This document shows, in pieces, positions 1 to 64,000 of a DNA stretch of 64,000 bases. Under the pieces are notes generated by a model. The model was not told the DNA's origin. It did not search any database and was given only the letters and a program-made list of their open reading frames with translations. The translations under genes and the position numbers were made by a program. Origin of the DNA: Dehalobacterium formicoaceticum (GTDB taxonomy: Bacteria; Bacillota; Dehalobacteriia; Dehalobacteriales; Dehalobacteriaceae); assembly GCF_002224645.1 (NCBI RefSeq), contig NZ_CP022121.1, positions 2,176,501-2,240,500 of the forward strand, in the 5' to 3' direction. Within the stretch, counting starts at the first letter, position 1. Every line of letters starts with the position of its first letter.

Positions 1-1
1 T

Positions 2-670
2 GCCTATATCAAATCAGGTCAAGGCGGTAAGGAGGAAATGCCGGATCAATCTTTAGACTTGACTCCCAAGGATATTTTTACGACCCGGTCGGTCTGGACA
101 GGTGCCTTATCTTTTTTCTGTACCAACTATCTTTTCTACTTATTCATGACATGGTTACCCACTTACTTTATGAGGGGGCTTGGCCTCCAATTGGGGCAAA
201 GCGCTCTATTTGCTATGATGCCCTATATTGTGGCTGTGTTCACATATCCGATCGGCGGTTATTTAGCGGATAAGGCTGCAGGCAAATTTGGAGATAACAT
301 CGGACGTAAGATATTCCCGGTTATCGGCATGGTTTCAGCCGGAGTCTTGCTAATATTGGGATCTCAAGCAGCGAATGCATTTAATGCTATGGTATTAATA
401 TCTGCTTCGAATGGCCTTTTATGCCTTACTATGGGTGGATACTACTCTATGCCGATGGTCTTTTCTCGAAAAAATGCTGGAAAAATAACTGGTCTATGGT
501 CCACTTTTGCCACAATAGGCGGAGTGACGGCTCCCCTTCTTACCGGGGTAATCGTGGACGCTTATGGATATAATTTTGCCTTGTATCTAGGTGCTTTGAT
601 ATCCATCGTAGGCTCTCTGATATTATTGTTGTTTGTTAGGGTTAAGGAAATTACACCTAAATGTGTATGA
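2..670 (+). CDS. MFS transporter, C-terminal half (cut by window edge)
   Basis: The frame is open to the left edge of the window, so this is the C-terminal part of a longer gene; the ATG at 38 is internal. The visible ~220 residues carry about six hydrophobic helices. The typical MFS loop reads GGYLADKAAGKFGDNIGRK, close to the G-x-x-x-D-R/K-x-G-R-K signature that follows the second helix of each half. The fold suggests a proton- or anion-coupled importer of the anion:cation symporter type (inference from helix layout). An acyl-CoA ligase follows 55 bp downstream on the same strand, so it may import a carboxylic acid that the ligase then activates. The substrate cannot be read from the sequence. 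Confidence 0.8.
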   Translation, partial: AYIKSGQGGKEEMPDQSLDLTPKDIFTTRSVWTGALSFFCTNYLFYLFMTWLPTYFMRGLGLQLGQSALFAMMPYIVAVFTYPIGGYLADKAAGKFGDNIGRKIFPVIGMVSAGVLLILGSQAANAFNAMVLISASNGLLCLTMGGYYSMPMVFSRKNAGKITGLWSTFATIGGVTAPLLTGVIVDAYGYNFALYLGALISIVGSLILLLFVRVKEITPKCV

Positions 671-725
671 ATAGACGCACATAGGTGATCGAAGAATTAT
701 TATAACCGATAAAGGGGTTGATAGG

Positions 726-2360
726 ATGTCTTTGGAGATGATAATAAATGAAGAACGAAAGCGGGAATACCGTCAAGCCGGTTACTGGGGTGACGCAACC
801 TTGGCTGACTATTGGCAGATGTCTGTGATAAGCGTCCCAGATAAGGTGGCCGTTGTTGATCTCCAAGGAACGAGCTATACTTATGCTGAATTGGATCATG
901 CTGCTGGCCGAGTGGCAGCTTATCTAAAAGACAGTGGGGTAATGCCAGGCGACTTTGTATCATTTCAAATACCCGGCTGGTCAGAATTCACGATGATCTA
1001 TGTGGCGTGTCTCAAAGTTGGAGCAGTTGCCAATCCTATCTGTTGGGGCTATCGTGCTGATGAATTATCATACATTCTCAATAAATGTGAGTCCAAAATA
1101 TTGTTTATCCCCTCTGAGTTTAAGGGTTTTGATTTTCCGGCAATGATGAGTTCCCTTAGGCAGAAAATTCCTACCTTGCAGGAAATAGTAATCGTCGAAA
1201 AGGTAAAAGAGGCTCGGGCAGGTACCACTCTACACATGATACTCAGCGATTATTCACCTTTAGTCGGCAATTGCGGAAGTAGTTCGGACGATCTGGCTGC
1301 CGTTTTATTTACATCAGGAACGGAGGGTTTTTCGAAGGGGGTCCTGTTGACCCATAATAATATTATTGCCGCGGAAAAATCCTTGGCTGCGGCAATGAAT
1401 ATTACACATCTAGATGTCATGTTAATGCCCGCACCAACAGCCCACGCTACCGGTTTTCATCACGGGGTGTCTTTGCCATTCATTTGCGGTGCCAAAAGTG
1501 TTCTTCAGGATATATTTGCTCCGGAAATTACTCTTAAGTTAATTGAAAGGGAAAAATGCACCTGCTCTATGGGTGCAACGCCATTTGTTTACGACATCCT
1601 GCGTACCCTGCAAAAAACAAAATATGATATTTCGACGTTGCGTTTTTTCATGTGCGGTGGGGCGCCAATACCCAGACATATGGTTAAGGAAGCTATGGAA
1701 GCAGGGATTAAGGTAATCGGAGTTTATGGTTCAACGGAAAGTGTTCCGCATACAGCTGTAAGATTGAGTGATGATATCGAAAAAATTATCAATACTGATG
1801 GGGTGGCGGTAGCGGGGGTCGAAGTTCAAGTCGTGGACGAATCACTGCGCCCTGTGCCGGCTGGGATTCAGGGAGAGGAGGCCTCTCGTGGACCAGCGGT
1901 TTTTGTGGGTTATCTCAAGGAACCTGAGTTAACTGCAAAGGTTTTAGATAACAATGGCTGGTATTACAGTGGCGATCTTTGTGTCAAGGATGACGACGGA
2001 TATATCCGAATTACGGGTAGGAAGAAGGACATTATTATTCGTGGGGGAGAGAATATTAGTAGCAGCGAATTGGAGAATATCCTTCTTCAACATCCTAATG
2101 TCCGTCAGGCAGGAGTGGTTGCTATGCCTGACCCCAGGTTGGGTGAGAGAGTCTGTGCTTATTTGGTATTGAATGATAGGAATAAGGGGTTAACCCTGAC
2201 AGAAGTGAGGGATTTTTTCTCGGAAAAAGGTGTGAGCAAGTTTAAATGTCCTGAACGAATAGAATTTATGGAAGATCTACCGCGCACGGAGGCAGGGAAA
2301 ATCCAGAAATTCGTGTTGCGTCAGGATATAGTGAATAAATTAGAAAAAGAGAAAGATTAG
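726..2360 (+). CDS. AMP-forming acyl-CoA synthetase (ANL superfamily)
   Basis: This is a complete 544-residue adenylate-forming ligase that would convert a carboxylate, ATP and CoA to acyl-CoA, AMP and PPi in the cytoplasm. The phosphate-binding loop TSGTEGFSKG lies near residues 196-205. The A5 motif GVYGSTES, the A7/A8 region YSGDLCVKDDDGYIRITGRK, and the C-terminal catalytic lysine in EAGKIQKF (near residue 525) are all present. The family includes CaiC-like and cyclohexanecarboxylate-type ligases; substrate is not predictable here. It follows an MFS transporter on the same strand and precedes an interrupted lysR gene. The start at 726 has an AAGGGG-type ribosome site about 12 bases upstream. 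Confidence 0.9.
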   Translation: MSLEMIINEERKREYRQAGYWGDATLADYWQMSVISVPDKVAVVDLQGTSYTYAELDHAAGRVAAYLKDSGVMPGDFVSFQIPGWSEFTMIYVACLKVGAVANPICWGYRADELSYILNKCESKILFIPSEFKGFDFPAMMSSLRQKIPTLQEIVIVEKVKEARAGTTLHMILSDYSPLVGNCGSSSDDLAAVLFTSGTEGFSKGVLLTHNNIIAAEKSLAAAMNITHLDVMLMPAPTAHATGFHHGVSLPFICGAKSVLQDIFAPEITLKLIEREKCTCSMGATPFVYDILRTLQKTKYDISTLRFFMCGGAPIPRHMVKEAMEAGIKVIGVYGSTESVPHTAVRLSDDIEKIINTDGVAVAGVEVQVVDESLRPVPAGIQGEEASRGPAVFVGYLKEPELTAKVLDNNGWYYSGDLCVKDDDGYIRITGRKKDIIIRGGENISSSELENILLQHPNVRQAGVVAMPDPRLGERVCAYLVLNDRNKGLTLTEVRDFFSEKGVSKFKCPERIEFMEDLPRTEAGKIQKFVLRQDIVNKLEKEKD

Positions 2361-2619
2361 TAGATTTTCACGGCTACATTTGGAGTAGTGGAATAATTAA
2401 TGAGTAGTCAGAGAGTGTCTTAATTCTTTCTGCGTTGCAGGGGTTAAGGCATCTTCTTGCTTTTTATGTTAAATAACATCTAGGTAAATGTTATAATTAA
2501 TCATAATTAGTTAGTGTTGTTTTAACAAGCAGATTTGTGATTGAAATAACCATCACATGACCTTGGTACTACTCTACAGGGTGTGAAACTTCGGAAGTTT
2601 TCGGGGAGGTGAGTAGAAA
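2361..2619. other. Intergenic region upstream of disrupted lysR, with possible operator
   Basis: This stretch has no ORF. Near 2555-2580 an imperfect dyad (ACCTTGGTA ... CTACAGGGT) resembles the spacing of MerR-family operators, and a short inverted repeat (AAACTTC/GAAGTTT) follows near 2586-2600. A clear AGGTGAG ribosome site precedes the ATG at 2620. Operator identity is speculative. Confidence 0.3.
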
Positions 2620-2733
2620 ATGAATCTTTATCAGTTATATTATTTTAAGACACTGGCGGAGTTAGAACATTATACAAAAGCCGCTGCACAGCTCTGTTTA
2701 ACACAGCCTAGTCTAAGTAATGCTATATCTTCC
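2620..2733 (+). pseudogene. LysR-family regulator, 5' fragment (38 codons before IS66)
   Basis: The ATG at 2620, with an AGGTGAG ribosome site, starts a typical LysR N-terminus (MNLYQLYYFKTLAELEHYTK, then AAAQLCLTQPSLSNAISS), which is helices 1-3 of the winged HTH. After residue 38 the frame runs into the IS66-type end and stops about 17 codons later, at the TAA near 2782. Codons 16-38 are repeated exactly at 5251-5320 on the other side of the element, where the rest of the gene continues. The uninterrupted gene would have coded for about 305 residues. Confidence 0.85.
2664..2733 (+). repeat. 70-bp direct repeat, left copy, flanking the IS66-type element
   Basis: Bases 2664-2733 (starts AGAACATTATACAAAAGCCG, ends GCTATATCTTCC) are identical to 5251-5320. 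They abut the two terminal inverted repeats exactly, so this looks like a target duplication. Known IS66-family elements usually make 8-bp duplications. Confidence 0.9.
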
Positions 2734-2817
2734 GTAAGCGTCAAATACTACCCACATATTCTTTTGAATCTAGCTATGAGATAATGTCTCCATGATAACT
2801 ATAAGGAGGCCTGCTCA

Positions 2818-3135
2818 TTGACCAAAGTTGAAAAGTGCCAAATGTGGAAATCCAGGGTGAATGAATTTAAATCGAGTGGCCAAACGGCTACAGCATGGTG
2901 CACAGCACATGAATTGAAGATCAATCAGCTGCGCTACTGGATGCGTAAGTTTAAGTCAGAAAGCAAGTCAGCAGAGAAGAAAATGCAGTGGCTTTCCGTG
3001 GAGATCGGCGGGTTAGAAGTAAGCGAACCTCAAGAAGCTTTGCCCGTTCGTGTAGGCAAAGCAACTATTGAAGTGCGTCCGGGATTCAATCCCAAACTTC
3101 TCTCTGATGTCGTTAAGACGCTATCAGTTATTTGA
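2818..3135 (+). CDS. tnpA: IS66 accessory protein TnpA (Orf1-like, HTH)
   Basis: This 105-residue protein starts at a TTG with an AAGGAGG ribosome site 8-9 bases upstream. Residues 8-45 (…KSRVNEFKSSGQTATAWC…LNQLRYWMRKF-like) match the helix-turn-helix of IS66 TnpA/Orf1, a small protein required with TnpB for transposition in several IS66 members. It is convergent with, and overlaps by 12 bases, the 3' end of the transposase gene. In canonical IS66 it would be the first gene of a co-directional operon. Confidence 0.8.
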   Translation: MTKVEKCQMWKSRVNEFKSSGQTATAWCTAHELKINQLRYWMRKFKSESKSAEKKMQWLSVEIGGLEVSEPQEALPVRVGKATIEVRPGFNPKLLSDVVKTLSVI

Positions 3136-4716
3136 AGAAACTTTGCAGGATTCCGGAAGCGTGTCCGACCATGGGAGCAAAGCATCCAGTTGAGCCATAT
3201 TTCCCAAGTCAATGTTGGGCAACTTCTCAAATAGATACGTCAAATAATGAAAAGGGCTCAGATGGTTGGCCTTTGCCGTCTCAATCATGCTGTAGATGAT
3301 TGCACTGGCCGTAGCACCCTTCGGAGTGTTACTGAAGAGGAAGTTTTTTCTTCCGATTACGAAAGGCTTGATGGCTCGTTCTGCTCGGTTATTACTGATT
3401 TCCAGCCGACCATCAAGCAAGAACGCGCACAGTTTATCCCACTGCTTCAGGCTGTAATCAATGGCTTTTCCTAAAGCACTTTTCGGAAGAACCTGTCTTT
3501 TCTTCGTTCTTAACCAGGCTTCGAAGACATCAAGAACCGGTTTGCTTTGTTCCAAACGCTTGTCGTATCGCTCGTCAGCATCCAGATCCTTGAACCCTTG
3601 CTCTAGGTGAAAAAGCTGGTTACAATAATCCAGCCCTTCTTTCGCAACAGAAGATGTCTGGTCGGAGCCTTTTGGCAAGGCTTTGAGTGCATCAGAAAAA
3701 TACCTTCTGGCATGAGCGAAGCAACCGACCGGTTTGACACCTGGAATGCCGTTATACCCTATATAGCCATCAGTATGCAAATATCCATTAAAACCGTCAA
3801 GCATGTTTTGCGGATGCTTACTGGCTCTGGTCGTACGATAGTCATAAAGATAGATCGGCACATCCGTATGACCTGTAGCATACAGCCACATATATGATTT
3901 GTTAGCGGCTGTTCTTCCTTCTTCACGCAGCACTTGCAATATCGTTTCATCCGCATGTAAAATCTCATGCCCAATTAGCTTGGTATGCATGCGGTTGTAC
4001 AGATGAACAAGCCAATCATTCGCACCGTGAATCATCCAGTTGGCCAGTGTCTGGCGAGATAAATCGATACCAAAGTGTTTGAATTGCTGCTCCTGGCGGT
4101 AAAGCGGAACAGCAAGAGTATATTTTCGATCCATCACAAACGCCATTAAAGACGGTGAGACAAAGCTACCCGGAAGCACAGGGGCAGGCATGGGTGCAGT
4201 GATCACCGGCGTGGAGATGTCATTTTTCTCACAGTTACGGCATGTATATACGTGTCGCACGTGTTTGACTACCTTAACCTGAGCTGGAATAACCTTGATC
4301 TCCTTTCGGATTTCTTTACTCATCTGATGTAAATGCTCACCACACTGTGGGCAAGTTTGTGCTTCATCCGATAAGGGGTATTCCACAGTCTCTACGGGAA
4401 GATCATCAAGCATTTTGTCGTTCTTGCCCTTGGTCTTGCGTCTTTTATATGTAATTTCCTCAACCGTTGGTTCAGATGCCTTAGGATCGGCTTCTTGTTC
4501 CGCTTCATCGAAGAAACTTAATTGATCTGGATTGGTTTTCTCGCTGGATGCACCGAATCGCCGCTTCTGGCTTAAAAGGAACTGTTCTTCGTACCATTTC
4601 AGCTTAGCGGACAACTCTTCGATTTGGTGCTCTTGAACAGAAATTTTGTCCTTAAGACTTTGTATATGTTCATCCGTTTGAGGATGGTTTGCGTCTGATT
4701 CAGTTATGTTTTCCAT
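3124..4716 (-). CDS. tnpC: IS66 transposase TnpC
   Basis: This 530-residue DDE-type transposase is of usual IS66 length. It has an N-terminal coiled-coil leucine-rich region (residues ~15-50), then an LSQKRRFGASSEK motif typical of IS66. A zinc-ribbon follows with CPQCGEHLH and a later C-x2-C (YTCRNCEK). The catalytic domain includes LHADETILQVL (first Asp), YLHTDGYIGYN (second Asp) and the C-terminal RLEISNNRAERAIKPFVIGRKN signature. The ATG at 4716 lies 72 bases after the tnpB stop, so tnpB and tnpC are probably co-transcribed from the right end of the element. Confidence 0.95.
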   Translation of the reverse strand: MENITESDANHPQTDEHIQSLKDKISVQEHQIEELSAKLKWYEEQFLLSQKRRFGASSEKTNPDQLSFFDEAEQEADPKASEPTVEEITYKRRKTKGKNDKMLDDLPVETVEYPLSDEAQTCPQCGEHLHQMSKEIRKEIKVIPAQVKVVKHVRHVYTCRNCEKNDISTPVITAPMPAPVLPGSFVSPSLMAFVMDRKYTLAVPLYRQEQQFKHFGIDLSRQTLANWMIHGANDWLVHLYNRMHTKLIGHEILHADETILQVLREEGRTAANKSYMWLYATGHTDVPIYLYDYRTTRASKHPQNMLDGFNGYLHTDGYIGYNGIPGVKPVGCFAHARRYFSDALKALPKGSDQTSSVAKEGLDYCNQLFHLEQGFKDLDADERYDKRLEQSKPVLDVFEAWLRTKKRQVLPKSALGKAIDYSLKQWDKLCAFLLDGRLEISNNRAERAIKPFVIGRKNFLFSNTPKGATASAIIYSMIETAKANHLSPFHYLTYLFEKLPNIDLGNMAQLDALLPWSDTLPESCKVSSNN

Positions 4717-4788
4717 GGCTTTATTATATCATTTTTCGCTAATGAAAGATAGCCAAAAACCGCATAGAATCAAGGTTTTTCGCAGTTT

Positions 4789-5151
4789 TTATATGATGAT
4801 TCTCTCGCTTATTTCCGGATTGGCACTTGCCTGATGAAGGGGTAAACCATCGAGCAGCCATCGAAATTCTCGCTGGCTGACAGCAAGTGACTGGCTATTG
4901 CCATCTGGCCACTGAAAGTGTCCTTTCTCGAGGCGCTTGTAATGGAGCCAGAATCCATCGCCACCCCATTCTAGGACTTTGACTTTGTCCTTTTTGCGAT
5001 TACAAAAGACAAAAAGATGCCTAGAGAATGGATCCAAGCGGAAATGCTCTTGCACGATTACAGCCAAGCCATCGATAGACTTGCGAAGATCCGTTGCGCC
5101 GGCTGCAAGATAAACCGTGTCTACTCGGCCTAACATCATAGCCACACTCAC
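4789..5151 (-). CDS. tnpB: IS66 accessory protein TnpB (Orf2)
   Basis: This 120-residue protein has the conserved IS66 Orf2 signature: VYLAAGATDLRKSIDGLA, then LFVFCNRKKDKVKVLEW and WLLDGLPLHQ. It is needed with TnpC for transposition in studied family members; its biochemical role is not settled. The first GTG (5151) sits directly on the AAGGAA ribosome site. The GTG at 5145 or ATG at 5139 may therefore be the true start. It lies just inside the right terminal repeat, with no tnpA upstream of it. Confidence 0.9.
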   Translation of the reverse strand: MSVAMMLGRVDTVYLAAGATDLRKSIDGLAVIVQEHFRLDPFSRHLFVFCNRKKDKVKVLEWGGDGFWLHYKRLEKGHFQWPDGNSQSLAVSQREFRWLLDGLPLHQASANPEISERIII

Positions 5152-5161
5152 TTCCTTGTGA

Positions 5162-6124
5162 TTGTCATGGAGGAGGTTTTGTCCCTCTTTTCGAATTCAT
5201 TATCTCATAGTAAGAAAAGGACGAATATGTGGGTTTGATTTGACGCTTACAGAACATTATACAAAAGCCGCTGCACAGCTCTGTTTAACACAGCCTAGTC
5301 TAAGTAATGCTATATCTTCCTTAGAAAATGAGCTGGGAGTAGCGCTATTTGAAAAGCATGGACGTAATGTTGCGCTGTCAAAATACGGAAGAGAGTTTTT
5401 GCCCTATGTCGAAAAAGCCTTAGCAGAATTAGAACAGGGAGCTGACAAGATCAAAGAATCGGCAAGTAATGCTCAAGGTGTTATTAACGTTGGATTTATT
5501 TATACACTTAGCTCACACTTCATTCCTGAATTAATCTCTGGTTACAGGAAGGTTGAACAAAAACCAAATATACGGTTTGCTTTACAAGAAGGAACGACCC
5601 AAGATGAATGTACGGCTGATTTAATTGTACGCTTAAAGACCGGAAAGATTGATTTGGTTTTTGCTTCATTAGTACCCAAGGATTCTGATGTCGAATTTGT
5701 TCCTATCTGTGAGCAAAAATTAGTTGTTCTTCTACCTTATGATAATCCTCTAGCCCAGAATAATGAGATTGATCTCAAAGATTTGGAGCCATATCCTTTA
5801 ATACATTATTCGGGTAAGCCCGGATTGAAACGAGAAATCAATCGCCAATATGCGAAGGTCAATCTAATTCCAAAAGTTTGTTGTGAGGTAGGTGATGACG
5901 TTTCAATGGCTGGTTTGGTAGCGGCTAAAATAGGAATCGCCATCGTCCCGGAAAACCCTACCTTCCGGAATTTTGACATAAAAATACTTCCTATTGGTAA
6001 TCCTAAATATAAAAGAATCATTTATTTTGGCTATATGAAAAATAGACAGGAGACTTTACCTATCCAGAAATTTAAGAAGTATGTTATCGATAGTTTTAAA
6101 GAATTTACAGAACAAGCCCTTTAG
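5162..6124 (+). pseudogene. LysR-family regulator, 3' part fused to IS66 end
   Basis: From 5251 this frame encodes nearly a whole LysR protein, starting at EHYTKAAAQLCLTQPSLSN. It has an intact recognition helix (PSLSNAISSLENELGVALFE), the linker helix, and a CynR/CysB-type effector domain (residues ~105-310). Only the first 15 residues of the original protein are missing. They are replaced by codons read from inside the IS66 end, with possible TTG starts at 5162 or 5240. The 70-bp duplication is what restores the DNA-binding helices. Whether the chimera is translated or folds is unknown, so the entry is a disrupted gene with possible residual function. Confidence 0.75.
5251..5320 (+). repeat. 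70-bp direct repeat, right copy, flanking the IS66-type element
   Basis: Exact copy of 2664-2733, directly abutting the right terminal repeat and continuing into the rest of the lysR gene. Confidence 0.9.
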
Positions 6125-6259
6125 TTGAACCGGTGTTGGTAGAACAAATAGAGGACGTTTAAGCTTATATATAATTGGTAACAACAACCAAAAGTGGAGA
6201 TAGGTATTTCGGAATAATTCATTTTATCACGATATCGGGGTAAAATGGGCTTTTTGTAT

Positions 6260-6777
6260 AGGGAGCAAGGTTTTACCGGTGCCTCAGAGGGGTACTTTAC
6301 GGGAGAAAGAGTAAATATTTATGCAGCGGCTTAAGAAAACAGGATGAATGAAACTGACGGGATCATGCTCCTGGGAAAAACAAATTTCATACTGCCGGGA
6401 GAAGAGCTGCTGATCTCGTACCACGACGGTTATAGTGATCTGCCGGTGACGGACAAATTACCGCATCTTTATATGCTACCAAAACCTATTATAATGGTAA
6501 AGATCTTTCTCTAAAGATTAAAGTGCCTGAAATGAAATTTACCGGCAGCAAGCTGGAGGTCGGTAACTTTGAAAATAAGATCAGTTTAGTTGAGTTTCGA
6601 AAAGATTTCGTCGCTGCCCAATTCGCAGATCCTGACACGACTCCGCAATTTCAAGGTCCGGGTTCCGGACTGAGACATTTCCAAGTGGGGCAAAGGATAC
6701 TTTATCTGGAAATCCCTTCAAATGTTGAAATAAAGTCTGGCCAATTGGGGGTTCAATTTGTCGGAGAAACGATATAA
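6260..6777 (+). pseudogene. Decayed gene of unknown function (multiple frame breaks)
   Basis: Protein-like sequence continues across at least three frames. A stretch from about 6260 (REQGFTGASEGYFTGERVNI) ends at a TAA near 6331. A 56-codon ORF follows (6344-6514, with ILPGEELLISYHDGYSDLPV). From about 6447 the next frame reads SAGDGQITASLYATKTYYNG and continues to 6777, ending in VQFVGETI. The pieces abut in order, as expected for one secreted or surface-type protein damaged by small indels. I do not recognise the family. It lies between the disrupted lysR and the restriction-modification genes. Confidence 0.5.
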
Positions 6778-7008
6778 ACATAAACTTGATCCCTCCATTG
6801 GAGTGGTCTGACGGAGATTTATAATTCCTGAAAAATTGGGCATAGTCGTTAATTGCGGCTATGCTATTTTTCCGTTTAGTTTGCCAAGTTGATTGCTCCT
6901 ATGCAGCTATAGAAAAATGAATCTTATTTTCTGTGAAATCCTTTGATAGCTGCAAGTTTTTATGATACAATAGTTGCAATAAAAACATGCAGAAAGCGGG
7001 GTGGTACT

Positions 7009-8529
7009 ATGAGCCTTGCAAAGATGATTTATGAGAAGACAACATCGTATTTAGATACAATGCCTAAAACTGAGCGGAAGAAAATCGGTCAGTTTTTTAC
7101 ACCTGCCGCCATAGCTAATTATATGGCTGGATTGACCCGGAGCTCCGGCAATATTGTTTCAGTCCTCGACCCAGGTGCGGGGAGTGGGATTCTGTCCGCC
7201 GCTATTGTAGATGTACTTATATCAAAAGGAGTAAAAGAAATCTATCTTGATGCATATGAGAACAATTCTGACATACTGCCTATGCTGAAAGAAAACCTGA
7301 CTCTTATACAGCGGGCAGCACAAGATAGATATGTGGCATTACACTTCAACATTTTTGAAGAGAACTTTATTACCGAAAACCATTTTGCATGGACGGGGTT
7401 TATCAACATTCAGAAATACGATATTGTCATTGCCAATCCACCCTACAAGAAAATTGGCAAGCGCGATGCGGAAGCAAGCATCATGCAGGACATTGTTTAT
7501 GGTCAGCCGAACTTGTATTTTTTGTTTATGGCGATGGGAACGCGGCTGTTGAAAGACGGCGGGGAGTGCGTATATATTGTGCCGCGCAGCTTTTCCAGCG
7601 GCCTATATTTTACTGCATTCCGTAATCATTTCTTGAATGAGGTTAGAATAACAAATCTGCATTTGTTTACATCAAGAGAATCTGTTGGCGGCTCTGGAGA
7701 CAATGTATTGCAAGAGACAGTTATCTTGCGGGCAGCAAAAAAAAATATGCGTCCAGATGTCATAGAGATAACAGAATCCTCGGACGAAAGCTGTCATATC
7801 ACAAACCAATATTCTGTGGCGTATGACACTTGCGTCAGAAAGGACAGTAACTCTTTCTTATTCTTTCCGTCTTCTGAAGATGATGCGCAAATATTGAATT
7901 TTGTGAATCAATGGCCTGCGTCTTTGCCGGAATTAGGCTATCGGATGAAAACCGGAATGGTCGTAGACTTTCGTGAAACTACATGGCTCTGCACCGATAA
8001 CAAAGAGGAGGTTGTTCCGCTGCTCTGGGCATATAACTTCCATGAAAACCGTATCAATTTCCCGGTTGAAGTGGACGGAAAGCCCCAGTATCTTCATAAT
8101 GTTCAAGAAACGAATCGGCTTAAAATGAGGAAGGGCAACTATCTCTTGCTCAAGCGTTTTACTTCGAAGGAAGAACGCAAACGTCTCCAATGCGCGTTGC
8201 TATTTGAAGAAGAATTTCCTTTATACGATGGGATAAGCACGGAAAACCATTTGAACTTTATAACCAAAATCAATGGACATATGAGCAAAGAAGAATTGTA
8301 TGGATTGTTTGTTGTCCTCAACTCCAGTTGCATGGATAGATATTTCCGCATTTTGAATGGCTCTACCCAGGTCAATGCGAATGAAATCAATTCGATACCT
8401 TTCCCCGCACATAGAGACCTTGTGCAAATGGGCATAACGGCTATGCACAAAACATCATTAAACGATTCGGATTGTGACGATATTCTTAGAAATCAGTTCA
8501 TGTCTATAGCGATTAGTCAAGTGATGTAG
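7009..8529 (+). CDS. N6-adenine DNA methyltransferase of a BsuBI/PstI-type system
   Basis: This ~506-residue methyltransferase would methylate adenine in the recognition site and protect the host from the partner nuclease. The sequence shows KIGQFFTPAAIANYMAGL, the SAM-binding motif I DPGAGSG (residues ~54-60) and the catalytic motif IV NPPY (~143-146). Motif order is gamma-class. A longer frame begins at 6943, but the ATG at 7009 is preceded by a GGGGTGG-type ribosome site and gives the usual N-terminus, so it is preferred. The stop lies 11 bases before the endonuclease start. Its neighbours are debris and a lysR gene, which suggests horizontal gain. Confidence 0.9.
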   Translation: MSLAKMIYEKTTSYLDTMPKTERKKIGQFFTPAAIANYMAGLTRSSGNIVSVLDPGAGSGILSAAIVDVLISKGVKEIYLDAYENNSDILPMLKENLTLIQRAAQDRYVALHFNIFEENFITENHFAWTGFINIQKYDIVIANPPYKKIGKRDAEASIMQDIVYGQPNLYFLFMAMGTRLLKDGGECVYIVPRSFSSGLYFTAFRNHFLNEVRITNLHLFTSRESVGGSGDNVLQETVILRAAKKNMRPDVIEITESSDESCHITNQYSVAYDTCVRKDSNSFLFFPSSEDDAQILNFVNQWPASLPELGYRMKTGMVVDFRETTWLCTDNKEEVVPLLWAYNFHENRINFPVEVDGKPQYLHNVQETNRLKMRKGNYLLLKRFTSKEERKRLQCALLFEEEFPLYDGISTENHLNFITKINGHMSKEELYGLFVVLNSSCMDRYFRILNGSTQVNANEINSIPFPAHRDLVQMGITAMHKTSLNDSDCDDILRNQFMSIAISQVM

Positions 8530-8540
8530 GAGGATTTGTC

Positions 8541-9473
8541 GTGAGCAAATTAGAAGAATCCAAAGGGATTTTATCTGCCATTGGAATGCCCAGTCAGCAG
8601 ACAAATGACCGCAGCGCCTATGTGCTTTTGGCATTGGCAGACATAAAAGTGTCTGACCCATGGACAAGAGCAAAAAAACCGGAGAGGCGCATTGTGGATA
8701 TGATGAATTTCATGTCCCAGCATTATGGCAAGGTTTATAAGCCGAATACGCGGGAAACCATACGCAAGGATACCATACATCAATTCGTTGATGGAGCAGT
8801 TGCAGAGCGCAATACAAACAGCATCGACCGCCCTACCAATAGTCCGAAGTACAGCTATTGCTTAACGGACGAAATGCTTGAATTAATAAAGACATACGGA
8901 ACAAGGGGATGGCAGCGTACCCTCAAAAAATTCATTTCGAAGCAGGGAACTTTGATTGATAAATATAGTCAGCTGAGGGATATAGCACGGGTGCCTGTTG
9001 TCGTAAATGGACAGGAATTTAATTTTAGTCCAGGTGAGCATAACACCTTGCAGAAAGCAATAATCGAAGAATTTGCCCCCCGCTTCGCAAAAGGGGCGGA
9101 AGTGATTTATGTAGGCGATGCTGAGAACAAGGATTTAATCAAGAACCGTGAGGTGCTTGAATCTATAGGTGTAATAATTACCGACCACGATAAACTGCCC
9201 GATGTGGTTTTGTATCTAAGCGATAAGAACTGGCTCTATTTTATTGAAGCAGTAACCAGCGCAGGGCCGATTTCGGTAAAACGGATGCGGGAAATCGAAG
9301 ATATGACCGCAGGATGTGCGGCGGGGAGGATATATGTCACTGCTTTTCCTGACGGAAAATTATATAAGAGATTAATTGACCAGCTTGCCTGGGAAACTGA
9401 GGTGTGGATTGAAGAAAACCCAGACCATATGATCCACTTAAACGGCGATAAATTCATCGGGCCTCGGAATTGA
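8541..9473 (+). CDS. BsuBI/PstI-family type II restriction endonuclease
   Basis: This 310-residue protein has the distinctive C-terminal block of the BsuBI/PstI family: FIEAVTSAGPISVKRM, then GRIYVTAFPD, LAWETEVWIEENPDHMIHLN and GDKFIGP. The catalytic Asp/Glu-x-Lys residues are expected around DVVLY…FIEAVTS (family inference). BsuBI and PstI cut CTGCAG, so that site is the simplest prediction, but family members could differ. The GTG start at 8541 has a strong AGGAGG site 7 bases upstream and follows the methyltransferase closely. This gives methylase-first order with likely co-transcription. Confidence 0.93.
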   Translation: MSKLEESKGILSAIGMPSQQTNDRSAYVLLALADIKVSDPWTRAKKPERRIVDMMNFMSQHYGKVYKPNTRETIRKDTIHQFVDGAVAERNTNSIDRPTNSPKYSYCLTDEMLELIKTYGTRGWQRTLKKFISKQGTLIDKYSQLRDIARVPVVVNGQEFNFSPGEHNTLQKAIIEEFAPRFAKGAEVIYVGDAENKDLIKNREVLESIGVIITDHDKLPDVVLYLSDKNWLYFIEAVTSAGPISVKRMREIEDMTAGCAAGRIYVTAFPDGKLYKRLIDQLAWETEVWIEENPDHMIHLNGDKFIGPRN

Positions 9474-9538
9474 GTATATATCGGATCACAGGTATTTTAT
9501 TATGCGTAAGGAATGTAATCATGATAAATAGGATTTTT

Positions 9539-10465
9539 TTATAACCCTTGGATTTCTTGTTCTAGAATTTTGATATAAATTGCTCCTAAATCGCTTAAGG
9601 TATGTTCACTACGCAAAATATAACCGGCGTATAAAATTTGATTATTATCTGAAAGTTTAATAGCCTGTATTTCACTTAATTTTGAATGCATCTCGTCACC
9701 ATTACTATTTGTTAAATCAGGGCCAATACTAAAACAATTACTCCATCTTACCAATGCTATTTTAGTACAACGATCGATAACATGGATGTTTTTATCAAGA
9801 ATTTCTTTAAAGATAATTTCTTCAGAGAAATGGAGGAGATTATCATCACCTTGGCCGTAAGTTACAAAGGGATACCCTTTAAGGTCTTCCATAGTTAGTG
9901 CATCCATGGAAGCTAAGGGATGTTCCTTTCTGACAAAAACATAATTTTCAATTTCTCCTAAAGGATAAAAAATGAGACTACTGGTATTTAATATCTTTTT
10001 CATAGTATTTAAATAATTTTCGTTAAGACATAGAACACCTATCTCACTTCTTCTGGTTGTCACATCATGAATGACTTCGTGGGTTGGACATTCACGAATG
10101 GCAATATCATATCGATCAAGTCCAATCTTATCAATAATTTTAATAAAAGCTTTGGTTGCAAAAGGTAGCCGCTGTGTAGAAACTGAAAAACGCATGGGAA
10201 GAGACTTTTTATGCTGATAGCGTCTTTCTAAATATTCAGCTTGTTCTACAATATCCTTGGCATGACTGATATAATCCCGGCCCTCATATGTTAACTCAAC
10301 ACCTCTGCTATTTCTTTTGAATAAAACAATACCCAGGCTTTGTTCCACTTCTTTAATAGCTGTTGATAAAGTGGATTGAGAAATAAAAAGGGATTTTGCA
10401 GCAGCAGAGATAGACTGATGCTTTGAAATTTCAATCATATATCTCATATTTTGTAACGATATCAT
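9539..10465 (-). CDS. LysR-family transcriptional regulator
   Basis: This is a complete 308-residue LysR protein. The N-terminal winged HTH (residues 1-60) has SISAAAKSLFISQSTLSTAI followed by KEVEQSLGIVLFKRNSRG. A linker helix (~60-90) precedes the two-lobed effector-binding domain (~92-300). The ATG at 10465 has an AAGGAAG ribosome site. Before the IS1634-type element inserted, this gene was divergent from the riboswitch-controlled nitrogenase-like operon, so it may once have shared that control region. Its effector is unknown. Confidence 0.9.
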   Translation of the reverse strand: MISLQNMRYMIEISKHQSISAAAKSLFISQSTLSTAIKEVEQSLGIVLFKRNSRGVELTYEGRDYISHAKDIVEQAEYLERRYQHKKSLPMRFSVSTQRLPFATKAFIKIIDKIGLDRYDIAIRECPTHEVIHDVTTRRSEIGVLCLNENYLNTMKKILNTSSLIFYPLGEIENYVFVRKEHPLASMDALTMEDLKGYPFVTYGQGDDNLLHFSEEIIFKEILDKNIHVIDRCTKIALVRWSNCFSIGPDLTNSNGDEMHSKLSEIQAIKLSDNNQILYAGYILRSEHTLSDLGAIYIKILEQEIQGL

Positions 10466-10498
10466 CTAATTACTTCCTTTCAATATACTATTATACTA

Positions 10499-10569
10499 TC
10501 AAATAAACTGATAGCTAGCAATTGAAATTCAAGAAGATTAACCGATTGTTTTAGTGAAACTTCTATGAT
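10499..10569 (+). repeat. 71-bp direct repeat, left copy, flanking the IS1634-type element
   Basis: Bases 10499-10569 match 12659-12729 with two substitutions (10510 and 10554 in this copy). Both copies abut the element's inverted ends. Long, variable target duplications are a recorded property of IS1634 and IS1549. Confidence 0.9.
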
Positions 10570-10598
10570 CCCGTTTTCGACAGTTAGAAGAAAAAGAA

Positions 10599-10633
10599 AG
10601 CTGGGAACCCGCGTGTTTAGCAGGTTCCCAGCT
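10599..10633 (-). terminator. Terminator hairpin after IS1634 transposase
   Basis: A perfect 11-bp stem (AGCTGGGAACC / GGTTCCCAGCT) is followed on the minus strand by a T-rich run (complement of AAGAAAAAGAAA). It ends the transposase transcript inside the left end of the element. Confidence 0.8.
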
Positions 10634-10665
10634 AATTATTGAATTTGAAATGTTGTATGTAATTA

Positions 10666-12525
10666 CTAGTTTAATAATTTTTTAATTTTCCCGTTTAATT
10701 CCTTTGGTCTATAATGAAGCCTATCCAGATTAAGTGATGTTAATTCCATTAATGTATCAAGGGCCTTGCTACCATGATAGAGTGCCATGTATTCAATATC
10801 GTGTACGTTGGTGACATTCATATTTTTAAGTGTAGTAATTAGGTTTTCTGGAGTTATATGAGTATGTTGTTCGTCCAATTTAGCCTCTAATAGGCGATAT
10901 ACCAATAGGGCTGTAAAACAGATCATGAAGTGGGCCTTGATACGATTAGGCAATCTGTGATTTATAGGCCTCCCGGTGAAATTGGTTTTCATAATTCTGA
11001 AACACTCTTCAATCTGATATCTTTTGTGTGATATTGCGAGAATATCTTGAGCACGATCTTCGAGATTAGTCGCCACTGCATAATAGCCATCGTATTTTTC
11101 TTCCTCAGCAATTTTCTCCTCGTCCAGGACATAATTAATAACTGCCTTTTCACCAGATTTTGTATGAGAGATTCTTTTCATGAATCTTTTTACATCATTC
11201 GGTCCCTTCTTAATTTCTTCAGGATCCTTTCTAGCTAATAGTTTTTTTGCCCGCTCTATCTGGCTTCTCCGTACTGATCTTTGATACTCCATCATTTTTC
11301 GTGAAAATCTTATGATTAAGCGTTGCCTTAAAAGTCCGGTCGATTTCCTAGACTTAACACTACCATTTTTTAATGTTATTTCTTCGCTTAAACCAATGTC
11401 AAGGGCTTTGTCAGCAAAAATTACTTTGTAAGCAAAATCGTTATACAAAGGTAAATTTTCTTTTGAGTACTGATCAAAGGTTGTCATTTTTTTGATTGTG
11501 ACAGGGGAGTCGTTTGACAATAAATGATAGTCATAGTCATTAAAAACTGCCTCCTTAAGAGTATTGCTTAATTTTTTAATTGATTGAGTGACAATAAAAG
11601 CCCTGCCACCCATGCTATTAAATTTACGGATGCTATAAGAACCAAGTCCCGCATCGGCACAATAAATAAATTTGGCTCCATTCAGCATCTTTAAGACTTC
11701 TTTTTCCAGGGGGATGGCAGTAGTTTGTTCACTTGTGTTCCCGGGATGCAGGGACATGGTGATGGGAATACCTTGGCTATCCATGAAAAGCCCCATCTCC
11801 ACAATCGGATTAGGGCGATGCTCCTTACTTATCCCGAATTTTCTTAAGCCACAAATAACTTCCCCTGTAACTTCATCAACAATATCCTCGTCAGGTTGTT
11901 CGCATTCACAATAGAAGTTTGTGCAATCATAGTAGATAATAGAAGAATCTCTTTTGACGACAGCATTACTGTTTTTATAAAGCCATGTTAAGTAAACGTC
12001 ATAATGCTCCTCTAAAATATCCATAAACCGAAGAATATGCTGGTAATCAAATTCTGGCTGCTCATAATATGAATTCAAATCATTCCAGGTGGAAAGTTTA
12101 GAACCGGGTTTTAGTATTCTAGCGTACGTTAGGAAACGGAGGATTTTAAAACTATCATAGGTGTTCTTGCATTCTGAAATATTTTGCTTAAAAAAAGTTT
12201 TAAGATTAAGACCTTTCATAATATCTTGCAGAACAAAATAACCTATGTTCAAACAAGTGGATGCCGATGCCTCGTCTTGTGTATGCTTGACTTTCTCATT
12301 AAAATTAGCAGTTAGGTTAAATGTGACCCTGCCAACGCGGTATTCCTCGTTCATCTTTTTAATTTCTTCTCTTACGTAGGTTTCGGGGTCATCAGTTATT
12401 TTCAAGAGTTCGGAATGTTTTCCGAAATTCTTGATATTTTTGGTAGTAGTTTTTTTGCCGTTTCTTATTCCTTGCTGCGCATAATAAGTAGGATCTTTAA
12501 GCCGTTTATCATAGTATAGTTTCAA
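10666..12525 (-). CDS. IS1634-family transposase
   Basis: This 619-residue DDE transposase of the IS4/IS1634 group catalyses element movement. The N-terminus MKLYYDKRLKDPTYYAQQGI is typical of the family. The catalytic core shows IIYYDCTNFYCE (first Asp), FIYCADAGLGSYSIRKF (second Asp) and the YQIEECFRIMKTNFTGRPI signature carrying the catalytic Glu (Y-x2-R-x3-E-x6-K-like). The frame is uninterrupted, so the protein may still be active. It has low-GC codon use like its surroundings. Confidence 0.93.
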   Translation of the reverse strand: MKLYYDKRLKDPTYYAQQGIRNGKKTTTKNIKNFGKHSELLKITDDPETYVREEIKKMNEEYRVGRVTFNLTANFNEKVKHTQDEASASTCLNIGYFVLQDIMKGLNLKTFFKQNISECKNTYDSFKILRFLTYARILKPGSKLSTWNDLNSYYEQPEFDYQHILRFMDILEEHYDVYLTWLYKNSNAVVKRDSSIIYYDCTNFYCECEQPDEDIVDEVTGEVICGLRKFGISKEHRPNPIVEMGLFMDSQGIPITMSLHPGNTSEQTTAIPLEKEVLKMLNGAKFIYCADAGLGSYSIRKFNSMGGRAFIVTQSIKKLSNTLKEAVFNDYDYHLLSNDSPVTIKKMTTFDQYSKENLPLYNDFAYKVIFADKALDIGLSEEITLKNGSVKSRKSTGLLRQRLIIRFSRKMMEYQRSVRRSQIERAKKLLARKDPEEIKKGPNDVKRFMKRISHTKSGEKAVINYVLDEEKIAEEEKYDGYYAVATNLEDRAQDILAISHKRYQIEECFRIMKTNFTGRPINHRLPNRIKAHFMICFTALLVYRLLEAKLDEQHTHITPENLITTLKNMNVTNVHDIEYMALYHGSKALDTLMELTSLNLDRLHYRPKELNGKIKKLLN

Positions 12526-12658
12526 GACGCATCACCCATATATATTATACCGTATACATACACCACATACAACATTTATTTTAAAAAAATTGACAAAAAA
12601 ATAAGCCTATTTAAAGGCTTTGAGGGATTTTGATAGGCCTGTAAGTGTCGAAGACCCG

Positions 12659-12729
12659 TCAAATAAACTAATAGCTAGCAATTGAAATTCAAGAAGATTA
12701 ACCGATTGTTTTAATGAAACTTCTATGAT
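12659..12729 (+). repeat. 71-bp direct repeat, right copy, flanking the IS1634-type element
   Basis: Near-identical copy of 10499-10569. It carries the -35 region of the likely riboswitch promoter, so the duplication rebuilt the promoter downstream of the insertion. Confidence 0.9.
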
Positions 12730-12734
12730 ATACT
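12706..12734 (+). promoter_or_regulatory. Probable sigma-A promoter of the riboswitch operon
   Basis: TTGTTT (12706-12711) and TATACT (12729-12734) are separated by 17 bases, just upstream of the cobalamin aptamer. The -35 box lies within the 71-bp repeat. The first base of the -10 box is the last base of the repeat, so the promoter survived IS insertion. Confidence 0.55.
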
Positions 12735-12752
12735 GGCATCAATTGAATAATT

Positions 12753-12902
12753 CGAAATGTTGCAAGGAAATCGGTTAAAATCCGATGCGGTAACGCCACT
12801 GTAAGAGTGAGCCTCTATAAGATGTTTCAACACTGGAAAGAATCTTTCTGGGAAGTTGTTATAGATGGCAATGAACTTGAGCCAGGATACTACTACATTT
12901 CG
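12753..12902 (+). ncRNA. Cobalamin (B12) riboswitch aptamer
   Basis: The conserved core is clear: the GGTTAAAATCCGATGCGGT segment, the CGCCACTGT box, a later AACACTGG, TGGGAAG, and the closing GAGCCAGGATAC. An 8-bp P1 stem closes it (CGAAATGT at 12753-12760 with ACATTTCG at 12895-12902). The family binds adenosylcobalamin or related corrinoids and normally lowers expression when they are abundant. It leads the operon for the NifH-like protein and ABC importer, so these genes should be induced when corrinoid is scarce. A terminator follows. Confidence 0.9.
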
Positions 12903-12950
12903 TTATTACCGAACTTAACGGATTATTAGGTGAGGTCTTTATTTTTTTAT

Positions 12951-12985
12951 AAACTCTTCTGTTAATTGTTCAGGAGAGTTTTTTT
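12951..12985 (+). terminator. Riboswitch expression-platform terminator
   Basis: An 11-bp stem with one mismatch (AAACTCTTCTG / CAGGAGAGTTT) is followed by a run of T, 33 bases before the first gene. Its position between aptamer and start codon fits transcription attenuation by the cobalamin riboswitch. Confidence 0.75.
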
Positions 12986-13017
12986 GATTTGATGGCTATC
13001 ATGAAAGGGATGATGAA

Positions 13018-13863
13018 TTGAAGAGACCGATTAAAATTGCTTTTTATGGAAAAGGAGGAATAGGAAAATCCACAATTGCAAGCAATATAGCAGCTGCAAT
13101 GGGTTCACTTGGATTAAAGGTTTTATTTATTGGCTGTGATCCTAAAAGTGATTCTGTTAAAAATATTGTTGGAGGAAAAATCAAGTCGATGCTTCATTTG
13201 ATCTTGGAAAAGGGAGATTTCTTAGCTGAGGAGGATTTTTTGGAAAAAGGTTTTTTAAATATATCTTGTATTGAAACAGGCGGCCCTTCTCCTGGGGTTG
13301 GCTGTGCCGGCCGGGGGATCATAACCGTGATGGAAGAACTGGAGAAACATAATATCTTTGATAAAGATTGGGATGTGATTATTTATGATGTTTTAGGCGA
13401 TGTGGTCTGTGGGGGATTTGCAGTACCCATGCGAGAAGGATATGTAGATCGTGTCTTGCTGGTATCTTCCAGTGAATATATGTCCATCTACGCGGCAAAC
13501 AATATTTTAAAAAGTATTGAGGTGTTTTCTGATCAAAAGGAACCCTTCTTAGGTGGAATCATCCATAATCAGCGAAATGATAACGCTATGGGGGGATTGG
13601 TTAGGGATTTTTCAGAAAAAGTGAAAGTACCCATTATCTCAGAAATTCCTTTTGCTAAGGAGATTATATTTAGTGAATTGGATTATAAAACAGTTATTGA
13701 AAAATATCCGGATTCAGCTATAGCAAGCAGATTTATCGAAACATCGAAAACTATTATGGCAGGGATTACAGGGGTAATCCCCAAACCACTGGAAGAGGGG
13801 GAGTTGGAACAATTATCCAAAGAATATCTTTCGTTGATTGTAGATGAGGGGCAGCTATGTTAG
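13018..13863 (+). CDS. NifH/BchL-like [4Fe-4S] ATPase reductase
   Basis: This 281-residue protein is related to the nitrogenase iron protein, which couples ATP hydrolysis to one-electron transfer to a component-1 partner. It has the P-loop YGKGGIGKST (residues 10-19), the switch motif GCDPKSDS and both 4Fe-4S cysteines: C96 in GVGCAGRG and C131 in GDVVCGGF, matching NifH Cys97 and Cys132. The start is a TTG at 13018 behind AAAGGGATGATGAA. It is the first gene after the cobalamin riboswitch and overlaps the next gene by 7 bases. The absence of nifDKEN-type partners argues against nitrogen fixation. A redox role on a tetrapyrrole or other small substrate is inference. Confidence 0.9.
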   Translation: MKRPIKIAFYGKGGIGKSTIASNIAAAMGSLGLKVLFIGCDPKSDSVKNIVGGKIKSMLHLILEKGDFLAEEDFLEKGFLNISCIETGGPSPGVGCAGRGIITVMEELEKHNIFDKDWDVIIYDVLGDVVCGGFAVPMREGYVDRVLLVSSSEYMSIYAANNILKSIEVFSDQKEPFLGGIIHNQRNDNAMGGLVRDFSEKVKVPIISEIPFAKEIIFSELDYKTVIEKYPDSAIASRFIETSKTIMAGITGVIPKPLEEGELEQLSKEYLSLIVDEGQLC

Positions 13864-14303
13864 AAAAAACCTTAGTTCAGAAGGATAGTTTTAATGAACT
13901 GATTGAATTAGCATTGAGTAAGAAAGGTATCTATGTGTTGTCCATCGGTCCTCCCGGTTGTTTAAGGGTTCTCTTTTTTAGAGCAATGAGAGCTGAACTA
14001 TTAGAGCAGTATTTTTCATTTGCAATAAAACCCATCGATGTAATATCAGCTTCCTATGAAGATCGGCTTATTGAGCATATTTCCAAGATGATATCCGAAA
14101 AGAGGGAGATGCGAGGTCTGATTCTCTACCTGTCTTGCTCTGAAATACTGACGGGAATGAAGTTTGAAAAAACCCAAAGAACGCTATGGGAGAAATATAA
14201 TATGCCGGTATATGTTTTTAAGAGAGGACCTTTTGCAAAAAGAACAGGAGCGCCTAGGGAGAAAATGAAGGAGTTGATTTCTAAAATCAATGAATATCTA
14301 TGA
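13857..14303 (+). CDS. Miniature nitrogenase component-1-like protein (148 aa)
   Basis: This short protein resembles only the first domain of NifD/NifK-type component-1 subunits. SIGPPGCLRVL places C35 where NifD/NifK carry a P-cluster cysteine (GPxGC). After DVISASYEDRLIEHISKMI, the stretch LILYLSCSEILTG puts C94 at the place of the second cysteine (the STCPTxLIGDD-like site). The rest of a normal ~450-residue subunit is missing. The frame is clean and overlaps both neighbours (7 bases with the NifH-like gene, 14 with the NifD-like gene). It is therefore a maintained small subunit rather than a remnant. The homology is read by motif and needs a profile search. Confidence 0.7.
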   Translation: MLEKTLVQKDSFNELIELALSKKGIYVLSIGPPGCLRVLFFRAMRAELLEQYFSFAIKPIDVISASYEDRLIEHISKMISEKREMRGLILYLSCSEILTGMKFEKTQRTLWEKYNMPVYVFKRGPFAKRTGAPREKMKELISKINEYL

Positions 14304-15492
14304 TCGATACTTACCGCAACTTGTGAGTGATTATTCCGGCTTACATTCATTGTTATACCATCTGCCAACTTCGATAATCTTATTGTCTCCCAGTGGATGC
14401 AATCAGCCAATCAGAGAAGTGGATGAATATCGAGACTTTTCCAACACCAATCAATATACGACAAAACTTGACGACGCCCAAGTCACTCTTGGTATTGAAG
14501 GGATTATCAATGAAAAGTTATTATCCAATATGGAGCGGGATGTGGAATTTATTGCAGTCATGGGAACAGCCATCACAGATATCATCGGGACAGACCTTGG
14601 GGTGGTATCCCAAAAAATCGAGTCAATTTCAGGAAAACCGGTAGTATTTTTTAATACCAATGGATTTAAAGCCTATCCTAAAGCTATTGCACAGGCGTAT
14701 TTGCAAATTTTACCCTTTATTGTGGAAAAGGATCCGTCCGGAGATAAGAAAAAAGTCAATTTAATTGGTTTTCATCCGCTAGTCCATGGTTCTGATAAAT
14801 TTTTAGTACAATTTTTGGATACTTTTCACCATGATCAAATTGAATTTTGTTTGCCCGGCTTTGATTGTTTTGGGAAAGCCCATGCAAAATTATCAAAATC
14901 CGCTTACATATCCATTATCTTATCAGAGGAAGGGGTGAAACTGGGAGAAAAATTAAAAGAGGCAGATGGAGTTCCCTATGAAAAATTGTTGCCCATCTCG
15001 AAATCAGGGATGAAAGATCTGATTCGAGTTTTAGAAGAATATACGGGTGAAACATATCCGGAGATGGATCAAGAGGAAGACTATTATTTTAAAAAGCAGG
15101 GAAATGCAAAAAAAGTTTTGATCATAGGAGAGCCATTTTTTGCGGCATTTTTGCGAAAAGCGCTGCAAAAGGATTTTGGACTGGATGAGGTACAGATTTT
15201 GTCTTTGTTACCTAAAGAAAACTTTTCAAAGGACAAATTAAGTGAAGCACTTTATGAGGATATCTTTTTTGATACTCATGAAGATAAATTTTTGGGCAGG
15301 ATCCAGGCAGCAGATCTGATTATTGGTGATCCCCTATTAAGAGAGACGATTCCACAAATTAGTGAGAAGACTTTTATTGAGATACCCTATTTTGGTTTAA
15401 GTGGAAGAGAGTATGCTAAAATCCCTTATGACTATATAGGCATCAAAGGGTTTGAATATTTTAAACGACAATTAATAATAACGGGGAGATAA
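14290..15492 (+). CDS. Nitrogenase component-1-like protein (NifD/CfbD-like, 400 aa)
   Basis: This is a divergent component-1 protein with the three Rossmann-like domains expected of the nitrogenase superfamily. C37 in LLSPSGCNQPI corresponds to the NifD Cys88 / NifK Cys95 type ligand. The TTKLDDAQVTLG stretch matches the segment before the next ligand, but that ligand position reads VMGTAITDIIGTDLG and has no cysteine. The FeMo-cofactor cysteine and histidine are not recognisable. It is translationally coupled (14-base overlap) to the 148-residue gene and ends 4 bases before the importer lipoprotein. Together the two proteins supply three cysteines, which may ligate a shared cluster (inference). 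Confidence 0.8.
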   Translation: MNIYDRYLPQLVSDYSGLHSLLYHLPTSIILLSPSGCNQPIREVDEYRDFSNTNQYTTKLDDAQVTLGIEGIINEKLLSNMERDVEFIAVMGTAITDIIGTDLGVVSQKIESISGKPVVFFNTNGFKAYPKAIAQAYLQILPFIVEKDPSGDKKKVNLIGFHPLVHGSDKFLVQFLDTFHHDQIEFCLPGFDCFGKAHAKLSKSAYISIILSEEGVKLGEKLKEADGVPYEKLLPISKSGMKDLIRVLEEYTGETYPEMDQEEDYYFKKQGNAKKVLIIGEPFFAAFLRKALQKDFGLDEVQILSLLPKENFSKDKLSEALYEDIFFDTHEDKFLGRIQAADLIIGDPLLRETIPQISEKTFIEIPYFGLSGREYAKIPYDYIGIKGFEYFKRQLIITGR

Positions 15493-15495
15493 AAA

Positions 15496-16602
15496 ATGAA
15501 AAGATATAAGCAAATACTATTAGTATTAATGGCTTTGGCTTTATTAATTACAGGATGTGCCCAAAATAATGACAACTCGGATCAAGGAACAGAACCGGAG
15601 GGACAAGCAGATGGTCAAGGAGGATTTAAAACAGTGGTTGATATGTTAGGGCGGGAAGTTGAAGTGAGGAATGAAATCAACTCAATGGTTGTAACCCCTG
15701 TTCCATATGGTTCCATCATCTATGCCATTGACGGCACAATGGAAAAAATAGTGGCCGTTAATCCTGATGTTAAAAGCGAATATGAAAAATCTCTGCTGAG
15801 CACATTAGCTCCGGAATTTGCAGATGTTTCGGTTGATTATGTTTCCACAGATTTTACCATTAATGTGGAAGCACTGCTGAATCTAAAGCCGGAAGTTGTC
15901 GTTCTTTGGCACGTTCAAGAAGATGATATCAGAAAATTAGAACAAGTGAATATACCGGCAGTTGCTCTTGATCAAGGCGGAGGTTCCAATCTTGAAAAGA
16001 CGAGAGATAATATCGAAATCATAGGAAAACTATTGAATAAAGAACAACAAGCGGAAAATTTAAATCAATATAATATTGATGTGGAAGATTATTTTACAGC
16101 TAAACAAGATCAAATTGCCGAAAATGAAAAACCAAAAGTTTTATATATCAGAGATAAGAACTTAGCGGTTGCAGCCGGCGAAAGCTTCAATAGACAGCTG
16201 ATCGAATTAACCGGAGGTATTAACGTAGCAGCAGGGGTCAAGGGTTCTTGGACTGGGGTTTCTATGGAGGAAGTGCTCAATTGGAATCCGGAGATTATCT
16301 ATTTAAGCAATTTTGATAGTTTTCAACCGGAAGACCTATATAATAATACCATTGAAGGACAGGATTGGAGTCAAATAGATGCAGTGAAAAATAAAAGAGT
16401 GTATAAAACACCGGTAGGAATCATTAGATGGGACGCTCCATGTGTGGAAACACCTTTATTTATGAAATGGCTGGGCCAAATACAGCAGCCGGAATTATTC
16501 AATGATTATGTACTGGATGAAGATATTAGGAATTTTTATAAGGAATTTTTCAGTTATGATTTAACAGAGCAGGAATTAAATAAAATGCTAAATAGATCAT
16601 AA
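15496..16602 (+). CDS. ABC importer substrate-binding lipoprotein (BtuF/FecB-like)
   Basis: This 368-residue lipoprotein has a signal peptide with lipobox LITGC (C21) and an acidic Gln/Asn-rich linker. The periplasmic-binding fold of the metal-chelate/B12 family follows, with VVDMLGREVEV near the start and a KPEVVVLW region. The family binds siderophores, haem, cobalamin or other metal chelates outside the cell. It begins 4 bases after the NifD-like gene and lies under the cobalamin riboswitch, so a corrinoid or related tetrapyrrole is the most likely ligand. The sequence alone cannot choose among chelates. Confidence 0.88.
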   Translation: MKRYKQILLVLMALALLITGCAQNNDNSDQGTEPEGQADGQGGFKTVVDMLGREVEVRNEINSMVVTPVPYGSIIYAIDGTMEKIVAVNPDVKSEYEKSLLSTLAPEFADVSVDYVSTDFTINVEALLNLKPEVVVLWHVQEDDIRKLEQVNIPAVALDQGGGSNLEKTRDNIEIIGKLLNKEQQAENLNQYNIDVEDYFTAKQDQIAENEKPKVLYIRDKNLAVAAGESFNRQLIELTGGINVAAGVKGSWTGVSMEEVLNWNPEIIYLSNFDSFQPEDLYNNTIEGQDWSQIDAVKNKRVYKTPVGIIRWDAPCVETPLFMKWLGQIQQPELFNDYVLDEDIRNFYKEFFSYDLTEQELNKMLNRS

Positions 16603-16613
16603 GAGTGGTGTCT

Positions 16614-17627
16614 ATGAAGATAAATAATGAATATAGAAATGTTTTTATTGTAATTATCATCGTATTCATTGCCGGTATTATTATTTCCCTGAGTGTAGGA
16701 AGATATGCCGTTTCTTTTTCAGAGGTCGTAAGGATTCTGATATCCTTTATCTTTCAAACAGAAGGTACCCAGGATTTGGTGGCAGAAGGGGTTGTTTTAA
16801 ACTTAAGATTACCTCGAGTGTTAGGGGCAATTTTAGTAGGCAGTTCTTTAGCCATATCGGGGGCTTGTTATCAAGGAGTTTTTAAAAACCAACTGGTATC
16901 CCCCGATATATTGGGGGTATCCTCGGGAGCGACTGTAGGAGCTGCTATTGCTATTCTCTTAGGCGGAGATCGATTTATGATTCAGATAGGAGCTTTTTTG
17001 GGTGGGATTGCTGCGGTGCTATTAACAATGATGATACCAAAGCTTTTAAAGAATACTTCCACGATGCTGCTGGTATTGTCCGGCATTATTGTGGGCGGAC
17101 TGATGGGATCCATCATTGGTATTATTAAATTTTTAGCAGATCCGGATGAACAGCTGGCGGAAATTGTCTATTGGCAAATGGGGAGTCTGGCTAAGGTTAA
17201 TCTGCCTGATGTTCTTGGTATTTTGCCGATTGTCGTGATTGCTACTGTGATCCTTCTCTCCTTATCATGGCGGATCAATATTTTAACATTAGGGGATCAA
17301 GAGGCTCAATTATCGGGCGTCAATGTAAAGATGATTCGTTCTATTGTAATCATCTGTGCTACCATGTTGACTGCTTCTTCAGTCAGCATCAGCGGAACTA
17401 TTGGTTGGTTGGGATTGGTTATCCCCCATCTGGCAAGGATTTTGATTGGCCCGGATAATGTCAAGGTTTTTCCAATATCTTTGCTGTTGGGTTCAATCTT
17501 TCTGGTTACCATTGATACCTTGGCCAGGGTATTAACTACGGCAGAATTACCATTGAGTATTTTAACAGGTTTGATCGGGGCACCATTTTATTTCTGGATA
17601 CTTTCCAGGCAAAGAGTGAGGTTATAG
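16614..17627 (+). CDS. FecCD/BtuC-type ABC permease
   Basis: This ~337-residue membrane protein has about ten hydrophobic helices. It carries FecCD-family signatures: LRLPRVLGAILVGSSLAISG near residues 60-80, NQLVSPDILGVSSGATVGA, and GTIGWLGLVIPHLARILIGP near the C-terminus. It forms the membrane channel with the following ATPase. The frame could start at GTG 16605 or 16608, but the ATG at 16614 follows a GGTG-containing ribosome site and gives the usual short basic N-terminus. It lies 11 bases after the lipoprotein gene. Confidence 0.9.
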   Translation: MKINNEYRNVFIVIIIVFIAGIIISLSVGRYAVSFSEVVRILISFIFQTEGTQDLVAEGVVLNLRLPRVLGAILVGSSLAISGACYQGVFKNQLVSPDILGVSSGATVGAAIAILLGGDRFMIQIGAFLGGIAAVLLTMMIPKLLKNTSTMLLVLSGIIVGGLMGSIIGIIKFLADPDEQLAEIVYWQMGSLAKVNLPDVLGILPIVVIATVILLSLSWRINILTLGDQEAQLSGVNVKMIRSIVIICATMLTASSVSISGTIGWLGLVIPHLARILIGPDNVKVFPISLLLGSIFLVTIDTLARVLTTAELPLSILTGLIGAPFYFWILSRQRVRL

Positions 17628-17629
17628 CG

Positions 17630-18403
17630 ATGATACTTAAGGTAGAGAATCTATCATATTATTATGATAAGAGTAAAATAATATTTAAAAATGCAAATTT
17701 TTCATTGCATAAGGGAGATATATTGACCATTCTTGGGCCAAATGGCGCAGGAAAATCCACGATGCTGAATTGTCTGACCAACGTATTAAAGCCAAAAAGC
17801 GGACAAATATTAATTGAAGGTCAGAATATTGCAAATATGAATTTCAATGAAATTGCAAGAAAGATTGGATATGTTCCCCAGATACATATCCCCACCTTTG
17901 GTTTTACGGTAACGGAATTTGTGACTATGGGATTAGCGCCAAAGGTTGGCCTTTTTGCAAAGCCAACGAGAAAAGATATCCTCATTGCTGAAGAGATAAT
18001 GGACAAGATGGAGATATATCATTTGAGGAATAAGCCCTATACCCAAATCAGCGGAGGAGAGAGGCAAAAGGCAACCATTGCCAAGGTGCTGGTGCAGGAT
18101 CCTAAAATAATTATTTTAGATGAGCCAACAGCACATCTTGATTTCGGTAATCAACATAAAACGGTGGGGCTGGTGCGAGATTTGGCAAAGGAGGGATACA
18201 CCGTCATCATGACAACCCATCAACCCAATCATGCGATCATGTTAGATAGCCACACAGCTATTATTAATAGCCAAGGGAAGTTTTTATTTGGTAAAACACG
18301 GGATATTGTTTCCGAAGGGATTTTATCTAATATGTACGGAATGGCAATAAAGATGCCCTATGTAGATGAAATTCAACAAAGAATTGTGTGTGCCACCGGA
18401 TAG
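17630..18403 (+). CDS. FecE/BtuD-type ABC ATP-binding protein
   Basis: This 257-residue ATPase powers the importer. It has Walker A GPNGAGKST (residues 36-44), the Q-loop GYVPQIH, the ABC signature ISGGERQKATIAKVL, Walker B IIILDEPTAHLD and the H-loop TTHQPNH. It begins 3 bases after the permease stop and is the last gene of the riboswitch operon. The C-terminus is of the length usual for FecE-like proteins. No terminator is obvious within the next 40 bases. Confidence 0.93.
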   Translation: MILKVENLSYYYDKSKIIFKNANFSLHKGDILTILGPNGAGKSTMLNCLTNVLKPKSGQILIEGQNIANMNFNEIARKIGYVPQIHIPTFGFTVTEFVTMGLAPKVGLFAKPTRKDILIAEEIMDKMEIYHLRNKPYTQISGGERQKATIAKVLVQDPKIIILDEPTAHLDFGNQHKTVGLVRDLAKEGYTVIMTTHQPNHAIMLDSHTAIINSQGKFLFGKTRDIVSEGILSNMYGMAIKMPYVDEIQQRIVCATG

Positions 18404-18443
18404 TAAACTCAGAAAAAAGTAATGTTAAATATTGCAATAGTTA

Positions 18444-18698
18444 CTACCGATACTGTACATATTCCATAAATCGTTGTACAGCTAATGATGCAGATTTTTT
18501 ATCTCTCAAAGCAAGGCCAATATTCCTGTATGCCGGCACATCCAACTCTTTTTGTACGATACGGTAAGGCGCACGCTTCAGAATCAACTGCGGCAGGATA
18601 CTTATCCCAAGTCCGCTTTCGACCATGGACATGATGGCGTAATTTGACCGACTATCTTCAAGCGGGGACAACAAGTAAAGACATCCATGCAAGAGCAA
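18444..18698 (-). pseudogene. LysR-family regulator, C-terminal remnant
   Basis: The frame encodes only the last third of a LysR effector domain: SNYAIMSMVESGLGISILPQ, then LILKRAPYRIVQKEL and a typical C-terminus. No HTH region is found upstream on the minus strand, where a gene for a flavin/PNPOx-type protein follows instead. A nested stem-loop at 18682-18718 marks the breakpoint. This is a truncated, presumably dead gene. Confidence 0.7.
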
Positions 18699-18718
18699 AA
18701 ATGCTCAAGCGCGGATGG
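18682..18718. repeat. Nested stem-loop at the lysR remnant breakpoint
   Basis: An outer CATCC/GGATG arm encloses an inner GAGCA-AAAA-TGCTC hairpin. There is no T-run, so it is not a good terminator. It may be the scar or end of a lost element. Confidence 0.35.
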
Positions 18719-18776
18719 CCTTTTGCTTACTGATTAAAAAAGGATTCTGCTACGTTGAGTCTTTTTAATTCCTTTA

Positions 18777-19250
18777 TTATTTATAGTATTTTCCTGTTAT
18801 TTCTGTCAAATCAATCCGTATTACTGCTGTACCTTTAACCATATTGTTTGGGAGTTCACTGTTGACTAAATGCGGCGTGTACTTTTTCACGATTTCCTTT
18901 AAGACGCTGCTTTTTTCCTCAATATTGTCAACAAGTTTCGCAATGCCGGAAATAATCACACTTTCGTATTCTGTATTGGTATTACATGGGTTTCCATTTG
19001 GATCTAACAACAACTTTTCCATTTCATAAACACAGAATCCTACTCTTGCGTCATTAGAGATATTGTCAATCTTTTTCCCTTTAGGAAGCCCATGAGCAAA
19101 GATTGCATTTTTATAATAAACAAAATGTATCGGGATAATATATGGGGTTCCATCAGAATTCAAGGTTGCTAAGCTACCTGTTTGTGAACATCCGAGTAAT
19201 TGGTGTATCTGTTCCTCGGATAGTTGGTGAGTTTTCATTCGATACTGCAT
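18777..19250 (-). CDS. Pyridoxamine 5'-phosphate oxidase-like flavin protein (NimA-like)
   Basis: This 157-residue split-barrel protein resembles the NimA/PNPOx-like family, whose members bind FMN, haem or F420 and reduce small molecules. Visible features are QTGSLATLNSDGTPYIIPIH near residues 28-47, FAHGLPKGKKIDNISND and VGFCVYE, which form the flavin-binding barrel in relatives. The ATG at 19250 has an AAGGAGA site about 10 bases upstream. A MocR-family regulator is encoded upstream on the same strand, separated by a terminator, and may control it. The substrate is unknown; nitroimidazole reduction is only one possibility. Confidence 0.8.
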   Translation of the reverse strand: MQYRMKTHQLSEEQIHQLLGCSQTGSLATLNSDGTPYIIPIHFVYYKNAIFAHGLPKGKKIDNISNDARVGFCVYEMEKLLLDPNGNPCNTNTEYESVIISGIAKLVDNIEEKSSVLKEIVKKYTPHLVNSELPNNMVKGTAVIRIDLTEITGKYYK

Positions 19251-19299
19251 AATATAATATTCTCCTTATCATCGTAATTTTTATTTTACATTACCACAA

Positions 19300-19331
19300 A
19301 ACCGGCTCTGTTGTAAGAGCCGGTTTTGATG
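19300..19331 (-). terminator. Terminator between MocR gene and PNPOx-like gene
   Basis: A near-perfect stem (AAAACCGGCTC / GAGCCGGTTTT) with a short TGTTGTAA loop lies just beyond the stop of the minus-strand MocR gene. U-rich flanks on both strands would let it act in either direction. Confidence 0.8.
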
Positions 19332-19351
19332 TGATTTCAGGATACAGTTGA

Positions 19352-20761
19352 TTAGCTAAACCAAGCCTTTGATAAAACTTTTACAGCCTTTGGGATATCA
19401 TCCTCTGAAATCATACCATATCCCAAAACAAGAGCGTTATTACTATAATTATCTTTATTTAGCCAAAATGGGGATACCGGGCAAACCTTTACTTTATCTT
19501 GAAGTGCTTTTCGGGTAAGATCTTCTTCCCGCTGTCCATCCAAGAATTCCAGAAGAATATGCAATCCGGCTTGATGCCCGTGAATTCGAACCTTATCTCC
19601 AATAGTATCTTTGATTGCATGGATCAATATATCATGTTTCTTTTTATGGGCTAAACAAATTTTTCGCACATGCTTTTCCCAATGCCCATCAGCTATAAAT
19701 TTGGCCATAATTCTTTGTTCTATTAGAGGAACAGTACATTGGTAACCAATAAACTTTTCTTCATATTTTTTTAGTAGCCATTCTGGTAATATCAAGTATG
19801 CCATACGCAGTCCGGGGGAGAGACATTTAGAAAATGTACCGACATACACGACTCGTTCGTTTTCATCAATAGATTGGAGTGAGGGAATTGGTCGCCCATT
19901 ATAGCGGAATTCACTATCGTAATCATCTTCAATAATGATATTGCCGCCCTCCTGTGCCCAGTTTAACAATTGAATTCGTTTATGAATTGGCATAACAGCG
20001 CCCATAGGGAACTGATGAGATGGCGCAATATGTACCATCCTTGCTGATGATAAGGAAAGATCATTGATTCCAATTCCATCCTCATAAACAGGTATCGGTA
20101 ATATTTCAAACCCATTACTGCGGAAAATAATACTGGCTCCATTATAGCATGGTTCCTCCATAGCAACCTGTTTTTTAGCATATGGAAATATCTTTATCAT
20201 GATTTCAAGAGCGGATTGTGTGCCGCTGCATATTACAATCTGTTCGGGTCGACAATTTACGCCGCGACTGTGATACAAATATTCTTTCAGTTGAATCCGT
20301 AGTTCAATATCTCCTTTTACATCGCCATAGCTATGAACCTGTTGAGTATCCGTGCCATCCAATACATCGGTTAAATACTTTCTCCAAAGCTTATTAGGAA
20401 AGTTTACAGCATCAAGATTCCCATGTTGAAAATTATACTTAATACTTTCCATTCCATGATTGGAATCAACTACTGTAGTTTTATGTTTAGATAGCCGTTC
20501 TGATGGTTTTGGGTTGAGGTCAAATTGCAGGTTGTTAACTACATAGCCAGAACTTGGTACGTTTGTGAGGTATCCCTCCAATACTAATTGAGTATAGGCA
20601 TTTTCAACTGTATTACGCCCAATTTGCAACTCTTTCGCTAATACCCTTGTCGATGTTATTTTGGTTCCAATAGGTAATTTCCCCATAAGAATATCCTGTT
20701 TTATCTGTTCGTAAATCTGCTGATAAACTGGTTGTTGGCTACTATGATTGACTTGTAGCAT
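19352..20761 (-). CDS. MocR/GntR-family regulator with aminotransferase-like domain
   Basis: This ~469-residue protein joins a GntR winged HTH (residues ~8-72, with TSTRVLAKELQIGRNTVENA) to a fold-type I aminotransferase-like domain (~110-465). PLP-site signatures include IIIEDDYDSEFRY and VGTFSKCLSPGLRMAY, with the likely PLP lysine in TFSK. MocR proteins such as PdxR sense PLP or amino compounds. The ATG at 20761 is preferred over the upstream one because GGAGG lies 8 bases before it. The downstream PNPOx-like gene is a plausible target. The gene is divergent from yedE across ~280 bases. Confidence 0.9.
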   Translation of the reverse strand: MLQVNHSSQQPVYQQIYEQIKQDILMGKLPIGTKITSTRVLAKELQIGRNTVENAYTQLVLEGYLTNVPSSGYVVNNLQFDLNPKPSERLSKHKTTVVDSNHGMESIKYNFQHGNLDAVNFPNKLWRKYLTDVLDGTDTQQVHSYGDVKGDIELRIQLKEYLYHSRGVNCRPEQIVICSGTQSALEIMIKIFPYAKKQVAMEEPCYNGASIIFRSNGFEILPIPVYEDGIGINDLSLSSARMVHIAPSHQFPMGAVMPIHKRIQLLNWAQEGGNIIIEDDYDSEFRYNGRPIPSLQSIDENERVVYVGTFSKCLSPGLRMAYLILPEWLLKKYEEKFIGYQCTVPLIEQRIMAKFIADGHWEKHVRKICLAHKKKHDILIHAIKDTIGDKVRIHGHQAGLHILLEFLDGQREEDLTRKALQDKVKVCPVSPFWLNKDNYSNNALVLGYGMISEDDIPKAVKVLSKAWFS

Positions 20762-21042
20762 TTTCACTTCCTCCATTTATATGCCCCTAATTACGAGGCA
20801 AAACCAAACTGTATCCTATAAAAACATAATAATAGAATATATGCAGTATACCAATTTGCGTGTATGCTGTCTATAAATTTCAATGATTAACTATTTTTAT
20901 CAGCAAAATTATACAATAAAATCATTCTATTTCAACATTGAATATTTTGGTAGTAGAATCATATGTAGCAGTTTATAGTAAAATTTAGGCGCTTTATTAT
21001 GATTCTGCACATTAAATCAGGAAAGGTGGTTATTGACAAAGA

Positions 21043-22125
21043 ATGAAAAATGTATTTGCTACTAAACAGGGTATCATCGGAGTTGGTATAGTTATTGGTA
21101 TTTTAGCGCCATTATTACAGTTTTGGGGGAACCCGGCCAACATGGGTATTTGCGTGGCCTGCTTTTTGCGGGATATCACAGGGGCTTTAGGTTTGCATCA
21201 AGCCCCCGTGGTGCAGTATATGCGCCCGGAAATTATCGGTTTTGTCCTGGGGTCTTTTGCTGCTGCATATCTTTTTAAAGAATTCAGACCGCGCCTAGGG
21301 TCTGCACCTTTGGTTCGCTTTGTACTTGGTTTTTTCGCCATGATCGGAGCCTTGATCTTCCTGGGTTGCCCCTGGCGGGCATTGCTGCGTCTGGCCGGCG
21401 GCGACTTCAATGCTATTTTGGGGTTGCTAGGGTTGGGCGTAGGTATTTGGATTGGCACCTTGTTTCTTAAAACCGGATATAATTTAGGAGCCAGCCATAA
21501 GACCTATACCTCCGTAGGGTGGATTTTCCCCATCATTATGCTCAGTTTTCTTATCTTGATGTTCTTCAATCCTCAGATCCCGGGGGAAGGGAAAAGCGGA
21601 ATTATTAACTACAGTGTAGAAGGACCGGGATCTCTCCATGCACCTTTGATCATTTCTCTTGTCGCAGGCCTGGCCATTGGCTTTGTCGCGCAAAGGAGCC
21701 GTTTTTGTACTATGGGAGCCATACGTGACCTGGTTTTATTCAAACAGACCCATCTTTTCATGGGCATCGTAAGTCTGGCCGTGACAGCCTTTGTCGTTAA
21801 CCTGATTCTCGGTCAGTTTCATCCCGGGTTTGCCAATCAGCCCGTTGCCCATACCATGCACATCTGGAATTTTTCCGGCATGGTTCTGGCAGGCTTGGCT
21901 TTTGCCCTTGCCGGCGGCTGCCCCGGCCGTCAGCTCTTTTTATCAGGTGAGGGAGATGGGGATGCCGCCGTATTTGTCATCGGTATGGTCGTCGGTGCCG
22001 CCTTTGCCCACAACTTCGGACTGGCCAGTTCTGCTGCCGGCGTCACATCCGGGGGTATCATTGCGCTCTTTATCGGTTTGGCAGCTTGCCTGCTCATTGG
22101 ATTTACCATGAGAGAAGCGGTATAA
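21043..22125 (+). CDS. yedE: YedE-family selenium/sulfur transporter
   Basis: This 360-residue integral membrane protein has about ten helices in two YeeE/YedE repeats. Each repeat carries a conserved Cys motif: ANMGICVACFLRD with FLGCPWRALLR in the first half, and QRSRFCTMGAIRD with AGGCPGRQLF in the second. These cysteines are thought to pass a thiolate or selenide-bearing group across the membrane. It opens a co-directional set with TusA-like, DUF3343, YjeF-like and MoaE-like genes. Sets like this accompany selenium-dependent molybdenum hydroxylases. The GC content is higher than in the genes before it. Confidence 0.9.
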   Translation: MKNVFATKQGIIGVGIVIGILAPLLQFWGNPANMGICVACFLRDITGALGLHQAPVVQYMRPEIIGFVLGSFAAAYLFKEFRPRLGSAPLVRFVLGFFAMIGALIFLGCPWRALLRLAGGDFNAILGLLGLGVGIWIGTLFLKTGYNLGASHKTYTSVGWIFPIIMLSFLILMFFNPQIPGEGKSGIINYSVEGPGSLHAPLIISLVAGLAIGFVAQRSRFCTMGAIRDLVLFKQTHLFMGIVSLAVTAFVVNLILGQFHPGFANQPVAHTMHIWNFSGMVLAGLAFALAGGCPGRQLFLSGEGDGDAAVFVIGMVVGAAFAHNFGLASSAAGVTSGGIIALFIGLAACLLIGFTMREAV

Positions 22126-22156
22126 GCGGTATAATAGGAATAGGAGGGATTTAGAT

Positions 22157-22378
22157 ATGAGCAATACGATTGATGTCAGAGGACTTTCCTGTCCCCAGCC
22201 TGTGATCATGACCCTGAACGCCATCAAAAAAACCAAGGACGGCGAGCTTGTGGTTTTGGTAGACACAGATACGGCTAAGGAGAATGTCAGCCGCGCCTCC
22301 CAGTCCCAGGGCTGGATGGCGTCAGATATTCAAGCAGAAGGCGATGGTTACAGGATTGTTTTAAGAAAGGAAAATTAA
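22157..22378 (+). CDS. TusA/YedF-type sulfurtransferase-like carrier
   Basis: This 73-residue protein has the TusA fold signature: DVRGLSCPQPVIMTLNAI, with the CPxP cysteine at C12. TusA-like proteins carry a persulfide, and the YedF subgroup is linked to selenium metabolism. The AGGAGGG ribosome site is strong. It lies between yedE and the DUF3343 gene (1-base gap after its stop), which fits handing sulfur or selenium from the transporter to a cofactor-maturation step. YedF proper has an extra C-terminal domain that is absent here; the next gene may supply a related function. Confidence 0.88.
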   Translation: MSNTIDVRGLSCPQPVIMTLNAIKKTKDGELVVLVDTDTAKENVSRASQSQGWMASDIQAEGDGYRIVLRKEN

Positions 22379-22379
22379 C

Positions 22380-22925
22380 ATGTTTAAAGGTTTTGGCAAA
22401 AAGAAAGGCAAACCTGATTGGGAAAACCGGGATCGGGGTATTCTCGTTTTTGAAAATACCGGCGATGTCATCAGAGCAGAAAACGTTTTAAAGGCGAAGG
22501 GCTGGAATATCAGGGTCATGGGGCCGCCTCCGGAGATACGCACCGGCTGCGACCTGGTCATAGAATTTCCCCTCATCGAAGAGCTGGCAGTTATGAGAAA
22601 TCTTACCGAGGTGCGGATCAAACCGGTACAGGTTGTCCCGGTGAGTAGTGCTTTATTGGAGCCGGTTGATCTTCTGCAGGTAAAGGAATTCGATAAATAT
22701 GGTAAATATCTGATGGTACGGGCCGCTAACATGAAGATCACCGTTGATCGGGACACCTTGCTAATCGTAAATATATCGGGAGGGGGATGCCCCGACGTTC
22801 CTTACTTGGCGGGGCAAATGGTAAACCGGCACCTCCATGAAGCGCCCAAGCCCAAGGATATCGGGCACACCCTCTGTGCCTATGCCCTTCAGATTGCCTA
22901 TGATCGGATGGTGGAAATATGCTAG
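22380..22925 (+). CDS. DUF3343-domain protein, putative Se/S carrier
   Basis: This 181-residue protein has an N-terminal DUF3343 domain (residues ~18-90), with GILVFENTGDVIRAENVLKA and a cysteine in IRTGCDLVIEF. A C-terminal region follows with ISGGGCPDVPYLAGQM and HTLCAYALQIAYD, adding two more cysteines. DUF3343 proteins occur with YedE/YedF and selenium-dependent hydroxylases and are described as putative Se/S carriers; this is association, not proven chemistry. The start follows the TusA-like stop directly and its 3' end overlaps the next gene by 7 bases. Confidence 0.8.
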   Translation: MFKGFGKKKGKPDWENRDRGILVFENTGDVIRAENVLKAKGWNIRVMGPPPEIRTGCDLVIEFPLIEELAVMRNLTEVRIKPVQVVPVSSALLEPVDLLQVKEFDKYGKYLMVRAANMKITVDRDTLLIVNISGGGCPDVPYLAGQMVNRHLHEAPKPKDIGHTLCAYALQIAYDRMVEIC

Positions 22926-23800
22926 GTATCGTAGGCACTATCCCAGATGAAAATTTTCCTCTGATCACCGGAACGGTCCGGCTGGAAGAGGACCATATTA
23001 TTATTGACAACCATTCCGTTCATGTGAACAGGGGGACTCCGGCGCTGATCGCGGCCGCGGTTAAAACCCTGAAATACATAAATCAGCCTGATCCTTACTG
23101 TTATTTGGTAGGAGATATCGGCACCGGGGAGGGGAGTGTGCATCTTTATCAGCACCTGGCAGCCAATATCATGGAGACACCCTGTAATGCTTTGGTCTTT
23201 CACTACTTTCAGCCAGAAGTCCGTTTATTTAAGAAAGTGATTGCTGCCATAGCCAAAATGCCAGACAAGCCTATTTTAATCGCGGATGCAGGTTTTATGT
23301 ATGTAGCCAAAATGGGCGGGGATGCCCCGTTTTTTGATTTATTTACACCGGACGCGGGGGAGCTTGCTTATTTAGCTGACGAAAAAGCGCCTCATCCCTT
23401 CTATACCAGAGGATTTATTCTCCATGAAGACAACCTGGTTCCGGAGCTGATTAAAAGGGCCTATCAACATCATAATGCGGCCGCGCATCTCCTTGTTAAA
23501 GGAGCAAAAGATTATGTCGCCGATGAAAATGGGATTATCTCGGTCATAGACGAACCTGTTGAGGAAGCTCTGGAAGCCATCGGCGGTACCGGGGATACAC
23601 TGACGGGGATTGTCTCGGCCCTGGTTGCTTCCGGTATGGAGATCAAGGAAGCATCAGCCAAGGCGGCCAGGATTAACCGTTTAGCCGGCTTTTATGCCAG
23701 GCCGACACCGGCCACACAAATCTATGATATAATTAAGCAAATTCCCAGAGCCCTGGATGAAGTGTTGGGTGACGATTCTTGGGGCGAGATTATTTTGTAA
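22919..23800 (+). CDS. YjeF C-terminal-like (ribokinase-fold) protein
   Basis: This 293-residue protein resembles the ribokinase-like NAD(P)HX dehydratase domain. PDAGELAYLADE matches the PHPGE-type motif and EAIGGTGDTLTGIVSALVASG matches the catalytic GTGD loop. The usual YjeF epimerase domain is absent. Homologues of this shape sit in selenium/molybdenum clusters, where a nucleotide- or cofactor-related role is suspected but unproven. The start overlaps the DUF3343 gene by 7 bases and the next gene begins 16 bases after the stop, so it is part of the yedE operon. Confidence 0.75.
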   Translation: MLGIVGTIPDENFPLITGTVRLEEDHIIIDNHSVHVNRGTPALIAAAVKTLKYINQPDPYCYLVGDIGTGEGSVHLYQHLAANIMETPCNALVFHYFQPEVRLFKKVIAAIAKMPDKPILIADAGFMYVAKMGGDAPFFDLFTPDAGELAYLADEKAPHPFYTRGFILHEDNLVPELIKRAYQHHNAAAHLLVKGAKDYVADENGIISVIDEPVEEALEAIGGTGDTLTGIVSALVASGMEIKEASAKAARINRLAGFYARPTPATQIYDIIKQIPRALDEVLGDDSWGEIIL

Positions 23801-23815
23801 GGAGCTGATAAATTA

Positions 23816-24229
23816 ATGAACAATGAAAAGGCAAAAAAAATACCGCCGTCTATTGATGAATGGCTCAAAGAAGCAAAAGCAGATCCCAGAGCAGGGGAAG
23901 AAGGGATGTTTTTAGTTCATAACGGCATTGTACGCCAGACACCGAAAGCTCAGGTGAGGCAAGGGATTGATGACGGTTCTTTGGTCAAAGGTTTGGAATT
24001 TTCTTATGATCAACTGAAAGTGGAAGAGGTGATCAGGGAAACTTATCAAATGCCGGGGATCTTCTATATCAAGGTGTGGCTTAACGAAGGACAGCTAGAG
24101 GTGGGTGACGATATCATGTATGTTTTGATCGGCGGTGATATCAGACCTCATGTCATTGATGGATTGCAGTTTTTGGTTGGGAAAATTAAATCGGAATGTG
24201 TCACGGAAGTAGAAATAAAATCGAAGTAA
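23816..24229 (+). CDS. MoaE-like protein (molybdopterin synthase large subunit family)
   Basis: This 137-residue protein resembles MoaE: MFLVHNGIVRQTPKAQVRQG near residues 28-47, FYIKVWLNEGQLEVGDDIMYV, and a final strand. MoaE with MoaD builds the dithiolene of molybdopterin. The usual C-terminal catalytic Lys-rich segment (as in PIWKxE) is only weakly matched by ECVTEVEIKSK, so the protein may be a divergent MoaE with another role in the selenium-molybdenum cofactor. No moaD lies next to it. An AAGGAGC ribosome site precedes the ATG. Confidence 0.7.
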   Translation: MNNEKAKKIPPSIDEWLKEAKADPRAGEEGMFLVHNGIVRQTPKAQVRQGIDDGSLVKGLEFSYDQLKVEEVIRETYQMPGIFYIKVWLNEGQLEVGDDIMYVLIGGDIRPHVIDGLQFLVGKIKSECVTEVEIKSK

Positions 24230-24663
24230 AATCGAAGTAAAATAGATATTTTTCAGTGTCGGACAGTTCTCTTTCCGTGGCTTTGTGCTAAAAAATTTGC
24301 CAGCTGCATTCGATAGAGTTATTTTTCCATGAGTAATAAATCAGGCAATAAATTTATTTAAAGCAAATTAAAAAAGCATCTCATACTCCACGGTGTCATA
24401 GGGACATTTTCTAAACCGTGGTGCAGTGGGTGGTATGTATCGGCAGGCAGTGAATATTCGCTGTCTGCCGTTTACTGTTATGCTATTTCTCTTTCCAGAT
24501 CGCGTTCCTTTTTTGAAATTGTGGTCTGGATTTCTTTGTTGGCTATCTGTGCAGTGTAAAGTAGACAATTGATGCAAGCTATTTATAAAAATAACACCAA
24601 GGAATTTTTTAAAAATGAGACTTTTTGGATTAGCCAATCGTGTTATATGTAGGAGGTGAGTTG
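24230..24663. other. Intergenic region with partial terminator repeat
   Basis: No convincing gene is seen. Bases 24329-24384 (CATGAGTAATAAATCAGGCA … AAAAAGCATCTCAT) match 54738-54804, where they end in a full terminator. Here the second hairpin arm is missing. An AGGAGG site at 24650 belongs to the sigma-factor gene. Confidence 0.5.
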
Positions 24664-25191
24664 ATGGGAGACAATTCTTTGTTGCGTACGGATAAAGAAT
24701 TGGCTGAAATGTACCAGCGGAATGTAAATAGAGTTTATAAGTTGTGCTATATATACTTGAAAAACGCTGTTGATGCAGAGGACGCCGTTCAATCTGTATT
24801 CCTAAAGCTGCTACAATCAAATGTATATTTTAATGACTACGAACACGAAAAGGCGTGGTTCATCACAACAACAAAAAACTATTGCAAAGATATCCTTAAA
24901 TCTTGGTGGAAACGACAACGTGTTGATTTTGAAACCCTGCCGGATATTGCTTCGCAAGATAAAGATAAGCAGGAGAAAGAAATAATTGCAAAGCTTCTTG
25001 CTCTCCCCGAAAAATACAGGGTGGTTTTACATCTTTATTATTTGGAAGATTATTCGGTAAAGGAAATAGCAAAGATTTTAGGGCGCAACGAAAGCACTAT
25101 CCGGTCACAACTGCAAAGGGGCCGTGAAAAACTCAAAATTGATTTAGGAGGTAAAGATCTTGAACAAAAAAGTTGCGAACAGAATATCTGA
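24664..25191 (+). CDS. RNA polymerase sigma-70 family factor (ECF-type)
   Basis: This ~175-residue factor has region 2 (residues ~12-80, with YLKNAVDAEDAVQSVFLKLL) and region 4 (~110-165, with LPEKYRVVLHLYYLEDYSVK then EIAKILGRNESTIRSQLQRG). It has no region 1.1 or 3, as in ECF factors. The frame is open from 24640, but the ATG at 24664 has AGGAGG 8 bases upstream. The 3' end overlaps the next gene, a membrane-anchored DUF4179 protein that probably acts as its anti-sigma partner. Confidence 0.92.
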   Translation: MGDNSLLRTDKELAEMYQRNVNRVYKLCYIYLKNAVDAEDAVQSVFLKLLQSNVYFNDYEHEKAWFITTTKNYCKDILKSWWKRQRVDFETLPDIASQDKDKQEKEIIAKLLALPEKYRVVLHLYYLEDYSVKEIAKILGRNESTIRSQLQRGREKLKIDLGGKDLEQKSCEQNI

Positions 25192-26236
25192 AATTCTTGA
25201 ACCTACAGAAGAACAAAAAGAGCGAATGTTCAATAGTATTTTAGAAAAACACAGAAATGAGAATACAAAGAAAAGTGGTTTTACACTCATGAAACGATTT
25301 AAACCTGCATTGGTAGCGGCTGTGCTGGCAGTTTTCTTGATTACCACAACAGCCTTTACCGCGTCATATTTAGGGTTGGATATTAAGCTCCTTAATTTTC
25401 TGAATCCTTCAAGCGATGAACAAGAGGAATATCTGGCAAACGGAGCTTACATTGTTGACAAGCAAGTAAAAAATAAAAATGGAACATTGGAAATTAAACA
25501 GGTTATAGGCGACAGCAATTTAACCTATATCTTAATGGATTTTACAGCACCGAAGAGCATAACCTTGAATGATGATCGCTATCGCTTTGATTCTTCCATC
25601 AATGGTGTGGATAGCTACCATGGAGTTTATTCGGTGGGATTCACAAAACTTGAGGATGAAAATCCGGAGGACAATAAAATCAGTATGGTCATGACTCTTA
25701 ACACAGAGCAATCCCTTGTGGGTGGAAAAATCAGGCTGGACTTTAAAGAGTTACAAGGTGCCGAAGATCTGCCAAAAACCTTTAAGGAAGCAGCCGCTCG
25801 TGACAGTAAGGAATATGAATTCAAACCCATCATTAAAGGGACCTGGTCTACCTCCTTTAAGCTTGATTTCAAGGATTATTCAAAAACCTATACGCCAAAC
25901 AGTAAAGTAATGGTGCATGGCCACGAAGCAACACTGAAATCCATTGCCATATCACCTATTTCTGTCACCGTAAAATTTGAGAGTCCTTATACCGAAGAAA
26001 TACACAATGCCGTACCCTTTGAGCAAGTGGAATATGATACTTATCTTGATAAGTTTCCAGTTACAATTAATTATAAGGACGGTTCACAAGAAACTACAAC
26101 CTATGCTACCGGCATGACATTGGGCTCTTATTCATCCAATACAACAATAAGCATTAAGAGATTTGAAAAAGTAATCAATGATAAAGAAATTAAATCTATT
26201 GAATTCTTTGATTTGGAAATTCCAATTATTCATTGA
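25160..26236 (+). CDS. DUF4179 membrane protein, probable anti-sigma factor
   Basis: This 358-residue protein has a short cytoplasmic N-terminus (residues 1-45), one membrane helix (~50-68, PALVAAVLAVFLITTTAFTA) and a large extracytoplasmic DUF4179-type beta-rich domain. The order is usual for anti-sigma factors that hold an ECF factor at the membrane. The TTG start at 25160 has AGGAGG 8 bases upstream and overlaps the sigma gene by 32 bases, so the pair is translationally coupled. A terminator follows at 26318. The signal it senses is unknown. Confidence 0.8.
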   Translation: MNKKVANRISEILEPTEEQKERMFNSILEKHRNENTKKSGFTLMKRFKPALVAAVLAVFLITTTAFTASYLGLDIKLLNFLNPSSDEQEEYLANGAYIVDKQVKNKNGTLEIKQVIGDSNLTYILMDFTAPKSITLNDDRYRFDSSINGVDSYHGVYSVGFTKLEDENPEDNKISMVMTLNTEQSLVGGKIRLDFKELQGAEDLPKTFKEAAARDSKEYEFKPIIKGTWSTSFKLDFKDYSKTYTPNSKVMVHGHEATLKSIAISPISVTVKFESPYTEEIHNAVPFEQVEYDTYLDKFPVTINYKDGSQETTTYATGMTLGSYSSNTTISIKRFEKVINDKEIKSIEFFDLEIPIIH

Positions 26237-26317
26237 CGCAAAAAACCCGATAATGTGATTATAAAGTGTCCTCCTTGTCCCTCCAGTCTGACTTTCGAAG
26301 TAAATATTTAAAAACGT

Positions 26318-26353
26318 CCGCCAGCCATTAAAATCAAAGGTTGGCGGTTTTTT
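26318..26353 (+). terminator. Terminator of the sigma/anti-sigma operon
   Basis: CCGCCAGCC pairs with GGTTGGCGG (one G-U) around a 12-base loop and is followed by six T residues, about 80 bases after the DUF4179 stop. Confidence 0.85.
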
Positions 26354-26376
26354 ATTTGCACAAAAAGAGTTCTGGG

Positions 26377-26406
26377 CATCAGGTGGAGTTTTTACTCCAT
26401 CTGATG
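26377..26406. repeat. Stem-loop resembling an IS200/IS605-type end
   Basis: CATCAGGTGGAGT and ACTCCATCTGATG form a 13-bp arm with a TTTT loop and one G-U pair. Similar sequence stands alone near 47986-48015. The remaining ~310 bases to the mntP remnant hold no convincing gene. Confidence 0.4.
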
Positions 26407-26720
26407 CTTAGAAATCGTTATCCATGAGCGGTACAGTTCTTATGTTAAAGTTGCAGGCAAAGGAACACAAGAATCTGTCCCCCCTGATGACACGCGAAGA
26501 ATACAATTTTCCGACTTTGTATTATTTAGATTTCAAACACTCAAAATTGTCGCCAAAACGCTTCAAACAAGGATTTCTGCATATTTATCTCTCACACTTT
26601 ATCTCGTAAAATAAGAGTAACGAAAGAGCTTAATCAATAGAAATTGAAAAGGCAAATCGTGAAATCATGAAGAGGAGGTGTTCTCAAAAATCAAGATCAA
26701 GTTGGCTCAATAAGTAGGTG

Positions 26721-27304
26721 ATGGCTATTGAAGAAATGGAAATTATTTTATTAGCGATTGGCATTTCACTTGATGCATTTGCAGTGATGACAATCCAGGG
26801 AGCAATGATTCCTACAATTCACTTTTTAACTTAATCAAGGTTGGTGTTCTTTTTGGCGGATGGCAGACACTGGTTATAACGCTTAGCAGTGCACTTACCC
26901 AGAGATATATAGTTTCAAATAGTCTTATGGATCCACTTTATATAAGAGAAATTTTAGGAGTCCTGGCGACTGGCATATTTGTTTTTCTAGGATTGTATCT
27001 GATTTGGAAAGCCCGCCATCACTATTACGTGGAAGAAAAACTGCAGGAGCGTCTATACGTAAGAAAAACATTCCGCTTAGCAATTGTGACTAGCTTAGAT
27101 GCGCTACTGGCAGGAATTTCGATGGGAATTATGGGTGTCTCGGTTACAGGTTTACTGTTTCCTTTCATGTTTATAAGTGTATTAGCTGTTTTTCTCGGTG
27201 TCTATGTTGGTCACTGGTTTGGCTACGAGCCAAAAACAAATGCCTACTATCTGGGTGCTACAATTATACTCGTTACCAGTTTAAATATGGCGTTAAGTTT
27301 TTAA
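26721..27304 (+). pseudogene. mntP: MntP-like manganese efflux pump, frameshifted
   Basis: The ATG at 26721 starts an MntP-type N-terminus (IILLAIGISLDAFAVMTIQG). The frame stops at 26832, but the next frame continues directly (FNLIKVGVLFGGWQTLVITL) to 27304. It includes the second half-repeat VTSLDALLAGISMGIMGVSV with the conserved Asp. Adding one T to the five-T run at 26823-26827 restores a single ~195-residue protein of normal MntP size. MntP exports Mn2+ across the membrane. The break may be a real mutation, a phase-variation tract or a sequencing error. A shorter product could start at 26927. Confidence 0.8.
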
Positions 27305-27521
27305 CGTAAGACCAAAAAAAATAAAATAGATCCCAGGAATTCATAATTCATATAGAAAATGTAGAAAATGGTAGGGCGATTAAGATGATTAAAAAATACA
27401 GGTCAATCCATAAAATGCTTGGAATCAAGCTCCAAAAAATCAGGTAAAAACTGAGGGAAGAGATAAAGGAATTTTTGAGCAAATACGCAAAAGATAACCA
27501 AAATAAAAGGAGGAATTAATC

Positions 27522-27752
27522 ATGACGGAAACAACTGTTAACAACAATGAAACCAAGATTAGCAACACTGCAGGGAAATGGTTAGGTTGGCTGGCAATTA
27601 TTTTCGGTGTTATTGCATTTTTCTGGCAACCGATCTGGACGGGAATTACCGGTATCGTACTAGGTGTCATCGGTTTATTCTCGCCGCAAAGAACGTTGAA
27701 CATCGTAGGAATTATCGTAGCAGCGATTGCTCTGCTTGTCGGCATCGTATAA
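27522..27752 (+). CDS. Small two-helix membrane protein, unknown
   Basis: This 76-residue protein has a polar Asn/Thr-rich N-terminus (residues 1-17) and two or three hydrophobic segments (~20-36, ~38-53, ~58-76) separated by short Gly/Pro turns. A strong AAGGAGG site lies 9 bases before the ATG. I do not recognise a family beyond general small DUF-type membrane proteins. It stands alone between the mntP remnant and a TetR gene, and a possible hairpin near 27820-27850 follows it. Confidence 0.65.
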   Translation: MTETTVNNNETKISNTAGKWLGWLAIIFGVIAFFWQPIWTGITGIVLGVIGLFSPQRTLNIVGIIVAAIALLVGIV

Positions 27753-27995
27753 CTAAATCATACTGACTTATAATTTTAAAACCTTATACCCCAATTACTA
27801 GTTACCCCTTATTTTTTGAAGCATCTTTTACCTCGTGTAAAAGATGCTATTTTTTTGCTTTAAACATTTACCAATTTTAAATACAAACATTCAAAAATAG
27901 GGTATAATATTTACATAATATTAGTAAATAGGATACCTTTTTTTGCTGATTTAACTTTTGGTACCCTGGGTTATCCAAGGAATGAAGGGGAGATT

Positions 27996-28568
27996 GTGAT
28001 CAATCAAACTGATGATACATATCATGCACTTATTAACAGTTTTAAGGAATTGCTTCTTAAGATATCTTTTGAAAAAATTACGATTAAGAAAATTACGGAC
28101 GGTGCCGGTGTGATTCGGCCGACTTTCTACAATTATTTTCGTGATAAGTATGCTATTTTTGAAGAGATTTTAGATGACGAATTGTTTGACTCCATGTATA
28201 AACTAGTTGATTTGAAAATGTTAGATGAAGCAGTAGCGATGCTTTTTAATTATTTTGATCAGAATAAGGCCTTTTATCACCAGGCGTTCAAGGTCTCAGG
28301 GCAAAACTCCTTTAGTAAAATATTCCACACAAGGGTAGAAGAATTATTTTTGTATATCCTTGAATTGTTTCCGCTAAAAGAAAAAGATTCGGTAATTGCC
28401 TTGTCGCGTCACGGAATTGCTCATTATTATACGATTGGAATTATTGATATTATTAAAAATTGGTGCGATTACTCTGATGATGATCTAGTCGTGGAAGATG
28501 TAATCAAAGCATACCAATACATCGTTAGCCACGCACTGACCGATATTTTTGATATGGAAGATAATTAA
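27996..28568 (+). CDS. TetR/AcrR-family regulator (first of two)
   Basis: This 190-residue TetR protein has an N-terminal HTH (residues ~10-55, with KITDGAGVIRPTFYNYFRDK) and a C-terminal ligand domain of the DUF/TetR_C type. The GTG start has an AAGGGGA site 6 bases upstream. A second TetR gene follows after a 10-bp tandem repeat. The radical SAM and metK genes lie further downstream on the same strand, and the two TetR proteins are candidate regulators of them, though no operator was identified. Confidence 0.88.
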   Translation: MINQTDDTYHALINSFKELLLKISFEKITIKKITDGAGVIRPTFYNYFRDKYAIFEEILDDELFDSMYKLVDLKMLDEAVAMLFNYFDQNKAFYHQAFKVSGQNSFSKIFHTRVEELFLYILELFPLKEKDSVIALSRHGIAHYYTIGIIDIIKNWCDYSDDDLVVEDVIKAYQYIVSHALTDIFDMEDN

Positions 28569-28618
28569 AGATAATTGAAGATAGTTAAAGATAAGTAAAG
28601 ATAAGTAAAGATAAGTAG
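28562..28618 (+). repeat. 10-bp tandem repeat (about six copies)
   Basis: Six units of the form (A/G)(A/T)TAAAGATA run without a break from the stop codon of the first TetR gene. Three units are identical or nearly so (AGTAAAGATA). Such arrays vary in length by slippage. Confidence 0.8.
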
Positions 28619-28702
28619 AATACTAATCATAGGGAAGGTGGCAGGTTGACAAACGGGTTAGTGCCGATTAATGCTGATTAATGCTGAATAGAGGGGATGA
28701 TT

Positions 28703-29275
28703 ATGGCTAATTTTACCAAAAAAGCGATCATTGATGCCTTTGTTAAATTATTAAATGAAAAGACACTGGCAAAAATAACCGTGACGGAAATCATAACAAC
28801 ATGTGAGATTAGTCGCAATACTTTTTATTATTATTTTGAGGATATTTATAATCTGGTCGATTATTTGTTCAATACGGAAATAGAAAAACTTCAGGAAATC
28901 ACAATGACTTCTGAATCTTTGAGCGACGAATGTGAGCTTGTGCTGGATTTTTTAAAAAATAACCGGACAGCATTAAAGCATATTTACGATTCTGCTAATA
29001 GGGATCAGCTGGAGCGTTATCTTTTTAAAGCACTGGATCAGACGATGCTTAATTTTGTGAAGCATTGCTTTAAGGACATTGACATCCCTCAAGGTGATCT
29101 TCATTTTTTAGCACGTTATCATAAGTATGCCCTTGTTGGTTTTCTGATTAATTGGCTTGCTGACGATGATGATGAGGAGCTGGAAAGCTTATTAAAAAGA
29201 ATCAGTCTCCTTACTGAAGAAAGTATCCGTAATTATATCGAGAAGCTGCTGGAGATTTCTCGACAAAAAGAATAA
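28703..29275 (+). CDS. TetR/AcrR-family regulator (second of two)
   Basis: This ~190-residue protein has a TetR HTH (residues ~8-50, with ITVTEIITTCEISRNTFYYY) and a helical C-terminal domain with a TetR_C-like LLRKKRISLLTEESIRNYIE-type end (read as SLLKRISLLTEES). The ATG at 28703 is preferred over 28697 because GAGGGG lies 7 bases before it. It is about 27% identical by eye in architecture to the first TetR, so a duplication is possible but old. The radical SAM gene starts 174 bases downstream. Confidence 0.88.
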   Translation: MANFTKKAIIDAFVKLLNEKTLAKITVTEIITTCEISRNTFYYYFEDIYNLVDYLFNTEIEKLQEITMTSESLSDECELVLDFLKNNRTALKHIYDSANRDQLERYLFKALDQTMLNFVKHCFKDIDIPQGDLHFLARYHKYALVGFLINWLADDDDEELESLLKRISLLTEESIRNYIEKLLEISRQKE

Positions 29276-29448
29276 TTTGTCCAAAAATCAAACAATTCGT
29301 CTATTTTGCCCAAATTTTGGTCAATGAATGGTCTGATGCCAAAATTTCTCACATTCCATCACAAATGACCGTACTTATCTATAACCGCCCTTTAATATAA
29401 TGGTATCAGGTGATAAACCAAAATATCATAATGAAAGGGTGCAAGAAA

Positions 29449-30810
29449 ATGGATCTATCGTCTAAACTAAAATATCTAGGTGTAAAAACTGTCTACAGTT
29501 ATATCGATCACGATCCGCAGAAAAACCTTCCCAAAATTCTTGATTGGTTAGAAAATCATGATGAAAAAAATGCTGTCACAACTCCGGTAAGAGCAGTGCG
29601 CGCGGCAGTCACCGATCCTGATAATAACTGGTCTCAGCTCCTTTATAGCTTGTGGTCGGATGTTAACCACAAACAGCGTAAACTCCTGTTTAATAATGGC
29701 ATCATTAACGGCACTCTCCTGGGATCCCCTGTACGAAAGGAATTTGAGGAAAAATACGAATGTAGTATTCCCTGGGCAATTCTCATGGATCCTACTTCAT
29801 CATGCAATTTGCATTGTACTGGGTGCTGGGCGGCAGAATACGGCGACAAAATGAATTTGACCTTTGAAGAGATGGACGATATTATTCGCCAAGGCAAGGA
29901 ACACGGTACTTATGTTTATATTTATTCCGGCGGTGAACCCCTTGTCCGGAAGAAAGATCTGATCCGTTTGTGTGAAAAGCACGATGATTGTGCTTTTCTT
30001 GCTTTTACTAACGGAACTCTGATTGATGAGGAGTTTGCGGATGAAATGGTGCGTGTGGGCAATTTCGTTCCCGCCATCAGCGTCGAAGGCTTTGAAGAGA
30101 GTACAGATTCCCGCCGTGGTCAAGGCACTTATCATAAGGTTATTTCCGTTATGGAAAGACTGAAAGCAAAGAAGCTTCTTTTTGGTATTTCTTGTTGCTG
30201 TACCAACACAAATACGGAAGTGATCATAAGCGATGAATTCTTCGATGCCATGGTTGACATGGGGGCGAAGTTCATGTGGCTCTTTACCTACATGCCCATT
30301 GGTGCGGATGCAGTACCGGAACTGCTTGTCACTGCCGAACAGCGTGAATATACGTTTCGGCAGGTGCGTAAATTCCGCAGTGAGAAAGCCATCTTCACCA
30401 TGGATTTTTGGAATGACGGGGAATATGTCAACGGCTGTATTGCCGGAGGAAGATGTTATATGCATATTAATGCCAATGGGGATATCGAGCCTTGCGCATT
30501 TATCCATTACTCTGATTCTAATATCAAGGATAAGTCCCTGATTGAAGCCTACCAATCACCCTTATTCCAGGCATATCGGAAAAACCAGCCCTTTAACTCC
30601 AATTTGCTCCGTCCCTGCCCGGTGTTGGATAATCCTGGACGGCTGACAGAGATGGTGGAGGGCAGCAATGCTTATTCCACGGATATGGCTTCCCCGGAGA
30701 AGGCGGTTGACTATTGTGATAAATGTGTCCATGCGGCCGAAAGATGGGCTCCTGTAGCAGACAGACTATGGGATGAACGTCAAGAAATTAGGACTGGTAA
30801 AGATAATTGA
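29449..30810 (+). CDS. Radical SAM protein with SPASM-like C-terminus
   Basis: This ~453-residue enzyme has the canonical motif CNLHCTGC (C119, C123, C126) that binds the [4Fe-4S] cluster and S-adenosylmethionine. [13 protein letters not shown], the SAM-binding GGEP motif, follows. The C-terminal part is cysteine-rich ([43 protein letters not shown]), as expected for a SPASM/twitch domain with extra clusters. Residues 1-100 form an additional N-terminal domain. The frame opens at 29410, but the ATG at 29449 has AAAGGG 9 bases upstream. It is followed 35 bases later by metK. Its substrate is unknown; peptide or cofactor modification is typical of the family. Confidence 0.88.
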
Positions 30811-30845
30811 CAGGATCAACAGTAGATGAATATCGAGGTGTACCG

Positions 30846-32000
30846 ATGACGCGTTCATATTTTACTTCAGAGTCCGTGACCAGTGGACATCCTGATAAAT
30901 TGTGTGACAAAATTGCTGACAGCATACTGGATGAGATTTTGCGCCAGGATCCCTTGGGACATGTCGCCTGTGAGGTTACAGCGACATCTAATAAACTGCA
31001 CATTATGGGGGAGATCACCGCAAGATCATCTGTCAACTATGATGCTGTGGCAAGAAAAGTTATCGCAGATATCGGTTACACCGATGATGATTCGGGTTTT
31101 AATGCGGATACGTGTAAGATTACGGTGGATATCCACGAGCAGTCCCCTGATATTGCCCGGGGCGTTAATAAAACAGAACCCTTGGATGGAGGGGCAGGGG
31201 ATCAAGGCATGATGTTTGGATATGCATGCCGGGAAACGGAATATCTGATGCCTTATCCCATTGAGATGGCTCACAAGCTGGCACACCGCCTGGAGACAGT
31301 GCGAAAATCAGGGGTATTGCCCTATTTGCGTCCTGACGGCAAGACCCAGGTGACGGTGGAATATGAAGACGGTAAGCCAAAACGGATTTCATCAGTCATC
31401 ATCGCGGCACAGCACCGTGACGATGTTACAATAGATCAATTACGTGACGATATTACAAAACACGTGATCCTATCGGTTTTACCTGAGGAAATGATCGATA
31501 GCTGGACAGATTTTTATATTAATCCCACGGGAAGATTTGTCCTGGGAGGTCCTGCCGGAGATACAGGTCTCACGGGCAGAAAGATTATTGCCGATACTTA
31601 CGGCGGATATGCCAGGCATGGCGGAGGCTCTTTCTCTGGTAAAGACGGGACAAAAGTCGATAAAAGTGGTGCATATATGGCAAGATATTTGGCCAAGAAT
31701 ATTGTGGCTGCCGGAATCGCAGACAGATGTGAGGTGCAAATAAGTTATGCTATCGGACTCTCCGAGCCGCTCTCTTTCCATATTGAAGATTTTGGGACGG
31801 GAAGGGTTGCTATGGACAAGGTGCGTGATCATATCATTCAGACTGTGGATATGCGGCCGGTGGCAATTATCCGAAAATTCGAGCTTTACCGCCCTATTTA
31901 TGCCAGGTTATCCTGTTATGGCCATTTTGGGGAGAATGCAAAAGACATGCCCTGGGAGATATGTGATATGACGGATCAGTTAAAGCATAACGAGTGTTGA
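30846..32000 (+). CDS. metK: S-adenosylmethionine synthetase
   Basis: This ~384-residue MetK makes S-adenosylmethionine from methionine and ATP. The signatures [20 protein letters not shown] (N-terminal ATP site), [12 protein letters not shown], and [20 protein letters not shown] are all present. The ATG at 30846 follows an AGGTG site; the frame upstream to 30807 is open but has no good start. The gene sits directly behind a radical SAM enzyme that consumes SAM, so it may be a dedicated second copy. Whether the genome holds another metK cannot be seen here. Confidence 0.95.
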
Positions 32001-32083
32001 AGCAAAACTGAATAATTTTCGAGCCCATGTACTGAAGGAATTATCTGATGGTGAAAGGTCAGCTCCAGCGTGGGAAACTCAAG

Positions 32084-34087
32084 TTATATATTATACTTCT
32101 TTATTTTTGTATAGAGCGTCCGTCTTGATATTCCCAACTCTTTCGCAACGGATGTCTTATTTCCTCTGTATTTTGCTAGAAGATTGAGAATTTGATGCTT
32201 TTCATACTCAGCGTAGTTGTCAAAGCTCTGCTGAGTATTGAAATGCTGAAACTTATTTGGTTGCTCGGTTAATATATTATCATTCATGCGATTAAATAAA
32301 TCAGGAGGGATATCCTCCATGGTTATTAAGCGGGAGTCGTTGAAAATGGTGATTCTTTCAAGAACGTTTCGCAATTCTCGAATATTACCTGGCCATGAAT
32401 ATTGTCTAAAAAAGTGAAGTACTTCATCAGAAATGGCAGGGATGTTTTTATCATATTGAGATGAAAGGCTATTTAGGAAATGCTGGATGAGCAAGGGTAA
32501 ATCACTGGTTAATCTTCTTAAAGGTAAGGTTTGAATATTTACTACATTAAGCCTGAAATATAAATCCATACGGAACAATTTTTGGTTCACAAGATCCCAT
32601 AGGTTACAGTTTGTTGCAGTAATAAGTCTGATGTCGACGTTAATTGGTGTTGTTCCTCCTAAACGAGTGATCTTCCGATTTTCAAGAACTCGGAGAAGGA
32701 CTGTTTGCATATTTAGCGGCATTTCACCGATTTCGTCAAGAAATAGACTCCCTTGATCAGCGAGCTCGAATTTTCCAGGAGAACCGCTCTTTTTTGCACC
32801 TGTAAAGGCACCTTCCGAATAACCAAATAGTTCACTTTCAATTAATTCCTTAGGGATTGCTGCGCAGTTAACTGAAATAAAGGGTTGATTTCTACGGTCA
32901 CTGGCATTGTGTAGAGATTGAGCAATCATTTCTTTTCCTGTTCCGCTCTCTCCCGTAATCAATACATTACTGTCTGTTTTTGCTGAACGCACTGTGACTT
33001 CTTTTATTTGAAGCATCTCAGGTGAATTGCCAATAATATTATCGACGGTAAAATATGTGCCGGAATTGTTGATTTTATTTATTTGCTTAGCCATATGGTT
33101 TTTTTCAGTCAGAATAACAACATTACCTAATTTTGTGCCGCCAATGTAGATTGGATCATAATCAATCAAGAAAGCCTTTGAATTTTCCTTTAAAGAATTG
33201 AATATAATTCCTTTTGATTTAACACTAGTTGATTGATTTGAGATATAAGGAGTTACTTCGGGAAGTAAGTCTTTAAGTTTTGTGCCAATCGTCTGAGATG
33301 TTCTTTTTCCGAAAAGCTGATAGAAATATTGATTTGTAAAAATGATATCTTCGTTGGAGTCAGTAATAATACATATGGCATGATTTTGATTCAAGTAGTG
33401 CTCTAACACATTGGTTGTTAGGGTAACTTGAGGTAACGTTTGAAAATTTGTTAATTGACAATAGGATTCGCTTATATATTCGAAGATTGACATCACAGCA
33501 CTATTGAATTTTGAATAAGGTATTATTATTAAGGTATATTCTTGAGATTCTGTTATCGTTGTAATAGGGTTATGTGTATAAGAAACATAATCTGAAAGCA
33601 CATCTTTATAATGCTGCTGGCCTATAACCCAGCAGCATTTTTGAGTTTTTTTGGTTAAAGCCGCAGAATTGGTGCCAGCCTCTTCTTCTGCAAAACTTGC
33701 TCCAAAAGCAATATTCTTTTTTTTAAGTTCTGTTAATAGCTCTGGGTTTCCTTCTTTGTGATAAACCTGCAAATTGTGGTCAAGGAATAACATTGCAGCA
33801 TTAAGTTGCGTAAGCGTGTCAGACAATTGTCGATGAAATGTATGAAATATGCTAAGAATATACTTTTTGAAGGGATTAATATTTTCTATGGTTAACCTTT
33901 TGTTGCTCGACTTAATTTCTGGAATGTTAACTGGATCTAAATTAAGATTTTTACAAATTTTCCAGGAATGTAGTATTTCGGGGCTAAATAAATCGGCATC
34001 AATATTTTGATGATTAAGAAAAGCACTTTTTTCTTGCCGAACTTTTCGTTGATAAGCAACAGAGCAAGCATCAGGAATTGGCCTCAT
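32084..34087 (-). CDS. Sigma-54-dependent activator (GAF/PAS-AAA-Fis, AcoR-like)
   Basis: This ~667-residue activator opens with an AcoR-like region (LFSPEILHSWKICKNLNLDP), followed by a GAF-like sensor region (~90-230) and a PAS domain (~245-350). The AAA+ domain (~370-600) has GESGTGKE (Walker A), ESELFGYSEGAFTGA (the sigma-54 contact loop), LFLDEIGEMPL (Walker B) and a Fis-type HTH at the end (NKTSVAKELGISRRTLYTKI). The ATG at 34087 has AAGGATG 9 bases upstream. It is divergent from the CaiA/FixABCX-type cluster, whose -24/-12 promoter lies in between, so it is the likely activator. The sensor ligand is unknown. Confidence 0.92.
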   Translation of the reverse strand: MRPIPDACSVAYQRKVRQEKSAFLNHQNIDADLFSPEILHSWKICKNLNLDPVNIPEIKSSNKRLTIENINPFKKYILSIFHTFHRQLSDTLTQLNAAMLFLDHNLQVYHKEGNPELLTELKKKNIAFGASFAEEEAGTNSAALTKKTQKCCWVIGQQHYKDVLSDYVSYTHNPITTITESQEYTLIIIPYSKFNSAVMSIFEYISESYCQLTNFQTLPQVTLTTNVLEHYLNQNHAICIITDSNEDIIFTNQYFYQLFGKRTSQTIGTKLKDLLPEVTPYISNQSTSVKSKGIIFNSLKENSKAFLIDYDPIYIGGTKLGNVVILTEKNHMAKQINKINNSGTYFTVDNIIGNSPEMLQIKEVTVRSAKTDSNVLITGESGTGKEMIAQSLHNASDRRNQPFISVNCAAIPKELIESELFGYSEGAFTGAKKSGSPGKFELADQGSLFLDEIGEMPLNMQTVLLRVLENRKITRLGGTTPINVDIRLITATNCNLWDLVNQKLFRMDLYFRLNVVNIQTLPLRRLTSDLPLLIQHFLNSLSSQYDKNIPAISDEVLHFFRQYSWPGNIRELRNVLERITIFNDSRLITMEDIPPDLFNRMNDNILTEQPNKFQHFNTQQSFDNYAEYEKHQILNLLAKYRGNKTSVAKELGISRRTLYTKIKKYNI

Positions 34088-34224
34088 TGTTAATTCATCC
34101 TTTCTATACATGGTGTTTACTTATGAGAAAAAATGAGAAAATGATGTATACATATGGGAAAGAGGAAACAAGTTCATAATAACATAAAAAGCCTAAAATT
34201 CCTAGTTTAAAGGGATTCATTACT

Positions 34225-34240
34225 TGGCATGATACTTGCT
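34225..34240 (+). promoter_or_regulatory. Sigma-54 (-24/-12) promoter of the CaiA/FixABCX-type cluster
   Basis: TGGCAT-GATAC-TTGCT matches the sigma-54 consensus TGGCAY-R-N4-TTGCW at all core positions. The start site would be near 34252, 50 bases before the acyl-CoA dehydrogenase gene. The divergent neighbour is a sigma-54 activator, and a TGTATACA palindrome near 34145 could be part of its upstream site. Confidence 0.8.
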
Positions 34241-34301
34241 AATTATTAAAGTGAAGATGCTAAAAAACTTGACAATCACCAACAAGAGAGGAAGATACTA
34301 A

Positions 34302-35447
34302 ATGATCGATTTTAAAAAAACGGAAGAACAAGAACTCTTGTTAGAGAGTTTAAGGGAGTTGTTGGAGAGGGAATGCCCTGAAAGCTATGTTAAAGAATGC
34401 GATGCAAAGCATGAATATCCTGAAAAATTTATGAGAGCATTAGCGGAAAATGGATTTGGACTTCTTGGAGTTCCGGAAGAATACGGCGGAACAGAGGTTG
34501 ATAATGTAACTTTAATGATGGTAGCTGAAGAAATGGGAAAGTCAGGTGCTCCTGTTTATCTTTATGGAACAGCACTTTCAGTAGACGATATCCTCACCTT
34601 CGGAAATGAAGAACAGAAAAAAGCAACAATGGAGTACGCTAAAGAGGGGAAAATGGCGTTTTGCCTTGGCTTCAGTGAACCCCAAGCGGGGTCTGATACA
34701 AATGCAATTGCTACAACCGCAACTCGTAAAAATGGAAAAGTATATATTAACGGACACAAAACATTTACATCCTTTGCTAAAACCACGCCCTACATGCTTT
34801 GTATGACTAGAGATTTTGATGTAAGTGAACCATCCAAAGCGTTTTCAATGTGGTGGGTTCCCATGAATGCCCCTGGAGTAAAAATAGAGGTTTTGGATAA
34901 AATCGGCTGGAACATGTCTGCCACCAGTGAGGTGTATCTCGATAATGTTGAGATTGAGGAAAAGGATTTGGTAGGCAAAGAAGGGCATGGATTCATTCAA
35001 TTGATGAAAAACTTTGAGATCGAACGCACTTTAATGGCAGCAATGGCTCTTGGGCAGGCTGAATGTGCATTTGAGGATGCGGTTAAATATGCTAATCAAA
35101 GGATTGCGTTTGGTCAGAAAATCGGTAAGTTCCAGATGATCCAACAAAAGATTGTTGACATGAATATTAAGATTGAAAATATGAGGAACTATGTCTACAA
35201 AACAGCATGGGAAAAAGATAATAACATATCGATTCAATTGTCTTCAGCTATGTGTAAACGATATTGTGCCCAGGCCTCTTTTGAAGTGATTGACGATGCT
35301 CTACAGATTCTTGGGGGACTAGGTTATACGACCGATCATCGTGTTTCAAGATTATGGCGGGATAACAGGGTTGGACGTATCGGTGGCGGAACAGACGAAA
35401 TCATGGTTCATATTGCCGGAAGAGGAATTTTAAAACAATATAAATAA
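34302..35447 (+). CDS. Acyl-CoA dehydrogenase / enoyl-CoA reductase (CaiA-like)
   Basis: This 381-residue flavoenzyme is the length of CaiA (crotonobetainyl-CoA reductase). The N-terminal helical domain is followed by the FAD/substrate motifs FCLGFSEPQAGSDTNAIATT and YINGHKTFTSFA. The C-terminal domain has QRIAFGQKIGKFQMIQ and the ending GGTDEIMVHIAGRGIL. It would interconvert a saturated and a 2,3-unsaturated acyl-CoA, passing electrons to or from FixAB. It is the first gene after the sigma-54 promoter. The catalytic base is not assignable by eye. Carnitine-type substrates are suggested by the FixABCX genes but not shown. Confidence 0.88.
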   Translation: MIDFKKTEEQELLLESLRELLERECPESYVKECDAKHEYPEKFMRALAENGFGLLGVPEEYGGTEVDNVTLMMVAEEMGKSGAPVYLYGTALSVDDILTFGNEEQKKATMEYAKEGKMAFCLGFSEPQAGSDTNAIATTATRKNGKVYINGHKTFTSFAKTTPYMLCMTRDFDVSEPSKAFSMWWVPMNAPGVKIEVLDKIGWNMSATSEVYLDNVEIEEKDLVGKEGHGFIQLMKNFEIERTLMAAMALGQAECAFEDAVKYANQRIAFGQKIGKFQMIQQKIVDMNIKIENMRNYVYKTAWEKDNNISIQLSSAMCKRYCAQASFEVIDDALQILGGLGYTTDHRVSRLWRDNRVGRIGGGTDEIMVHIAGRGILKQYK

Positions 35448-35512
35448 GACTTATCGGTTTTTCAAAAAAATCAAATATCTAAGAAATGGAGTTTCGAAAG
35501 GAGAACTGTTAA

Positions 35513-36859
35513 ATGAATAGTATTATTCTAGAACCACAAGGATTTGCTTGGGAAAAGGATTATTTTAATAAGTTAGTCAGTTTGAAAGAGGCAGCTGCGG
35601 TTGTTAAATCGGGGGATCATGTTGCCGTGGCACAAGCTTCAAGCGCTGCAAAGCAATTGATTAATGCTTTATGTGCACGTAAAGATGAATTAGAAGATGT
35701 TGAAGTGTATGGCGGCAATTTCTTTGAACCTTTTGCTTTGTTGAGAGGTGAATTTAAAGGCCACCTCAATTTTCATACCTTTTTCATGCAGGGATATGAA
35801 AGAAATTTCCTTAAAGAGGGAAATATTGATGTAAGCTCAATTCCTGTAAGAGAGTTAGATTATTGGTACAAAGATGTGGCTAAATTAAATGTAGCCTTAC
35901 TTGAAGTATCTCCACCAAACAAAGATGGTTACATGTCTGTTGGGCCTGCTGGTGGACAACACACACCTCACTTGGTTGATGCTGCTACTACTGTTATTGT
36001 TTGTGTAAATAAACAAGTACCGTTTGTAAACGGAATTAAAGGAGCTCTAATTCCGGTATCAGAAGTTGATTATATTGCTGAAGCAGATGATCCAATGTTT
36101 TCGATAGTTTATCCACCGGCTTCAGAAATAGAATTAAGAATGGGCAAATTCATCGCTGATAAAATTCACGATGGAGATTGTATTCAAGTCGGTATTGGTG
36201 GGGTCGCCAATGCTATTTGTGATTGTCTATTGGATAAAAATGATCTAGGCCTTCATTCTGAAATGATCAGTGATGGAGTTATGAAGCTCTTCAAAAATGG
36301 TAATCTCACGGGCAAAAGAAAGCAAATCGATGTGGGTTTGATGCCAACTGGCGGGGGTATAGGCACACCTGAGTTGTTTAAGTGGATGTCAGACACCCCA
36401 GAGTTGATTCTTACTCCAGGCACATATGTCAATGACCCCATAGTTATCGCTCAGAACAATAACCAAGTATCCATTAACTCTGCAATTATGATTGATTTAA
36501 CCGGTCAGCTGTGTGCTGAGAATTATGGCTACGGACAATTTAGTGGAATTGGTGGTCACCTTGATTTCGCAATAGGGGCAAGCCTATCTAAAGGAGGAAA
36601 ATCCTTTATTACTATGCCGTCAATAAATAAAGATAAGAAGACCAGTGTTGTTTCTTCAAAGATTGTTTCTGTACTACCACCTGGTGCTGCAGTAACTACA
36701 CCTCGTGCCTTAGCTCAATATATTGTAACGGAATACGGTATAGTTAACCTGAAATGCAGGAGCCTTTCAGAAAGAGCAAAGTTAATGATAAGTATTGCTC
36801 ATCCTGACTTCCGGGATCAATTAACCCAGGAAGCCAAAGATATTGGTTTAATTAAGTAA
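35513..36859 (+). CDS. Family I CoA-transferase (acetyl-CoA hydrolase/transferase type)
   Basis: This 448-residue protein belongs to the butyryl/4-hydroxybutyrate CoA-transferase group, which moves CoA from acetyl-CoA or another donor to a carboxylate. GDCIQVGIGGVANAI and LGLHSEMISDGVMKLF are visible; E250 in HSEM is the probable CoA-thioester-forming glutamate by family analogy. MIDLTGQLCAEN and FSGIGGHLDFAIGASLSKGG follow. It replaces the class III transferase CaiB found in the enterobacterial carnitine operon. A GGAGAACTG-type ribosome site precedes the ATG. Confidence 0.88.
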   Translation: MNSIILEPQGFAWEKDYFNKLVSLKEAAAVVKSGDHVAVAQASSAAKQLINALCARKDELEDVEVYGGNFFEPFALLRGEFKGHLNFHTFFMQGYERNFLKEGNIDVSSIPVRELDYWYKDVAKLNVALLEVSPPNKDGYMSVGPAGGQHTPHLVDAATTVIVCVNKQVPFVNGIKGALIPVSEVDYIAEADDPMFSIVYPPASEIELRMGKFIADKIHDGDCIQVGIGGVANAICDCLLDKNDLGLHSEMISDGVMKLFKNGNLTGKRKQIDVGLMPTGGGIGTPELFKWMSDTPELILTPGTYVNDPIVIAQNNNQVSINSAIMIDLTGQLCAENYGYGQFSGIGGHLDFAIGASLSKGGKSFITMPSINKDKKTSVVSSKIVSVLPPGAAVTTPRALAQYIVTEYGIVNLKCRSLSERAKLMISIAHPDFRDQLTQEAKDIGLIK

Positions 36860-37054
36860 CATTTAATAATCAAAGTACTGAAAAAGATTAGGAAATAAAT
36901 ATATTTCAAAACAGAAGTAGGTGTAAAGTAAGGCTGCCTGCATGGGGCTAGTCGTGCAGCTTTACCTACACCGAAACCGTCTACATGCAGAATTGCTATT
37001 TCGAATGCGCTAATTTAGTAAGTAAGGGAAGTAAAAATCTATGGGGTGATATTT
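36860..37054. other. Intergenic region with possible hairpin before fixA
   Basis: An imperfect inverted repeat (GTAGGTGTAAAG … CTTTACCTACAC, 36917-36973) could form a long stem in the RNA between the CoA-transferase and fixA. There is no T-run, so it is more likely an mRNA processing or stability element than a terminator. Confidence 0.4.
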
Positions 37055-37810
37055 GTGAAAATTATAACCTGTTATAAAATTGTTCCCGAAGAACAGGATA
37101 TCGTTGTAAAAGACGATCGCACGCTTTCCTTCGATCGAGCCGAATGGAAAATCGGACAATATGATCTCAATGCTGTAGAAGCTGGCATGAAGCTTGCTGA
37201 GGCTACTGGGGGATCTGCATCTGCTTTAAGCATTGGTGGCAAAGAACTAGAAAACTCTAAACTAAAAAAAGGTATACTTTCCCGCGGTCCTAAGGAGTTG
37301 TTTATCATTGCTGATGATTATTTGAGAGAAGCCGATACCTTTCAAACAGCTTCAGCTTTGGCAGCAGCGATTAAAAAAATGGGGAGCTTTGACCTGATCT
37401 TATGTGGTGAAGGATCTTCAGATCTTTATGCTCAGCAGGTCGGTCCTCAACTGGGTCAGTTATTAGGGGTAACAACCCTGAATGCAGTGAGTAAAATTAT
37501 CCCTGAGGGGAATAAGCTAGTTGTCGAAAGAACCCTTGAGGATGAAGTGGAAGTATTGGAAGTTACCCTACCAGCTGTGATTTCTGTTACTACCGATATC
37601 AACCTTCCACGGATTCCTGGAATGAAAGATATTCTTGCTGCAGGGAAAAAGCCGGTTACTCAGTGGTGCCTTGCTGATATTGGTACAGAGAATATTGATT
37701 GTCCTACTCGGTCAATCTCTACCCTTGCTCCTGATCAAACAGAACGAAAACAAATTATTTTGGAAGGTGAAGAAGCTGTTCAAAAACTATACGATGCTGT
37801 TTTTAAGTAA
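37055..37810 (+). CDS. fixA: FixA, electron-transfer flavoprotein beta-type subunit
   Basis: This ~251-residue protein closely follows enterobacterial FixA: KIITCYKIVPEEQDIVVKDD at the start, SIGGKELENSKLKKGILSRG, FDLILCGEGSSDLYAQQVGP, and VSVTTDINLPRIPGMKDIL. With FixB it carries FAD/AMP and shuttles electrons to the CaiA-like enzyme. With FixC and FixX it can form an electron-bifurcating complex in studied organisms. The GTG at 37055 has GGGGTG about 7 bases upstream and matches the family N-terminus. fixB follows 40 bases later. Confidence 0.93.
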   Translation: MKIITCYKIVPEEQDIVVKDDRTLSFDRAEWKIGQYDLNAVEAGMKLAEATGGSASALSIGGKELENSKLKKGILSRGPKELFIIADDYLREADTFQTASALAAAIKKMGSFDLILCGEGSSDLYAQQVGPQLGQLLGVTTLNAVSKIIPEGNKLVVERTLEDEVEVLEVTLPAVISVTTDINLPRIPGMKDILAAGKKPVTQWCLADIGTENIDCPTRSISTLAPDQTERKQIILEGEEAVQKLYDAVFK

Positions 37811-37849
37811 AATTTATTCTTTTTATGAGACCAAGGAGGTTTAACACGT

Positions 37850-38794
37850 ATGGGAATATTCCAGACCGTTTTCGTTTATGCAGATAAAACGGAAATGCTG
37901 GCTGAACTTTGCGCTGGTGGAAAACAGCTGGGCAGTCAGGTTTGTGCATTAGTATTAGGGCCTAAGGAAGAAGTAGATAAGGCTTTTTCTTATGGAGCAG
38001 ATAGTGTCTATCATCTGGGAGAACTTAAAGACCGAAGAATAGAAGACTATACAGAAACAATCATTCATTTGGTGCAAAAGGAAAAACCTGAGCTAATTCT
38101 TATTAGATCCAGTAAAAGAGCTAAGTTGATAGCAGGCAGGCTCGCTGCGGAGCTAAAAACAAGTGTGTTGACAGATGTTATGGAATTTACAGTAGATAAT
38201 AATGAGCTGCACACCAAGCGATTAGTATATGGCGGTGCGGGATTAAAGCGTGAATACTCAACTTCGGAAGTTGTAGTCGCTACTGTAGGCGGAGGAGTAT
38301 TCGAGGCTCTTATTGAAGATAATTCTCGTAAAGGCAATATTGTGGAGGTTGATTTCGTACAGCCTGCCCACCCGGTCAGATGTATAGAGATACGCAAAAA
38401 AGAAAGCGAGAGTGTCAACTTAAGTGCGGCTAAATGTGTTGTTGGTGTCGGTCGTGGGTTTGCTAAACAGGAGGATCTTACACTTGCTAAAGATCTAGCT
38501 AACCTCATAGGAGCAGAAGTGGGATGTTCCCGACCAATTGCCGAAGGAGAGAATTGGCTTCCGAAGGAACGGTATATCGGTGTATCTGGGGCCATGGTGA
38601 AGCCTGATGTTTATGTTGCAATAGGGATATCGGGTCAAATTCAGCATATGGTCGGAGCTAACTCGGCCAAAACGATAGTTGCAATTAACAAGGACAAAGC
38701 GGCTCCTATTTTCAAACAGGCTGATTATGGGATTGTCGGCGATCTCTACACAGTGCTTCCTGCACTGATAGAAAAAATTAAAGTAAGCAAATAA
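37850..38794 (+). CDS. fixB: FixB, electron-transfer flavoprotein alpha-type subunit
   Basis: This 314-residue ETF-alpha has an N-terminal adenine-nucleotide-hydrolase-like domain (~1-185) and a C-terminal FAD domain. The FAD domain signature is GAEVGCSRPIAEGENWLPKE then RYIGVSGAMVKPDVYVAIGI, SGQIQHMVGA and INKDKAAPIFKQADYGIVGD. It pairs with FixA. The AAGGAGG ribosome site lies 11 bases before the ATG. The enoyl-CoA hydratase gene follows within about 20 bases. Confidence 0.94.
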   Translation: MGIFQTVFVYADKTEMLAELCAGGKQLGSQVCALVLGPKEEVDKAFSYGADSVYHLGELKDRRIEDYTETIIHLVQKEKPELILIRSSKRAKLIAGRLAAELKTSVLTDVMEFTVDNNELHTKRLVYGGAGLKREYSTSEVVVATVGGGVFEALIEDNSRKGNIVEVDFVQPAHPVRCIEIRKKESESVNLSAAKCVVGVGRGFAKQEDLTLAKDLANLIGAEVGCSRPIAEGENWLPKERYIGVSGAMVKPDVYVAIGISGQIQHMVGANSAKTIVAINKDKAAPIFKQADYGIVGDLYTVLPALIEKIKVSK

Positions 38795-38815
38795 TAAAGA
38801 TTGGAGATGCTGGTA

Positions 38816-39619
38816 ATGGCAATTGTCGAAAAACAATATGAATCTTTTAAAATTGAGCAACAAGAGGATAATATTGCAATTATATCCTTAAACCGAGGTG
38901 ATATGGCAAATGCTTTCCTGACAAAATTTCCAGAGGATCTATATAGCGTACTTTCAGAAATTGCTGATAGTAGTGAAATTAAGGCTATCATCCTGAAGGC
39001 TGAAGGGAAAATTTTCTCTGCGGGAGCACATTTTGACGTAATGAAAGCAACAGATACTCCTTATAAGGCAAAAAAATATTTAAATTCCCTTAATAAAGCA
39101 GTTAAAAAAATGTATGATATGCCTCAACCTATTATTGCTGTTGTTGATGGTGCAGCGGCAGGGGGAGGAGCTAATTTGGCTTTATCTTGTGACTTCATCT
39201 TCGCTTCTGAGAAGGCTAAATTCCTATTTCCTTTTGTAAATCTTGGTCTTATGCCAGATACAGGTGGACTATGGACTTTAACGAGATTAGCTGGAGTCAT
39301 GAGAACGAAGGAAATTGCTATGAGGGGGCTTACGCTAAATGCCCAAGAGGCCATGACGTACGGTTTAGTAACAAAGATTGTTCCTTCTGAGAGCCTGTTT
39401 GAAGAAGCGATGTCAATGGCTAAAGAAATTGCAGATAAACCCAAATTTGTTATAAGTACAATAAAAAGCATATGCAATAAAATCTCCGAAATGACCCATG
39501 AGGATTATTGCCAAATCGAAGAAGGCATAATGAGTGTAATGTTTTTTACGAAAGATCATGAAGAAGGATTAAACGCATTCCTAGAAAAACGAAAAGCAAA
39601 TTTCCAAGGGGAAGAGTAA
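38816..39619 (+). CDS. Enoyl-CoA hydratase/isomerase (crotonase family, CaiD-like position)
   Basis: This ~267-residue crotonase-fold enzyme has the first oxyanion-hole region AEGKIFSAGAHFDVM and the second AAAGGGANLALSCDFIFASE. FVNLGLMPDTGGLWTLTRLAG carries the position of one usual catalytic acid as Asp in PDTGG; the other glutamate (as in GCCE) is replaced by GGAN, so activity may be isomerase- or hydratase-like with altered chemistry. It sits where caiD would in a carnitine-type pathway. The ATG at 38816 is preferred (GGAG about 10 bases upstream) over TTG 38801. Confidence 0.88.
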   Translation: MAIVEKQYESFKIEQQEDNIAIISLNRGDMANAFLTKFPEDLYSVLSEIADSSEIKAIILKAEGKIFSAGAHFDVMKATDTPYKAKKYLNSLNKAVKKMYDMPQPIIAVVDGAAAGGGANLALSCDFIFASEKAKFLFPFVNLGLMPDTGGLWTLTRLAGVMRTKEIAMRGLTLNAQEAMTYGLVTKIVPSESLFEEAMSMAKEIADKPKFVISTIKSICNKISEMTHEDYCQIEEGIMSVMFFTKDHEEGLNAFLEKRKANFQGEE

Positions 39620-39691
39620 TAGGCAAAGTAGCAAAATAATTGATAACAGGCTCGTCAAGTGATGCTTAAATAAGCCTGGGAGGTGAATCAT

Positions 39692-40978
39692 ATGGCAGAT
39701 AAATTTGATTGCATCATCGTGGGAGGCGGTGTCGCGGGTTCAACCGCAGGCTATATGCTGGCTCGCGTGGGATTGGAAGTTCTGATTGTCGAGCGGGGTA
39801 ACTTCAGCGGTGCCAAGAATATGACCGGGGGCAGGCTATACTCTCATAGTTTGGAAAGTATTTTCCCCGATTTTGCCCAAAGTGCTCCCGTTGAACGCAA
39901 AGTAACCCGTGAAAAAGTCAGTTTTATGACACAGGATTCGGCAGTAACCATGGATTTCCAATCGGACCGCTTGGGCTTTCAATCCAAGGATTCCTATGTG
40001 GTCTTACGGAGCCAATTTGACCGCTGGCTTGCTGACCAGGCGGAAGAGGCCGGTGCGATGGTCGCCAGCGGAATTCTCGTCGATGAGCTCCTGGTCCGAG
40101 ACGGCAGGGTAGTAGGGATCAAAGCCGGTGAAGACGAAATGGAAGCTGACGTGGTGATTCTGGCCGATGGCGTTAATTCCCTATTGGCGCAGCAAATCGG
40201 TATGAGAAATGAGATTGATCCCCATCATGTGGCAGTAGGAGCCAAGGAAGTGATCGAACTCCCCCCATCCGTGATCGAAGACCGTTTTAATCTCAACGGG
40301 GATGAAGGTGCAGCCTGGCTTTTTGCCGGTGCCTGCAGCGACGGCATGATGGGCGGCGGTTACCTTTATACCAATAAGGAGAGCATCTCATTAGGATTGG
40401 TGATCGGTTTGGGCGGCATCGGCAAATCGGAGTATACCGTACCGGAGCTGCTGGAAAATTTTAAACAGCATCCCATTATTAAGCCCCTCATAAAAGGAGG
40501 GAAACTAGTAGAATATTCCGGTCACGTGGTGCCTGAAGGAGGATATAACGCGATCCCCAAGCTATTTGGAGACGGAGTGATGGTAGTCGGGGATGCGGCA
40601 GGGTTGGTGATTAATACCGGCTATATGGTACGAGGCATGGATCTGGCCATTGCTTCTGCAGAAATGGCGGCCCGGGCTTTTATAGAAGCAAAAGAAAGAA
40701 ACGATTTCAGCGCCGATAGTCTTTTCTGCTATCAGAAGAAGCTGGAGCAAAGCTTTGTGATCAGAGATATGAAATTATACAAAGATTTTCCGGCTTTTAT
40801 GGAGAATCCCAGGATCTTTAATGAATATCCTGAACTGGCAGCCGGTCTTTTGACGGATTTGTTCCGGATTGACGGTGTGCCGAATAAATCTCTTAAAAGC
40901 AAGGCATTCAGTGCTCTGAAGAAAGTAGGACTCGTCAATCTGACCAGGGATGCCTGGAAGGGGGTTAACGCTTTATGA
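39692..40978 (+). CDS. fixC: FixC, FAD-dependent ETF-quinone-oxidoreductase-like protein
   Basis: This ~428-residue flavoprotein starts with an FAD-binding Rossmann motif (CIIVGGGVAGSTAGYMLARV). It follows enterobacterial FixC throughout (AKNMTGGRLYSHSLESIFPD, ADGVNSLLAQQ, VGDAAGLVINTGYMVRGMDL). In FixABCX complexes it links the ETF to FixX and to quinone. The ATG at 39692 has GGGAGGTG 6 bases upstream. It overlaps fixX by 4 bases (ATGA). GC content is somewhat higher than in the fixA-fixB part. Confidence 0.94.
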   Translation: MADKFDCIIVGGGVAGSTAGYMLARVGLEVLIVERGNFSGAKNMTGGRLYSHSLESIFPDFAQSAPVERKVTREKVSFMTQDSAVTMDFQSDRLGFQSKDSYVVLRSQFDRWLADQAEEAGAMVASGILVDELLVRDGRVVGIKAGEDEMEADVVILADGVNSLLAQQIGMRNEIDPHHVAVGAKEVIELPPSVIEDRFNLNGDEGAAWLFAGACSDGMMGGGYLYTNKESISLGLVIGLGGIGKSEYTVPELLENFKQHPIIKPLIKGGKLVEYSGHVVPEGGYNAIPKLFGDGVMVVGDAAGLVINTGYMVRGMDLAIASAEMAARAFIEAKERNDFSADSLFCYQKKLEQSFVIRDMKLYKDFPAFMENPRIFNEYPELAAGLLTDLFRIDGVPNKSLKSKAFSALKKVGLVNLTRDAWKGVNAL

Positions 40979-41265
40979 TGAGCATAGAAGAAAAACTAGG
41001 CTTTAATAAGTTTTACGTAGATGAAAGCAATGCCCATATCATCGTCAAAAAAAGCGACTTTACAGATGAAGAGCTGGTGATTCTGAATAAGATCATCAAA
41101 GCATGTCCGGCAGGCTTGTACAGCCTTAATGAAGACGGAACGCTCCGCTTCGACTATGCAGGATGTCTGGAATGCGGCACCTGCCGCATTTTGGCTCAGG
41201 GGAAAGTCATTGAGGATTGGAAGTATCCTCAAGGGACTTTCGGGGTTGAGTTCAGATATGGGTAA
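40975..41265 (+). CDS. fixX: FixX, ferredoxin-like protein
   Basis: This 96-residue ferredoxin-like partner of FixC has cysteines C44 (KACPAGLYS) and C64, C67, C70 (AGCLECGTCRIL), enough for one [4Fe-4S] cluster, as in other FixX proteins. It ends with PQGTFGVEFRYG, the typical C-terminus. The ATG overlaps the fixC stop, indicating translational coupling. A terminator follows at 41310. Electrons probably pass between FixC and a low-potential ferredoxin or flavodoxin pool (family knowledge). Confidence 0.94.
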   Translation: MMSIEEKLGFNKFYVDESNAHIIVKKSDFTDEELVILNKIIKACPAGLYSLNEDGTLRFDYAGCLECGTCRILAQGKVIEDWKYPQGTFGVEFRYG

Positions 41266-41309
41266 ATGTTTCCATTGATTTACAATGGGGAATGTTTTAT
41301 AAAGGAGTA

Positions 41310-41355
41310 AGCTGTCGGAAAAGACTGATACCGATTTCCGATAGCTGCTCTTTTT
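41310..41355 (+). terminator. Terminator after fixX
   Basis: AGCTGTCGGAAA pairs with TTTCCGATAGCT (one G-U) around a 12-base loop, and a run of T follows at 41351. The following stretch to 41442 contains a palindrome (AATCATAACCTTATGATT) but no gene. Confidence 0.8.
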
Positions 41356-41442
41356 AGAGTTTTAACTAAATCATAACCTTATGATTAAATTTTTAATTAT
41401 CAATAACCAATTACAATTTGAACTTTAAGGAAGATTATTAAT

Positions 41443-41877
41443 ATGGACTACAATAAGATAAGAGATTTAATCAACAGTAAAGATAAGTTCCTGATGAACC
41501 ATGGTATAAGGGTAGTAAAAATGGACAAGGGTTATGCTGAAGTCGAGATGGAGATTGAAGACCACAACCTCAATTCGTTTGGTATTCTTCATGGAGGAGT
41601 ATATTACACATTGGCAGATTCTATTGCAGGACTTGCGGCGATTTCCTGCGGAATCTCTTCTGTGACATTAAGCGGCAGTCTGAATTTTATCAGTTCCGTC
41701 AAGCGGGGAAAAATTATCGCAATCGCAGAGGAGATCAATCGCCGCAGAAAAATTGGAATCTATGAAGTCAAAATATATGACCAAGAGCACATCCTAGCTG
41801 CGGAAGGTACTTTCACCATGTATTTTACAGGACATGCCCTGGATTGGGCTACAATTTTTAATAGTGTGATGATTTAA
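41443..41877 (+). CDS. Hotdog-fold acyl-CoA thioesterase (PaaI-like)
   Basis: This 144-residue protein has the PaaI/4HBT-type hotdog signature LNSFGILHGGVYYTLADSIA, in which the HGG-D segment holds the active site, and the later strand SGSLNFISSVKRGKIIAIAE. It would release free acid from a dead-end or accumulated acyl-CoA. The AAGGAAGA site lies about 8 bases before the ATG. The acyl-CoA ligase gene follows ~150 bases downstream. The fixX terminator separates it from the fix genes, so it may have its own promoter. Confidence 0.88.
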   Translation: MDYNKIRDLINSKDKFLMNHGIRVVKMDKGYAEVEMEIEDHNLNSFGILHGGVYYTLADSIAGLAAISCGISSVTLSGSLNFISSVKRGKIIAIAEEINRRRKIGIYEVKIYDQEHILAAEGTFTMYFTGHALDWATIFNSVMI

Positions 41878-42024
41878 TATCTCATTTAAGAAGGAAGATA
41901 AGAGGCGTATCGGGGGGACGGGTAGTTTAAACGCGATGCAGGCAGAATTGTGCAAATAATCACATTAGAAAAGCAAGTAAAGTTGCATACTTTTATGACA
42001 AAAATTTAGAAAGAGGCGATCAGG

Positions 42025-43593
42025 GTGATCCTTAGTCATGCAATTCCAAATCTAGCCTTCGATAGAGCTCGTATTTCGCCTAAGCAGGAAGCAATTTTCG
42101 ATTATGATTCCGGCATCCGTTATTCCTACAGTGATCTGGAAAACCGTTCCGAAAAATTAGCCTATTTTTTGACTAAAGAGCTAGGTTTAAAAAAAGGAGA
42201 TCGTATCGGTTTTATCGCCAGGACTTGCGTGGGAATGTTTGATGCCTTTTACGCATCCTGTAAAACAGGCATTATTATTACTACTTATAACGGTTTACTG
42301 AAAACCACGGAACTAATTGGGTTGGTAGAAAACGAAGAGCCCAAAGTCATTTTCTTTTCTGAGTTTTTTCGGGGTAAAGCCTCAAATATCCGGGACACAG
42401 TCCGGGGTATTCGGGAGTTCATCTGCTTGGATGATTTTTACGGACCGGAAAACAGATACAGTTACCAGGATATTTTAAAGTGTGAAGTAAAAGAAAAACT
42501 GTCACGTCCCCTGATTGATCCGGAAGATCTTCATATGCTTGTGCATACAGGCGGAACCACAGGCACGCCGAAGGCAGCCATTCTATCCTATAGAAGTGTG
42601 TTTATGAATGCGATCAGTGAGATTTTGACCTGGCAGTTGACCTGTAAAGACAGCGCCTATATTGCCATGCCTTTATTCCATACGGGAGGTTGGAATTTGC
42701 TGACACTGCCTTTACTGATGACGGGGGGTAAATTAGTTCTTGCCTCCGTATTTGATCCGGGAAAGATGCTGAAGATTTCCAAGGAAGAGAAACCTTCAAT
42801 TTTCATGGGTGTTGAAGCTATGTTTAATTGCATTTCTAATCATCCTGATTTTGCAACCACTGATCTTTCATGCTATAACTGGATGATTAATGGCGGAGGG
42901 CCAATTTGTAAAAAGTCCTTGGAGCCCTATTGGAATCGCGGGATCAGAGTGTTTAACGGTTATGGAGCCACTGAAATCGGTCCCAACAATTTGTCTCCGG
43001 ACGTAGTTAATATGACACTGGAGGAAAACCGTAAAAAAATCAATACTGTTGGCAAGCCGTTTTTCTTCAATCAACTACGCATTGTTGATCCGGAGGGAAA
43101 TGATGTTCCTCAGGGTAAGCCTGGGGAGCTGCTCTGGAAAGGCGAGCTATCCTTCAGCGGGTATTGGAATCACCCTGAAGCTATGGAAGAGATTATGGTC
43201 GATGGCTGGATTCGTTCAGGAGATGTGGGATATATGGATAAAGACGGAGATGTCTATATCTGTGGCCGCTTGAAAAATATGTATATTTCCGCCGGTGAAA
43301 ATATTTACCCCTTAGAGGTGGAAAGCGTGATTAACTCACACCCTCACGTGAAAAAAAGCTGTGTGATCGGAGTAGCGGATAAGAGGTTGGGTGAGGTAGG
43401 CAGAGCACTCGTTGTTCCAAATGAAGGTTATGATTTGGCGCCGGAAGAACTGAAGGAATACCTGATTGAAAATCTATCTTCCATCAAAAGGCCCAAATAT
43501 ATTACCATAGTTGAATCTATTCCCCGAAATGAAGTTGGAAAGAAGGATATGCGCTTGATTCAAGAAATGTATGGTACGGTTAAGGAGCGTTAA
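42025..43593 (+). CDS. AMP-forming acyl-CoA ligase (CaiC-like position)
   Basis: This 522-residue ANL ligase has the P-loop VHTGGTTGTPKAAILSY (near residues 173-190), the A5 motif VFNGYGATEIGPNN, the ATPase motif WIRSGDVGYMDKDGDVYICG followed by RLKNMYISAGENIYP, and the C-terminal lysine in RNEVGKKDMRL. It activates a carboxylate with ATP and CoA, probably the primer for the CoA-transferase cycle of this cluster. The start is a GTG at 42025 with an AGGCGATCAGG ribosome site. Homologous in class to the ligase at 726. Confidence 0.9.
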   Translation: MILSHAIPNLAFDRARISPKQEAIFDYDSGIRYSYSDLENRSEKLAYFLTKELGLKKGDRIGFIARTCVGMFDAFYASCKTGIIITTYNGLLKTTELIGLVENEEPKVIFFSEFFRGKASNIRDTVRGIREFICLDDFYGPENRYSYQDILKCEVKEKLSRPLIDPEDLHMLVHTGGTTGTPKAAILSYRSVFMNAISEILTWQLTCKDSAYIAMPLFHTGGWNLLTLPLLMTGGKLVLASVFDPGKMLKISKEEKPSIFMGVEAMFNCISNHPDFATTDLSCYNWMINGGGPICKKSLEPYWNRGIRVFNGYGATEIGPNNLSPDVVNMTLEENRKKINTVGKPFFFNQLRIVDPEGNDVPQGKPGELLWKGELSFSGYWNHPEAMEEIMVDGWIRSGDVGYMDKDGDVYICGRLKNMYISAGENIYPLEVESVINSHPHVKKSCVIGVADKRLGEVGRALVVPNEGYDLAPEELKEYLIENLSSIKRPKYITIVESIPRNEVGKKDMRLIQEMYGTVKER

Positions 43594-43917
43594 AAATAAG
43601 CCTTTAACTGTCAGGGAAGACAATGGAAATATTTTGCTTTTGGATGAGGAAGTCATTATTGCATCCGGCATCCCATCAAATGATAAGATCTCTGTTCCTG
43701 AACCCCCGACCCTGGAAGAAAAAAAGGTCACTCTTTTGATGAAGGGTAAAATATTAAAATTTTCAACGCTGACCTGAGGGCACGTAAAAGACTACTCTTC
43801 GATTTCAATTATTTCTGTGGTATGATATTTTCAAGTAGTATTTTGCAGAGCTTTATTTCAGATGGACAAAATATTACGCGATAAAATGCAGTAATAAATT
43901 TTATATTTGTGACAAAC
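43594..43917. other. Non-coding or relict stretch after acyl-CoA ligase
   Basis: A short frame runs to 43777 with protein-like composition (PLTVREDNGNILLLDEEVII) but has no ribosome site of its own and starts inside the ligase gene. It may be a relic. Nothing else is seen until the terminator. Confidence 0.3.
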
Positions 43918-43947
43918 AAAAAAGCATCTCATAGAGGATGCTTTTTT
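43918..43947 (+). terminator. Terminator hairpin, repeated elsewhere
   Basis: AAAAAAGCATC and GATGCTTTTTT form an 11-bp stem around TCATAGAG. The same sequence occurs at 54790-54817, and a half copy at 24371-24384. It can act on both strands. Confidence 0.85.
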
Positions 43948-43978
43948 GATTTAATTGATTAGTTTAATTTAAATTAAA

Positions 43979-44107
43979 GGCTATCTGCTCTCCGGATTTC
44001 TGGACTTTCATCATGGGGGGATTACCGGTTATCGCTATAATACTTATGTGCCGGATTCCACAGATCCTTTCCCCAACGGGCATACAATTGGAGCTATATG
44101 GATCTGA
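43979..44107 (+). pseudogene. Short gene fragment, unknown
   Basis: A frame without a start reads GYLLSGFLDFHHGGITGYRY and continues to a TGA at 44107 (…NGHTIGAIWI). The composition is protein-like, but I do not recognise a family. It is truncated at its 5' side near the terminator. Confidence 0.35.
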
Positions 44108-44127
44108 TCGAAGGAGCATAGTCATAG

Positions 44128-46458
44128 TCACATCCTCTTTTGTTCCTTGATTTTTTTATAAACTCTTTCTGGGGTCATGGGGATCTCGGTAAAACGTATG
44201 CCGATGGCATCAAATACTGCTGTCGCTACAGCTGGTGCCGTAGGTACCAAGCCACATTCTCCTACACCCTTGGCGCCAAAGGGGCCGGTGGGATCAATGG
44301 ATTCCACATACATGGCATCAATCTCCGGAATATCCATGGCGGTGGGCAGGAAATATTTATGGATGCCGGTGTGTTGAGGTTTACCTTTATCGTCCACAAG
44401 AATTTCTTCTCCCAGGGCATAACCGAGACCCATTACCACGCCACCTTCAATTTGTCCTTCCACAATTTTGGGATTGATAGCCCGACCTACGTCATGGGCG
44501 GCTGCTACCTTAATGATCTGGATCACACCGGTTTGGGTATCTACCTCTACCTCTACAAAGTGTGCATGCCAAGGCGGAGCATTAGCCGGAATGATACGAC
44601 CTACACCGATAAATTGTTTATTTCTCAGATGGGCATAGTAGGCCAGATCCTTAAGAGTGATACTTGTGAACTTGGCGTTCCCCATTTTACAGGCATCACT
44701 GCCGTAGCAGATGCCAAAGGGCTGTCCTTGAATATGGACCATACCTTCTTTGATATCTAATCGTTCTGCCGGTGTATCTAAAAGATCCGCCGCATATTCT
44801 AATATTTGTTGTTTAGCATCTTGCGCCGCGGCAATAACGGCTGTTCCGGCGGCATACAGGGTGCGGCTGGCATGGCTGCCAATATCGAAGGGAGTGGTAA
44901 GAGTATCGGCAAAGGTCATATATATTTGCTCCATGGAAATACCTAAAACTTCGGCTGCTAACTGGGGCAGGGTGGTGGTTGTGCCGGTACCGATATCCGG
45001 AACACCGGAGGATAACAATACGGAGCCATCCTGCTGTATCGTGATTAAGGCATTATCATAGTCGACACAGAAGGGCCAGGAGTTGCTGACATGGGTACCT
45101 ACACCCATACCGATGCCCCGACGTTTTGTGTCTCCCGGTTGATTTAATTTACCCCTTCTTTCCCAGCCGATACTTTGAGCGGCTTTTTCCATACATTCCA
45201 TAAGCCCGGTGGAGGAGCAAGCATAGGGCAGGCACCAAGTGTCTCCCACCTGCATAATGTTTTTCCGATGGAGCTCTAAAAGATCCATGCCTAATTTTTC
45301 TGCCATCATATCTACCATGGATTCAATGGCAAACATGGCTTGGGGATTTCCAAAACCTCGCATAGCACCGGCAGGGGTGCGATTCGTATAGACGGTATAT
45401 CCCTGATAACTTTGGTGGGGAATGCGGTAAACAGACAGACCCATTGCTCCCAGGACTCCAGGTACCTCTCCCCCAAAGCTGCAGTAGGCGCCGCCGTTCA
45501 ACCTTGATTGAAGCTGAATGGCATGAAAGGTACCGTCTTTTTTGGCACCTAGCTTGATGGTTACGTAACCCCCGTGTCTGGTATCCGAAGCGATAAAATC
45601 TTCTTCACGGGAATAGACTACTTTTACCGGATGACCGGAAAGCTGTGCCAGGGCAACAGCTATGGGTTCCGCTTTGGCGCTGAGACCAATACGGACGCCG
45701 AATCCTCCCCCTACATAAGGGGGATTAAGGACACGAACCTTACTCTGGGGGATACCAAAGATTCCGGCTAAAATCATTTTGCTGGGGTGGGGTGTTTGGG
45801 TTGTGGAATAAACTGTAATTTCTCCGTTGGTGCCCACACGAGCTACTGCAGCCTGGGTTTCTAACTGAACTTGTTTTTGCACCGGAAGCTTAAATGTTTC
45901 TTCAAGAACCAGATCGCATTCGGCAAAGCCGGCCTCTGTATCCCCCAGTTGAATATTGACAATCTCCCCGGAAATATTTTTCCCGGTTTTGCTTTCATGA
46001 ATGATTGGAGCATCTTCTCTGATGGCATCTAAAGGATCAAAAACAGCAGGTAACAGCTCATACTCTACCTTGATCAGCTTCAGGGCTTCCGCGGCTGCCT
46101 CCTCGCTGACTGCGGCAACAGCGGCGACCTCATCTCCCACATAGCGCACCACCTGATCAAAGATATATTGATCCAGCACCGGTGTGAGATGAGGTACGGT
46201 AAAAGTCATGGAAGCAGAAGTATTAAACAATACCCGGGGGGTATTTTCCCAGGTGGCGACAGCTTTGACGCCAGGATATTTTTCTGCTTCCGAGGTATCA
46301 ATTGATAAAATTTTGGCGTGAGGATGGGGACTTCTTAAAACCTTACCATGAAGCATGCCGGGTAAATTCAGATCGCTGGAAAAGGTGGCCGTTCCGGTGA
46401 CCTTTTCCAAAGCATCATTTCTGCGAATATTTTTCCCAACGATATTAAAGGTTTGCAC
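44128..46458 (-). CDS. Molybdenum hydroxylase, molybdopterin-binding subunit
   Basis: This 776-residue large subunit belongs to the xanthine dehydrogenase family, which hydroxylates or dehydroxylates substrates with water at a Mo-pterin centre. Visible signatures are GKNIRRNDALEKVTGTATFS at the start, NPPYVGGGFGVRIG and AGAMRGFGNPQAMFAIE for cofactor binding, and SSGVPDIGTGTTTTLPQ. FGAKGVGECGLVPTAPAV near the C-terminus has the catalytic glutamate in GVGE. It overlaps the 2Fe-2S subunit gene by 14 bases. The selenium-type cluster at 21-24 kb suggests it could be a selenium-dependent member, which is inference. Substrate unknown. Confidence 0.92.
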   Translation of the reverse strand: MQTFNIVGKNIRRNDALEKVTGTATFSSDLNLPGMLHGKVLRSPHPHAKILSIDTSEAEKYPGVKAVATWENTPRVLFNTSASMTFTVPHLTPVLDQYIFDQVVRYVGDEVAAVAAVSEEAAAEALKLIKVEYELLPAVFDPLDAIREDAPIIHESKTGKNISGEIVNIQLGDTEAGFAECDLVLEETFKLPVQKQVQLETQAAVARVGTNGEITVYSTTQTPHPSKMILAGIFGIPQSKVRVLNPPYVGGGFGVRIGLSAKAEPIAVALAQLSGHPVKVVYSREEDFIASDTRHGGYVTIKLGAKKDGTFHAIQLQSRLNGGAYCSFGGEVPGVLGAMGLSVYRIPHQSYQGYTVYTNRTPAGAMRGFGNPQAMFAIESMVDMMAEKLGMDLLELHRKNIMQVGDTWCLPYACSSTGLMECMEKAAQSIGWERRGKLNQPGDTKRRGIGMGVGTHVSNSWPFCVDYDNALITIQQDGSVLLSSGVPDIGTGTTTTLPQLAAEVLGISMEQIYMTFADTLTTPFDIGSHASRTLYAAGTAVIAAAQDAKQQILEYAADLLDTPAERLDIKEGMVHIQGQPFGICYGSDACKMGNAKFTSITLKDLAYYAHLRNKQFIGVGRIIPANAPPWHAHFVEVEVDTQTGVIQIIKVAAAHDVGRAINPKIVEGQIEGGVVMGLGYALGEEILVDDKGKPQHTGIHKYFLPTAMDIPEIDAMYVESIDPTGPFGAKGVGECGLVPTAPAVATAVFDAIGIRFTEIPMTPERVYKKIKEQKRM

Positions 46459-46966
46459 AAGAATCCCTCCCTTTTTGGCACTTTACTTCTTCATTTTTTG
46501 CTTTTTCTATTTCTTCAGCCGCTCTTTGGATGGCCTTCTCAATTTTCACATAGCCTGTGCAGCGACAGATATTTCCGCCGATCGCTTCCTTAATTTCTTC
46601 TGAGGTAGGGTGAGGTCTATGATCCAACAAGGCCTTGGCAGACATGATCATCCCCGGGGTACAAAAGCCGCATTGGACTGCCCCTTCATCCATAAAGGAT
46701 TCCTGGAGGGGATGCACCCCATTCTTAGGAGCAATCCCTTCAATGGTTTCAATCACTGAGCCAAAGGCCTTCATCGCGGGGATCATACATGAGTTTACGG
46801 CAATACCGTTCATAATTACGGTACAGGCTCCGCATTCTCCTTTGCCGCAGCCTTTTTTTGTGCCGGTTAAGGTCAGCTGATCCCGCAGAATATCAACCAG
46901 CATTGCCCCATGAGCAACCAAGACTTCTGCAGCCTCTCCGTTTAAGGTGAATTTTAGGTTAAACAT
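46445..46966 (-). CDS. Molybdenum hydroxylase, [2Fe-2S] subunit
   Basis: This 173-residue subunit has two iron-sulfur domains. The N-terminal plant-type cluster uses C40, C45, C48 and C60 (GCGKGECGACTV…NSC). The C-terminal helical cluster uses C99, C102, C134 and C136 (QCGFCTPG and NICRCTGY). It passes electrons from the Mo centre to FAD. The order FAD-2Fe2S-Mo on one strand is common for the family. A GGAGG-type site precedes the ATG, 17 bases after the FAD gene. Confidence 0.95.
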   Translation of the reverse strand: MFNLKFTLNGEAAEVLVAHGAMLVDILRDQLTLTGTKKGCGKGECGACTVIMNGIAVNSCMIPAMKAFGSVIETIEGIAPKNGVHPLQESFMDEGAVQCGFCTPGMIMSAKALLDHRPHPTSEEIKEAIGGNICRCTGYVKIEKAIQRAAEEIEKAKNEEVKCQKGRDSCANL

Positions 46967-46982
46967 AGCGGAAGTGCCTCCT

Positions 46983-47870
46983 TTACATTAAATGATTGTC
47001 CTGCTTGATTTGTTGTATTGCCTGATCAAGGGCTCTTTGTACCAATACCGGTAAGACATTGATACGATATTCTCTTGAGCCGCGAATCAGGCTGGTACGG
47101 GGATTAGCTTCCTTGGCAGCTAATTGGGCAGCTTGCCTAATTGTGTCCGGTGTGACGGGGACATTCTGCAGAAAAGCTTCTGCTTCCATTGCATGAGTGG
47201 GTTTGGGACCTACAGGCGCCATCACGATGGCTGCTCTGACAAAGCCTTCCAGTGAAGCATCCAGTGTAACATTAACAGCCACATTTAACATCGGCAGTGC
47301 CAGAGCCTTTCTTTGCTCCAGACGAATAAAAGCGGAGCTTTGATTTTTCTGGGGCAGAGGAATGATCACGCCGGTGACCAGTTGCGCCTGGCTATTGACA
47401 GCGCTTTTTCCCGTGCCCAGATAAGCATCATCCAAGGGCAAAGTGCTTAAGCTCCCTTCGGACATCATCTCAATGCGGGCATCTAAGGCACTTAAGGCAA
47501 CAGCTCCGTCTGCTGCCGGTTGGGCATTGATAATATTTCCCACCAAGGTGGAAATATTTCTAATTTGTAAAGAACCTACTTTACCGGAAGCTGCAGCCAA
47601 GGCCGGGAAGTGTTTTTGAATGTGGGGCGATCTGGTAATCTGGGTATGGGTCACGGCGGCGCCGATGCGCATGAAATTTTCTTCCACCGTGATTTCTGCC
47701 AGTTCGGAGATGTGGGTGATATCCACCAGTTTGGCCGCATGCTTTTTTTCATCCGCGAGATCCAACAATAAATCTGTACCACCGGCAATAATCCGAGCTT
47801 GACCTTGATTTTCCTTGAGGAAAAATAGGGCATCAGAGACTGATTTTGCGAAATAATACTCCTCTATCAT
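46983..47870 (-). CDS. Molybdenum hydroxylase, FAD-binding subunit
   Basis: This ~295-residue FAD subunit of the CO-dehydrogenase/xanthine-dehydrogenase family has ARIIAGGTDLLLDLADEKK (FAD diphosphate loop) and SLQIRNISTLVGNIINAQPA (second FAD motif). An FAD-domain C-terminus follows. It is the first gene of the operon. AGGAGG is only 3 bases from the ATG at 47876 but 9 bases from the ATG at 47870, so 47870 is preferred. A sigma-54 promoter lies ~250 bases upstream. Confidence 0.93.
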   Translation of the reverse strand: MIEEYYFAKSVSDALFFLKENQGQARIIAGGTDLLLDLADEKKHAAKLVDITHISELAEITVEENFMRIGAAVTHTQITRSPHIQKHFPALAAASGKVGSLQIRNISTLVGNIINAQPAADGAVALSALDARIEMMSEGSLSTLPLDDAYLGTGKSAVNSQAQLVTGVIIPLPQKNQSSAFIRLEQRKALALPMLNVAVNVTLDASLEGFVRAAIVMAPVGPKPTHAMEAEAFLQNVPVTPDTIRQAAQLAAKEANPRTSLIRGSREYRINVLPVLVQRALDQAIQQIKQDNHLM

Positions 47871-47960
47871 GAGCATGAACCTCCTTTTCCTTTGTCAATA
47901 AGATTTCAGGGAAGCAATTTGTCGTATGCAGCAAGTGGTAGTGCAAAGTGAAGTGAACTC

Positions 47961-48052
47961 GTTCAGCTAAAGCTGAACATCGGGGCTTCAGATGGGGAAT
48001 CTACCCCACCTGAAGTGAAAATAGGAGCTCCCACTTATAGAAGTAGGAGTCT
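47961..48052. repeat. Cluster of three stem-loops in the leader of the hydroxylase operon
   Basis: Three hairpins follow one another: GTTCAGCT/AGCTGAAC (47961-47978), CTTCAGATGGGG/CCCCACCTGAAG (47986-48015) and CTCCCACTT/AAGTAGGAG (48027-48049). They resemble the ends of IS200/IS605-type elements. They lie between the sigma-54 promoter and the FAD-subunit gene, so they are transcribed with the operon. Confidence 0.6.
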
Positions 48053-48131
48053 TGGAATTTTATAAATATAGAAAGTGAAGTTTAAAATGAAATACGGAAA
48101 ATGGTTGATGTGATATATGTGATATGTTTAG

Positions 48132-48147
48132 AGCAAGAAGGGTGCCA
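48132..48147 (-). promoter_or_regulatory. Sigma-54 (-24/-12) promoter of the molybdenum hydroxylase operon
   Basis: On the minus strand the sequence is TGGCAC-CCTTC-TTGCT, a full match to the sigma-54 consensus apart from the base after TGGCAC. Transcription would start near 48120 and run to the FAD, 2Fe-2S and Mo subunit genes. A sigma-54 response regulator is encoded immediately upstream. Confidence 0.85.
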
Positions 48148-48207
48148 AAAAGGAGATTCTCCGCAAGCTAAGCAGGAGTAGAAAGGAAAGGAATGCAATA
48201 ATTTGGC

Positions 48208-48223
48208 AGCCGAAATTTCGGCT
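48208..48223. promoter_or_regulatory. Upstream activator dyad 1 (AGCCGAAATTTCGGCT)
   Basis: A perfect 16-bp palindrome, about 65 bases upstream of the -24 element. It matches two imperfect copies at 48322 and 48339. Confidence 0.75.
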
Positions 48224-48321
48224 AAGGAAACCAGAAATAATCAGGTTTAGACAGGGCATTATAAAGGAAAATGCTATGATTTATCTATGACCGATAAAAT
48301 TTATTTATTTATGGGGTAAAT

Positions 48322-48354
48322 AGCCGAAAAAACGGCATTGCCGAAATTACGGCT
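48322..48354. promoter_or_regulatory. Upstream activator dyads 2 and 3
   Basis: Two neighbouring 16-bp imperfect palindromes of the same consensus NGCCGAAA-N3/4-CGGCN lie at 48322-48337 and 48339-48354, ending 21 bases before the stop of the response regulator gene. Tandem dyads 180-210 bases upstream of a sigma-54 promoter fit enhancer sites for an NtrC-type regulator. Confidence 0.75.
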
Positions 48355-48375
48355 ATTTACTTTAAAAATAATCTA

Positions 48376-49815
48376 TCAATTTTGTTCATTTTTCCAGTAT
48401 CGCAGGGTTCGAGGGGTAATACCCAAAAGCCGGGCCGCTTCTTTTTGATCATTTTCTGTTTTTTTCAGGACCTCCATAATGAGTGATTGCAGGAAAAGGC
48501 ATTTTTCATGCTCCCATTTTTCCAGGATGTCCATAAACTGAATGGAATCCTGACTCATAATGAAATGCAATTGATTTTTACGCCAGCTGGCCCAGTCTAT
48601 GCTCTGTTCCTCAAAAAGTGCCATGGGGACAGAAGTGTCCAGAATATGCTTGGGCAGGACATGAACCGGTATTTCCTTTTCCTCACATAGGGTTAAAGCA
48701 CGGATGATGATATTGGATAGCTCTCTCACATTCCCGGGCCAGGAATAATTCATTAACGCTTCAATGGCCTTCGGGGTAAAAGAAATCAAAGAACCTTCCC
48801 CTTTTTCCGGTTTATTTTTATCAATAAAATATTGAATGAGCAGGGGCAGATCTGCCTTTCTCTCCTTTAAGGGTGGCAGCAGCAGCTTAACCACATCTAA
48901 TCGATAGAACAGATCCTCACGAAAATCCCCGCCCTGCACAGCTTGCCTTAGATTTTGATTGGAAGCGGCGATAATGCGCACGTCTGTTTTAACAGGTGTT
49001 TCCCCGCCCACGCGAAAAAACTCTCCTGTCTCTAAAACCCGCAGCAGCTTTAATTGGATGGCCGGGGAGGCGCTATTAATCTCGTCCAGAAAAAGAGTGC
49101 TGTTGTGAGCAATCTCAAAAAATCCTTTTCTGGTGCCTGATGCCCCGGTAAAGGCACCTTTTTCGTAGCCGAATAACTCACTCTCTAATAAGGACTCGGT
49201 CAGGGCACCGCAATTAACAGGAATGAAAGGTTGGTTTGCCCGATGACTATGGCCGTGAATAAAGCGCGCTAAAAGCTCCTTGCCGGTGCCTGTTTCTCCT
49301 TCGATGAGAATGGGGATTTTTTTGTTGGCGATTTTTTTACCCAGGGTCAGCACCTGTTTCAGGGGACTATTTTTGGCCAGGACAATGCCGTAGTTTAAAG
49401 CATCTGTGTCTAATTCCGGAGTGAAATAGGGCTTCGCGTCCCGGATCTCCTGGAGCACCTGATCCAGGATTTCATCCAGTTGATTCAGATCGTCAAAAGG
49501 CTTGTCAATATAGTCATCAGCACCGTATTTGATGGCTTCTACGGCAGATTTAATGGTGCTGTAGCCAGTCATAATAATCACACGGCAATGGGGGTTAGAA
49601 GCTTTTATTGCTTTTAGCAGGCTGATACCATCGTCATCAGGAAGCTTCAAGTCCACCAAGGCCAGATCGTAACTGTTATTAGAAAAACATGTCCGGGCAT
49701 CCTTGCCGGAATAAGCTACCTGAACAGTCAGGCCTTTTTCCTCCTGAAAATAGAAGGAAAAGAAGGTACATACCTCTACTTCATCATCAATGACGAGAAT
49801 TTTTGGCTGCTCCAT
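48376..49815 (-). CDS. NtrC/ZraR-type sigma-54 response regulator
   Basis: This ~479-residue regulator has a receiver domain (residues 1-120: ILVIDDEVEV, phospho-acceptor Asp in LALVDLKLPDDDG, conserved Lys in DKPF). The AAA+ domain (~150-385) has IEGETGTGKELLA, ESELFGYEKGAFTGA and TLFLDEINSASP. A Fis-type HTH at the end (QKEAARLLGITPRTLRYW) binds DNA. The ATG at 49815 is chosen because AAGGAGG lies 8 bases before it. The histidine kinase gene follows on the same strand. The dyads at 48208-48354 are its likely targets. Confidence 0.93.
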   Translation of the reverse strand: MEQPKILVIDDEVEVCTFFSFYFQEEKGLTVQVAYSGKDARTCFSNNSYDLALVDLKLPDDDGISLLKAIKASNPHCRVIIMTGYSTIKSAVEAIKYGADDYIDKPFDDLNQLDEILDQVLQEIRDAKPYFTPELDTDALNYGIVLAKNSPLKQVLTLGKKIANKKIPILIEGETGTGKELLARFIHGHSHRANQPFIPVNCGALTESLLESELFGYEKGAFTGASGTRKGFFEIAHNSTLFLDEINSASPAIQLKLLRVLETGEFFRVGGETPVKTDVRIIAASNQNLRQAVQGGDFREDLFYRLDVVKLLLPPLKERKADLPLLIQYFIDKNKPEKGEGSLISFTPKAIEALMNYSWPGNVRELSNIIIRALTLCEEKEIPVHVLPKHILDTSVPMALFEEQSIDWASWRKNQLHFIMSQDSIQFMDILEKWEHEKCLFLQSLIMEVLKKTENDQKEAARLLGITPRTLRYWKNEQN

Positions 49816-49862
49816 AACTTTGACCTCCTTATCCTGGGAAACCACCCCTTTGAATTATATAC

Positions 49863-51474
49863 TCAAAGGGGAAGCATTAAGGAAAATTTGCTTCCTTTAC
49901 CTAATTCGCTCCAGACCTCAATCCTGCCTCCATGGGTTTGGGCTATACCCAGGCTGAGGGGAAGTCCCAGCCCTGTACCTCCTGTCTGGGCCCTCAAGGT
50001 AAAAAACGGTTGAAAGATTTTATTCAAATTTTTTTTAGAAATGCCTTCGCCGTTATCTTCCACAGTCACCACCGCCCAGGTGGTTCTTGTTTTAATATCG
50101 TCGGTAAGGGTGGTGCTGACCGTAATGGTGCCATTTTCGCTTTTTTGTAATGCGTCCCGGGCATTCAAAAGAAAATTAATCACCACCTGCTCCAATTGGA
50201 GCTTGTTACCCAGCAAAGGAGGAATATTTCTCAGATAGTTTTCTTGAATGGTAATATTATTTTTTTCAATCTGATAAGAAATAAGGGATAGACTGTTTTT
50301 TACCACATCATTAATTAGCACAGTTTCTAAGGCTACATTATCCTGTCGGGAAAAGGTGAGCAGGTTTTGGATGATTTTTTTGCTGCGCTGGCCGCAGTTT
50401 CTGATATCAGTCAGGAGCTTAGTGGATTTATCTTCCGAGAGGGGTTTCCTTAAAAGTAAATCGGAGTTGCCAATAATTGCGGTCAGGGTACTGTTCAACT
50501 CATGAGCCACTCCTGCGGCCAGCTCCCCAATGGAAGCCATTTTTGCCGATTCAAAGAGCTTGTATTCCAGCAACCGTTTTTCCGTGATATCTTGAATATA
50601 GAGCACCATATTACTGACTTTTTCCTGACCGGTTCTGACAGGGTAAGCAGAAACAAGATAAATCTTTTGCTGATCAGCACTGATCAGCTCCTTGGTGATG
50701 GATTCGCCCTGGATAAAGGCCTCTCCCACGGGACAGAGCTGCAGGTAGCCGTGACAGCGATAACAGATCTGATAACATTTCGGTCGTTGGGGAGAGGCAG
50801 AGATCTCCGGATGCTGGTTGTGTCTTAAGACGGTGTAGTTCTGATCCATAAGAAACAATTGATCCGGAACTGCTTGGAAGGTTTGTTCCCAATCTGCTTT
50901 AATTCTGGAAATTTGGTTAAAAAAGCTGAGTGTTTTTGAGGCATACGGCTAATTGATCCGCTAATTGCTGAACAAAAAGAAAATCCTGCTCCCGGTAGGC
51001 ATAGGTGTTTTTGCTGCCGAAGTTAAGAGCACCGATGACTTCATTATTAACCAAAAGAGGTGCCATAATGGCGGAACGGATAGGAAGAGAAAGTAAATCC
51101 TCATCCTCCTGATATTGATGCGGGTCGTTGGGGATATCCTGACGCAAGAAACAGTGCTTGTCATGGATTGCTTTCCAAGGGGCTGAATTTTCAGCATGAA
51201 GCACCCATCCCTCCCCTAAAATTTTTTGATCCTTGGGGATACCGGATTTAATAATCAACTGATTGTTTTCAATGAGACAAAAGCTTAATAGATCGTAAGG
51301 TAATACCTTTTTCAAAGGTCCGGCAACCTGATGGATGATTTCATCATAGGACATTTCCACATTGATGCTTTGGGCAATGCGGTTAATGATGGTTAACCGT
51401 TTATTTTGCCTGGTGAGTTCCTCGATAACATCATTGATTTCGGCCAGATGGCTTCTTTCGGCTATGAGTTTCAT
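49863..51474 (-). pseudogene. GAF/PAS sensor histidine kinase, frameshifted as read
   Basis: The first frame (51474-50917) encodes a GAF domain and stops after KNTQLF. The second frame (50858-49863, but open from 50915) continues as FNQISRIKADWEQTFQAVPD, then a PAS-like domain with a Cys-rich C-Y-x-C-H-G-Y-x-n-C motif. It goes on to HisKA (GELAAGVAHELNSTLTAIIG, phospho-His in AHELN) and HATPase_c (VVINFLLNARDAL, VEDNGEGI, GTGLGLPLSL). One extra T in the six-T run at 50916-50921 (minus-strand sense) would join them as a ~535-residue kinase. It precedes its cognate regulator. The CxxC-type motif suggests redox or metal sensing (inference). Confidence 0.85.
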
Positions 51475-51577
51475 GATGGGGACCCCTCCCGGATAAGAAT
51501 CATATTGATAGAATTCAAGAGATTGGTTTAATTTCCTTTAAAAAATAACGCTTGTTTTTGCACATACTCAAAAAGTG

Positions 51578-51610
51578 GGGGGGGACAAAGGGACAGGTTC
51601 CTTGTCCCCC
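51578..51610. repeat. REP-like palindrome (GGGGACAA…TTGTCCCC)
   Basis: An inverted repeat built on GGGGACAA(A)GG and CCTTGTCCCC, with a loop containing GACAGG. It is one of a group of GGGACA/TGTCCC palindromes confined to 51.5-53.4 kb and near the RAYT fragment. Confidence 0.65.
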
Positions 51611-51799
51611 GAGTTTATTTCTGGTAGAATAACACTGAGGGTGCGCCAGTTCGATGCTATAAAGATAGACAGTGGAAAGCCGGCACGTTTAGGTCTAGCC
51701 AGTCACCGTTATCCAAACTTGGGGCTGAAGCCGTGAGGTAAGGATTAAGCGTAGGCAGGATACCAAGCGAGCCGTAATGCATGCATTGTATCTTGGAGA

Positions 51800-52195
51800 C
51801 CTGGTATATTCACCGCAGGGGTAATAAAAAATATTGAAGTATATAAATGGGGTAGTATTAATGATAATGAATATTTAGGAAAACAAACAGGAGTAGATAT
51901 CGATTTTACCTTGGAAATATTCCCCAAAGATATGATCAAAGCGGTTGAATTATTAAGGGGATTCATGAATGAAAACAATGAGGATAAGTGTTTGGAATAT
52001 GAGGAGAAATACCTAATATCAGATCAGAAAGTCATGTTTTATTTTGCTCAGCATGATATTTATGACATTAATGAACTCAAGCAATTAGAAATAAGTAAAA
52101 GAAATAAGATCATAGAAGCTGAAAAATCAAAAAAAGGGGTAACAATTAGGCAATTATCCAGAATCACCGGGATAACAAAAAGTGTAATTGATCGG
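51800..52195 (+). pseudogene. RAYT (REP-associated tyrosine transposase) C-terminal fragment
   Basis: A frame without a start reads AGVIKNIEVYKWGSINDNEY, then VDIDFTLEIFPKDMIKAVEL, FMNENNEDKCLEYEEK and KGVTIRQLSRITGITKSVID. These follow the C-terminal half of Y1/RAYT transposases (pattern NPVKAGLV…YPWSSYREYLG…IRQIARLTGIS). The HUH/Y1 catalytic half is missing; from about 51629 to 51790 the sequence is unrelated. REP-like palindromes lie on both sides (51578 and 52196), as expected for a RAYT domesticating or mobilising REPs. Confidence 0.6.
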
Positions 52196-52252
52196 ACAGA
52201 GGGACAATGTACCTGTCCCCTTGTCCCGCCCCTTGTCCCGCCCTTGTCCCGT
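52166..52252. repeat. REP-like unit with trailing CCCTTGTCCCG repeats
   Basis: The sequence from ACCGGGATAAC through GATCGGACAGAGGGACAATG and ACCTGTCCCCTTGTCCCG matches 53301-53364 with a few differences. The GGGACA…TGTCCC palindrome is followed here by two more TTGTCCCG copies. Confidence 0.75.
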
Positions 52253-52525
52253 GCATACTCCCGTAGAAATAGCAAGTTACCCTGGTTTTATTCCTTATAA
52301 TGGATATCCCAAGGATTGGTAATCATTTTCGTGTGAACTTATTGACATTCAAAAAAAACAGTCAAGTCAACATCCGTTAGTCCTGCTTCTTCTCGAGCCA
52401 ACTTATCCCGGTAAAATGTTTAGATAGGCAAATAGTTAGCTGTTCAAGAAAACTATAATGTGTTAAAATATAGCTGTATCGAAAGAATGATTAAGGCATA
52501 TATTATTTATAAAGGAGGGATTTGA
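52253..52525. other. Intergenic region, nothing recognised
   Basis: AT-rich stretch between the REP unit and the small gene at 52526. No ORF with a ribosome site is seen; a promoter may lie near 52440-52480 (TAAAATATAGC). Confidence 0.3.
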
Positions 52526-52699
52526 ATGGCCACATCATCTTTTAACAAGGATTTTACGCTGAATACCAAGAAGGCTGTGGAGTCATTCGAGAGAATAATT
52601 TCCACTCCTACAAAAAGCAAAAAAATAAATAGAAATTTGGTATCGCCTGAAAAAGAGAGGCGAGGTGAGCAGAAATTAAAACAAATGTTATCTCGCTGA
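52526..52699 (+). CDS. Small basic protein paired with a GNAT protein
   Basis: This 57-residue protein (MATSSFNKDFTLNTKKAVES at the start, SPEKERRGEQKLKQMLSR at the end) has an AAGGAGG site 9 bases upstream. I recall small proteins of this form next to GNAT genes in Firmicutes; the arrangement resembles a toxin-antitoxin pair, but this is not established. It is rich in Lys, Ser and Thr and has no RHH or HTH that I can see. Its 3' end overlaps the upstream extension of the GNAT gene, which probably starts inside it. Confidence 0.7.
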   Translation: MATSSFNKDFTLNTKKAVESFERIISTPTKSKKINRNLVSPEKERRGEQKLKQMLSR

Positions 52700-53289
52700 A
52701 ACGATTAATAGAAATAAGTGATGAGGCTAAAGCTCAGGAACTTATTTCTATTTTTGTTTGTACAAAAGATGCAGACATTGAAAATTTCTTGAAGGACAGA
52801 GCGATCCAGTTTGAGAAACTAGGTAGGAGTAGAACTTTTTTCATCTATAATGAGGATGAGGACGAATTTCAAATTCTGGCATATTTCACTCTTGCAATTC
52901 AGGTGCTAAAAATTCCAGAAGATAAGTTATCTGGGAGAAAAGCGAAATTACTTGATGGATTTAGTTCTAAAATCAAAGGAGATAAAATTACTGAATTCCC
53001 ATCGATACTAATTGGGCAACTTGGTAAAAATGAAATGTACCAAGATAAGATTTCCGGAGAAGAAGCTTTAGAATATTGTCTGGCAACAATTCTTGAAGGA
53101 CAAGTTCGATTAGGTGGAAGAATAATCATGTTGGAGTGTAAAAATATTCCTTATCTTATCGATCTATATGAAAAGTTCGGTTTTAAGGTTTTGGAGAAAG
53201 ATTACGAAAAAGACGAACTTCTGCAGATGATCAAAATTCTTAATGAGGATGAGATAATCGAAACTAAGGAATGGGGTCCGGTGCTGTAG
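52675..53289 (+). CDS. GNAT-like acetyltransferase, probable ATT start
   Basis: The protein reads ISLKRLIEISDEAKAQELIS near its start and then FILKDRAIQFEKLGRSRTFF-like sequence (…IENFLKDRAIQFEK). It ends with the GNAT acetyl-CoA region ILEGQVRLGGRIIMLECKNI and YLIDLYEKFGFKVLEKDY. The conserved frame extends upstream of the first TTG (52789) to an ATT at 52675 preceded by AGGTGAG, and no ATG, GTG or TTG precedes it in frame. An ATT start gives ~204 residues and an overlap with the small gene. The acetyl acceptor is unknown; tRNA or a protein is possible if it acts as a toxin. Confidence 0.7.
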   Translation: MKTNVISLKRLIEISDEAKAQELISIFVCTKDADIENFLKDRAIQFEKLGRSRTFFIYNEDEDEFQILAYFTLAIQVLKIPEDKLSGRKAKLLDGFSSKIKGDKITEFPSILIGQLGKNEMYQDKISGEEALEYCLATILEGQVRLGGRIIMLECKNIPYLIDLYEKFGFKVLEKDYEKDELLQMIKILNEDEIIETKEWGPVL

Positions 53290-53300
53290 AACGGCATTTT

Positions 53301-53364
53301 ACCGGGAAACCAAAAAGTGTAATTGATCGGATATAGGGACAATGTACCTGTCCCCTTGTCCCGC
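53301..53364. repeat. REP-like unit, second copy
   Basis: 64 bases closely matching 52166-52228 (ACCGGGAAACC … CCCCTTGTCCCGC). The unit lies just after the GNAT gene, suggesting that the copies bracket the GNAT pair. Confidence 0.8.
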
Positions 53365-53444
53365 GGTATCTTTTTTGAATCTCACGAAGGAAAGAACAGA
53401 TGTGGTTACATTTGTAAGTAGTTATAATTAACTGGAGGGTGATT

Positions 53445-54731
53445 ATGACCCCGAAAACCGAAGAATTTAAAGCGGCAATGTCAATCGTCCGCGAGCAAAT
53501 AGCCGCCGCCAAAAGGCGAGGAACACACAGAGGTTTTATCGATTATCACGGATGCATCTCTGTGACGAAGGAGTTTATCAGCATCCTGGAGGGAGCGGGA
53601 AAGTCTGCGGAGCGTGGTGAGTTCACTTACGCATATTCCGTTGCGGCGCTTGTCCTCGTAAACCTTGCCAAACTAGCCGGTTCTGCCGATGATAGTGCGG
53701 GCGGTATCACAGACGCTCGTGGCTATGTCGATGATGTTTTGGAAAAAGTCTGCTCAGGCGTATCATACAGTTCGACTGACGCAGAGTTTATTTTCCTGCA
53801 ATCCATCAAAGACAGCCAGAACAAAGCGTTTGATGGTTGGGACGAGTTCGCCTACGACCTGCTTCGGCCTACGGCGAGGCTTGCCACTCCAAAGAACGTC
53901 GGCAAATTGTACGCTGCTCTTGACGAATTCAGCGCGAAACTGTCGAAAAAGGCTTATTCATCGTGGTACTTGGAGTGTGACAGCCTTGTTCGGCTTCAGG
54001 CTGTTACGGCGGTTGACGGTGACGCGGCGGCGGAGCGTTTCATTGTCGGTAACCTCAAATATGATGGTGTTCGGCGCGTTGCCATCCAACGGGCTGTCGG
54101 CAAAGGGGATTACGCAGCCGCCGAAATGTTGTGCATCGACAAGATAAATTCCACCGACCTCGATTACCATTGGACGCGGGAGTGGTACGACCGGCTTTTC
54201 GACATTTACCGCAAAAAGGGAGACAAAAACAAGCAGTCAGACCTCGCTGAGGATTTGCTCCTCAACAAACGAGATACCAAGTATTACAATATCCTGAAAC
54301 AACTACTCATTGAACAAGGAGAATGGGGGGCGAGATATCCGTACCTTTTGGAGCGGCTCGGTCAAAGCATGATGTACCATGCGTATTTGGGCATTCTTTC
54401 CAAAGAGAACGAAACGCGCCGAATGCTTGCAGTGTTTCAATCCTACCCGTCCTGCGTCTTCGACTACGGCAAACAGATGTCGGCAGCGTTCCCACAGGAA
54501 ACCTTCGCACTCTGCCTTGACGAAATCCGTAAACAAGCTGCCGAAGCAGACAACCGTATCAAATACAAGAAGGTATGCAATCTCGTTAAAAAGCTGTATG
54601 AATTCGGTGGTATCTCCGAAGCCCAGAACATTATATCCGAAATGATATCAAAGTACCCACGCCGCCCGGCGATGCTCGAAGAACTAAACGGTTTATCTTT
54701 GAAAATGCAAAAATTTGGGCTGAAGGGCTAA
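53445..54731 (+). CDS. Unrecognised 428-residue helical-repeat protein
   Basis: This protein is mostly alpha-helical. Its N-terminal part (residues 1-150) starts TPKTEEFKAAMSIVREQIAA, and an all-helical C-terminal half has TPR-like spacing (RLFDIYRKKGDKNKQSDLAE, YYNILKQLLIEQGEWGARYP, LVKKLYEFGGISEAQNIISE). A similar helical tail occurs behind SWIM zinc fingers in some Clostridia, but no SWIM motif is present here. GC content is clearly higher than in its neighbours, suggesting recent transfer. GGAGGG lies 7 bases before the ATG at 53445. No function can be given. Confidence 0.75.
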   Translation: MTPKTEEFKAAMSIVREQIAAAKRRGTHRGFIDYHGCISVTKEFISILEGAGKSAERGEFTYAYSVAALVLVNLAKLAGSADDSAGGITDARGYVDDVLEKVCSGVSYSSTDAEFIFLQSIKDSQNKAFDGWDEFAYDLLRPTARLATPKNVGKLYAALDEFSAKLSKKAYSSWYLECDSLVRLQAVTAVDGDAAAERFIVGNLKYDGVRRVAIQRAVGKGDYAAAEMLCIDKINSTDLDYHWTREWYDRLFDIYRKKGDKNKQSDLAEDLLLNKRDTKYYNILKQLLIEQGEWGARYPYLLERLGQSMMYHAYLGILSKENETRRMLAVFQSYPSCVFDYGKQMSAAFPQETFALCLDEIRKQAAEADNRIKYKKVCNLVKKLYEFGGISEAQNIISEMISKYPRRPAMLEELNGLSLKMQKFGLKG

Positions 54732-54737
54732 TAATCA

Positions 54738-54804
54738 CATGAGTAATTAGTCAGGCAATAAATTTATTTGAAGCAAATAGCAAATTAAAGAAAGCATCTC
54801 ATAG
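54738..54804 (+). repeat. Dispersed 3'-end repeat (copy B)
   Basis: CATGAGTAATTAGTCAGGCA … AAGCATCTCAT matches 24329-24384, with an eleven-base duplication of AGCAAAT in this copy. It joins directly to the terminator. Confidence 0.75.
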
Positions 54805-54817
54805 AGGATGCTTTTTT
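54790..54817 (+). terminator. Terminator hairpin after the 428-residue gene
   Basis: Same stem as at 43918-43947 (AAAGCATC / GATGCTTT) followed by six T. Confidence 0.85.
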
Positions 54818-54889
54818 GATAAAAATTTAATCCTTGAAAATTGTTTAAAACTGTTAAAAGTAAAACAAATAAAATAAATGAAGATAATG

Positions 54890-54931
54890 TTATAATATAA
54901 ACATATATGAGCATATATGCTTATATTATAA
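54890..54931. promoter_or_regulatory. 42-bp near-perfect palindrome upstream of the ABC exporter
   Basis: TTATAATATAAACATATATG and its reverse complement flank a central AG/GC; only one position in each arm differs. It holds -10-like TATAAT boxes on both strands. It is a candidate operator for a dimeric regulator of the exporter; no regulator is encoded next to it. Confidence 0.7.
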
Positions 54932-54995
54932 GAAATTATTTACTATTAATACTTAATACTGAGAGTTAGCTTAGCATCTGAAAGGAGAAATTATC

Positions 54996-55775
54996 ATGGA
55001 ACAGGTCCTGATCAAAACTCATCAGCTGACGAAACGATACGGCACAGTCCCGGTGGTCAACGCCCTTAACCTTGAGGTTAAAAGAGGAGAAATCTTTGGT
55101 TTTCTGGGACCTAATGGGTCCGGGAAAACCACGACCATTAAAATGCTGACCGGCCTGCTGGAGCCCAGTGCAGGAGAGGCTTATATCTGTGGTTACGATA
55201 TTAAAAAGCAGCCCACTGAAGCCAAAGCACTGATGGCTTATGTCCCGGATCAGCCCAAAGTATACGGAAAACTTTCGGCACGGGAGTTTTTGCAGCTGGT
55301 GGCCTCCCTTTACCGTATGCCCAAAGCTATCGGCGCCCAGCGAGCGGAGATGTTGTTGGAGATGTTTGGCCTTTCAGACCGGGCCGACGAACTCTTGGAA
55401 GGTTATTCCCACGGCATGCGCCAAAAAGTGGTGTTGTCTTCGGCCTTGATTCATCAACCCCAAGTAATCCTCCTGGATGAACCCACCGTTGGCCTTGATC
55501 CGGCCAGCGCCCGCTTGCTCAAGGATATCCTGCAAGAATTGGCAAAACAGGGAGCGGCCGTTTTGGTCTCCACCCATATTCTTGAGATTGCCGAGCACAT
55601 GTGTCACCGGGTGGGCATTCTTAAGGCAGGAAAACTGATCGCCCAAGGCAGTCCGGAGGAATTGCGTCAAATGGCCGGTCACACCGGAGAGAGCCTGGAA
55701 GATATCTTCCTTGAACTTACCGGGGGCCAGGAAAATGATGAATTGCTCAAGAGTCTGGGGGGAGATAGCCAGTGA
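54996..55775 (+). CDS. ABC transporter ATP-binding protein (exporter type)
   Basis: This 259-residue ATPase has Walker A GPNGSGKTT, the Q-loop AYVPDQPK, the signature YSHGMRQKVVLSSALIH, Walker B VILLDEPTVGLDPASA and an H-loop in VSTHILEIAEH. It is of the CcmA/YtrB-like type that pairs with large exporter permeases. The AAAGGAGA site lies 9 bases before the ATG. The 3' end overlaps the permease gene by 4 bases, so the two are coupled. Its substrate is not predictable. Confidence 0.92.
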   Translation: MEQVLIKTHQLTKRYGTVPVVNALNLEVKRGEIFGFLGPNGSGKTTTIKMLTGLLEPSAGEAYICGYDIKKQPTEAKALMAYVPDQPKVYGKLSAREFLQLVASLYRMPKAIGAQRAEMLLEMFGLSDRADELLEGYSHGMRQKVVLSSALIHQPQVILLDEPTVGLDPASARLLKDILQELAKQGAAVLVSTHILEIAEHMCHRVGILKAGKLIAQGSPEELRQMAGHTGESLEDIFLELTGGQENDELLKSLGGDSQ

Positions 55776-57667
55776 AGATTAATTTACCTCCTCCCCTAGA
55801 GTCTCCGCCGCCTGCTCAATCCTTTCTTGATGACTTGATGCTCCTCACAAAAAATCAAATGCGGGTAACCTGGAACAAATGGCATCATCGACCTAAGAAG
55901 ACTTTGGTTTTAATAGGTTTACTTTTGGTTTGGGTGCTTAGTTTTATTTTTTATTTAGGTTCTTTGGCTTATGGTGCCATCGGCAATGTACCATATGAAT
56001 TTGGTCAGGGTTTACTCAGCCTGATATTTATGAGCGGTTTGGCGGCCCAAATCTTTTTTGGCATTACGGCGGCTTTTGCTTCCCTTTATATGTCCGAAGA
56101 TCTGGAGCTGTTATTTATGGCGCCGGTGTCCCTTAAGGCGGTTTTTGCCGTGAAGTCCCTGAGTGTATTGGTCAGCAATTTTATTATTGCCGTGCTTTTT
56201 GTGCTGTTACCGGGAATTTTTTATGGTTTGCTGTTTCAGGCTCCAGGGTTCTTTTACCCGATTGTCCTCCTTGTCGCCTTAGGGTTGCTGGCTATTGGTA
56301 CCGCCCTGGCCGAACTGCTGAACCTATTGGTGATGCGCATCGTTCCGCCTCATCGCAGCAAAGAGGCCGTTGGCTTCATTGGGGCTTTGGCGGGAATTAT
56401 CATTGCGCTCCTGTTTCAAATTCCCAATATGATGATGGAGCGGGGAGAACAACTGGATCTCGCCTCCTGGCTGGCCGGTAATGCTCAATTCCTTGATGCC
56501 ATGAACTTCTTTCCCTGGGGATGGGGCGCCAAGGCCTTAGTTGACGCCATGTCAGGCCATGTGCCGGGTGCACTGGGCTGGAGCTTACTCATCTTGTTGG
56601 TGGGAGTTTTGCTTTTTGGCTTCGCCTTCAGCTTTGTTGAACGGGGCTTCCGGCGGGGATTTATTTCTTTAAGCCAGGGAGGAGGCGGCCGTCGCCCCAA
56701 GAAGAAAGGAAAGGGCAAAGAGCAAATAACGACAACCCCCTTAACGGAAAAGGTTCTTGCGCATCAGCTATTGGCAGTTAAACCGGGGGAGGAAATTGGG
56801 TATGGGAAGGTCTCACGATTCGCCGGCATCTGGGCGGTGGCCAAGAAGGATTTACTCTATTTAAAACGGGATACCCGGGAGTGGTTTGGCTATTTAACTC
56901 CCCTGATTATCATGGCCTTCTTTATTGCCCAGTATCTCTTTGGTGGTTCGGAGGGGTCACGTGCTTCACTGATTACTATTTTTATCATCTATACAGTGAT
57001 GTTCAGCGGCAATATGGCTCTCCAGTCCTTCGGCCGGGAAGGTGAATCTGACTGGTTGCTGAACTCGGTGCCTCTGGCCGGTTGGCCGGTGGTCTTGGGC
57101 AAATTATTAGGTGCGGTGCTGCCCACCTTAGTGCTGATGGAAGCGATGCTGGTGGGAACCGGGATCGCCGTCAGGCTGAGCTTTCAGGTACTTATTGCCT
57201 TGGCTGTGGGGGCGGTCTTTCTTTCCCTGGGTTCAAGCGCTATCGGTCTTTTTTATTCCATCAACAACAGCCGTTATAATCCGGAGAGACCCCAGCAGCG
57301 CATTGCCCCGGGTGCCTCCCTGTTTATGTATCTGATTAATCTGGTCTTCATCATGTTTCTGGCCATAGGGATCACCTATATGCTCCGTCCCGCTGAATTA
57401 ATCGCTGTTTTGGAACTGTTTCCTCCCGCAACCTTCGAAGGAGGTTTTCTGTCCGCGGTCATTTATGGACTCTACCTTTTAAGCAGACCCTTGTTTTGGC
57501 CCGCCTGGATGGGGATGCTCACAGGGATCCTGGTTACCGGGGGTGTGTGGTCCGTGATGTTTTTCGGTTTTATAGCAGCTACTGTGCGCCAAAGCCGGAA
57601 AGGCTTCAGGGTGGAGCTGGTGACCGGTAAGAAAAAGAAAAAGAAAAAGAGAAAGGAAAGCAAATGA
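55772..57667 (+). CDS. ABC exporter permease (about 12 helices)
   Basis: This 631-residue membrane protein has two helical bundles. Each includes a phrase such as AASLYMSEDLELLFMAPVSL or QSFGREGESDWLLNSVPLAG, typical of large putative ABC exporter permeases. A cytoplasmic basic stretch near residue 310 (GGGRRPKKKGKGKEQ) and a Lys-rich C-terminus (GKKKKKKKRKESK) follow. It starts at a GTG overlapping the ATPase stop. The pair may export a lipid, peptide or drug; nothing nearby decides which. Confidence 0.88.
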   Translation: MKINLPPPLESPPPAQSFLDDLMLLTKNQMRVTWNKWHHRPKKTLVLIGLLLVWVLSFIFYLGSLAYGAIGNVPYEFGQGLLSLIFMSGLAAQIFFGITAAFASLYMSEDLELLFMAPVSLKAVFAVKSLSVLVSNFIIAVLFVLLPGIFYGLLFQAPGFFYPIVLLVALGLLAIGTALAELLNLLVMRIVPPHRSKEAVGFIGALAGIIIALLFQIPNMMMERGEQLDLASWLAGNAQFLDAMNFFPWGWGAKALVDAMSGHVPGALGWSLLILLVGVLLFGFAFSFVERGFRRGFISLSQGGGGRRPKKKGKGKEQITTTPLTEKVLAHQLLAVKPGEEIGYGKVSRFAGIWAVAKKDLLYLKRDTREWFGYLTPLIIMAFFIAQYLFGGSEGSRASLITIFIIYTVMFSGNMALQSFGREGESDWLLNSVPLAGWPVVLGKLLGAVLPTLVLMEAMLVGTGIAVRLSFQVLIALAVGAVFLSLGSSAIGLFYSINNSRYNPERPQQRIAPGASLFMYLINLVFIMFLAIGITYMLRPAELIAVLELFPPATFEGGFLSAVIYGLYLLSRPLFWPAWMGMLTGILVTGGVWSVMFFGFIAATVRQSRKGFRVELVTGKKKKKKKRKESK

Positions 57668-57675
57668 ACTAAATT

Positions 57676-57704
57676 AAAGGTTCACCAATGGTGAACCTTT
57701 ATTT
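57676..57704 (+). terminator. Terminator after the ABC exporter operon
   Basis: AAAGGTTCACC and GGTGAACCTTT form an 11-bp stem with an AAT loop, followed by ATTTCTT. Confidence 0.85.
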
Positions 57705-57712
57705 CTTAACTT

Positions 57713-58015
57713 TTAAACTTTTAAACTTTCTAACTCCATTATCTGATAATCATCATGAATCTCAAACATAGATTCATCAACATCATCAGACATTTCCACT
57801 ATATCCATAGTCATTGTTCCATCATCTGGGATGATTTCCATCCCATCTAAACTATCACCATTAAAATAATATAATAGTTATATTCCCAACAACATACTCC
57901 TCGTAGTTTCTATTATCTCCCATAAAAGTTGCCGATCCTGTGCCAACATATGTAAGGTTATCAGCGTCAATTTGTGTAACCTCGTTCCTGGTATTAAAAT
58001 TTATTATGTCATGAA
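57713..58015 (-). pseudogene. Frameshifted acidic protein fragment, unknown
   Basis: On the minus strand a frame from about 58015 reads IINFNTRNEVTQIDADNLTY, then MGDNRNYEEYVVGNIT, and stops. A shifted frame continues YYFNGDSLDGMEIIPDDGTM and ends in ELESLKV at 57713. Together they look like one small acidic protein with an indel near 57870-57880. No start is seen. The family is unknown. Confidence 0.5.
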
Positions 58016-58056
58016 AAAATTATAATTGCGATATGAAGGTGTAAATTTCATTGTCA

Positions 58057-58308
58057 TTCACTCCGCCGGTTTATCTCTTCTCCTTTGCGTGATATAATTT
58101 GACATAAGGTAATTTGTGACAAATCCTTAATCAGAGTAGATTTACCGATAAACAAACCGATGGCGGAGGAAAAGCATTTATGCCACGGATAATAAAAAAA
58201 GATGATCGGAAATTATGCGCCTATTTCACATCTTCCAGCTTTGTTATTGAAGAGGATCTAGAAGAGGATCTATTAGAGTTAGAATTAGAATTAGAACCAA
58301 GGTACTGA
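58057..58308 (+). repeat. Duplicated 5' region of the SNF2 gene (truncated copy)
   Basis: The sequence from TTCACTCCGCCG through GATATAATTTGACAT, the GCGGAGGAAAA ribosome site and the first ~40 codons (MPRIIKKDDRKLCAYFTSS…) matches 60265-60490 with about ten substitutions and small indels in the acidic repeat. The copied frame (58180-58308) stops after ELEPRY. The esterase, flavodoxin and DHFR-like fragment lie between the two copies. Confidence 0.9.
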
Positions 58309-58386
58309 TTTTTTGTTTGCTGCCCTGCCTTATATGGTGCAGTGCAGATATGTCAACGCAAAAAAACTAAGGGAGGAGAAAACTTT

Positions 58387-59294
58387 GTGCAAGCAAATCA
58401 CAGTATGACTAATGCTTATACAACCGATTTTTATACAACGGATACGAAAATATCAGATGTTGTAAATGATCCGGTATTTGGTAAGTATGGCAGATTGATT
58501 TTTCCTGTAGGCGGCGGATATTACAGTGGCACTACATTAGGAGAACTCCGGCTGATATGGTATAACAATATTGATCCGGCAAAGACGGTGGAGATTGCAA
58601 ATTATATGAAAGGTCAGGCCGAAGCTGATGAGGCTGTCTTTTTTGATATTTATACTGATGAAGAAAAAGCCTTTGATCCGGACAAAGAAAATACTGGATT
58701 ATTCTTTTTTAAGGGAACTCCTGGCGAAAGATTTGCCGTGTGCAATGCGGGAGGCGGTTTTGCTTATGTAGGAGCTATGCAGGACAGTTTCCCCCATGCA
58801 CTTGAATTATCCAAAATGGGATAAAGGCTTTTGCATTGATTTATCGTCCGGGTGCACAAACAGCTTGTGAGGACTTGGCGCGGGCGATCAGCTTTATTTT
58901 TGAACATGACGGGGAATTGGAGGTAAATATCGATGGCTATTCCTTATGGGGCGGCTCGGCGGGTGCAAGAATGGCGGCGTGGCTTGGTTCCTATGGAACA
59001 GCAGCTTTTGGAGAAGTTGAACTGCCCCGTCCCGGAGCAGTAATCATGCAGTATACAGGACATAGTGATTATACGGAGAATGACCCGCCCACATACGTAT
59101 GCGTCGGTGAAAATGAGGGCATTGCAAGCTGGCGAACCATGGAAAACCGCTTGAATCATCTGAGCGCGAAGGGAATCGACACGGAGTTTCATAAATACCC
59201 AAACCTCGGTCACGGCTTTGGTCTTGGAACCGGAACTGCCGCTGAGGGATGGATAAATGATGCAGTGGCTTTTTGGGAAAAACAGAGTTTTTAA
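58387..59294 (+). pseudogene. Alpha/beta-hydrolase (esterase-like), split by a one-base deletion
   Basis: The first frame (GTG 58387, GGGAGGAG ribosome site) encodes an N-terminus with GGGYYSGTTLGEL and the oxyanion motif FAVCNAGGGFAYVG, and stops at 58824 after ELSKMG. The next frame continues IKAFALIYRPGAQTA and carries the nucleophile elbow YSLWGGSAGARMAAWLG (serine in GGSAG) and a C-terminal HGF histidine (NLGHGFGLG). One extra G at 58818-58820 joins them as a ~300-residue esterase with a Ser-Asp-His triad. The enzyme would hydrolyse a carboxylic ester. Confidence 0.8.
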
Positions 59295-59315
59295 TCAGGG
59301 AAGGAGCATAAAACA

Positions 59316-59963
59316 ATGAAAAAAATAACAACCATCTTTATGAGTCTGATGCTGATATTCAGCCTTACGGCTTGCGGCAACAGTAAGCAGGCAGAGAATA
59401 CCACCCCTATGCCATCTTCCGAACAAGAAAGAGAAACCACCTCTGCTCTTGCCGGCTCAGAAAAAACGAAAGGCACAAATGGCAAAACGCTTGTTGTTTA
59501 CTTTTCAGCAACCGGTAATACAGAAGAGGTCGCAAATTACATTGCAGCAGCTACTGGGGCAGAGCTCTTTGAAATAGAACCGGTGGAGCCGTACAGCAAG
59601 GAGGATTTGGACTGGAGAAACGAAGACAGTCGGGTTTTTTATGAACATGATCATCCCGATGCCAGAGATGTAGAACTTGTGACGACAACAGTTCCTGATT
59701 GGGCGTCCTATGATACGGTTTACTTAGGTTATCCTATCTGGTGGGGGAATGCAGCATGGCCGGTGGATGGTTTTATCGAAGGGACTGATTTTACGGGGAA
59801 AACAGTGGTGCCTTTCTGTACTTCTTCAAGCTCCGGTTTGGGTGAAAGCGACGAGCTGCTGAAGAAATTGGCGGGAACAGGAAACTGGCTGGCAGGTGAG
59901 CGGTTCCAATTAAACTCCTCAGAAGAGACTGTGAAGGCTTGGATAGAAGATTTGGGATTATAA
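59316..59963 (+). CDS. Flavodoxin-like lipoprotein
   Basis: This 215-residue protein has a lipoprotein signal with lipobox SLTACG (Cys near residue 20) and a Ser/Thr/Glu linker. A flavodoxin domain follows: TLVVYFSATGNTEEVANYIA (FMN phosphate loop) and VYLGYPIWWGNAAWPVDGFI (isoalloxazine-stacking Trp/Tyr). An FMN protein anchored outside the membrane suggests electron transfer to an extracellular or surface partner. AAGGAGC lies about 9 bases before the ATG. It stands directly after the esterase gene. Confidence 0.88.
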   Translation: MKKITTIFMSLMLIFSLTACGNSKQAENTTPMPSSEQERETTSALAGSEKTKGTNGKTLVVYFSATGNTEEVANYIAAATGAELFEIEPVEPYSKEDLDWRNEDSRVFYEHDHPDARDVELVTTTVPDWASYDTVYLGYPIWWGNAAWPVDGFIEGTDFTGKTVVPFCTSSSSGLGESDELLKKLAGTGNWLAGERFQLNSSEETVKAWIEDLGL

Positions 59964-59995
59964 AAAATGAAATTAAGAGAGGTTTAAGGTATATC

Positions 59996-60150
59996 ATGAA
60001 TAGACCTTATGTAGTCTGCCATATGCTCACTTCATTAGATGAGATGGAAAAATTGACGGGGAGTTTTTCTCCGCACCGGAATGCAAGCCGGCACTTGCGG
60101 AATATGAAAACATTCGGGGCTTTTATCGTTGTCAGGCAACCCTTTAAAGG
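59996..60150 (+). pseudogene. RibD C-terminal/DHFR-like N-terminal fragment
   Basis: The ATG at 59996 starts MNRPYVVCHMLTSLDEMEKL, like the RibD_C/DHFR family (M-R-P-Y-V-x-C-H-M-x-T-S-x-D). The frame then shifts; another frame reads FFSAPECKPALAEYENIRGF up to ~60150, where a REP-like palindrome cuts it. AGGTTTAAGG precedes the ATG. Confidence 0.6.
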
Positions 60151-60153
60151 CAA

Positions 60154-60248
60154 ACAGGGGACGGTTCTTTGTTTTACCACCGGTAAATCTTATTAGCAGT
60201 AAAACGTTAAGTCTTGATATCTGAGTTAAACAAAGAACCGTCCCCTGT
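60154..60248. repeat. Inverted-repeat element with 21-bp perfect arms
   Basis: ACAGGGGACGGTTCTTTGTTT (arm at 60154-60174, quoted in full it is one base over the limit, so take the first 20) pairs perfectly with 60228-60248, enclosing 53 bases. Palindromes of this GGGACGGTTCTTTG type are dispersed in related genomes. It truncates the DHFR-like fragment. Confidence 0.8.
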
Positions 60249-60386
60249 TCTACCCCTCTTGTCCTTCACTCCGCCGATTTATCTCTTCTCCTTTGCGTGA
60301 TATAATTTGACATGAGGTAATTTGTGACAAAACCTTAATCAGAGTAGATTTGCCGATAAACAAATCGATAGCGGAGGAAAACATTT

Positions 60387-63122
60387 ATGCCACGGATAAT
60401 AAAAAAAGATGATCGGAAATTAAACGCCTATTTCACATCTTCCGGCTTTGTTATTGAAGAGGAACTATTAGAGTTAGAATTAGAACCAGAACCAGAACCA
60501 GAGGATCCCATCAAGTCCTGGATGAAGCAATTCAAGGAAGACAAATACAGTGCCTTGTTTCACCTTGGCTTTCAGAAAAGGGGAAAGTGGTTTTCGCCTG
60601 CCCTCGAATATCTCCATCATATTGTAGAGCTGCTCATTAGAAAAATCAGCCAACAGGCGGATCTCGAAATCAGCCGGGATGCTGTTCAGGCTGATTTGCA
60701 AAATGATGAGGTGGAAAGGCTTAAGGAGGAAATTCCCTTTGCGATTGGCATGGAATATATCGATGCGGACTGGATTCGAAAGCTTTGGGAATCATTGTTT
60801 ACTGTTTTCCGGACGGAAATCAGGGACTATGATGGTACCGTTAACAGGTACTTTGCGGAATATAACTCCAATATTAATGTGGCAGGCAGGGTATTTTTTC
60901 ACTTGGTCGAAAATGTTGAAAATGTCGCAAATAATGTTGAGCATGAGAATAAGGAAGGAAGATTCCCTTTTGCTTTTATGGCCACTTATTCAACCAAACC
61001 GGTCAAGAGTAAGCGGGCAGTACACACACCTTTGAAAAATGCCTTAGAAGAATTTAAAGGCGAGGAAAAGAAGCTGCTTAACCTCATTTCAACAGTCATC
61101 AAGGCGGCAGAAAAGAGCAGCTTTATCTCAGAATTGCTGGAAAGCGGGGAATTATTCTCACCCCTAAAGCTCACTACTGATGAAGCATACATTGTTTTAA
61201 AGGAGATGCAGCTTTATGAGGAGGCCGGCATCATGTGCCGGGTTCCGGATTGGTGGCGCAAAAGGAGTAACTCTATCCGGCTTACGATTACAGTGGGAGA
61301 AAAAGAACCGTCCAAGGTGGGGTTGGATGCTATTATGGATTTTTCACCTACTTTTAAAATCGGAGATGAGTCCCTTACCGTTGAGGAATTAAGGGAGTTT
61401 CAGAATATGGCGGAAGGACTTATCCAATACAAAGGCAAATGGGTTGATGTCAGTAAAGATAAGTTGGATGCCCTGCTTCAGGCTTTTGAGAAGGTAAAGA
61501 GCTATGGGGAAGAGGGTGAATTATCTCTTAGGGATGCTCTCAGGCTTGAATGGAAGGGGAATGAGCTATTAGATACATCGGCCCAGGAGATAGAAGAGGT
61601 GTCCGTTAACAATGGGCAATGGCTCAAAGCCATAAAAGAGAAGCTGACGCACCCGGCAGCATTACGGTCGCTATCTTCTGTACCTTCCGTAGCTTCCGTA
61701 CCTTCCTTCCATGGATCCCTTAGGCCTTATCAAAGTACCGGTTATCAGTGGCTTAATCAAATGTTTGAGTTGAGATTAGGGGCTTGTCTGGCGGATGATA
61801 TGGGATTGGGCAAGACCGTTCAGATCATTGCCTATCTGGAAGATGCCAGGGTTCATTCCGGAGGACAGGCCTTGTTGATTTTGCCGGCCTCTCTGATTGG
61901 CAACTGGCAGAAGGAAATTGATAAATTCGCACCGGAAATGTCGTACCAGATACTGCATAAGAGTGAATTAAAAGCTAAAGAAGAGATCAAGATTAAAGAA
62001 GATTGTTTTCTGTCTATTACCACTTATGGCATGGCAGTCCGGCTGGAAGAGCTTAAAAACAGAAAGTGGGATTACCTGATTTTGGATGAGGCCCAAGCCA
62101 TTAAGAATCCCGGCACTAAACAGACCAAAGCGATTAAGCAGATTCCGGCGATGATGAGGATTGGGATGACGGGAACGCCTATTGAAAATCGATTAGGTGA
62201 TTTATGGTCTTTGTTTGATTTTTTGAATCAAGGGCTTTTGGGCACTGCCAAGGAATTTACGAATTTTACGAAAGAGCTGGGGGATCATCCGAGCGGGTAT
62301 ATGAGACTGCGTAAAATGATACAGCCTTTTATCCTTAGAAGGATGAAAACAGATAAAAGTATCATCTCAGATCTGCCTGATAAATTGGAAATGAACGCAT
62401 ACACTACCCTGTCCAAAAAGCAAATTGTTCTTTATCAACAGCTGATTCGTCAAATGGAAAAGGAACTGATGGACGCTGAAGGCATTGCCCGAAAAGGGCT
62501 TGTTTTATCCGGCATTATGAAGTTCAAACAGATTTGTAATCATCCGGACCAATATATGGGACGGGAGGAATTTAAGCCGGAACAAAGCGGCAAGTTTGAA
62601 CAGTTGCGGGAAATTTGTGAAACGATTCGGGAGAAACGGGAGCGGGTTCTTGTCTTTACTCAATTTCGGGAAATGACGGAGCCAATTTCCGATTTTCTGG
62701 CGGGAATATTCAATAAAAAAGGTTTTGTGCTTCATGGAGGTACCTCGGTGAAAAGACGAAATGAGATTGTTAGCGAGTTTAATGGAGAACAATATATTCC
62801 CTATATGGTGCTATCGCTAAAAGCAGGCGGTGTCGGACTGAATCTGACGGCAGCCAACCATGTGATTCATTTTGACAGATGGTGGAATCCGGCGGTTGAA
62901 AATCAAGCCACCGATCGGGCTTTTCGTATTGGACAGCGGAATAATGTTATGGTGCATAAGTTTGTTACCAAAAGTACGATAGAAGAGAAGATCGACGAGA
63001 TTTTGACAGAGAAACGGAAACTGTCCGGGGACATTTTGAGTGCCGAGGGTGAGCAGTGGATTACCGAGTATAACAATGAAGAATTAATGAAGCTATTCGC
63101 ATTGGGCGGTGATAAAGTATGA
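60387..63122 (+). CDS. SNF2-family DNA helicase/translocase (YwqA-like)
   Basis: This 911-residue Swi2/Snf2 ATPase has a long N-terminal region (residues 1-430) and an acidic repeat near the start (EEELLELELEPEPEPEDP). Helicase motifs follow: DDMGLGKTVQIIAYL (motif I, ~468-482), LILDEAQAIKN (motif II, ~563), GMTGTPIENRLGDLWSLFDF, ILRRMKTDK and the C-terminal VENQATDRAFRIGQ (motif VI, ~835). It probably remodels DNA-protein complexes. The last four bases overlap the SWIM gene. Its 5' region exists in a second copy at 58057. Bacillus subtilis ywqA-ywqB has the same order. Confidence 0.93.
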   Translation: MPRIIKKDDRKLNAYFTSSGFVIEEELLELELEPEPEPEDPIKSWMKQFKEDKYSALFHLGFQKRGKWFSPALEYLHHIVELLIRKISQQADLEISRDAVQADLQNDEVERLKEEIPFAIGMEYIDADWIRKLWESLFTVFRTEIRDYDGTVNRYFAEYNSNINVAGRVFFHLVENVENVANNVEHENKEGRFPFAFMATYSTKPVKSKRAVHTPLKNALEEFKGEEKKLLNLISTVIKAAEKSSFISELLESGELFSPLKLTTDEAYIVLKEMQLYEEAGIMCRVPDWWRKRSNSIRLTITVGEKEPSKVGLDAIMDFSPTFKIGDESLTVEELREFQNMAEGLIQYKGKWVDVSKDKLDALLQAFEKVKSYGEEGELSLRDALRLEWKGNELLDTSAQEIEEVSVNNGQWLKAIKEKLTHPAALRSLSSVPSVASVPSFHGSLRPYQSTGYQWLNQMFELRLGACLADDMGLGKTVQIIAYLEDARVHSGGQALLILPASLIGNWQKEIDKFAPEMSYQILHKSELKAKEEIKIKEDCFLSITTYGMAVRLEELKNRKWDYLILDEAQAIKNPGTKQTKAIKQIPAMMRIGMTGTPIENRLGDLWSLFDFLNQGLLGTAKEFTNFTKELGDHPSGYMRLRKMIQPFILRRMKTDKSIISDLPDKLEMNAYTTLSKKQIVLYQQLIRQMEKELMDAEGIARKGLVLSGIMKFKQICNHPDQYMGREEFKPEQSGKFEQLREICETIREKRERVLVFTQFREMTEPISDFLAGIFNKKGFVLHGGTSVKRRNEIVSEFNGEQYIPYMVLSLKAGGVGLNLTAANHVIHFDRWWNPAVENQATDRAFRIGQRNNVMVHKFVTKSTIEEKIDEILTEKRKLSGDILSAEGEQWITEYNNEELMKLFALGGDKV

Positions 63123-63835
63123 GCGATTATGGATTTCCCAAATATGTATCGGCTGCGGAAAAAAAGGCTAAAGCAGAAAAATCACTGAAAAAATTGAAGA
63201 AGAATAATCCGGATCTGGAACCCGTCATCATAGAGGGCAGGACCTTGGCCAAAAGCTGGTGGGGAAAGGCGTGGAACCTAAATCTGGAGAGCTATGCAGA
63301 TTACAGCAACCGAATCGCCAGAGGAAAAAGCTATGTTCGGAGCAATGCTGTGTTGGATCTAAAGATATCGAAAGGGAGAGTAGCGGCCAGGGTACAGGGG
63401 AGCAGGGCTAAACCCTATGATACGGAGATTCGCATTGATATTCTGGACAGCACGAAATGGCACGAAATTTTGAAGTTATGCAATCATAGAATCGATACTT
63501 TGGAACAGTTGATCGAAGGCAAATTTCCGAAGGAATTAGAGATTTTATTCACGGATAAAAGGTATTCTATGTTTCCATCCCCCAAGGAAATACATTTTAA
63601 TTGCAGCTGTCCTGATTACGCCAGTATGTGCAAACATGTGGCGGCAGCATTGTATGGTATCGGTGCCAGATTGGATCAGAGTCCGCTGCTGTTTTTTGAG
63701 CTGAGAGATATCGACGGGCGGGAGCTGATCCAAAAATCCATGGAGCAGAAGCTTGATAGCATGCTAAAAAATGCAGGCAGGAAAAGCGAACGGGAAATTG
63801 CGCCTAAGGATATCTCGAATATTTTTGGTTTGTAA
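63119..63835 (+). CDS. SWIM zinc-finger protein (YwqB-like)
   Basis: This 238-residue protein has the SWIM motif C-x-C-x6-C-x-H: C162, C164, C171 and H173 in FNCSCPDYASMCKHVAAALY. The N-terminal part has RTLAKSWWGKAWNLNLESYA and an RGKSYVRSNAVLDLKI segment. SWIM domains bind DNA or proteins, and the gene overlaps the SNF2 helicase gene by 4 bases, so the two are probably a complex or shared pathway. A terminator follows at 63957. No role has been proven for such pairs to my knowledge. Confidence 0.92.
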   Translation: MSDYGFPKYVSAAEKKAKAEKSLKKLKKNNPDLEPVIIEGRTLAKSWWGKAWNLNLESYADYSNRIARGKSYVRSNAVLDLKISKGRVAARVQGSRAKPYDTEIRIDILDSTKWHEILKLCNHRIDTLEQLIEGKFPKELEILFTDKRYSMFPSPKEIHFNCSCPDYASMCKHVAAALYGIGARLDQSPLLFFELRDIDGRELIQKSMEQKLDSMLKNAGRKSEREIAPKDISNIFGL

Positions 63836-63956
63836 AGATCCCAGGATCAGTGTGGATTTATTGATTAATAGAATAGGGAATCCTTCAATCAGCAATATTG
63901 AAACAGGTTCAATGGTTCAAAACGATAGATCCGGTTTGGCGTGATTTGACCTCAAA

Positions 63957-63984
63957 AAAAAGCAGCCGATTATAGCTGCTTTTT
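63957..63984 (+). terminator. Terminator after the SNF2/SWIM operon
   Basis: AAAAAGCAGC and GCTGCTTTTT form a 10-bp stem with a CGATTATA loop, 120 bases after the SWIM gene. Confidence 0.85.
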
Positions 63985-64000
63985 GATGCTTCTGCGTGGA

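Follow-up and report, generated by a model that had tools for sequence, protein, structure and literature searches.

A six-gene operon of Dehalobacterium formicoaceticum was found to stand under a cobalamin riboswitch and to combine a nitrogenase-like Fe protein and a much reduced component 1 with a complete ABC importer. It may serve the cobalamin-repressed uptake and reduction of a cobalt- or corrinoid-type chelate by a minimal nitrogenase-like complex, a reading that we tentatively prefer and hold to be somewhat short of probable. The operon lies within a window of 64 kb, the whole stretch of DNA that was analysed (positions 2,176,501-2,240,500 of a single contig of 3,766,545 bases). The genome of this species has a size of 3.77 Mb (PMC5597755). 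The organism has been reported to have a nearly complete pathway of cobalamin synthesis and numerous corrinoid methyltransferases. The features, numbered within the window, are the following.

12740..12914, + strand: cobalamin riboswitch aptamer RF00174 (cmscan 61.5 bits, E 8.7e-13, model positions 1-189, complete)
12951..12981, + strand: intrinsic terminator hairpin between the aptamer and H (minimum-free-energy and centroid folds)
13018..13863, + strand: H, NifH-like Fe protein, 281 aa, TTG start (Pfam Fer4_NifH, 281.5 bits)
13857..14303, + strand: D148, NifD-like protein of domain I only, 148 aa, with cluster ligands C35 and C94 (alignments with full-length D)
14290..15492, + strand: K, NifK-like component-1 protein, 400 aa, three domains, C37 conserved (Pfam Oxidored_nitro, 80 bits; alignment)
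15496..16602, + strand: substrate-binding lipoprotein with the lipobox LITGC (Peripla_BP_2, 80.7 bits)
16605..17627, + strand: permease of the FecCD/BtuC class (Pfam FecCD, 277 bits)
17630..18403, + strand: ABC ATPase of the importer (Pfam ABC_tran, 117 bits)

The genes H, D148, K, lipoprotein, permease and ATPase follow each other closely: the first two junctions are overlaps (7 and 14 bases), the other three short gaps (3, 2 and 2 bases). The TTG start of H is preceded by AAGGG. A first-pass annotation of this DNA had described an aptamer, a terminator, a NifH-like protein, component-1-like proteins and an importer in tight succession, and all of these were recovered by the RF00174 model, the folds, the Pfam models and the coordinates. 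The two 4Fe-4S cysteines which it had reported as kept in the NifH-like protein are C96 and C131 of H. Its mention of two component-1-like proteins was right as to their kind, but the first of them, D148, contains only one of the three domains.

The RF00174 aptamer, the sole Rfam match in the window, scored 61.5 bits against a gathering score of 31.5 and lies upstream on the same strand as the operon, 104 bases before H. The terminator hairpin consists of an 11-pair stem, a 9-nt loop and a T-run, the z-score of the stretch being only -1.5; it was overlooked by a pattern scan because the loop limit of the scan was 8. The genome contains 11 cobalamin riboswitches, that of the operon scoring weakest. 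A cobalamin riboswitch also heads the operon in four more genomes: G126 (locus L045, 11918-12108), G391 (locus L064, 14437-14615), G643 and G635. It is present as well in G430, where a deletion joining permease and DK (D and K together) has broken the operon. Given some ten such elements in each genome, we estimate roughly that one would stand just upstream on the same strand by chance in about one operon in a thousand. That the element leads the operon not just in the window but in these four genomes too speaks for cobalamin-repressed uptake and reduction. On a reading of their sequences, the other ten riboswitches of D. formicoaceticum lie upstream of CbiM/CbiQ/CbiO-like genes for cobalt transport, of genes for cobalamin synthesis and of a second importer, which is of the same class and is followed by a tetrapyrrole methylase. 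As cobalt transport and another importer are thus already under cobalamin riboswitches, the six-gene operon should serve a different substrate.

In the mechanism that we propose, scarcity of cobalamin would let transcription pass the riboswitch, and the lipoprotein, permease and ATPase would bring in a chelate, the likeliest candidate being a corrinoid or some other chelate of cobalt. D148 and K would form a minimal complex of the nitrogenase type, its [4Fe-4S] cluster held by two cysteines of D and one of K. Electrons would be passed from H to DK at the expense of ATP, and DK would then reduce the metal or the ring of the chelate, rendering the cobalt or the corrinoid usable.

The P-loop, C96 and C131 are kept in H, and all nucleotide and cluster motifs are intact; the protein lies below every curated NCBIfam cut-off. 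Its best model was CfbC (312.9 bits, cut-off 402), then NifH TIGR01287 (308.5 bits, cut-off 394.35), BchL (199 bits, cut-off 345) and BchX (165 bits, cut-off 331). Genomes were scanned with H as the query instead of the K alignment, which was too divergent. In the tree, H and the homologues from G126, L079, G785, G708, G643 and G635 form a clade of seven of their own (support 100/99), separate from the NifH of C. pasteurianum, from MarH (9fmg), from the CfbC-type proteins (L072 and L092, both above the CfbC cut-off, served as references) and from a 22-row sister HDK family. The scores below the cut-offs and the separate clade rule out that H is a CfbC, a MarH or a NifH. The first-pass annotation had named the phylogeny of H against CfbC and MarH, and the conservation of the neighbourhood outside this genome, as points by which its view could be checked. 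Neither point went against that view: H falls inside neither group, nor inside NifH, and the pairing of importer and reductase recurs, the same importer adjoining H in all seven members of the clade.

Nitrogenase relatives have known roles in the reduction of dinitrogen, in tetrapyrrole biosynthesis and in the metabolism of sulfur compounds. MarHDK resembles the operon in being a group IV nitrogenase-like HDK system. Of the solved Fe proteins MarH comes closest to H, a point in favour of a reductase of sulfur compounds of the Mar/Isr kind. We disfavour such a reductase strongly and regard it as very improbable: H lies outside the MarH clade, the operon is devoid of a NifB-like or radical SAM partner, the importer class and the riboswitch fit poorly, and DK has three conserved cysteines, too few for the six of a P-cluster. 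Mar itself carries nitrogenase metalloclusters (PMC12552129).

D148 gave no Pfam match above the cut-off. Alignment matched it to domain I of NifD-like proteins, the domain that carries the cluster cysteines, and its residues C35, R37 and C94 are invariant. The length of D is 416 aa in G643 and G635, 273 aa in G126 and 148 aa in D. formicoaceticum, so that D148, with one domain, is the smallest D subunit in this analysis. Some ten other genomes (including L079, L062, L064 and the Selenomonas-like ones) encode the D domain and K as one fusion protein, roughly 550 aa long; the fusion gene of f156 is divided midway through K. A frameshifted remnant can be ruled out for D148, because the domain is fused intact to K elsewhere and its cysteines are invariant. 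Two cysteines in D and one in K are conserved in 12 of 12 aligned D-K pairs. The cofactor pocket of D is situated in domains II-III, which D148 lacks, and neither the six cysteines that a P-cluster requires nor the FeMoco ligands were found in D and K. The [4Fe-4S] cluster of DPOR is bound by three cysteines and one aspartate. Three invariant cysteines would suffice for a DPOR-like [4Fe-4S] site and not for a P-cluster, and a [4Fe-4S] cluster is thus the likely state in DK. AlphaFold modelled D148 and K with moderate confidence (pLDDT 77 and 70, respectively). The model of D148 was best matched by domain I of BchN, whereas that of K matched the whole nitrogenase component-1 family, the highest TM-score among the matches listed (0.73) belonging to a BchB chain of DPOR. 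The invariant cysteines and the likeness of both models to a tetrapyrrole reductase are in favour of the reduction of an imported cobalt or corrinoid chelate.

The operon shares with DPOR (BchLNB/ChlLNB) an Fe protein with two component-1 proteins, these model matches and a putative ligand set of the [4Fe-4S] type at the D/K interface. It differs in the low score of H against BchL, in a D cut down to domain I and in its ties to an importer and a riboswitch, DPOR being tied to pigment genes. CfbCD is likewise nitrogenase-like, minimal and linked to tetrapyrroles, and its CfbC model gave H the highest NCBIfam score; the operon departs from it in that H falls short of the CfbC cut-off and stays outside the CfbC groups of the tree, and K reaches only 13.3 bits with the CfbD model (cut-off 268.4). 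We know of no importer for the Cfb system.

No NifH was detected anywhere in G391, a genome 99% complete, in which DK and the importer sit under the riboswitch. In the Selenomonas-like genomes the sole NifH is located elsewhere in the genome and belongs to another clade, one of these proteins being 91% identical to the NifH of Selenomonas felix. The absence of NifH from G391 counts against uptake coupled to reduction, and it implies that an ATP-driven reduction through H is not required in every case. Where H is missing, electrons must come from a different donor, or else DK can act as a carrier. According to the latter explanation, DK would not be a reductase; as a protein bearing a cluster it would carry or store the imported chelate inside the cell, and H, where present, would load or remodel DK. 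Such a function would agree with the retention in G391 of DK with all three cysteines and with the shrinkage of D to the cluster-ligand domain, but we consider it quite unlikely, a dedicated H being found beside DK in seven genomes with all its nucleotide and cluster motifs kept.

The importer belongs to the type II class (BtuCD/FecCD fold), its three adjacent genes scoring above the Pfam cut-offs for Peripla_BP_2, FecCD and ABC_tran. The likeness to BtuFCD comprises the class, the control by a cobalamin riboswitch and BtuC as the best NCBIfam model for the permease. This model was matched with only 212 bits, however (cut-off 461), and the lipoprotein reached 46.8 bits with the BtuF model (cut-off 234). 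The lipoprotein is 48% identical to PDB 4ovk; next comes MolA (27% identical), its nearest characterised binding protein, and BtuF is far weaker (E about 1e-6). A plain B12 importer of the BtuFCD type is unlikely, because the BtuC and BtuF cut-offs were missed and a second riboswitch-controlled importer exists. MolBCA, the molybdate/tungstate importer of Haemophilus influenzae, is of the same type II class but has no reductase partner.

In the tree of binding proteins, those of the DK operons form a clade of 12 rows including PDB 4ovk (support 96/94), which mirrors the clade of DK. A wider clade of 23 DK-linked rows (96/98) nests them with most of the sister family, and both MolA and the other riboswitch-controlled binding protein of the genome fall outside. 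The DK-linked binding proteins share invariant aromatic and arginine positions (RWDAP motif). As the clade of binding proteins tracks DK, the importer is dedicated to the DK system and not a chance neighbour. This mirroring, as well as the clade of seven H proteins with their importer, lends support to the joint uptake and reduction of a chelate; the closer relation of the binding protein to MolA than to BtuF detracts from it.

The main rival is a general reductase of metallophores or metal chelates, in which DK, with or without H, would free iron, cobalt, molybdenum or tungsten, depending on the lineage, by low-potential reduction, the riboswitch in D. formicoaceticum merely reporting a need for cobalt or B12. 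The proximity of the binding protein to MolA is in keeping with it. So are the TonB receptors of the siderophore type (nearest solved structures BauA and FemA) within the DK operons of the Selenomonas-like genomes and of f156, before which no cobalamin riboswitch was found, a combination that also weakens the case for a cobalamin-repressed system. No Fur box better than those in shuffled sequences was detected before the TonB-receptor operons; control by Fur was dropped for this reason, and the metallophore explanation loses by it. Moreover, four lineages with cobalamin riboswitches and a neighbour with a corrinoid domain (see below) point to cobalt or a corrinoid, and we judge the broader function rather unlikely, while taking it seriously.

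Operons of the sister HDK family directly follow Moco riboswitches in G003, G377 and G415, and MoeA is encoded inside that of G377. These associations fit the freeing of molybdenum from chelates and count against a cobalt-specific system. The link with the Moco riboswitch is the weaker because these three genomes are rich in such elements. The minimal D-K-H set of L096, which adjoins ModABC-like genes, belongs with these observations. The first-pass annotation had envisaged the processing of corrinoids or other tetrapyrroles. The importer pairing, the recurring riboswitch and the separate H clade bear out the general idea; its specificity for corrinoids is not borne out, given the TonB receptors without a riboswitch, the MolA-like lipoprotein and the lack of NifH in G391.

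With a shade less assurance than the reduction of a cobalt or corrinoid chelate by this operon, one may envisage a branch of the nitrogenase superfamily engaged in metal-cofactor nutrition. Its members, coupled to an importer, in some cases with D cut to one domain and fused to K and in some without an Fe protein, would reduce imported chelates of cobalt (in sister lineages of molybdenum or another metal) under the matching cofactor riboswitch. If this is true, an importer-coupled and cobalamin-controlled branch would extend the nitrogenase relatives to nutrient acquisition. The operon also bears on possible routes by which anaerobes salvage corrinoids or cobalt, and many genes of gut and sediment bacteria annotated as nitrogenase component 1 may belong here. 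The literature search yielded no paper on this operon type; an earlier description is possible, as subscription journals were thinly covered. The operon was absent from the close relatives of G126 and of G643.

The operon of L079, a Lachnospiraceae relative, includes a 233-aa protein whose C-terminal half resembles the large subunit of the corrinoid iron-sulfur protein (PDB 9fzy and 2h9a, E about 1e-17), the part matched being the corrinoid-binding domain. Its presence supports a corrinoid or cobalt chelate as the substrate, and its restriction to one genome counts against; as it occurs at this locus only, the idea of a corrinoid-domain protein as a general partner of the operon was dropped. 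Activators of the RACE/RamA kind reduce the cob(II)alamin of corrinoid proteins to the cob(I) state, and an analogous role of the complex would suit both the L079 protein and D. formicoaceticum, which is probably a specialist in corrinoid methyltransferases. Such an activator would need no repression by cobalamin, and we find it improbable: the constant partner of the complex is the importer, not methyltransferases or corrinoid proteins.

The system formed by the fused NifD- and NifK-like gene (DK) and its importer has been lost naturally in one genome, G430, through the following deletion:

L184 (G430) 8830-10325, deletion fusing a truncated permease with the C-terminal part of DK

The cobalamin riboswitch upstream of the junction is intact. 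At two other loci, L225 and L228, a break midway through K divides the fused DK gene, and other operon genes lie between its halves. Both of these operons, and the DK operons at L062, L064, L181 and L223, are flanked by LysR genes, as is the window operon, the similarity being at the family level only. The surroundings of the latter contain:

window 9539-10465, minus strand, LysR-type gene upstream of the operon
window 10666-12525, minus strand, 619-aa ORF, transposase-like by sequence reading
window 18444-18698, minus strand, LysR remnant immediately downstream of the operon

About 215 bases separate the end of the transposase-like ORF from the riboswitch.

In the sister family of NifH-, NifD- and NifK-like (HDK) cassettes, a different riboswitch class was found immediately 5' of three HDK-importer operons:

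L050 10320-10438, minus strand, molybdenum-cofactor riboswitch
L056 4708-4840, plus strand, molybdenum-cofactor riboswitch
L063 7730-7862, plus strand, molybdenum-cofactor riboswitch

The L056 operon carries MoeA between K and the permease. HydF adjoins sister-family cassettes at L054, L055, L060, L229 and L052, and in the loci of genus g90, which hold two cassettes each, HypD, HypE and HypF are also present beside them; this neighbourhood may point to a connection with the assembly of the hydrogenase cofactor.

The D. formicoaceticum genome itself contains two further nitrogenase-like loci:

L213 3913-7402 (about 3.31 Mb), second nitrogenase-like pair
L003/L006 (about 2.602 Mb), decayed nifH-like gene

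The pair consists of a 736-aa NifH-NifD fusion, the H part of which clusters with Methanococcoides vulcani L091, and a 437-aa component-1 protein. The M. vulcani locus adjoins an importer. Of the decayed gene, two NifH fragments remain, which overlap and lie in short frames.

Two other loci carry genes assigned by sequence reading:

L096 2130-7741, minimal D-K-NifH-like set with transporter genes
L206 3772-6385, two tandem ThiC-like ORFs under a cobalamin riboswitch

In the former, the set comprises D (161 aa), K (420 aa, with glycine-rich stretches) and a NifH-like protein; after it come a MarR-like gene and genes for a ModABC-like transporter. In the latter, CobS- and CobT-like genes follow the tandem, and the set may possibly serve anaerobic benzimidazole (Bza) synthesis.

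What the first reader, a model, noticed from the sequence alone, without database searches (positions are those of the whole stretch)
13857..14303. Miniature component-1 protein that shares out the cluster cysteines
The 148-residue protein carries two cysteines (C35 in GPPGCLRVL and C94 in LYLSCSEILTG) at the two P-cluster positions. Its coupled 400-residue partner keeps only C37 in SPSGCNQPI and has lost the second position. Three cysteines split over two unequal chains recall the NB-cluster of BchNB (three Cys plus one Asp), but with a subunit reduced to a single domain. That would be a minimal form of nitrogenase component 1.
Basis: partly seen in the sequence, partly recalled or inferred. 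Interest (0 to 1): 0.85.

Follow-up and report, generated by a model that had tools for sequence, protein, structure and literature searches.

The report
One-domain nitrogenase-like subunit under B12 control
A vitamin-B12-switched bacterial operon encodes a nitrogenase-like complex in which one of the two usual large subunits has shrunk to a single domain that still carries its two iron-sulfur cysteines; related bacteria carry the same shrunken part fused to its partner, so it looks like a real, minimal form of this enzyme core rather than a gene remnant.

Summary
The 148-aa ORF is real and intact. It is domain I of a nitrogenase component-1 alpha chain: AlphaFold model pLDDT 84.9, best matches BchN/NifD domain I, VIA Z 14.7. 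C35 and C94 are invariant in 21 of 21 aligned alphas and align with the Cys88 and Cys154 positions; partner C37 aligns with betaCys95 and is invariant, with D14, in 19 of 19 betas. The 2+1 cysteine split is not special to the small chain. Full-length homologues have it, and it was described in 2012 (PMC3464626). New here: (i) the alpha is reduced, from about 440 aa to 272-273 aa in two genomes and 148 aa in the window; (ii) 12 of 380 genomes of another class carry a related gene in which a one-domain alpha is fused to beta; its three cysteines and the Asp are kept in all 11 intact copies, and the alpha part is under purifying selection; (iii) the window operon NifH-alpha-beta-FecB/C/D-type transporter sits behind a cobalamin riboswitch and terminator. 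Most likely it passes low-potential electrons through a 3Cys(+Asp) [4Fe-4S] cluster to a cobalt or corrinoid compound brought in by the transporter. The substrate is inference.

The parts
12740..12914 (+). Cobalamin riboswitch aptamer (RF00174)
   Evidence: 61.5 bits, gathering 31.5, E 8.7e-13; lowest scoring of 11 such riboswitches in this genome
12951..12981 (+). Terminator hairpin (11 bp stem, then a U run to about 12986): probable expression platform
   Evidence: fold -12.8 kcal/mol, z -3.6; missed by the pattern scan, whose loop limit is 8; a terminator also follows the C. simiarum riboswitch
13018..13863 (+). NifH-like Fe protein, 281 aa
   Evidence: PF00142 9.8e-84; below all NCBIfam equivalog cut-offs, best CfbC 312.9 of 402 bits; P-loop and both cluster Cys kept in an 11-row alignment
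13857..14303 (+). Mini alpha: single-domain component-1 chain, 148 aa; C35, C94, R37, R123-G124
   Evidence: no Pfam family significant
14290..15492 (+). Beta: three-domain component-1 chain, 400 aa; C37, D14
   Evidence: PF00148 2.1e-22; model pLDDT 80.9, pTM 0.86; Foldseek NifK, BchB and others, E down to 5.9e-18
15496..16602 (+). Lipoprotein substrate-binding protein, FecB/BtuF type
   Evidence: PF01497 1.4e-22; nearest solved chain 4ovk 7.6e-105, then HI_1472 2.8e-25
16605..17627 (+). FecCD-type permease
   Evidence: PF01032 1.9e-82
17630..18403 (+). ABC transporter ATPase
   Evidence: PF00005 1.4e-33

Best explanation
The 148-aa protein is a functional, reduced alpha chain of a nitrogenase-like component 1: domain I only, which with the 400-aa beta chain holds one Fe-S cluster, probably a [4Fe-4S] ligated by alpha C35, alpha C94, beta C37 and possibly beta D14. 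The NifH-like protein docks on this alpha-beta face and feeds it electrons at the cost of ATP. The substrate sits on the beta side, since the alpha half of the usual substrate cavity is gone. The operon is made when cobalamin is scarce, because the riboswitch and terminator shut it off when cobalamin is present. Its transporter imports a compound, most likely a cobalt chelate or corrinoid, which the complex reduces or opens so that cobalt or the corrinoid can be used. Shown here: homology, domain loss, Cys/Asp conservation, operon, riboswitch and a terminator-like hairpin, and a selected fused form elsewhere. Inferred: cluster, docking, electron flow, the OFF direction of the switch, and substrate.
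For: Fold: the alpha model matches BchN, NifD and NifE domain I over almost its whole length. hhalign puts C35 and C94 on the Cys of six-Cys relatives, and beta C37 likewise. Conservation: 21 of 21 alphas and 19 of 19 betas, plus 11 of 11 intact fused proteins, for C, C, C and D14. Reduction series in the same gene order: about 440 aa (18 full-length rows of A5), 272-273 aa (L039 C. simiarum, L006), 148 aa (window), one-domain alpha fused to beta. The alpha domain is no more decayed than beta: 37.1% identity to C. simiarum against 31.2% for beta. In fused genes the alpha part has NG86 dN/dS 0.12-0.25 in 7 of 8 pairs (one pair not computable) against 0.22-0.30 for beta in 8 of 8; the pairs share sequences. 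Cobalamin riboswitch directly upstream in the window, L039, L040 and fused L085, with terminators in the window and L039. NifH keeps its nucleotide and cluster motifs. No other chain of the family, and no separate domain II-III, was found in this genome.
Against: No structure of the alpha-beta pair, so the convergence of the three Cys is untested. D14 lies one residue from the betaCys70 position when extrapolated from the profile alignment, so its role as ligand is a guess. The window chains sit on long branches (beta 2.06-2.6, alpha 1.76 changes per site), which could mean relaxed constraint. Fused relatives have no NifH gene beside them, and 3 of 12 of those genomes gave none at E<=1e-20, so the core need not work with NifH. 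The riboswitch is directly upstream in only 1 of 12 fused loci and in none of 18 full-length loci. The Selenomonad-type operons have a siderophore-type TonB receptor, and the binding protein resembles HI_1472 and siderophore proteins as well as BtuF, so cobalt or corrinoid is not certain.
Confidence: 0.5

Rival explanations
1. The enzyme reduces the ring of an imported or internal tetrapyrrole (corrinoid or precursor), as CfbCD and DPOR do, rather than releasing metal.
For: NifH-like protein scores best with CfbC among NCBIfam models; alpha domain I is structurally nearest BchN; cobalamin riboswitch.
Against: The alpha part of the tetrapyrrole pocket known from BchN (by recall) is missing; transporter and TonB partners point to import of a metal chelate; fails the CfbC and DPOR cut-offs.
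Confidence: 0.2
2. It is a cofactor-assembly or metal-insertion scaffold (NifEN-like) that loads imported metal into a metallocofactor, not a substrate reductase.
For: Profile of the alpha family matches NifE best among solved chains; Dos Santos et al. suggested this for transporter-linked relatives; HypF and Moco-riboswitch neighbours in other full-length members.
Against: No acceptor enzyme is encoded in the operon; the smallest forms keep only one domain of alpha, leaving little scaffold.
Confidence: 0.2
3. The 148-aa gene is a remnant of a decaying operon.
For: Long branches for both chains; two of the usual three alpha domains lost.
Against: All six genes and the riboswitch are intact; C35, C94, R37 and RG kept; alpha no more diverged than beta; one-domain alpha recurs, fused and under purifying selection.
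Confidence: 0.08

Closest known systems
Nitrogenase-like 2+1-Cys clade of Dos Santos et al. 2012 (Dhaf_1539/1540, Mlab_1040/1039; red clade of their Fig. 4)
   Same: Two Cys in alpha at C88 and C154, one in beta at C95; NifH-like gene; link to ABC transporters in some members (PMC3464626, passages)
   Different: Our full-length homologues have alphas of about 440 aa; the window alpha is 148 aa; cobalamin riboswitch; 1+3-domain fused forms. That the published proteins are orthologues was not tested by sequence.
DPOR (BchL-BchNB)
   Same: NifH-type donor, component-1 fold, 3 Cys and possibly 1 Asp; alpha domain I nearest BchN in structure
   Different: By recall, all three Cys are on BchN and the Asp is on BchB; both chains have three domains
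CfbCD (F430 reductive cyclase)
   Same: NifH-like protein scores best with CfbC
   Different: CfbD is a homodimer (read in a passage of PMC11423573); here the chains are unequal; cut-offs not met
NifEN
   Same: Alpha family profile hits NifE at 1.8e-21
   Different: Lacks one of the NifE ligand Cys (ligand set by recall); linked to a transporter, not to nif genes

Membership tests
Nitrogenase component 1 (PF00148) | Sequence match of the 400-aa chain above Pfam cut-off | tested here: met
   80.0 bits, cut-off 28.6
Nitrogenase component 1 (PF00148) | Direct sequence match of the 148-aa chain to PF00148 | tested here: not met
   No PF00148 hit at E<=1; the only hit is bpMoxR, E 0.043, below its cut-off
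Nitrogenase component 1 fold | 148-aa chain has the fold of alpha domain I | tested here: met
   Foldseek BchN 3aek_A 4.8e-5, TMq 0.69; VIA Z 14.7 over 136 residues, rmsd 3.0
2+1-Cys nitrogenase-like clade (Dos Santos 2012) | Two alpha Cys at C88/C154 and one beta Cys at C95 | tested here: met
   hhalign; conservation
2+1-Cys nitrogenase-like clade (Dos Santos 2012) | Full-length alpha (about 420-450 aa), as in the full-length homologues found here | tested here: not met
   148 aa; no other domains in this genome
DPOR (BchLNB) | NCBIfam equivalog cut-offs | tested here: not met
   BchL model 199.1 of 345.15 bits; BchB 19.0 of 490.35
DPOR (BchLNB) | Three cluster Cys on one chain, Asp on the other | tested here: not met
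   Two conserved Cys on alpha, one on beta; DPOR pattern by recall
Nitrogenase NifDK | Six P-cluster Cys and FeMoco ligands | tested here: not met
   Three conserved Cys; alpha ends before the FeMoco ligand region (ligand positions by recall)
CfbCD | NCBIfam CfbC and CfbD cut-offs | tested here: not met
   312.9 of 402 bits; 13.3 of 268.4 bits
Cobalamin riboswitch RF00174 | Rfam gathering score | tested here: met
   61.5 bits, gathering 31.5
[4Fe-4S] cluster protein | Bound cluster, ligands converge in the complex | not testable with these tools
   Only single-chain models; no coordinates returned

The most novel reading that the evidence does not exclude
A minimal four-domain nitrogenase-like reductase (one alpha domain plus three beta domains, fused into a single protein in some bacteria) is coupled to an importer and reductively frees cobalt or corrinoid when B12 is short; in some lineages it works without any NifH, so nitrogenase-type component 1 would have been cut loose from its Fe protein.
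Probability: 0.2. Interest if true: 0.88.

Novelty: new variant of a known kind. Interest (0 to 1): 0.62.

Why it matters
Component 1 is normally a pair of three-domain chains. A natural one-domain alpha, seen both as a separate gene and fused to beta, shows how little of it is needed to hold the cluster, and gives a small target for testing electron transfer in the superfamily. The B12 switch also gives an uncharacterised nitrogenase-like family its first regulatory clue to function that we found, and so makes its substrate testable.

Tried and rejected
Chance ORF or wrong frame: rejected. Unrelated fold (MoxR or HAD weak hits): not supported by the structure search. Other half of alpha encoded elsewhere in the genome: nothing convincing found (one weak hit, E 0.08, not followed). 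Scan of genome contigs with the 148-aa chain alone: no relatives. Searches for further reduced forms around G126 met only 3-4 genomes. Plain phmmer of alpha against PDB gave only 9spz, a nitrogenase alpha chain, at E 0.031 plus unrelated chains. Weak genome-search hits L014-L020, L022, L023 and L025 were not aligned. L013, L034-beta, L024-beta and the natural full-length alpha-beta fusions L055 and L058 (seen again as L038 and L036) were left out of A6 as partial, overlapping or fused. G540 (fused gene with an in-frame stop) was left out. One dN/dS pair (alpha part, L109-L112) failed. Papers: nothing that links a nitrogenase-like enzyme with a cobalamin riboswitch (0 papers; listings only) or describes a one-domain alpha (listing) or a link to Selenomonas or TonB (listing). 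These searches cover only the held open library.

Full report
WHAT IS THERE. The window is part of a 3.77-Mb single-contig genome. Its small class (43 genomes searched) and its size suggest Dehalobacterium formicoaceticum. That is my inference; one search gave no genome size, and one search's listing says only that this species is the sole pure culture of the class Dehalobacteriia. At 13018-18403 six genes follow each other on the + strand: NifH-like (281 aa), the 148-aa chain, the 400-aa chain, and a lipoprotein binding protein, FecCD permease and ATPase. A cobalamin riboswitch lies at 12740-12914 (61.5 bits), followed by a hairpin and U run at 12951-12986 (-12.8 kcal/mol, z -3.6). The genome has 11 cobalamin riboswitches, this one scoring lowest.

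THE 148-AA CHAIN. Pfam and NCBIfam give no significant family. With an alignment of 21 homologues (A5) AlphaFold gives pLDDT 84.9, pTM 0.81. Foldseek's 44 best rows are all nitrogenase-type component-1 chains (row 45 is not), led by BchN 3aek_A (E 4.8e-5, TMq 0.69). VIA-align puts residues 7-148 on BchN 9efu_A with Z 14.7, rmsd 3.0 over 136 residues, and on NifD and NifE at Z of about 13-14 (rows within 1 of each other are tied). So it is alpha domain I, and the chain stops where domain II would begin. hhalign against a six-Cys nitrogenase-like alpha family (A8) puts C35 on its GP/SPxxC cysteine (alphaCys88) and C94 on its NSC cysteine (alphaCys154). The names Cys88 and Cys154 are nitrogenase numbering, by recall and as used in PMC3464626.

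THE 400-AA CHAIN. PF00148 E 2.1e-22; model pLDDT 80.9, pTM 0.86; Foldseek NifK 4wes_B 5.9e-18, BchB TMq up to 0.78. C37 aligns with the GPxxC cysteine (betaCys95), and the next site (betaCys153) is A94. Among 19 betas (A6) C37, D14, D45, E46 and R48 are invariant. In the 11 intact fused relatives C37 and D14 stay invariant while D45, E46 and R48 do not. D14 is thus the best candidate for a fourth ligand. By extrapolating the profile alignment it lies one residue after the betaCys70 site, so this is a proposal only.

A REDUCTION SERIES. Among 149 related genomes 16 have a beta match at E<=1e-3, and 17 of 398 phylum genomes have one at E<=1e-10 (the samples overlap). Eighteen full-length alphas (412-465 aa in the listings) are in A5. 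Two genomes, C. simiarum (L039) and G126 (L006), have alphas of 272 and 273 aa in the same six-gene order. A search with the window's binding protein (9 of 398 genomes at E<=1e-60) led to G235 and G390, where one ORF of 547 or 571 aa holds an alpha-domain-I part followed by a beta part. A search with the G235 protein found such genes in 12 of 380 genomes of that class. Eleven were aligned (G540 dropped for an in-frame stop) with the window and C. simiarum pairs: alpha C35, R37, C94, R123, G124 and beta D14, C37 are identical in all 13 rows. R123-G124 replaces a CxMxP-like stretch of the full-length chains.

IS THE SMALL CHAIN FUNCTIONAL? Alpha domain I of the window is 37.1% identical to that of C. 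simiarum (143 columns), beta 31.2% (397), NifH 52.7%, transporter proteins 37-43%, so alpha is not decaying faster than beta. Between fused genes of related species NG86 dN/dS is 0.12-0.25 for the alpha part (7 of 8 pairs computed) and 0.22-0.30 for the beta part (8 of 8); the pairs share sequences and are not independent. In a 30-row beta tree the 16 full-length rows are split from the 14 reduced rows (100/99); the fused rows are one group (100/99), and the window joins the 272-273-aa rows (97/91). If that holds, the one-domain state arose at least twice. The window has a long branch (2.06), so its place is less sure.

CONTEXT AND FUNCTION. A cobalamin riboswitch is directly upstream in the window, L039 and L040, and of the transporter-fusion operon in L085. 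It is directly upstream in none of the 18 full-length loci scanned (L041-L056, L058, L059) and in 1 of 12 fused loci. L050 has one about 2.5 kb upstream of its NifH start with a Moco riboswitch between; L056 has one about 6 kb away; L110 has one on the other strand; some contigs end close by. Fused operons of the Selenomonad-like genomes (that name is my inference from a diderm-type gene set) read LysR, fusion, TonB receptor, binding protein, permease, ATPase in the clearest cases (L108, L111, L112). The receptor is siderophore-type by TIGR01783 (184.7 bits, cut-off 223.5, so below it) and by solved relatives BauA and FemA. The window's binding protein is nearest 4ovk (7.6e-105), then HI_1472 (2.8e-25; by recall a molybdate-binding protein), with BtuF weaker. 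No fused locus has a NifH beside it. NifH is elsewhere in 9 of 12 of these genomes; in the five fetched loci an alpha ORF of a different, more Cys-rich nitrogenase-like type is encoded there. Three of 12 genomes (99%, 93% and 75% complete) gave no NifH at E<=1e-20. I therefore propose reduction of an imported metal chelate, in the riboswitch-controlled members a cobalt or corrinoid compound, by an alpha-beta cluster. NifH is the likely electron donor in the window, where it is intact, but is not shown to be needed everywhere.

WHAT IS KNOWN. Dos Santos et al. 2012 (PMC3464626; passages read) describe a clade with two conserved Cys in the NifD/E-like chain (alphaC88, alphaC154) and one in the NifK/N-like chain (betaC95). 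They suggest a non-Cys ligand as in DPOR, and note transporter and hydrogenase-maturation neighbours. Our homologues have the same pattern, and some lie beside HypF. The cysteine split is therefore known. The one-domain alpha, its fusion to beta and the cobalamin riboswitch were not found in the papers searched (search listings only, open library only).

Noticed in passing
Own genome G000:C1:3309921-3313950 (L001, L002): A second nitrogenase-like locus: a NifH::NifE-like fusion of 736 aa followed by a NifN-like chain of 437 aa.
   Followed up: partly
L055:7036-9411 and L058:6984-9491: Natural full-length alpha-beta fusions (791 and 835 aa) next to HypF, with NifH upstream; other HypF-linked pairs in L021, L035, L037.
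   Followed up: partly
L050:4708-4840, L054:10320-10438 and 10771-10890: Moco riboswitches near full-length members of the family, with a MoeA-like gene (recognised by eye) in L050: a hint of a molybdenum or tungsten link in that branch.
   Followed up: no
L039:8901-9740, L040:10565-11404, window 13018-13863: NifH of the reduced-alpha clade has a C-terminal extension of about 25 residues that most of the other aligned NifH rows lack.
   Followed up: no
L117-L121: Selenomonad-like genomes carry another nitrogenase-like operon (Cys-rich alpha and beta, NifH in L118 and L119) beside FecB/C/D-type transporter genes.
   Followed up: partly
window 10666-12525 (-) and 9539-10465 (-): An IS-type transposase lies between a LysR gene and the riboswitch; several relatives have LysR next to the operon, so the insertion may have separated them.
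   Followed up: no
window 18444-18698 (-): Short ORF that looks like the C-terminal piece of a LysR regulator (by eye), probably a gene remnant.
   Followed up: no
window 21043-22378 (+): YedE-like membrane protein and TusA/YedF-like protein, possibly selenium or sulfur metabolism (by eye).
   Followed up: no
L040:11418-11608 (-) and 12844-13027 (-): Two cobalamin riboswitches, one ahead of an EamA-like transporter gene (by eye) and one ending 14 bases before the NifH start, suggesting control of translation there.
   Followed up: no
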